Shown here: positions 1 to 21,710 of the stretch, in pieces
Layout: every line of letters starts with the position of its first letter
Numbering within the stretch: position 1 is the stretch's first letter
DNA from: a virus
Virus record (IMG/VR): IMGVR_UViG_3300020472_000196
Span: 1-21,710 of that record
Length of the DNA stretch: 21,710 bases
Direction: 5' to 3' (one strand)
Position numbers and translations under genes: made by a program
Notes under the pieces: generated by a model
Database searches by the model: none
What the model was told of the DNA's origin: nothing
What the model saw: only the letters and a program-made list of their open reading frames with translations

Positions 1-240
1 GCATTCTGGAAGGATGACTGGAGAAACTTCCACGTTCGTGCATCAGATGATTCATTCATTCAGTGTGTTAGTATCTTTGCTGTTGGTTTCGCTGACCACT
101 TCTTGATGGAGTCTGGTGGTGATATGAGTATCACCAACTCTAACAGTAACTTTGGTAATACATCCTTACATGCTATCGGTCATAAGGGATTCGCCTTTAA
201 CCAAGATAAGGGTGGATATGTTACTGACATTGTTCCACCA
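1..240 (+). other. Beta-helix-like end of an upstream domain (in giant protein)
   Basis: The first 80 codons contain alternating hydrophobic and small residues with Asn/Ser ladders ('FIQCVSIFAVGFADHF', 'SITNSNSNFGNTSLHAIG'). This is the look of the last coils of a right-handed parallel beta-helix, as in pectate-lyase-like phage tail proteins. Wobble positions here are richer in C (TTC, AAC, GAC, CAC) than in the repeats that follow. The fold call is inference from pattern only; most of the domain would lie upstream of the window. Confidence 0.4.
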
Positions 241-3200
241 GAGACAGTAGTTGAGACTTCTGGAAATACTAAAAAGAATGCTTATTATACTTTAGATGTA
301 CAGGCATCTAATGATCCTGATAATCATACAAAAATTTATATTGGTGATGATTTAGCATATGATCCAGCAAAACGTCCTGCTGCATCTATTGATGGGTATC
401 GTATAGGTGCTAAGAAGGATGATAAGATTAATGTTAAGTTAACCCCAAGAGCTGCAGGAATGGGGAATGAGTTCCAATCAACTCTAACTCCAAGTGGATT
501 TAAAGTATTTTCTGCTGCACCTGACGTTCTTAATCCTACTGGTGTTACTGTTAATAATGCTGATCTTGACGCTGCTAATAGAATTGAAGCGAATAAAGAT
601 TTCATTGCATACGAGGCATATGGATATATTACTTCAAAATATCCAGCTTTATTGGTTAATGAGAACATTACTATTACTAAATGTCGCCGTGATATAGGAT
701 ATCTTGTTGATGCTGCTGTACAGGATTTAAGACTTGGTGGTAACATCAATACTATTCAAGCTGCTGAATCATATTTCGTTGCTACTGAATTATCTTATAT
801 TAATCATGAATTAAGTGAGACATTAGAGGGATATGATTATGCTAGAGATCTAGCAATTGCTGCTGCTCGTAACTTTAAGTATCTACGTACAAATTCAAAT
901 ACTACACAGGGATCTTCTATTGTTAATGTAGGAGATACTAGTGGTATTGTACAGGGTATGACTGTTCTTGATTATGAACCATCTAGTTTCACTAATGGAG
1001 AGTTGAATCTTACTCCAACAAGACCTGCTTCACCTGCTATCCCTAGTAATACATTTGTTAAACGTGTTATTGATGCTTCTAGTATTGAAATAGGACAGAA
1101 AGCAACTTACAGTGAATATAAAGTAGTATCAGACAGACATGGTGATGCTGCAAACTTAATTGAAGCCAACAAAACATTTATTGCAGAAGAAGCACACGCA
1201 AGAATTCTTCTTGATTATCCAGGATATACTTATTACACTGGTACTAATGTTGCTACTGGTAATCCATATACTACTGCTGAAGCTAAAGCAAAGTGTATTG
1301 ATGATATTGAATTAGCTCTTAATAAGGTTGCTAAAGATACAGCATTTGGTGGTAATGCTGAGACATGGGATGCTGCTTACTATTATGATAGTGGTGCTGT
1401 TCTTGATTTAGCAAATAAGAAAGATGAAACTCTTACTGCTCTTAATTATGCTAAGGACATGGCTGTACAAGTCATGCGTAAGGAAGATGTATTTGTATTT
1501 GGTACACATGGATTAACTCAGGTTAAGACAACATCTCAGTTAGCAAATCCTATTGCAACTAAAGATGGTCATGCTCTTGATCCTATTACTTCTGAAGTTG
1601 GAGATGTAGTATCTGATAAAGGTGGTGATGCTCAGAAATTAATTGCTGCTAATAAAAATCTTATTGCACATGAAGCAGTTGAGAGGATGGTACTTCAGTC
1701 TTCTACTGCAACATTTACACCTGGAAATGGAACAACATATGATGCTTCAACTGGTAATTTAACCATTGCGTCTGTTGGTCATGGTCTTACAGGTGCTAGT
1801 ACAATAACAGCAACTAGTGCTGCTTATGATCCTACTACTGGTGTATTAACACTTACCAAGAATAGTCATGGTATGGCTAATGGTGAGAAGATTCAAATCG
1901 CAGATGAATCTATCTGGTTTAAGTGTACTATGGATAATAAGACTTCTGTTAAGAAGTATCCTAGGGCAACTGATCCTGTTAGTGGTAAGTGGTTGACTAT
2001 TTCTAATGTACAGACAAGTACATTTGATGTTAATGTCGGAAAATCATTATTTGTAAACTTTACTCCAACTGCTGCTGATTACAATCCAACAACAGGTCTA
2101 ATGACCTTGACGATTGGTAATCATGGATTGAGTGCTGGTACTGCTATTAAACTTCTTCCAGAGTCATTGAAGTTTAGTTGTGGATTTAATGGTGCTACTG
2201 GAACTTCTGCTGAGAAGTCATATCCAAGAGCAACAGGTGCTGACTCAGCAACTTATGATAAAGCGATTAACATTGAGTCTGTAACTAGTAATACTATTAC
2301 AATACAGGTTCTACCAAACACACCTTCTACCAACACTGATCCTCATACATTTGTTAGTGCTTTAACTGGTGCTGTTATTTCTGGTGGTAATTACACTCAT
2401 GAAATAGATCAGGTAGCTTCTGGTGGTATTAAGAGAGCTAATGATATTGTTAGAATAGATTATGATGCTTTAACATTTACATGTGGCATGGATAATGATG
2501 CTACAGAGCATAAGTATCCTCGTATCAGTGACCCTGCTGCTAGTTCAATACTTCCTATTAGTGATACAACGAATGATACATTTGTTGTTAATGTTGGTAA
2601 GACATTATCCAGCACATATGATGTAAGTGATGCATCATATAATCAAACAACAGGTGATCTTGTATTAACTATCAATGACCACAATCTTGTTAAAGGATCT
2701 TCTATTAGATTAGCAGATGGATCATTATCATTCAAGTGTGCTAAGGACGCTTATGGTACTCCACATTCATACCCACGTGCTACTGATCCAGCATATCAAA
2801 CTGGTCTAGAGATTACTGATGTTGGATCTTCATATCATTCAGCAACTGATGGTTCATATGATCCTGGAACTGGTATATTAAATCTTACTGTTGCTGGTCA
2901 TGGATTTAGTAATGGTAATAGGGTAAGGATTTCTGATCATTCTCTTACATTCACTTGTGGTATGGATGGAAATGCTACTGAGCATTCTTATCCTAGAGCA
3001 TCTGATGATGCGAGTGGTAAGTGGTTAGAAATTTCTGATGTTGATAACGATAGTTTCAGTGTTAATGTTGGAGCAGCAGGAGTAACTCAAGAATTTACTC
3101 CAGGTACATTAAGTACCTATGATCCTGTTAGTGGTGATTTAGTATTAGATATTGGATCTCATACTTTAGCAACTGGAGAAGGTGTAGTAATTGATGACAA

Positions 3201-6200
3201 TGCGTTATCATTTACATGTACTATGGATGGTAATGATTCTACTAAGACATATCCACGTCCTCTATTAGATCAAGCTGCATCTAGAACTCTACCTATTACA
3301 TCTAAGACAGATAGTACTATTACTGTTAATGTTGGTGGAGCAGGAACTGACAAATATTTCCAACCAACAGCAGCAATATATGATCAGAAGACTGGTGATA
3401 TGACAGTAACTATTGGTCAGCATGGTCTTCGTGCTGGATCTAATATTACATTAAAAGATAATTCTCTTAAGTTTACATGTGATAGAGACAATCATCAAAC
3501 AACTCACAGTTATCCTCGTGTTGGTACTGATCCTAAGGCAGGTAAATCTATTGATATTGATGAAGTAGGTTACATTACTAAAACCGCAACAAATGCTGTT
3601 TATACTCCAACTAACGGATTAATAGTTATTACTTCTAGTGGTCATGGATTTGTTAATGGAGATTATGTTCAGATTGCAGATGATTCTTTAACATTCTCTT
3701 GTGATCTAGGTACTGGTGATAAGACATATCCTCGTGCTGGATTTGATTATCCAAGTGGACGTTGGTTAGTAGTTACTAATGCTACCAATGATACATTTAG
3801 TATTAATGTTGGAACATCATCTAACAGTTCTGTTCATAGTTTTGAAGGTGCTGCTAATAATGGTATTAGAAAGCAAGATGGAACTATTAAATTTAATGTT
3901 GGTCAAACAAACATAACCAATTATACACCTGGTAATGCAACTGAATATAATCCTACCACAGGTGATCTTGTTTTAGATATTGGTACACACAGTTTACAAA
4001 CTGGATCTAGAATTAAGATTGCTGATGGTGCAATTAGATTTACATGTACTGAAGGTGCTGGTGAACATGCATATCCAAGAGCAACTGACCCTGCAAGTGG
4101 AAAGAGTCTTAATATTACTGCAACTACTTCAACAACAGTTACTGTTAATGTTTTAGATACTATACCATCTACTAATGTTACTGTTCATACATTTGTAACT
4201 AATAGTGGTGTTGTTAATTCAATAACAGCAGGTGATGATTATGAGCATACATTTGTACCTGGTCCAGAAAATGTAGATGCTGTAGAATATAAGCCACAGT
4301 CTATTCATACATTTGTAACTGCTGTTCCTAACAGTGTTAAGCAATTACCATTATCTACACACCAATTTGTTAGAGGTTCTTCTAATGGTGTTGAAAAACA
4401 ATCTGGTACTATTACTATTAATGTTGGTGTTGCTGCTAGTGGTGCTGATCAGTTTGAGCATCAATTTAATTCTGCTGGAACTCTTGCAGGTGCAGTAATT
4501 GCTGGTGGTAATTACACACATACTTGGATAAGTGCTGTTGATAATTCAGTACATAAAGTGTTCTCTGTTGGTGGTAGTAACTCTTATCATAATCAGGATT
4601 GTGTTGATGATGTTAATGATCTATTGGATGCAATAGGACATAACGTAGCATATGGTGGTAACGATAAGACATGGGATGCTGCTTATTCATATAAGACTGG
4701 TGCTCACGTTGCTGGTGAAGAGACAGAGACTAATGTAGTATTTGAATATGCCAAGGAAATGGCATCACAAGTCATAAGAAGACAGAAAGTATTATGCATA
4801 GGATCTCATGGATATTCTCAGGATTACAACCCAGATGGTCCAATAACAGCAGACATTGCTGATCCTCCAGTAGATAGGTTTGGAGATGCTCGTAACCTAT
4901 TAGAATCTAATAAGGCATTTATTGCTAAGGAAGCATATGAAAGAATGATTCTTAATAATGCTGGATTCTTACCACCTACAGGTAACAAGCAAGATTGTAT
5001 AGATGACATTGCAGATTTTGTTACCGAGATTGCTTACAACGTAGGATTTGGTGGTAATGATAGAACTTGGGACATGGCAAACTTGTATGTAACAGGTGCT
5101 CATGTTGCAGGTGAAGAGGAACAAACTCTTGCAGCATTTAAGGATGCTACTGAGATAATGGTTCAGGTAATGAGACAAGAGAAGGTTCTTACCATTGGAT
5201 CACATGGATTAACTCAGACATACGATCCAACCATTTCTACTCAAGCTGATGCTCCATTAGACAATAGGGTAGCTGATGCTAAGAATTTGATCATTTCCAA
5301 TAAAAATTTCGTGGCAGAAATTGCACTTGGAAGGATGACTGCACAATATCCTTCATACACATATCAGGTTGGATATAGTTCTGCTGATTGTCTTGATGAT
5401 CTTAAGGATGTTGTTGAAGTTGTTGCACATAACATGGCACATGGTGGTAATGACCGTGTATGGGATGCTGCTAACATGTATGTTGCTGGTGCTCATGCTT
5501 CAGGATCTGAGAATGAAACAATCTATTCATTCAATCAAGTACGTGACCTTATTCGTGAAGTAATGACTAATGTTGATGTTACTGTTGGTAGTTACACTTC
5601 ATTAACACAAGTAAAGGATACATCTATTACTAATGGTGTTGCTGATGGTAGATGTGATAGTGCAAAGAGTTCTGTTACATCTTTAGTACAGATTCTTACC
5701 AATACTATTGGTTCTCCATCTTCACTTGCTAATGTTGTACGTACTCAGTCTGTAACAAGATGTGAACAGGTGAGATCATCTATTAATACTTTATCTGGTA
5801 TTGTTACTAATGCTATCTCTAATCCTGGTAGTCTTGCTGCTATTACTAGAACTAGATCTGTTGGATTATGTGAAGATGTAAGAGCAACGGTTGATACATT
5901 ATTTGATATTGTAAAGAATACTGTTACATCACCATCATCTCTTGAGAGTGTTCATAGGACTCTTTCAAATGGTCCATGTCAGACTGTTGCTGGTTCTGCT
6001 ACTACTCTCTTTAGTATCATTACAAGTACTATATCTAATAATGGTTATCTTAATGGTATTGAAAGAAATTCAACTCCAAAGGGACTAGCATTTGGACCAT
6101 CTGTTAATGCTGATGCATCAACTACAAATTCATATCTATTCTTTAGTATGGATTCTGGTGTTTATACCTCTGAGCATTCTCCAGATAGCGATTCTTCTTT

Positions 6201-9200
6201 CTCATCAACAGCACCAAATAATCAAGATCAAGGATATCCTAAGTGTGCTACACAAGCAACTGCTATTCGTCAGTATTTTGCAAACATATCTACGATAATA
6301 CAAACAGGTCTTGATACTGTTCCTAGAAATGAGCCATCTAGTGCTTCATCTGATCTTTCTTCTAGAGCAACTATTTGGAATTTGGATGATCCTAATACAG
6401 CAGGATCCAATCCACATAATTTAGAGACAGGTACTCCAATACGTCTTGTTCCAAGACCAAGGAAAGATGTTAATGGAAATATTATTGATGTTGATAAGCG
6501 TTTTGTTAGACTTCCTAATGGATTCTCTCCTAATACTAAGTATTATGTAATTGCTCCTGGTAGAAATACACAACCAGAACAATATAAAAATACTGGATTT
6601 ACTTCTACTGATCAGACTAAGATAATGCTTGCAAACAGCAAGGAAAATGCTGCTGCTGGTATTTACATTCACTCAGCTGAAGTTGAAGGGATACATCCAG
6701 ACATTGCTATTGATCTCTATCAGTTTGTATTAGATGATAAGTATGATGTTCATGCTTACAATTGTACAGTACAGTCTACACCAAGTGGTGCTATTAGAAC
6801 TGATGTTCCTCATATATTTGATGTTCCAACTGCTAATACTTCAGGTCATGAGGTATTCTTTAAGAAGAATGAAGGTGGTGAATTACCAATAGTAGGAACT
6901 TCTTTCCAGCAAGATACTGATGTTAGTTTTGGTAGTAGATTGAGAGAAGATCAATCATTCTGGGCTAGGTATGTTGATAAGAATACATTTACTATTCATA
7001 AGACTAAGGATGATGCTCAGAATAATACTTCTGTAATAACATTCAATACTGCTGGACAGAAAGGATTCTCTGTATTCTGCAACAAGCGTGAGTCTTGTAT
7101 GCGTTTTGATCCTACATATGCTAATCCTAATACCAACCCACAAATATATGGTAAGTGGTATTTACAGGTTAAGAATGAATCTCAGAATCCATCTAATGCA
7201 AATTATACTTACAGTATATTAACTAGATTGCATGAAGCAGCATATAATGATCTTTCTGGAATTGAGAAGACTAATGATTCATGGTTTGAAAGAATTAAAG
7301 ATGAGAGAGATGCAGATGATCGTATCTATCGTTTACGTTATGTTGTACCACAGTATCTGAAGTCAGTTCGTGATCCTCTTAATGGATTTACAATTAAGAT
7401 ACGTAAGGACACAACAAGAAAACTTTTACCTCAAAAGATTCTATTGTTGCCTGTTGTTACTAATGCTGATCCTAAGGCGGTATTTTATAACCCTGCTCAA
7501 CCATCTGAAAAGATTGGTGCTACTAGAGCAGAATTAGAGGCGATAAATGGACATGATAAATCTTTAGAGTATGATCCATTTAGAAAGCCTCAGTCATCTA
7601 GTGGTCCTCAGGTATTTGCTAAGACTATCAGAACTAATCATGGATTGATTGATTTTACAATCCAGTCTGGTAGATATGTAAACTTACCTTCTTCTGGTGG
7701 TGGTATTGATGCATTAGAATTAACAGTAATGGATCCAGGTATTACTAGTACCATTGGTCTTCTTAATGAGAAATTAACTACTGTTAAAATTGATGTTCCT
7801 CAAGGTGGAAACTTTGTTGCTAGTGCTAGTGTCTCTAATGATTCTAATAAGATTGAATGGGCAGGTAATTGTTCTGGATCTGGTTATATACATGCTGCTC
7901 TTAATGTTCCTGGAACAGATACATGGCACTTAATACTGAAAGGTATTGTTAGATCAAATGTATCTGATACAGAAGCATTATATTATGATTCTAATGAGAA
8001 TACAAGATTCACCCAAGTACAGAAAGATGCAAATGGAGTTATAATTGATTCTGTATTTGCAGATCTACTTTCCGATAGAGACTTTGGTAAGTCTTTAGAA
8101 ACTAAAGATCTTATTGATAAGCATCTACCACAATACTATTATAAGCAGAAAGGTGCTAAGGTTTACACATTGACACCTGGTGATGTTGTTACTGCACAGA
8201 ATAATAATACTGATTATTATATTGCATCTGTAGAAGATGTTGGAGAACTTGATGACAACTTCTATATCTTTGATGTACAGGAAGTTCAGAGACGTATCTT
8301 TGATCAGCAAGATGGTATTTACTATCTAACTGCTGTTCGTGGTAACATTTCACCAATGCCAACAGGTGCTGGTAACTTAGGTAACTTCAGGAACTTCAAG
8401 TTCTCTCAACCTATTAGCAAACTATATCCATTAAATTATAAGAATGATCCTCTTTGGTTCAAACAATTAGATACTGCTGCTATAGATCCTCCACGCACAT
8501 ATTCTGCTGCTGACAACTATATTCATGGTCTTGTAACAGTCAATGACTTTAAAGGATCAATGACTAAGGAATCTGTATTTGATATCCTTGAAACTGCTGC
8601 GTTTGAAGGTAAGACATATACAGGTGATAATGCAATTCAATCACAGGATGGTAATGCTACCTCTGGTTCTGAAGATCGTTTAATTCCTATTGCTGGTGAT
8701 AGTACTGTTGCTTCAGATCAAAGATTATACATTGAACTTAGACGACCATCTATTGCTCGTGCTGGTAACCATACGTTTGAATACCTTGGTTTTGGTCCAG
8801 GTAACTACTCAACTGGTCTACCTCAAAGACAGGAAGTTGTACTTGAACCTATTCAAGACTTCTATGCTCAGTCTAAGAAGGAAGACGGTGGTTTAGTATT
8901 CTACACTGGTCTTAACTCTAATGGTGACCTATACATTGGTAACCGTAAGATTGATGCTATCACTGGTGAGGAAGAGTTCTTAGAATCTGCACAGTTAGTT
9001 GATTCTGATGATGATAATGAAGATATTGGTAGTCTTGTTACTACGTTTGATACTCCTGTAACATTTAATGAGTATATCACAGTTAATGGTGGTGACAATC
9101 AGGATAAGACAAGTACATTTAACTCACCTGTAACTATTAATGTTCTTGGTAGAATTAGAGAACCTTCTCTTAAAATTATTTCTGGTGTTGATCCTAACCA

Positions 9201-12200
9201 AGGTGATGATGCAAGTCTTGCTTCTCAAAATCAATATTTAAATCAGGATACATTTGGACATATTGTTCTTGCTAAGAATAGAATTGCTGCATCTGTATTC
9301 CAGTTTAACCCACGTGGTTCATCTGGTGCTGCTCAAGGATATAAGATACAAAACCATGTTGTTGGTAATTTAGGATCAAATATTGCTCCTAATCAAAGTA
9401 CTCCTATTAGTGCTGGTGGTTCAGCAATTGATCCTAGTCAATTTGTTCAGTATGGAAATGCTGGAGCACCTTTAGCAGGTGACATGTTACTTAAAGGTAA
9501 TGATGTAAATCGTTCTGGTTCACTTGGTTGGATATATGCAAACTCCTTTGCTGAAGTTGCTACTTCTCAGATTAAGAGATTAATCTTTGATGGTACTAGT
9601 GTAGTTACTATTGAATGGGAAGGAACACTTGAGAATATTGATCTTGGTGTTACTAGTGGTTCTCAGTTAAAGATCACTGGATTTAGTGATAGTGCATTGA
9701 ATGGTACATGGACTGTTATTCCTAATGGATTTATTGCTACTGCTCAAACTTGTCAGTTCTCTATTATTGAGAACAGGGCTAATGTAAGTAATGATAATCC
9801 AAGAGATTGGAATCAAAATAGTGAACCTAATGCTCAACTATTCCTTGCTAATTCTTCTTGGAAGGAATTCTCTGTTCTTGGTGCTGAGACAATTAGAACT
9901 AAGACAGATCATCAAGGTGATTATAGATTAGGTGTTAACACCATTGCACGTTCAAATCATGATGCTTATCTAACTGGATTTGTTAGTGATGCAACTGATC
10001 CTAGAGCAAACTTAGATGTAGTTGGATCTGCATTTATATCTGGTAAATCTCTTGTTACCTATGATGCTGATGATATTGCAGTTAATACAAATGCATACAA
10101 TTCTGAAGAATTGCTTGCTGATAGAACATGGGTAGATGAAGATAATGCGTTTGTAGTTGGTGGTGATAGTAGAGAGGGTGTTGATCCTCTTAATCTTGAT
10201 GCCAATGCTAATCCTATCCCATATCAGGACAACGAAGCAACACTTAGAGTTGCTACTACCAATGGTGGTAGAGTTGGTGTTAATGTAACTAATCAAGAGT
10301 TAGACAGAGCACTGGTTGTTGATGGAACTTCTAGGTTTACTAATGATGCTAAGTTCCAACAGGATATAGAAGTTGATGGTGGTAATGGTGCTGGTACTGC
10401 TGAAATCAGAACTGGTATTACCACAGGAACATTTGAATTTGTGATGGACAATACATTCACTGGTACTACTACTGGTGGAAGTAATGGTCTTAAGATAGGT
10501 GGATCAGCACAGAATATTGAGATTGGAGATCAACAATCTAATGTTCAAACTTGGTTGGTTGGTAATGCAAGTACTGATAGTACATTCCATGTTGGATTTA
10601 CTGATAATGGTAATGGATCTGAAGTATCTAAACTTCATATTGGTGGTGCATATACAAGTAACGAATCAAATTCTTACGTAGAAGTAGGAACTAAATCATT
10701 CATTGCTAATGGTGATGTTTGGATTGGTGGTGCTCCTTCCAGTCGTAATAAGAGAGGAGAGACTGATACAGTAAATCTTTATACTGGTGCAGGAACTGTT
10801 GATTTCTTCTCTAATTCTGGTGGTCCTTCTACTATTAAGTTTGCTACTAATGCATCTGATTTAAGTATTGCTGGTCAAGGTGGTACAACAACCATTAATA
10901 ATAAACTACAGGTAAATGCATCTGCTAAATTCCTTAGTGATATTTGGTTGTGTGGTGGTACATCATCATTTGAATTTACTGGTGATAGAGAACAGATGGG
11001 TTCTACTAGTCCTACTAATGGACATTCAGCTGGCACAGCATCACCATTCTCAGATGTTAATCCTGACAAGAACATAGACATATTAAATGTAATTGTTAAG
11101 TTATCTACTGAAGAAGGATACAATAGAGTTGATACTGATGGTTCTCGTGATTGGGGTGGTGCAGCAGATCAAGCTGCGTTAAGTGGAACAGGATATAGTT
11201 TCCCAGCTTTAACTGGAGATCATTATTATCTACCATTAAAGAATGAACCTGTTAAGGTTAATGGTGATCCTTACTTCGTTAATGGTGACTATCTAATCAT
11301 TGATACTGGTATAACAGCAGGTACATATCCAGAAGTTGTTCAGATTGTTGAATTAACAAGAACAAATGCAGCACCATATATTGTCAAGGTTGTTCGTCAA
11401 CCATTTGGTACATTTACTGGTACACATGCAGCACACCCTGATACAACTGATATATTCAGAGTTAATGTTCAGTTTGATTCTACTTGGACAACACAACCAC
11501 TTGATAATACTGGACCTCAAGATGCTGTTTATCTCGCAGAGTTTGGTGGTAGTTTAACAACTAATGATTATATTATTGCTGGACGTAGTGATACTACTAG
11601 CGATGGTATAAACGATACAGGTGAAGTAATAGGTATTGCTGCTATTCTTGGACAGCAGAATCAGGTATTGAAGGTTACAAACTGTCAGGATCCTGATAAG
11701 ACTATGTTTGAGGTTGATTCTGTAACTGGTGAAGTTACTATAGGCAACCCAGATATACCAGGATCTTCAGTTAATATTAACACAACAATTAAACTCAAGG
11801 GTGGTTGTGGAACAATTAAGAGTGAGATTATTACTGCTACTGCTACTTCTGGAAGTTCTTATCTAACTGGTATAAGTGCTGCTGATATTGCCAAGGTTGA
11901 AGTTGGTGATGTTGTAAGAGTTGATACATCAATGATCAGTGCTCTTACTGAAATAGCAACAAATTATGTAACCGAAGTAACTCCTAATGGAAGTAATAGT
12001 ACCATTAAATTACGTGATGAGCTTTCAGGTGGGTACACTTTAACATCTGTCCAGTGGTTTATAACACAAAATGAAACTCTTACTCTAACCAATGGTAAAG
12101 AGCAGCAGAATTTCAATGTTGATTCTTGTACTGGAATAGTTAAGATAGGTAATCATATCCGTAGAGTTGATGCACAGGAATTCTATCCTGCATCTAGGAC

Positions 12201-13665
12201 TCCAGTAGAAAGTACTTCTGATTGGTCATCTATTAAAGATGATGTACGTGTTCATTCTTATTGGCAAGATCCACTAACATTAAACTTAGGTAAGAGAACA
12301 ATTGTTCGTGCTGCTGTTACTGCACATGGTACTTATGATTGGAGTATTCCAGTTAACGGTCTACCAGCATCTAATGGTGCATTTGAAGTTGGTGATCTAC
12401 TCATAGTAGGATCTCCTAGTGACATATCAACAAGTCCAGCTCCAGGTTTACATGAGATATTAATAATTCGTGAAATTGATGAGACTGTTGGAGCAGAAGT
12501 TCTTGTTTGTGATGGTGCTCAAGAAGGTTCAACTGCTGCTCAAGCTGGTGATTACTCAGTTAATGATGTCATAGTAGCACTTAGGAAACATCCTGAGAGT
12601 TCAAGACTTATTGACTTAGAACCAAGAACAAGAACAACAACAAACGATTATCTCTCAGTTATTCTTGATACAGGATATATTGTTCAGAGTACGATTGATT
12701 ATATTCAGTACATAAGATTTGAAAATATTTCTACTGGTACTAACACATGGTTTAAGGTTAACTCCAACATGGAGGGTACTGTTCATAAACCAAATGGAAT
12801 GAGGGAGAATCCTACATTTGGAACCCTTGGGTATGGTACTGGTGGAATAGAAATGGGTGGTGATTTGACCATGATTGGTGGTGATGTCAGAATCTATGAT
12901 TCTGTGAATAAATCACTACTGTTGAAGTTTGGTAATGATAAAGGTCATGCTGAACATTTGGGTACTCTTCAAATAGATGCTGGAATTATTGCTAAGGGTG
13001 ACTTCTACATGTATCCAAGTGATTGTCCAGAGCATGTATTCCAGACACCACAATTATGCACAACAACATTTAGTATTGACAATGATGGTGATGTTACTGT
13101 CGGTAAGACACTTGAAGTAGTTGGATTGCCAGCCGTAACCCCTTCTAGTGGAGTTGAGGTATTTAAGGTTGGTAATCTTGGTACTTCTGGAGTCAATTCA
13201 TTAAGTGTTAAACATACAGGTGAGATTGCTGCTTTTGGTGTAGATCCTTTCTGGACTAAATCAGGTGGTATTCATACAAGATATGTTTCTAGTGGATCAG
13301 ATGCTGCTGATAAGACACTTATACCAAATATAATATACCTTACAAATACTACTTCTACCAGTACTCTAGTTTTAACATTACCACAGTCTCCTGATACGGG
13401 TGATATTGTAAAAATTGTTGATGTTAGTGGTAATTTAGATTATCAGACCAGTTTAGTTATTCGTGCTCCAGGAACAGGTGTTAATGTTCAGGGTGATAGC
13501 ACAGGAACTACTCTTGGTGGATTGGGTACTGCATATCCTTCTGGTGAATTGGTTGTTCAAACACCTAATGCTGGATTTGCATTAATATATCTGGGATCTG
13601 TAGCATCTAATGGTCAAGTGGGAATCCCAACAACAGATCAAGGTTGGTGGTTACTGGAGGTTTAA
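1..13665 (+). CDS. Giant modular virion structural (tail/fibre-like) protein, 5'-partial
   Basis: The frame is open from base 1, so the first in-frame ATG (103) is internal and the true start lies outside the window. At least 4554 residues are visible. By in-window codon number the modules are: 1-80, beta-helix-like end (block 'SITNSNSNFGNTSLHAIG'); 190-510, helical repeats A and B; 543-1607, split repeat C carrying a beta-repeat array; 1629-1871, repeats D and E; 1884-2028, four 36-residue repeats; about 2130-3000, a conserved central region ending in 'NHTFEYLGFGPGNYST'; 3000-4410, a shaft of fibre-like beta segments such as 'FEVDSVTGEVTIGN'; 4420-4554, a C-terminal cap ending in 'GWWLLEV'. 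No enzyme motif, signal peptide or membrane segment is apparent. Large proteins with these blocks occur in T4-like cyanophages, where some annotations use the label vrlC. A role in the tail or baseplate and host contact is inferred from family resemblance and from the collar genes downstream. The exact virion position is unknown. Confidence 0.9.
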   Translation, partial: AFWKDDWRNFHVRASDDSFIQCVSIFAVGFADHFLMESGGDMSITNSNSNFGNTSLHAIGHKGFAFNQDKGGYVTDIVPPETVVETSGNTKKNAYYTLDVQASNDPDNHTKIYIGDDLAYDPAKRPAASIDGYRIGAKKDDKINVKLTPRAAGMGNEFQSTLTPSGFKVFSAAPDVLNPTGVTVNNADLDAANRIEANKDFIAYEAYGYITSKYPALLVNENITITKCRRDIGYLVDAAVQDLRLGGNINTIQAAESYFVATELSYINHELSETLEGYDYARDLAIAAARNFKYLRTNSNTTQGSSIVNVGDTSGIVQGMTVLDYEPSSFTNGELNLTPTRPASPAIPSNTFVKRVIDASSIEIGQKATYSEYKVVSDRHGDAANLIEANKTFIAEEAHARILLDYPGYTYYTGTNVATGNPYTTAEAKAKCIDDIELALNKVAKDTAFGGNAETWDAAYYYDSGAVLDLANKKDETLTALNYAKDMAVQVMRKEDVFVFGTHGLTQVKTTSQLANPIATKDGHALDPITSEVGDVVSDKGGDAQKLIAANKNLIAHEAVERMVLQSSTATFTPGNGTTYDASTGNLTIASVGHGLTGASTITATSAAYDPTTGVLTLTKNSHGMANGEKIQIADESIWFKCTMDNKTSVKKYPRATDPVSGKWLTISNVQTSTFDVNVGKSLFVNFTPTAADYNPTTGLMTLTIGNHGLSAGTAIKLLPESLKFSCGFNGATGTSAEKSYPRATGADSATYDKAINIESVTSNTITIQVLPNTPSTNTDPHTFVSALTGAVISGGNYTHEIDQVASGGIKRANDIVRIDYDALTFTCGMDNDATEHKYPRISDPAASSILPISDTTNDTFVVNVGKTLSSTYDVSDASYNQTTGDLVLTINDHNLVKGSSIRLADGSLSFKCAKDAYGTPHSYPRATDPAYQTGLEITDVGSSYHSATDGSYDPGTGILNLTVAGHGFSNGNRVRISDHSLTFTCGMDGNATEHSYPRASDDASGKWLEISDVDNDSFSVNVGAAGVTQEFTPGTLSTYDPVSGDLVLDIGSHTLATGEGVVIDDNALSFTCTMDGNDSTKTYPRPLLDQAASRTLPITSKTDSTITVNVGGAGTDKYFQPTAAIYDQKTGDMTVTIGQHGLRAGSNITLKDNSLKFTCDRDNHQTTHSYPRVGTDPKAGKSIDIDEVGYITKTATNAVYTPTNGLIVITSSGHGFVNGDYVQIADDSLTFSCDLGTGDKTYPRAGFDYPSGRWLVVTNATNDTFSINVGTSSNSSVHSFEGAANNGIRKQDGTIKFNVGQTNITNYTPGNATEYNPTTGDLVLDIGTHSLQTGSRIKIADGAIRFTCTEGAGEHAYPRATDPASGKSLNITATTSTTVTVNVLDTIPSTNVTVHTFVTNSGVVNSITAGDDYEHTFVPGPENVDAVEYKPQSIHTFVTAVPNSVKQLPLSTHQFVRGSSNGVEKQSGTITINVGVAASGADQFEHQFNSAGTLAGAVIAGGNYTHTWISAVDNSVHKVFSVGGSNSYHNQDCVDDVNDLLDAIGHNVAYGGNDKTWDAAYSYKTGAHVAGEETETNVVFEYAKEMASQVIRRQKVLCIGSHGYSQDYNPDGPITADIADPPVDRFGDARNLLESNKAFIAKEAYERMILNNAGFLPPTGNKQDCIDDIADFVTEIAYNVGFGGNDRTWDMANLYVTGAHVAGEEEQTLAAFKDATEIMVQVMRQEKVLTIGSHGLTQTYDPTISTQADAPLDNRVADAKNLIISNKNFVAEIALGRMTAQYPSYTYQVGYSSADCLDDLKDVVEVVAHNMAHGGNDRVWDAANMYVAGAHASGSENETIYSFNQVRDLIREVMTNVDVTVGSYTSLTQVKDTSITNGVADGRCDSAKSSVTSLVQILTNTIGSPSSLANVVRTQSVTRCEQVRSSINTLSGIVTNAISNPGSLAAITRTRSVGLCEDVRATVDTLFDIVKNTVTSPSSLESVHRTLSNGPCQTVAGSATTLFSIITSTISNNGYLNGIERNSTPKGLAFGPSVNADASTTNSYLFFSMDSGVYTSEHSPDSDSSFSSTAPNNQDQGYPKCATQATAIRQYFANISTIIQTGLDTVPRNEPSSASSDLSSRATIWNLDDPNTAGSNPHNLETGTPIRLVPRPRKDVNGNIIDVDKRFVRLPNGFSPNTKYYVIAPGRNTQPEQYKNTGFTSTDQTKIMLANSKENAAAGIYIHSAEVEGIHPDIAIDLYQFVLDDKYDVHAYNCTVQSTPSGAIRTDVPHIFDVPTANTSGHEVFFKKNEGGELPIVGTSFQQDTDVSFGSRLREDQSFWARYVDKNTFTIHKTKDDAQNNTSVITFNTAGQKGFSVFCNKRESCMRFDPTYANPNTNPQIYGKWYLQVKNESQNPSNANYTYSILTRLHEAAYNDLSGIEKTNDSWFERIKDERDADDRIYRLRYVVPQYLKSVRDPLNGFTIKIRKDTTRKLLPQKILLLPVVTNADPKAVFYNPAQPSEKIGATRAELEAINGHDKSLEYDPFRKPQSSSGPQVFAKTIRTNHGLIDFTIQSGRYVNLPSSGGGIDALELTVMDPGITSTIGLLNEKLTTVKIDVPQGGNFVASASVSNDSNKIEWAGNCSGSGYIHAALNVPGTDTWHLILKGIVRSNVSDTEALYYDSNENTRFTQVQKDANGVIIDSVFADLLSDRDFGKSLETKDLIDKHLPQYYYKQKGAKVYTLTPGDVVTAQNNNTDYYIASVEDVGELDDNFYIFDVQEVQRRIFDQQDGIYYLTAVRGNISPMPTGAGNLGNFRNFKFSQPISKLYPLNYKNDPLWFKQLDTAAIDPPRTYSAADNYIHGLVTVNDFKGSMTKESVFDILETAAFEGKTYTGDNAIQSQDGNATSGSEDRLIPIAGDSTVASDQRLYIELRRPSIARAGNHTFEYLGFGPGNYSTGLPQRQEVVLEPIQDFYAQSKKEDGGLVFYTGLNSNGDLYIGNRKIDAITGEEEFLESAQLVDSDDDNEDIGSLVTTFDTPVTFNEYITVNGGDNQDKTSTFNSPVTINVLGRIREPSLKIISGVDPNQGDDASLASQNQYLNQDTFGHIVLAKNRIAASVFQFNPRGSSGAAQGYKIQNHVVGNLGSNIAPNQSTPISAGGSAIDPSQFVQYGNAGAPLAGDMLLKGNDVNRSGSLGWIYANSFAEVATSQIKRLIFDGTSVVTIEWEGTLENIDLGVTSGSQLKITGFSDSALNGTWTVIPNGFIATAQTCQFSIIENRANVSNDNPRDWNQNSEPNAQLFLANSSWKEFSVLGAETIRTKTDHQGDYRLGVNTIARSNHDAYLTGFVSDATDPRANLDVVGSAFISGKSLVTYDADDIAVNTNAYNSEELLADRTWVDEDNAFVVGGDSREGVDPLNLDANANPIPYQDNEATLRVATTNGGRVGVNVTNQELDRALVVDGTSRFTNDAKFQQDIEVDGGNGAGTAEIRTGITTGTFEFVMDNTFTGTTTGGSNGLKIGGSAQNIEIGDQQSNVQTWLVGNASTDSTFHVGFTDNGNGSEVSKLHIGGAYTSNESNSYVEVGTKSFIANGDVWIGGAPSSRNKRGETDTVNLYTGAGTVDFFSNSGGPSTIKFATNASDLSIAGQGGTTTINNKLQVNASAKFLSDIWLCGGTSSFEFTGDREQMGSTSPTNGHSAGTASPFSDVNPDKNIDILNVIVKLSTEEGYNRVDTDGSRDWGGAADQAALSGTGYSFPALTGDHYYLPLKNEPVKVNGDPYFVNGDYLIIDTGITAGTYPEVVQIVELTRTNAAPYIVKVVRQPFGTFTGTHAAHPDTTDIFRVNVQFDSTWTTQPLDNTGPQDAVYLAEFGGSLTTNDYIIAGRSDTTSDGINDTGEVIGIAAILGQQNQVLKVTNCQDPDKTMFEVDSVTGEVTIGNPDIPGSSVNINTTIKLKGGCGTIKSEIITATATSGSSYLTGISAADIAKVEVGDVVRVDTSMISALTEIATNYVTEVTPNGSNSTIKLRDELSGGYTLTSVQWFITQNETLTLTNGKEQQNFNVDSCTGIVKIGNHIRRVDAQEFYPASRTPVESTSDWSSIKDDVRVHSYWQDPLTLNLGKRTIVRAAVTAHGTYDWSIPVNGLPASNGAFEVGDLLIVGSPSDISTSPAPGLHEILIIREIDETVGAEVLVCDGAQEGSTAAQAGDYSVNDVIVALRKHPESSRLIDLEPRTRTTTNDYLSVILDTGYIVQSTIDYIQYIRFENISTGTNTWFKVNSNMEGTVHKPNGMRENPTFGTLGYGTGGIEMGGDLTMIGGDVRIYDSVNKSLLLKFGNDKGHAEHLGTLQIDAGIIAKGDFYMYPSDCPEHVFQTPQLCTTTFSIDNDGDVTVGKTLEVVGLPAVTPSSGVEVFKVGNLGTSGVNSLSVKHTGEIAAFGVDPFWTKSGGIHTRYVSSGSDAADKTLIPNIIYLTNTTSTSTLVLTLPQSPDTGDIVKIVDVSGNLDYQTSLVIRAPGTGVNVQGDSTGTTLGGLGTAYPSGELVVQTPNAGFALIYLGSVASNGQVGIPTTDQGWWLLEV
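568..891 (+). repeat. Helical repeat copy A (giant protein)
   Basis: First, most divergent copy of a 110-130 residue repeat. It opens with 'DAANRIEANKDFIAYEA', has the conserved Cys codon at 682 ('KCRRDI') and continues through 'LRLGGNINT' and 'YARDLAIAAARNF'. The opening Asp codon and the Cys are 114 bases apart, as in copy E. It lacks the TWDAA motif of later copies. Predicted mainly helical from its pattern of Ala, Leu, Glu and Lys. Confidence 0.7.
1144..1521 (+). repeat. Helical repeat copy B (giant protein)
   Basis: Copy B opens with 'DAANLIEANKTFIAEEAHAR', has its Cys codon at 1294 ('KCIDDI'), then 'AFGGNAETWDAAYYY', 'YAKDMAVQVMRKEDV' and closes with 'GTHGLTQ'. The Asp-to-Cys distance is 150 bases, about 12 residues longer than in copies A, D and E, from an extended loop rich in Thr and Ala. 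Confidence 0.85.
1825..4150 (+). repeat. Array of nine beta repeats with FxC and YPR motifs (giant protein)
   Basis: Each unit follows the pattern Tyr-x-Pro/Gln-x-Thr/Ser-Gly, a beta strand, 'HGL' or similar, Gly, 'IxIxDxSLxFxC', a loop, 'YPRxxDP', and usually a closing 'TFxVNVG'. Units start at 1825, 2080, about 2431 (lacks the first half), 2638, 2857, 3118, 3379, 3601 and 3946. Spacing is often about 220 or 261 bases. A further degenerate first half begins near 1738. All nine units keep the Cys and the Tyr-Pro-Arg. Likely small beta domains strung along a fibre and exposed on the virion; binding function is unknown. Confidence 0.85.
4180..4560 (+). repeat. His-Thr-Phe modules at about 60-base period (giant protein)
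   Basis: Short modules headed by His-[Thr/Gln]-[Phe/Trp] recur, with His codons at 4186, 4246, 4306, 4360, 4459 and 4519. Most intervals are 54 or 60 bases (18-20 residues). Typical text is 'HTFVTAVPNSVKQ' and 'GGNYTHTWISAVDNSV'. Related modules lie inside the beta array at 2344-2430 ('HTFVSALTGAVISGGNYTH') and near 3835. These are probably beta hairpins stacked along a fibre; the fold is inference. Confidence 0.7.
4885..5217 (+). repeat. Helical repeat copy D (giant protein)
   Basis: Canonical compact copy: 'DARNLLESNKAFIAKEAYER', Cys codon at 4996 ('DCIDDI'), 'GGNDRTWDMANLY', 'GAHVAGEEEQT', 'MVQVMRQEKV', 'GSHGLTQ'. Its Asp start is 390 bases before that of copy E, and the two are tandem neighbours. 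Confidence 0.88.
5275..5610 (+). repeat. Helical repeat copy E (giant protein)
   Basis: Last copy: 'DAKNLIISNKNFVAEIALGR', Cys codon at 5389 ('DCLDDL'), 'GGNDRVWDAANMY', 'GAHASGSENET', 'IREVMTNVDV', 'SYTSLTQ'. The Gly-Ser-His of copies C and D is replaced by Gly-Ser-Tyr near the end. It passes directly into the 36-residue repeat block. Confidence 0.85.
5650..6084 (+). repeat. Four tandem 36-residue repeats, exact 108-base period (giant protein)
   Basis: Conserved Cys codons occur at 5653, 5761, 5869 and 5977, each exactly 108 bases apart. The unit reads approximately Cys-x-x-Val-x(5)-Thr/Ser-Leu-x-x-Ile-Val-x-x-x-Ile-x-x-Pro-x-Ser-Leu-x-x-Val-x-Arg-Thr. Examples are 'RCEQVRSSINTLSGIVTNAI' and 'LCEDVRATVDTLFDIVKNTV'. 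Predicted as a helical hairpin per unit. The fourth copy is the most degraded ('PCQTVAGSATTLFSIITSTI'). Confidence 0.85.
6400..9000 (+). other. Conserved central region of the giant protein
   Basis: A non-repetitive stretch of about 860 residues with more charged and aromatic residues than its flanks. It opens with an 'HNLETGTPIRLVPRP' strand-loop like those in the beta array. It includes 'LRYVVPQYLKSVRDPLNGF' and closes with 'NHTFEYLGFGPGNYST' (8767-8814) and 'GLVFYTGLNSNGDLYIGN'. I recognise the last block as recurring in tail proteins of marine T4-like phages, but cannot assign a biochemical role. Nothing catalytic is visible. Confidence 0.6.
9001..13230 (+). other. Fibre-like shaft of the giant protein
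   Basis: Long low-complexity beta-rich region with repeated strand-turn text: 'TFNSPVTINVLG', 'TNGGRVGVNVTNQ', 'RFTNDAKFQQDIEV', 'TTTINNKLQVNASAKFLSDI', 'FEVDSVTGEVTIGN', 'FNVDSCTGIVKIGN', 'FSIDNDGDVTVGKTLEV'. Such segments are typical of trimeric phage fibre shafts. Two apparently globular inserts interrupt it, about 11040-11700 and about 12180-12700. There is no S74 peptidase domain at the end. Confidence 0.6.
13260..13662 (+). other. C-terminal cap domain of the giant protein
   Basis: The last 135 residues read as a compact beta domain: 'LVLTLPQSPDTGDIVKIVDV', 'LVIRAPGTGVNVQGD', 'FALIYLG' and terminal 'GWWLLEV'. The pattern Pro-x-x-Gly-Asp-x-Val-x-Ile-x-Asp, then an apolar strand, then Gly-Trp-Trp at the end is common at C-termini of phage tail and fibre proteins. 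It suggests an intact 3' end rather than a truncation. Confidence 0.6.
13656..13660 (+). promoter_or_regulatory. Ribosome binding site for the first collar gene
   Basis: GGAGG lies inside the last codons of the giant gene, 8 bases before the ATG at 13669. It supports that start and suggests coupled translation. Confidence 0.85.
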
Positions 13666-13668
13666 TCA

Positions 13669-15027
13669 ATGGCATTTTACAATAGGATAAAAGCATCCAA
13701 GAATGTACCAATTGGTACAATAATTCCTTGGACTGGAGGCAGTGGATCTTCAAGATCAGGAACTGCTGAAGCAATACCTCATGGATATAAAATTTGCAAC
13801 TCCCAACAAACTGGGTTGAGAGCAGTTGATTATCCTATGTTGGCATTAATCATTGGTAATACCTATGGTCCATTTCCCCAAACAGCATCAGGTCTTGAAA
13901 ATGGTATAAATCATGGGATAGTTAATCAATATCCTTTTAATGGTGATCCTCAGATTGGACATGTTGATGTTTTTAATTTACCAGATTTAAACCAGAGAGC
14001 ATTGGTTGATATTGAGGCTAGTAGAATTGCTCCAAATGATTTTGCTGTTATTGGTCAATATGTGAGTAAGAATGGTATTGAAGGTAGTCAGCCAGCTGAT
14101 GGAGTTGAATCAATGGTATCAATTACATTTGATGTTGAACCATCAAGTACATTATCTGGAAAGATAGAAGGACAGAGTATTACTTCTCCTTCTTATTATG
14201 ATGTTATCTATTCAATTCCTAGGAAATTGGGAGTGGATCATAATCCTGCTCATATTCATAGACCTATTAATGATAATACATTTAATGAAATTAATACGGC
14301 TATTCCTACTGGTACTAATGTAATGACTTTCATGCCAGGAACTGCTCTTGTACCTTCTGCTCCAGGTGGTTTTTATCATTCTATTACTCCTGTAGGTGCA
14401 TTTAATCAAGATGATCCATCAGATAGTACTTTACCTAGTGGTGGTAAAGCACAAATTACTTGGTATGATCCTGATAATGAGAGTCATGTCTTAACTACCA
14501 CATTTAAAAATATTACTGCTAATAATAGTGTGATACCTATACCTAAAGTAAGACAGATTCCATCAATGATGAAGACTGAGTATGGGTATGAGGATGGTGG
14601 ATCAACAACAGGTGGTCCTACTGCTGTAGCAGATATTCAACAAGCAGCAGATACTGGTCCAGTACCACCACCAGCACAATATAATGGTGCAAGAAATTAT
14701 TATCATAGTGATGACATTGATACTAATCGTGGTGGTGGTCAGGGATTGCCAACTGATACAAGTACATATGATCCTATGACTTATAAGACCTATCCAACAA
14801 CACTTAATCATGAGGCAGAGGAATGGGCTTCTTCTTTATTAAGAGGACATAATCATGATCCATATACTATTGAAATGGTTAGAGGTGTTAGACTTAGAGA
14901 TACTATACTAATTAATAATGTTAATACAGGTAGTGCTGCTCCTTTAGATGTTGATGATGCTCTAAATATTACTATGAACATCAATACACCATCATTAACT
15001 ACCATATACATTATGAGGGTATTCTAA
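13669..15027 (+). CDS. Tail collar domain protein (short-tail-fibre-like), 452 aa
   Basis: Probable receptor-contacting tail protein with an N-terminal phage tail collar domain. Visible pieces are 'GTIIPW' (residues 16-21), 'PHGYKICNS' (37-45), 'YPMLALIIGNTYG' (55-67) and 'FNLPDLNQRALVDIE' (102-116). Downstream are two His-x-His motifs: His-Ile-His at 195-197 (after His191) and His-Asn-His at 394-396 in 'GHNHDPYTIEM'. In T4 gp12 and gp37, His-x-His motifs bind zinc or iron at the trimer axis, so a metal-stabilised trimer is a reasonable inference. The middle is Thr/Asn/Pro-rich beta sequence. The start is fixed by a strong Shine-Dalgarno and lies 3 bases after the giant gene's stop. The gene abuts the next collar gene. 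Product class is fairly sure; exact virion position is not. Confidence 0.85.
   Translation: MAFYNRIKASKNVPIGTIIPWTGGSGSSRSGTAEAIPHGYKICNSQQTGLRAVDYPMLALIIGNTYGPFPQTASGLENGINHGIVNQYPFNGDPQIGHVDVFNLPDLNQRALVDIEASRIAPNDFAVIGQYVSKNGIEGSQPADGVESMVSITFDVEPSSTLSGKIEGQSITSPSYYDVIYSIPRKLGVDHNPAHIHRPINDNTFNEINTAIPTGTNVMTFMPGTALVPSAPGGFYHSITPVGAFNQDDPSDSTLPSGGKAQITWYDPDNESHVLTTTFKNITANNSVIPIPKVRQIPSMMKTEYGYEDGGSTTGGPTAVADIQQAADTGPVPPPAQYNGARNYYHSDDIDTNRGGGQGLPTDTSTYDPMTYKTYPTTLNHEAEEWASSLLRGHNHDPYTIEMVRGVRLRDTILINNVNTGSAAPLDVDDALNITMNINTPSLTTIYIMRVF
15015..15019 (+). promoter_or_regulatory. Ribosome binding site for the second collar gene
   Basis: GAGGG within the last codons of the preceding gene, 8 bases before the ATG at 15028, which directly follows the TAA. 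Confidence 0.75.
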
Positions 15028-16425
15028 ATGGCAGTGTTCTACACTAGAGAGAAAGCAAAGTTGGGTACTTTAACAGGTACTATCATTCATTTTTCCCAAC
15101 AATTACAAGAGGATAATGATCCTATCTTTTTTAAAGAAGAGTTACCAGCTGGTTATCTTCGGTGTGATGGAAAGGTGCTTGATAAAAATATATACCCTGC
15201 ACTCGCTGCTATACTAGGTACAGGGACAGGTTGTAAATTTAGGAAAGATGCTCAGGTATTGACTGACGATCAATTTCAATTACCAGACTTTAGACAGAAG
15301 CACATTAGATCAACATCTTCTTCTGATGTTGGTAGATATAATGATGTGTTTGTTACTAGAGATGATGGTGTTGTTATTGATAAAGCAGGTGTTGGTATGG
15401 ATGTAGTTCAAATTGCTCCTTCACCATTTGAAGTATCATTTGAGGGTAAATTCTTCTTACCATCACAGACTGTATCTCTTTCTGGTCAACCATCATTTAC
15501 TAGAAGTACTGGTAATGTTGTTTCTAGTGCAGAAGTATTACAGAATATGATACAACCACATGCTCACCACTCAACTACTTACAGAGCAAGACAATTACCT
15601 GCTGCTGGTCATACTCGTGCTGCTGTTCAAAATAATAGTACAATGACAACAAGTTCACTTGATGTTTGTCGTTGGTGGGCTCATACAAGACAGGATTTAG
15701 CATATTGGTATGCCTCAAATAAGGCAGGTGATGCAACTAGACCAACAACAGATGGTAATGCAATTGATTCTTGGTGGTATGGTGACTATGATGCTGGTGG
15801 AATATGTAAGACTGGTTGTGATATGTTTAGAGATTTGGAAATGTTTATATGGCCAGATTGTACTCATACATCAGCACTTTTTTCAAATAGTGAGTATCCA
15901 ATTCCAACAACAACAAATAGTTTAACAACTCAGTTTTATTTTGGATCTCATAATGATGGTAGTTGTAACCACGATACACCATCAGGACATCCATATGGTG
16001 CTCTCTTTGGTGAAATATATTATGCAGGTAAATATTTCCAAAGATGTGTCCCTGCTCTTGGTAATGTCGGTAGTGTAAATGGTAAATATCCAAATAATCC
16101 TTGGGCTTTTGGTGCAAACACTGAGAACTGGTCTCTTACTGGTACTCCATTTGCTCAACTTGGTTATTTTGATGGTTTCCAAGAACAATCTGCTGCTGTT
16201 AGTAATATAACAACAAGAGTTGGATTAACAGGAGATACAGGAGAACATGTTCATCAAATGCCTTTTGAAGTTGAACCGCATACATATGAAATAGTAACTA
16301 GTCCAGTTGATATTACTGCTAATAATACTATTACATCTCGTATTAATATCACAGTAAATCCAAGTCATAAGGCAGATGAGTTCATCCAACCTTATGTTAT
16401 CTGCGAATATCTAATTAAGTACTAA
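15028..16425 (+). CDS. Tail collar domain protein, 465 aa
   Basis: Second consecutive collar-type protein, clearly divergent from the first. The collar pieces are 'GTIIHF' (17-22), 'LPAGYLRCDGKVLDKNIYPA' (39-58) leading into 'LAAILG', and 'FQLPDFRQKHI' (83-93). A His-Ala-His-His motif lies at 178-181 and His-Val-His at 407-409 in 'GEHVHQMPFEVEPH', matching the two-motif layout of its neighbours. The middle is unusually rich in Trp, Tyr, Cys and His, e.g. 'CRWWAHTRQDLAYWYAS' and 'DSWWYGDYDAGGICKTGCDM', which would suit a carbohydrate-facing surface. The gene starts immediately after the previous stop and its own stop overlaps the next start as TAATG. Role inferred: adhesin or short tail fibre of the baseplate. 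Receptor unknown. Confidence 0.85.
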   Translation: MAVFYTREKAKLGTLTGTIIHFSQQLQEDNDPIFFKEELPAGYLRCDGKVLDKNIYPALAAILGTGTGCKFRKDAQVLTDDQFQLPDFRQKHIRSTSSSDVGRYNDVFVTRDDGVVIDKAGVGMDVVQIAPSPFEVSFEGKFFLPSQTVSLSGQPSFTRSTGNVVSSAEVLQNMIQPHAHHSTTYRARQLPAAGHTRAAVQNNSTMTTSSLDVCRWWAHTRQDLAYWYASNKAGDATRPTTDGNAIDSWWYGDYDAGGICKTGCDMFRDLEMFIWPDCTHTSALFSNSEYPIPTTTNSLTTQFYFGSHNDGSCNHDTPSGHPYGALFGEIYYAGKYFQRCVPALGNVGSVNGKYPNNPWAFGANTENWSLTGTPFAQLGYFDGFQEQSAAVSNITTRVGLTGDTGEHVHQMPFEVEPHTYEIVTSPVDITANNTITSRINITVNPSHKADEFIQPYVICEYLIKY

Positions 16426-19400
16426 TGCCAAACTATAGATCAAAATATAAGAATTACTATTCTGATAAGACAGGTGGATATGCTTCTGTTGGGAGTATAT
16501 TACCTGTTATTGTTGATCAGCATACTGATGTTCTTAATAATACTGTAAATGCTCCATCAACAAAGAATATTGAGTATAATTATCCAGGATGGATATACAC
16601 AGATGGATCACAGTATGATATTAAAGAATATCCTTTCTTATATGATATAATTGGCAATAGATATAATTTAGATACTGATGCTGACAATACTGTTGATGTA
16701 CAGGATGTCATGGCAGTTGGTTCTATCCAGAAAATGTTTTGGGATAACGATAAATTATATGTTGAGATTCTGAATGATTTTAATGCTCCACCACTACAGG
16801 ATAATAAGAGAGCATGGCCTTATAACTGTAATATGAGAATTAGTGGTCTGGGGGCCATACCTACTGGATTATTTGAGGTTTTTGGTAGTGCTTTAACTGG
16901 TGGTGGATTTTCAACTGCTAGGTATCCATTAGTTCTTAATGATAATACAGTAGGTCTGCTTTCGTCAGCACCGAATAGGACAGTTTACAAAGTGCTTGAT
17001 AAAGATGGTAATGACTTTGATGGTACACAGTATACACAGGCAAATTATACTATAGATTTTACTACTGGTGGTAATACACACCCAACACTAAAAATCACTA
17101 AGGCATTTATTCTTAGTGATTACCCACATTTTATTGGTAAGTTCAGAGTACCTGATTACAGAGAAAGAAAATTACTTGGTTATGGTGATGGTGTAGAAGG
17201 TGGTGGAACTTCTGTAGTTGAGAATAGAACTAGTATTAAAGTTGGTGATATTGGTGGCAAATGGGTTATTCCTACGACTAGATTAGATGATGCTGGATCA
17301 TTTTATACTATCAGTGATGTTGTAACATCTGGTTACGAGAAAGTAACAGCACCTGTACCAATGGTATTGGTTGGATCTGTTAAATATGAAGTTGGTCCAA
17401 TGGCTGACCAACCATTAGCAAGACCAGCTGAACACGATCATCAGTTATTACATACCAGAGTAGATGAGAGTGCTACTCCAACAATGATTGGTATGATGGA
17501 TGAATTTACTTCAGGTTGGAGAAATCAGATTGCACAAGTATTACCTTTTGTTCCTGGTACTGCTGATGGTACTCAATTGTGGCATTGTCATGGAATAATA
17601 GGAGAGAGGATGCAGAATGCATCAACAGCAACTTACGGTAATGTTAGTGGTATTGGTGAAGTAGTAGATGATACTGCTACATGTCCAGACTATAGGGTTA
17701 CACAGGCTCCACCGTTACCAATTGCTTCTGTTACTGCTGATGGTACTGATCTTACAGTATCTACTACTGCATCACACAATTTATCTGTTACTAACTGGAT
17801 AACTATTACTAATGGTGGTGGTAACTGGGATGGTAATTATGAAATTAAAACTGTAACATCTGGTGTTGCATTTGTTGCACAGAAGGCTACTGGTGAAGTT
17901 ATGCCTAATGGTACTATGCCAGGTGGAGCTGTTGTTAAACAAGCAGATGGTATATTTTCACCAGTTCCTACATTAGATGATCCTCTAGCTTATGTTGTTA
18001 ATGATCAAACTGTAATTGGTAATCAACCAATCATTGTGTATGATCCATCTCAGATGGAAACAAGATTTGAAGAGGAGTTAACGGCTTCTGGAACAATAAC
18101 TAAATCTCTTTCTGATGCAGGTAGTGATGTTGCTCAAGTACTTATTACTATAGTTGCTCCAGGTGGTGCTGGTGGTAATTCTACTCAGAATGGTGGAACA
18201 CCAAGTGCTTCATATGTTCAATTCACATTTAATAATCAAACATACACAGCATATGCTTATGGTGGACAAGGAGGACAGGCAGGAGATGCTGGTAGGGCTG
18301 GTGGTACTGGTGGTGGTGTCGCAATATTAGATAGTCAAGGTAATAATGCAATACCATTTCTATTAAATGATAGTAGATTCTCTATTAATACTCAGGAAAC
18401 AGGAGCAACTGGTGGAGCTGGAGCAGTTCAATCTGAAACTGGTGGACCAGGTGGTTCTAATAGTTCTAGTCCTATAGGTGATGGTGGTGCTGGTATTGGT
18501 ACGACATTTAATTCACAAACAACATCATATTTCCCTGGTCCAGGACCAAATGATAAGTTATTTCATACTGCTGGTCGTGGAGCATCTGCAACTACTGGAA
18601 CATACTCACCCCCTTCTGGAGTTGTATCACAAATGACTGTCAAGTTGAGTGGTGGTTCTGGTGGAGATGGAAATGGTGCTAACGGTGGTCTTGCTATGTC
18701 TGGATGTGATGGCACTAATGCTAATGGTGGATTGGGAAGAAATGGTAGTGAGTTAACATTAACAGCAAGTGTTGGATTAGGATTTCAATATACTCTTGCT
18801 AGTGGTGGTGGTCATGGAACTGCTACTCAGATTAATAATAATGGTGAGCTACCAAATAATAATAGAGGTCGTGGAGAGAACTCAGCCGCTGATGGTGGTA
18901 TTACTGGACCAGGTGCTTGGGGAAATGCTGGTACAGGTGGATGTGGTGGTGGTGCTTCAACAATAAGAGTAACAGGTCAATTAGCTGCTGTCGCTGGAGG
19001 CGGTGGTGGTGGCGGTGGATCAGGTGGTGGATGGAATGGTGGAATGTGGGATACATGTGATGGAGGTCAAGCAGGTCAACCACCTGCTGCTGGATTACAC
19101 AATTCTAACGCTATTCAGTGTAACATGGGTGGTAATGGTACATCATCAGGATGTACTGCTGGATCTGGTGGTGCTGGTGGAGGAGGCGGTGGTAATGCCC
19201 CTTCTGCTGGTGGTGGTGGTGCTGGACAAGAATCTGACCCATCTCAAGGTGGTGGTGCTGGTGAAGGACATGGTAACAAAGGTGGTGGTAAAGGTGGTGG
19301 AAGTGGACAGTCTGCATACAGAACTAGTCAATGGGATAGTGGATCACTTGATATGAATGGAGGATCAACTGAAAGTGGATATATTCAGGTAACAGCAGTT

Positions 19401-20441
19401 GCAACAGAATCAGGTACATTAGATTCTGGTGGTGGTGGAGGTGCTGGTGGTGTTCTTGCTATTGCAATTACTGCTGGAACTGGAGATGATTTAGCAACTG
19501 GTATCAATGCTGTATTAGCAGCACCTGGATCTGGTGGTGCTGGTGGTGCAACTGATGGTAAAATATATGTTAAACTTGCTGGATTAAAAGCAGGTGAATC
19601 TGGAGAAACAGGAAGAACCACTGCTGCTGGTAGAGGATATAGATGTCCTGATTATCCAACATCAAAAGATTATGATGAAGCTGTACTTGCATCTGGTACT
19701 AATATATGGGTTGATGCAACAACTGATGGTGGTAGTGCAAATGACATCAAGGTTCTTGCACCAACAACAGGAACATTTCCAGTAGCTCCTTCATCAATGC
19801 ATGATGGTAAAGTTACTAGGTTTATTAATTTCTCTGGTGCTGGTGAAAGGAAACTAACTATTGGACCTCTTAATGGTACATACATTAATACATTATACTT
19901 TGATATCATTAAGGGTAATGGTAGTAATGGTGGACAGACACCTCAAGAGAACTTGAAGTTATATTATAAGGATGCAATTGATGGTAGTCCAACACTAGCT
20001 GATGCACTTGTATTGACAAGTGTTAATGATCCAAATTATAATACATATTCATATACTTTTCCAGTTTCAAGTCAGGCAGCAATAAGAACTGCTACATTAT
20101 ATCTTGACGTAGTTCAAGACTTTGGTGGTAGTAATCCTGCTGAAAGTAGTTTTGGTATCTCACAGATGGTTGCTACTTTCAATGAAAGAATAAGTTATGT
20201 ATTCTCACCATCTTCAAACGCTTCAATACCAGGTAACACAGGTACATGTGGTACAGATATTGGTATTAACTCTGTAAAGAGAGAAGTGTTTGCTCATAAG
20301 AGTGGTATGTTTGTTAATGGTGGAGATTTTACACTAAATGCATCAAATCCAGTCACTGTTAGTTCATCAGTTATTGTTAATAATCCTTTGCCACTGTTAA
20401 CAAAATACTTTAGATCTAAATACCTAATTAAAGCGATCTAA
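16425..20441 (+). CDS. Collar domain, glycine-rich domain and beta-domain fusion adhesin, 1338 aa
   Basis: Large presumed adhesin. An N-terminal collar-like region has 'GSILPV' (23-28), 'GWIYTDGSQYDIKEYPFLYD' (55-74) and 'FRVPDYRERKLLGYG' (240-254). About 155 residues separate the last two pieces, so the collar fold appears to carry a large insertion. His-x-His motifs are His-Asp-His (337-339) and His-Cys-His (387-389). A strand-loop module, 'SHNLSVTNWITITNGGGNWD', begins near residue 449. Residues about 578-1045 are extremely rich in glycine. The last 280 residues form a beta-rich domain ('GAGERKLTIGPLNGTYINTL', then 'NLKLYYKDA') that may be a jelly-roll lectin-like fold. The start overlaps the previous stop and no clear Shine-Dalgarno is visible, so translational coupling is likely. 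The adhesin role rests on domain resemblance, including the composition of S16 gp38. Confidence 0.82.
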   Translation: MPNYRSKYKNYYSDKTGGYASVGSILPVIVDQHTDVLNNTVNAPSTKNIEYNYPGWIYTDGSQYDIKEYPFLYDIIGNRYNLDTDADNTVDVQDVMAVGSIQKMFWDNDKLYVEILNDFNAPPLQDNKRAWPYNCNMRISGLGAIPTGLFEVFGSALTGGGFSTARYPLVLNDNTVGLLSSAPNRTVYKVLDKDGNDFDGTQYTQANYTIDFTTGGNTHPTLKITKAFILSDYPHFIGKFRVPDYRERKLLGYGDGVEGGGTSVVENRTSIKVGDIGGKWVIPTTRLDDAGSFYTISDVVTSGYEKVTAPVPMVLVGSVKYEVGPMADQPLARPAEHDHQLLHTRVDESATPTMIGMMDEFTSGWRNQIAQVLPFVPGTADGTQLWHCHGIIGERMQNASTATYGNVSGIGEVVDDTATCPDYRVTQAPPLPIASVTADGTDLTVSTTASHNLSVTNWITITNGGGNWDGNYEIKTVTSGVAFVAQKATGEVMPNGTMPGGAVVKQADGIFSPVPTLDDPLAYVVNDQTVIGNQPIIVYDPSQMETRFEEELTASGTITKSLSDAGSDVAQVLITIVAPGGAGGNSTQNGGTPSASYVQFTFNNQTYTAYAYGGQGGQAGDAGRAGGTGGGVAILDSQGNNAIPFLLNDSRFSINTQETGATGGAGAVQSETGGPGGSNSSSPIGDGGAGIGTTFNSQTTSYFPGPGPNDKLFHTAGRGASATTGTYSPPSGVVSQMTVKLSGGSGGDGNGANGGLAMSGCDGTNANGGLGRNGSELTLTASVGLGFQYTLASGGGHGTATQINNNGELPNNNRGRGENSAADGGITGPGAWGNAGTGGCGGGASTIRVTGQLAAVAGGGGGGGGSGGGWNGGMWDTCDGGQAGQPPAAGLHNSNAIQCNMGGNGTSSGCTAGSGGAGGGGGGNAPSAGGGGAGQESDPSQGGGAGEGHGNKGGGKGGGSGQSAYRTSQWDSGSLDMNGGSTESGYIQVTAVATESGTLDSGGGGGAGGVLAIAITAGTGDDLATGINAVLAAPGSGGAGGATDGKIYVKLAGLKAGESGETGRTTAAGRGYRCPDYPTSKDYDEAVLASGTNIWVDATTDGGSANDIKVLAPTTGTFPVAPSSMHDGKVTRFINFSGAGERKLTIGPLNGTYINTLYFDIIKGNGSNGGQTPQENLKLYYKDAIDGSPTLADALVLTSVNDPNYNTYSYTFPVSSQAAIRTATLYLDVVQDFGGSNPAESSFGISQMVATFNERISYVFSPSSNASIPGNTGTCGTDIGINSVKREVFAHKSGMFVNGGDFTLNASNPVTVSSSVIVNNPLPLLTKYFRSKYLIKAI
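18160..19560 (+). repeat. Glycine-rich low-complexity domain, polyglycine-II-like (in collar fusion protein)
   Basis: About 465 residues dominated by Gly runs: 'VAPGGAGGNS', 'GGGGGGGSGGGWNGG', 'GGAGGGGGGNAPSAGGGGAG' and 'GGGKGGGSGQ'. At DNA level it is a degenerate GGT/GGA tract. The runs alternate with short non-glycine stretches that could be exposed loops. In phage S16 gp38, glycine-rich stretches pack as a polyglycine-II sandwich that displays specificity loops. That this block folds likewise is inference. Confidence 0.75.
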
Positions 20442-20444
20442 ATA
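20437..20444 (+). promoter_or_regulatory. Possible T4-type late promoter
   Basis: TCTAAATA matches the T4 late-promoter -10 element TATAAATA at 7 of 8 positions. It begins at the end of the collar fusion gene and falls in the only intergenic gap of the window, upstream of the chaperone-like gene. A single short AT-rich match in AT-rich DNA is weak evidence. Confidence 0.35.
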
Positions 20445-20466
20445 ATAAGAGAGATAGTACTTAAAA

Positions 20467-21378
20467 ATGGTTACAGCAATTCACCCAAATGTTATTCTAC
20501 AGTTGAATACTGTGGCTCATTCTATTTCATATCAGAGTGTGACAAAGTATGTTGATGATAGTTTCTGGAATACAGATATCATTCCAATATTATATCCTCT
20601 ATGGCATAGTGATCGTGATAAGTTAGAGATCTTTGCTGCTCTTGAGGGAGATACTTATTATGTCACACGAAATAAGTATACAAGAGACTACACAAATGAC
20701 ACTGCTAAATGGGTATCATATGAGTATCCACTTGCTGAGTTAGATCCTGTTGCTGCAAAAGATCTTAAAGATAAGTTAGTTGAAAAGTTTATTGAGTACA
20801 GAGAGAATATCAACAATGGTATTGAAGGTGCTTTACAAGCTGAGTTTATTAATAAGACAGATGTAACTTGGGAGAAGGTTCGTTTGATACGTAATTTCTT
20901 ATTACAAGACTCTGACTTTGCTGTCTTACCTGATTCTCAGATATCTGATGGTAATGAGTTACAAATGTGGAAAGATTACCGTCAAAAGTTAAGAGATATT
21001 CCAGGAGAAACATGGGCAACACCTTATGATTGCACATTCCCAATAACACCAACAGAGTATAAGACTCGTGAAGAGTTTGGTATTCCTGAGTCAGTTCAGA
21101 ACCAGTATGGTAATTTTGGTAAGGGTGATGCTTACTTATCCAACAAGGAATTTCATTATTGGAGACCAACTCATCAAACATTAGAGTCTTGGAAGAATAG
21201 AATGGCACTGTATGTGGCATTGAGAGTTAGATCTGCTGATCATAGATTAAATATATCTAACATATTCACACATTCAACGAATAATATGCATCATGCTGAT
21301 CCTCTTCAACCTAATAATGGTACATCTTCAACATGGATTGATAATCTATTGAAGTCTATTGAAGCAGGAGAAGTATAA
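20467..21378 (+). CDS. Phage_tail_APC-like protein (putative tail/fibre assembly chaperone), 303 aa
   Basis: Residues about 132-198 match the pattern of the phage tail assembly chaperone (APC) family. They read 'VRLIRNFLLQDSDFAVLPDS', then 'WKDYRQKLRDIP' and 'CTFPITP', which fits the family's Arg-x-x-Leu-Leu-x-x-x-Asp, Trp-x-x-Tyr-Arg-x-x-Leu-Arg-Asp-Ile-Pro and Pro-x-x-Pro landmarks. An N-terminal part of about 130 residues and a C-terminal part of about 105 residues, which I do not recognise, surround it. The protein is therefore longer than simple members of the family, which are small. There is no signal peptide or membrane segment. A purine-rich AGAGAG at 20448-20453 may be the ribosome binding site, though 13 bases from the ATG is long. 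Its place directly after the adhesin genes suggests help in fibre or tail assembly. The alternative is a structural protein with the motif in a solvent-exposed arm. Confidence 0.7.
   Translation: MVTAIHPNVILQLNTVAHSISYQSVTKYVDDSFWNTDIIPILYPLWHSDRDKLEIFAALEGDTYYVTRNKYTRDYTNDTAKWVSYEYPLAELDPVAAKDLKDKLVEKFIEYRENINNGIEGALQAEFINKTDVTWEKVRLIRNFLLQDSDFAVLPDSQISDGNELQMWKDYRQKLRDIPGETWATPYDCTFPITPTEYKTREEFGIPESVQNQYGNFGKGDAYLSNKEFHYWRPTHQTLESWKNRMALYVALRVRSADHRLNISNIFTHSTNNMHHADPLQPNNGTSSTWIDNLLKSIEAGEV
21366..21370 (+). promoter_or_regulatory. Ribosome binding site for the last gene
   Basis: AGGAG lies 7 bases before the ATG at 21378, inside the end of the chaperone-like gene. It supports the TAATG start. 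Confidence 0.8.
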
Positions 21379-21710
21379 TGTTATTACAATTGAAACCATT
21401 GTCATTATCATATGATAGTGATGATGGATACTGGGAAGTATATGATATTGTTGCAGACTATGCTGAGACAAATAATAAGTATGTTTTGTTTGCTGATCTA
21501 TCTAACTACCAATCATTGACTGCTACTAAGAAATCAGAGATAAAGACAAAGTATGCTGATTATATACCAGATGATAATATAGATGATGCTCTTGGCACTC
21601 CTTCTGGTCAAACATCTAGTTATAAGTATGTGTTCTTTGAATTTAATAGTGAAGCAGCTGCAACAAGCACTGCATATGACTGGTATCCACAGGATATAAT
21701 ATTTACTGAT
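21378..21710 (+). CDS. Unrecognised phage protein, 3'-partial
   Basis: The first 111 codons are present and the frame is open at the window edge. The start 'MLLQLKPLSLSYDSDDGYWE' is supported by a good ribosome binding site and a TAATG overlap with the preceding stop. The visible part is acidic and rich in Tyr and Asp, with 'KYVLFADLSNYQSLTATKKS' and 'YKYVFFEFNSEAAATSTAYD'. No domain, signal peptide or membrane segment is recognised. Its operon position suggests another virion or assembly protein. This is context only. Confidence 0.75.
   Translation, partial: MLLQLKPLSLSYDSDDGYWEVYDIVADYAETNNKYVLFADLSNYQSLTATKKSEIKTKYADYIPDDNIDDALGTPSGQTSSYKYVFFEFNSEAAATSTAYDWYPQDIIFTD

Follow-up and report, generated by a model that had tools for sequence, protein, structure and literature searches.

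Phycobiliproteins of the Pfam family PF00502 (phycocyanin, phycoerythrin and allophycocyanin) are proteins of 160-177 residues, in which the N-terminal helices X and Y serve alpha-beta pairing. The phycobiliprotein domain of ApcE (L-CM) carries a PB-loop, an insertion of 50-55 residues that follows position 81 and precedes the residue aligned with Cys81 of ApcA (PMC5436742). Nested insertion is already known from the SI3 of cyanobacterial RNA polymerase, where hybrid motifs are inserted into one another in the order A1-B1-C-B2-A2, to six levels (PMC13114784). In the phages of these hosts the part played by cpeT has been called 'unresolved' and the one played by pcyA/pebS 'a mystery' (PMC3037559), and T-type lyases have been reported to serve Cys-beta153, not Cys84 (PMC10452541). 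Cyanophage tail-fibre families have been named phrog_4527, phrog_5342 and T4-GC 734, and these family names are silent on a relation to phycobiliproteins, on an insertion port and on nesting. Among the open-licence literature, we found no paper on phycobilisome domains in phage fibres.

We describe here a predicted giant cyanophage tail fibre whose helical repeat is a divergent, shortened phycobiliprotein-fold domain made of helices A, B, E, F and G. One copy of the repeat is split by a long array of beta units, at a loop that related cyanophages fill with further copies of the same domain. We hold this anatomy of the fibre and its phycobiliprotein homology to be very probable.

Helical repeats of a giant fibre gene

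The window, by which we mean the whole 21,710-nucleotide stretch of DNA analysed (a 21.7-kb environmental virus record), is likely a fragment. It is best explained as part of a T4-like marine cyanophage (Kyanoviridae-like) encoding a predicted giant tail fibre. The giant ORF (Table 1) was matched by PHROG phrog_4527, 'short tail fiber protein', with 2828 bits in a profile search, and each of the three ORFs that follow it matches PF07484, the Collar domain, with one score above the cut-off and two just below it. This profile and the adjoining tail-collar genes point to a T4-like cyanophage tail fibre, and the giant short-tail-fibre genes of S-PM2, Syn1 and S-RIM32 resemble the window ORF. A stretch of the third downstream tail ORF (window 18000-20000) is rich in Gly and shows high GC as well as GC skew.

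Table 1. Features of the giant fibre gene, in window coordinates
Feature	Coordinates	Strand	Basis or remark
Giant tail-fibre ORF (predicted)	1..13665	+	4554 codons, open at contig 5' end
Repeat copy A, phycobiliprotein-fold domain, motif KCRRDIG	559..909	+	Repeat profile
Repeat copy B, long 150-base loop version	1132..1521	+	Best Pfam PF00502 match of the window
Copy C, N half, helices A-B, codons 539-566	1615..1698	+	Profile; model helix 2-28
Insert in copy C B-E loop, 964 codons (567-1530)	1699..4590	+	Comparison with unsplit orthologues
FxC/YPR beta unit 1	1819..2046	+	Unit profile
Beta unit 2	2074..2313	+	Unit profile
Beta unit 3, without first strands	2434..2604	+	Unit profile
Beta unit 4	2632..2832	+	Unit profile
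Beta unit 5	2854..3078	+	Unit profile
Beta unit 6	3115..3339	+	Unit profile
Beta unit 7	3373..3573	+	Unit profile
Beta unit 8	3595..3819	+	Unit profile
Beta unit 9	3940..4158	+	Unit profile
His-Thr-Phe type modules ending the insert	4159..4590	+	Motif count; beta strands in model
Copy C, C half, helices E-G, CVDD motif	4591..4821	+	Profile, orthologues, model
Repeat copy D	4873..5217	+	AlphaFold2 pLDDT 92.5; Foldseek matches mostly phycobiliproteins
Repeat copy E	5263..5610	+	Repeat profile

A profile of the repeat recovered copies A, B, D and E of the window, each of them whole (1e-38, 5e-43, 9e-50 and 3e-45, respectively). The initial annotation had set the distance from the opening Asp to the conserved Cys at 111-114 bases in copies A, D and E, at 150 in copy B and at 2973 in copy C. 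Recounting returned the same values: 114 in A (D190-C228), 111 in D (D1629-C1666), 114 in E (D1759-C1797), 150 in B (D382-C432) and 2973 in C (D543-C1534, with Cys1534 at bases 4600-4602). It had also stated that the two halves of copy C still match the other copies. The repeat profile indeed finds both (2e-14 and 1e-32), and the invariant residues of the intact copies are kept in both halves. Downstream of copy E (window 5650-6030) stand four short Cys repeats of ~37 residues each (RCEQVRSSINTLSGIVTNAISNPGSL...), similar to those in a related contig (L123).

The homology of the repeat to phycobiliproteins rests on profile searches, a template-free model and Foldseek. Over the whole ORF, PF00502 scored 30.1 bits against a cut-off of 22.2; single repeats of the window scored below the 22.2-bit cut-off (best 21.0), and 38 of 54 diverse single repeats matched at E up to 0.1. 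When all PDB sequences were searched with the repeat profile using hmmsearch, the best 60 of 177 matches were phycobiliproteins or a derived fluorescent protein, with a best value of 3e-7. In a search of 2,896 ORFs from 80 cyanobacterial loci near cpcA, phycobiliproteins accounted for 176/176 matches with E<0.01, and the first protein of another kind ranked 184th. Alignment of the repeat family with phycobiliproteins by hhalign gave 96.7% and an E-value of 5e-10 over 117 columns. For copy D, AlphaFold2 without templates returned a five-helix model (pLDDT 92.5). Phycobiliproteins came first and made up most of its top 50 Foldseek matches, with globins and two engineered fluorescent proteins among the others; the best match had a probability of 1.00 and a TMq of ~0.7. 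The E-values were weak (best 0.017), but probabilities and ranks agreed with one another. In BFVD, the fold of the repeat was found in fibre or structural proteins of S-WAM2, S-ShM2, S-PM2 and others.

The repeat thus shares with phycobiliproteins the core profile, the model fold, a Cys-x-x-Asp motif and the B-E loop that precedes this motif. It differs from them in length (~115 residues) and in lacking the N-terminal X/Y helices, as it aligns from ~residue 34-35 of the PDB chains and from profile position 29-34 of 155; it probably lacks helix H as well. Unlike phycobiliproteins, the fibre repeats occur in tandem and nested within a phage tail-fibre protein. Another contig (L095, from 4147) has a 4175-residue ORF with 22 unbroken phycobiliprotein-like repeats, and CpeT was not found nearby.

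The split of copy C at its B-E loop

Alignment with phycobiliproteins places the insertion point of copy C in the B-E loop, just before the bilin-attachment Cys. The PB-loop of ApcE sits in the same region; however, it is short and predicted to be partly disordered, whereas the fibre port takes either beta-unit stretches of 840-2600 residues or additional whole copies of the domain. Homologues without the insert were sought in order to map its borders, and copy C is unbroken, at ~114 residues, in the contigs L115/L116, L117, L118, L121/L123 and L132. The L115/L116 contigs have exactly five repeats, with copy C whole. At the place of the array in the window, these unsplit relatives have a loop of ~11 residues (KYPTFTVAGGN or similar). 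Against L115, the N half of window copy C scored 95 with copy 3 and 42-85 with the other copies, and the C half scored 312 with copy 3 and 94-238 with the others; in the unsplit relatives tested, copy 3 was the best orthologue of both halves. Because orthologous contigs carry an unbroken copy C, the insertion reading holds, and the possibility that copy C had never been continuous is ruled out. The initial annotation had described a domain array spliced into a tolerant loop, a view borne out by the unsplit orthologues and by the inserts that the same loop holds in many phages.

The split is common to ~25 non-redundant relatives, in which the inserts span ~840-2,617 residues and 9-29 beta units. 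An assembly chimera was also considered for the split, and is out: the break recurs at the same place in these ~25 non-redundant contigs, from many metagenomes, and isolates have similar ones. On a quick tree made from the sequence that follows the insert, split versus unsplit amounts to one change, which may be either a gain or a loss.

The inserted material was said to be of another class, with nine FxC/YPR beta units and His-Thr-Phe modules. This agrees with our count of nine FxC and nine YPR motifs at codons 640-1360, and of HTF/HSF/HQF/HTW motifs at codons 782, 1279, 1396, 1416, 1436, 1454, 1487 and 1507. By profile, too, there are nine beta units, all within copy C and none elsewhere in the ORF, and in the unsplit orthologues checked the profile did not find FxC/YPR units. 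The family phrog_1276 overlaps the beta units. A sequence comparison of the beta unit with the PDB gave no match below E 0.27, an NCBIfam search of the insert found no family, and Foldseek with a 1200-residue model gave low-probability matches only, the best (0.41-0.44) being fibronectin fragments. Structure prediction of codons 500-1900 had been proposed as a check on whether the two halves pack as one helical unit with the array as a side branch. The 1200-residue model, which spans copy C, insert and copy D, has a helix at 2-28, strands at 32-981 with a few very short helices, and helices at 993-1054; the overall confidence (pTM 0.41) was too low to place the packing of the halves. The order of the model is in line with a split domain at this low confidence.

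We propose that phycobiliprotein-fold domains stand in series within the fibre shaft, and that copy C exposes its B-E loop, where the beta array would leave and return. With the two ends of the port close together, the chain could exit, form another structure and come back without keeping the domain from closing. In the clade of the window, the port of copy C carries the 9-29 FxC/YPR units plus the HTF modules; in related isolates the port carries further copies of the same domain, to four deep. Given loop ends this close, the array most likely forms a lateral side arm of the shaft that contacts the host surface. We infer this geometry and contact role, and likewise that the split domain closes in three dimensions. 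A unit count that varies while the borders stay fixed fits a module for surface contact that differs from strain to strain, and we put the chances of an adsorption role for the array at about even.

Recursive use of the loop in cyanophage isolates

In twelve cyanophage isolates scanned for N halves (profile positions 2-40) and C halves (from ~30), the halves are ordered like brackets. Among the complete architectures with halves are NCff, NfCff, NNfCCff, NfNfCC, NfNNNfCCCfC, NfNfCNCC, NffNNNfCCCNCfC and ffNCff, every one of them balanced; those scored as unbalanced were cut by a contig end or belonged to a class with a second port. The junctions of the halves cluster at profile positions 29-42 and 26-39. 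With labels assigned at random, a balance as good as the observed one has p ~5e-5; this value takes no account of common ancestry, by which the bracket genomes are linked and so are not independent samples. As judged from these half-domain matches, cyanophage isolates use the port recursively, with domains nested to four deep. The recursive architecture is like that of RNA polymerase SI3, although the latter is built of a hybrid motif in another protein; nesting of a phycobiliprotein-type fold in phage fibres differs from it in both fold and protein.

Comparison of S-PM2, which has one bracket, with Syn1, which has two, bears directly on the pairing of the halves. The single N half of S-PM2 matched the outer N half of Syn1 (N1) at 36/44, and its single C half matched the outer C half (C2) at 73/102. 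The intact middle domain of S-PM2 matched Syn1 N2 (23/38) and C1 (47/80) better than it matched the inner domain of Syn1 (58/108). From these half and middle-domain matches, S-PM2 is therefore an empty site with respect to Syn1. The S-PM2 record (L137, NC_006820.1 168556-173383) annotates a tRNA cluster inside the giant fibre CDS. ARAGORN found no tRNA inside this CDS and nine others upstream of it, so the annotations look misplaced.

An 'ffNCCff' class of 11 ORFs seemed at first to be unbalanced. One of these, in L126, has a second port at codons 2343-2418, in the F-G loop of copy C, which holds one extra FxC/YPR unit. All 11 ORFs have the L126-type pattern of matches; the class is probably no exception, on the strength of L126, the one read in detail.

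Alternative readings and the bilin motif

Convergence of alanine-rich helical bundles or globin-like folds, with no common descent, might account for the likeness to phycobiliproteins, given an identity of just ~17-20% and a repeat without X/Y helices and probably without helix H. We consider this highly unlikely, as the matches near cpcA with E<0.01 were phycobiliproteins without exception, the best 60 of 177 PDB matches were phycobiliproteins or derivatives, the Cys-x-x-Asp pair and the GG after it are among the landmarks that align, and cyanobacteria are the hosts. It is also conceivable that each N or C half is a short helical module in its own right and that the array lies between two unrelated ones, for which the unreadable packing of the halves in the C-insert-D model leaves some room. 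Such modules are nevertheless contradicted by the unsplit orthologues, the balanced counts of N and C halves and the S-PM2/Syn1 comparison, which together make this reading scarcely credible. For the array itself, the wide range of unit numbers between fixed ends is what a length ruler would show, in which case it would be a passive in-line spacer that makes the fibre longer or stiffer. If copy C closes, however, an insert whose ends are a few residues apart should not add contour between copies B and D; an in-line spacer is thus rather unlikely, and a side arm is preferred.

A different function for the domains themselves is suggested by their bilin-attachment motif. The Cys is kept in 676/680 domain copies and the Asp three residues on in 679/680 (redundant contigs included), or in 98% and 100%, respectively, of 125 non-redundant repeats. 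Since the window begins within the fibre gene, its own upstream genes are unseen, and the evidence on CpeT and bilin reductases is taken from relatives of the window virus. A CpeT-family gene lies <=3 kb upstream on the same strand in 23/27 fibre loci, many of which have two. In three contigs (G008, G009 and G010), a bilin reductase gene sits between the two CpeT genes and directly upstream of the fibre gene; a fourth (G011) also has one directly upstream. The fibre domains might therefore be functional biliproteins, to which phage CpeT-family lyases attach bilin at the Cys, the bilin coming partly from the phage's own reductase, so that the fibre would be pigmented and light-responsive or photoprotective. 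Most domains of the isolates with CpeT beside the fibre gene have the canonical CxRD, and the puzzle of phage cpeT and pcyA/pebS would fit as well. Several points weigh against this reading. The Arg86 position of the Cys84-x-Arg86-Asp87 motif is Asp in 478 and Arg in 185 of the 680 domains; within the clade of the window, unlike in phycobiliproteins, it is mostly Asp, and in the window itself only copy A has Arg, with Asp in copies B-E. The Cys persists without detectable CpeT in P-SSM7 (one of two domains), S-BM3 and ACG-2014d, several CpeT-bearing isolates have no reductase, the reported T-type lyase site is Cys-beta153, and the synteny of CpeT with the fibre may be plain inheritance. A pigmented fibre is consequently unlikely in our estimation.

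Two further observations concern the CpeT neighbourhood. In the L118 contig (G007), a 464-codon frame at 23719-25029, just upstream of the fibre gene, has two CpeT domains. A conserved protein of 96-98 residues directly precedes the CpeT gene nearest to the fibre in L123 (6045-6341), L132 (6579-6875) and L030 (5280-5570).

With the phycobiliprotein-fold fibre as the preferred reading, a light-harvesting fold of the host has been re-used as structural material of the infecting virus. One named loop lets this fold take inserts of very different size, its own copies included. The giant fibre genes of cyanophages, now labelled just 'structural' or 'tail', gain a readable grammar. Because the Cys and Asp are near-invariant and the fibre gene has CpeT and reductase neighbours, a bilin-carrying virion fibre is a testable, unproven idea, and with it the purpose of phage cpeT, pcyA and pebS becomes a testable question. 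There is a small chance that the phycobiliprotein-like fibre domains are unrecognised acceptors of the phage bilin enzymes (CpeT-type lyases and PcyA/PebS-type reductases); if so, the virus would place bilins on the fibre that it uses for adsorption, whether in place of boosting host photosynthesis or in addition to it.
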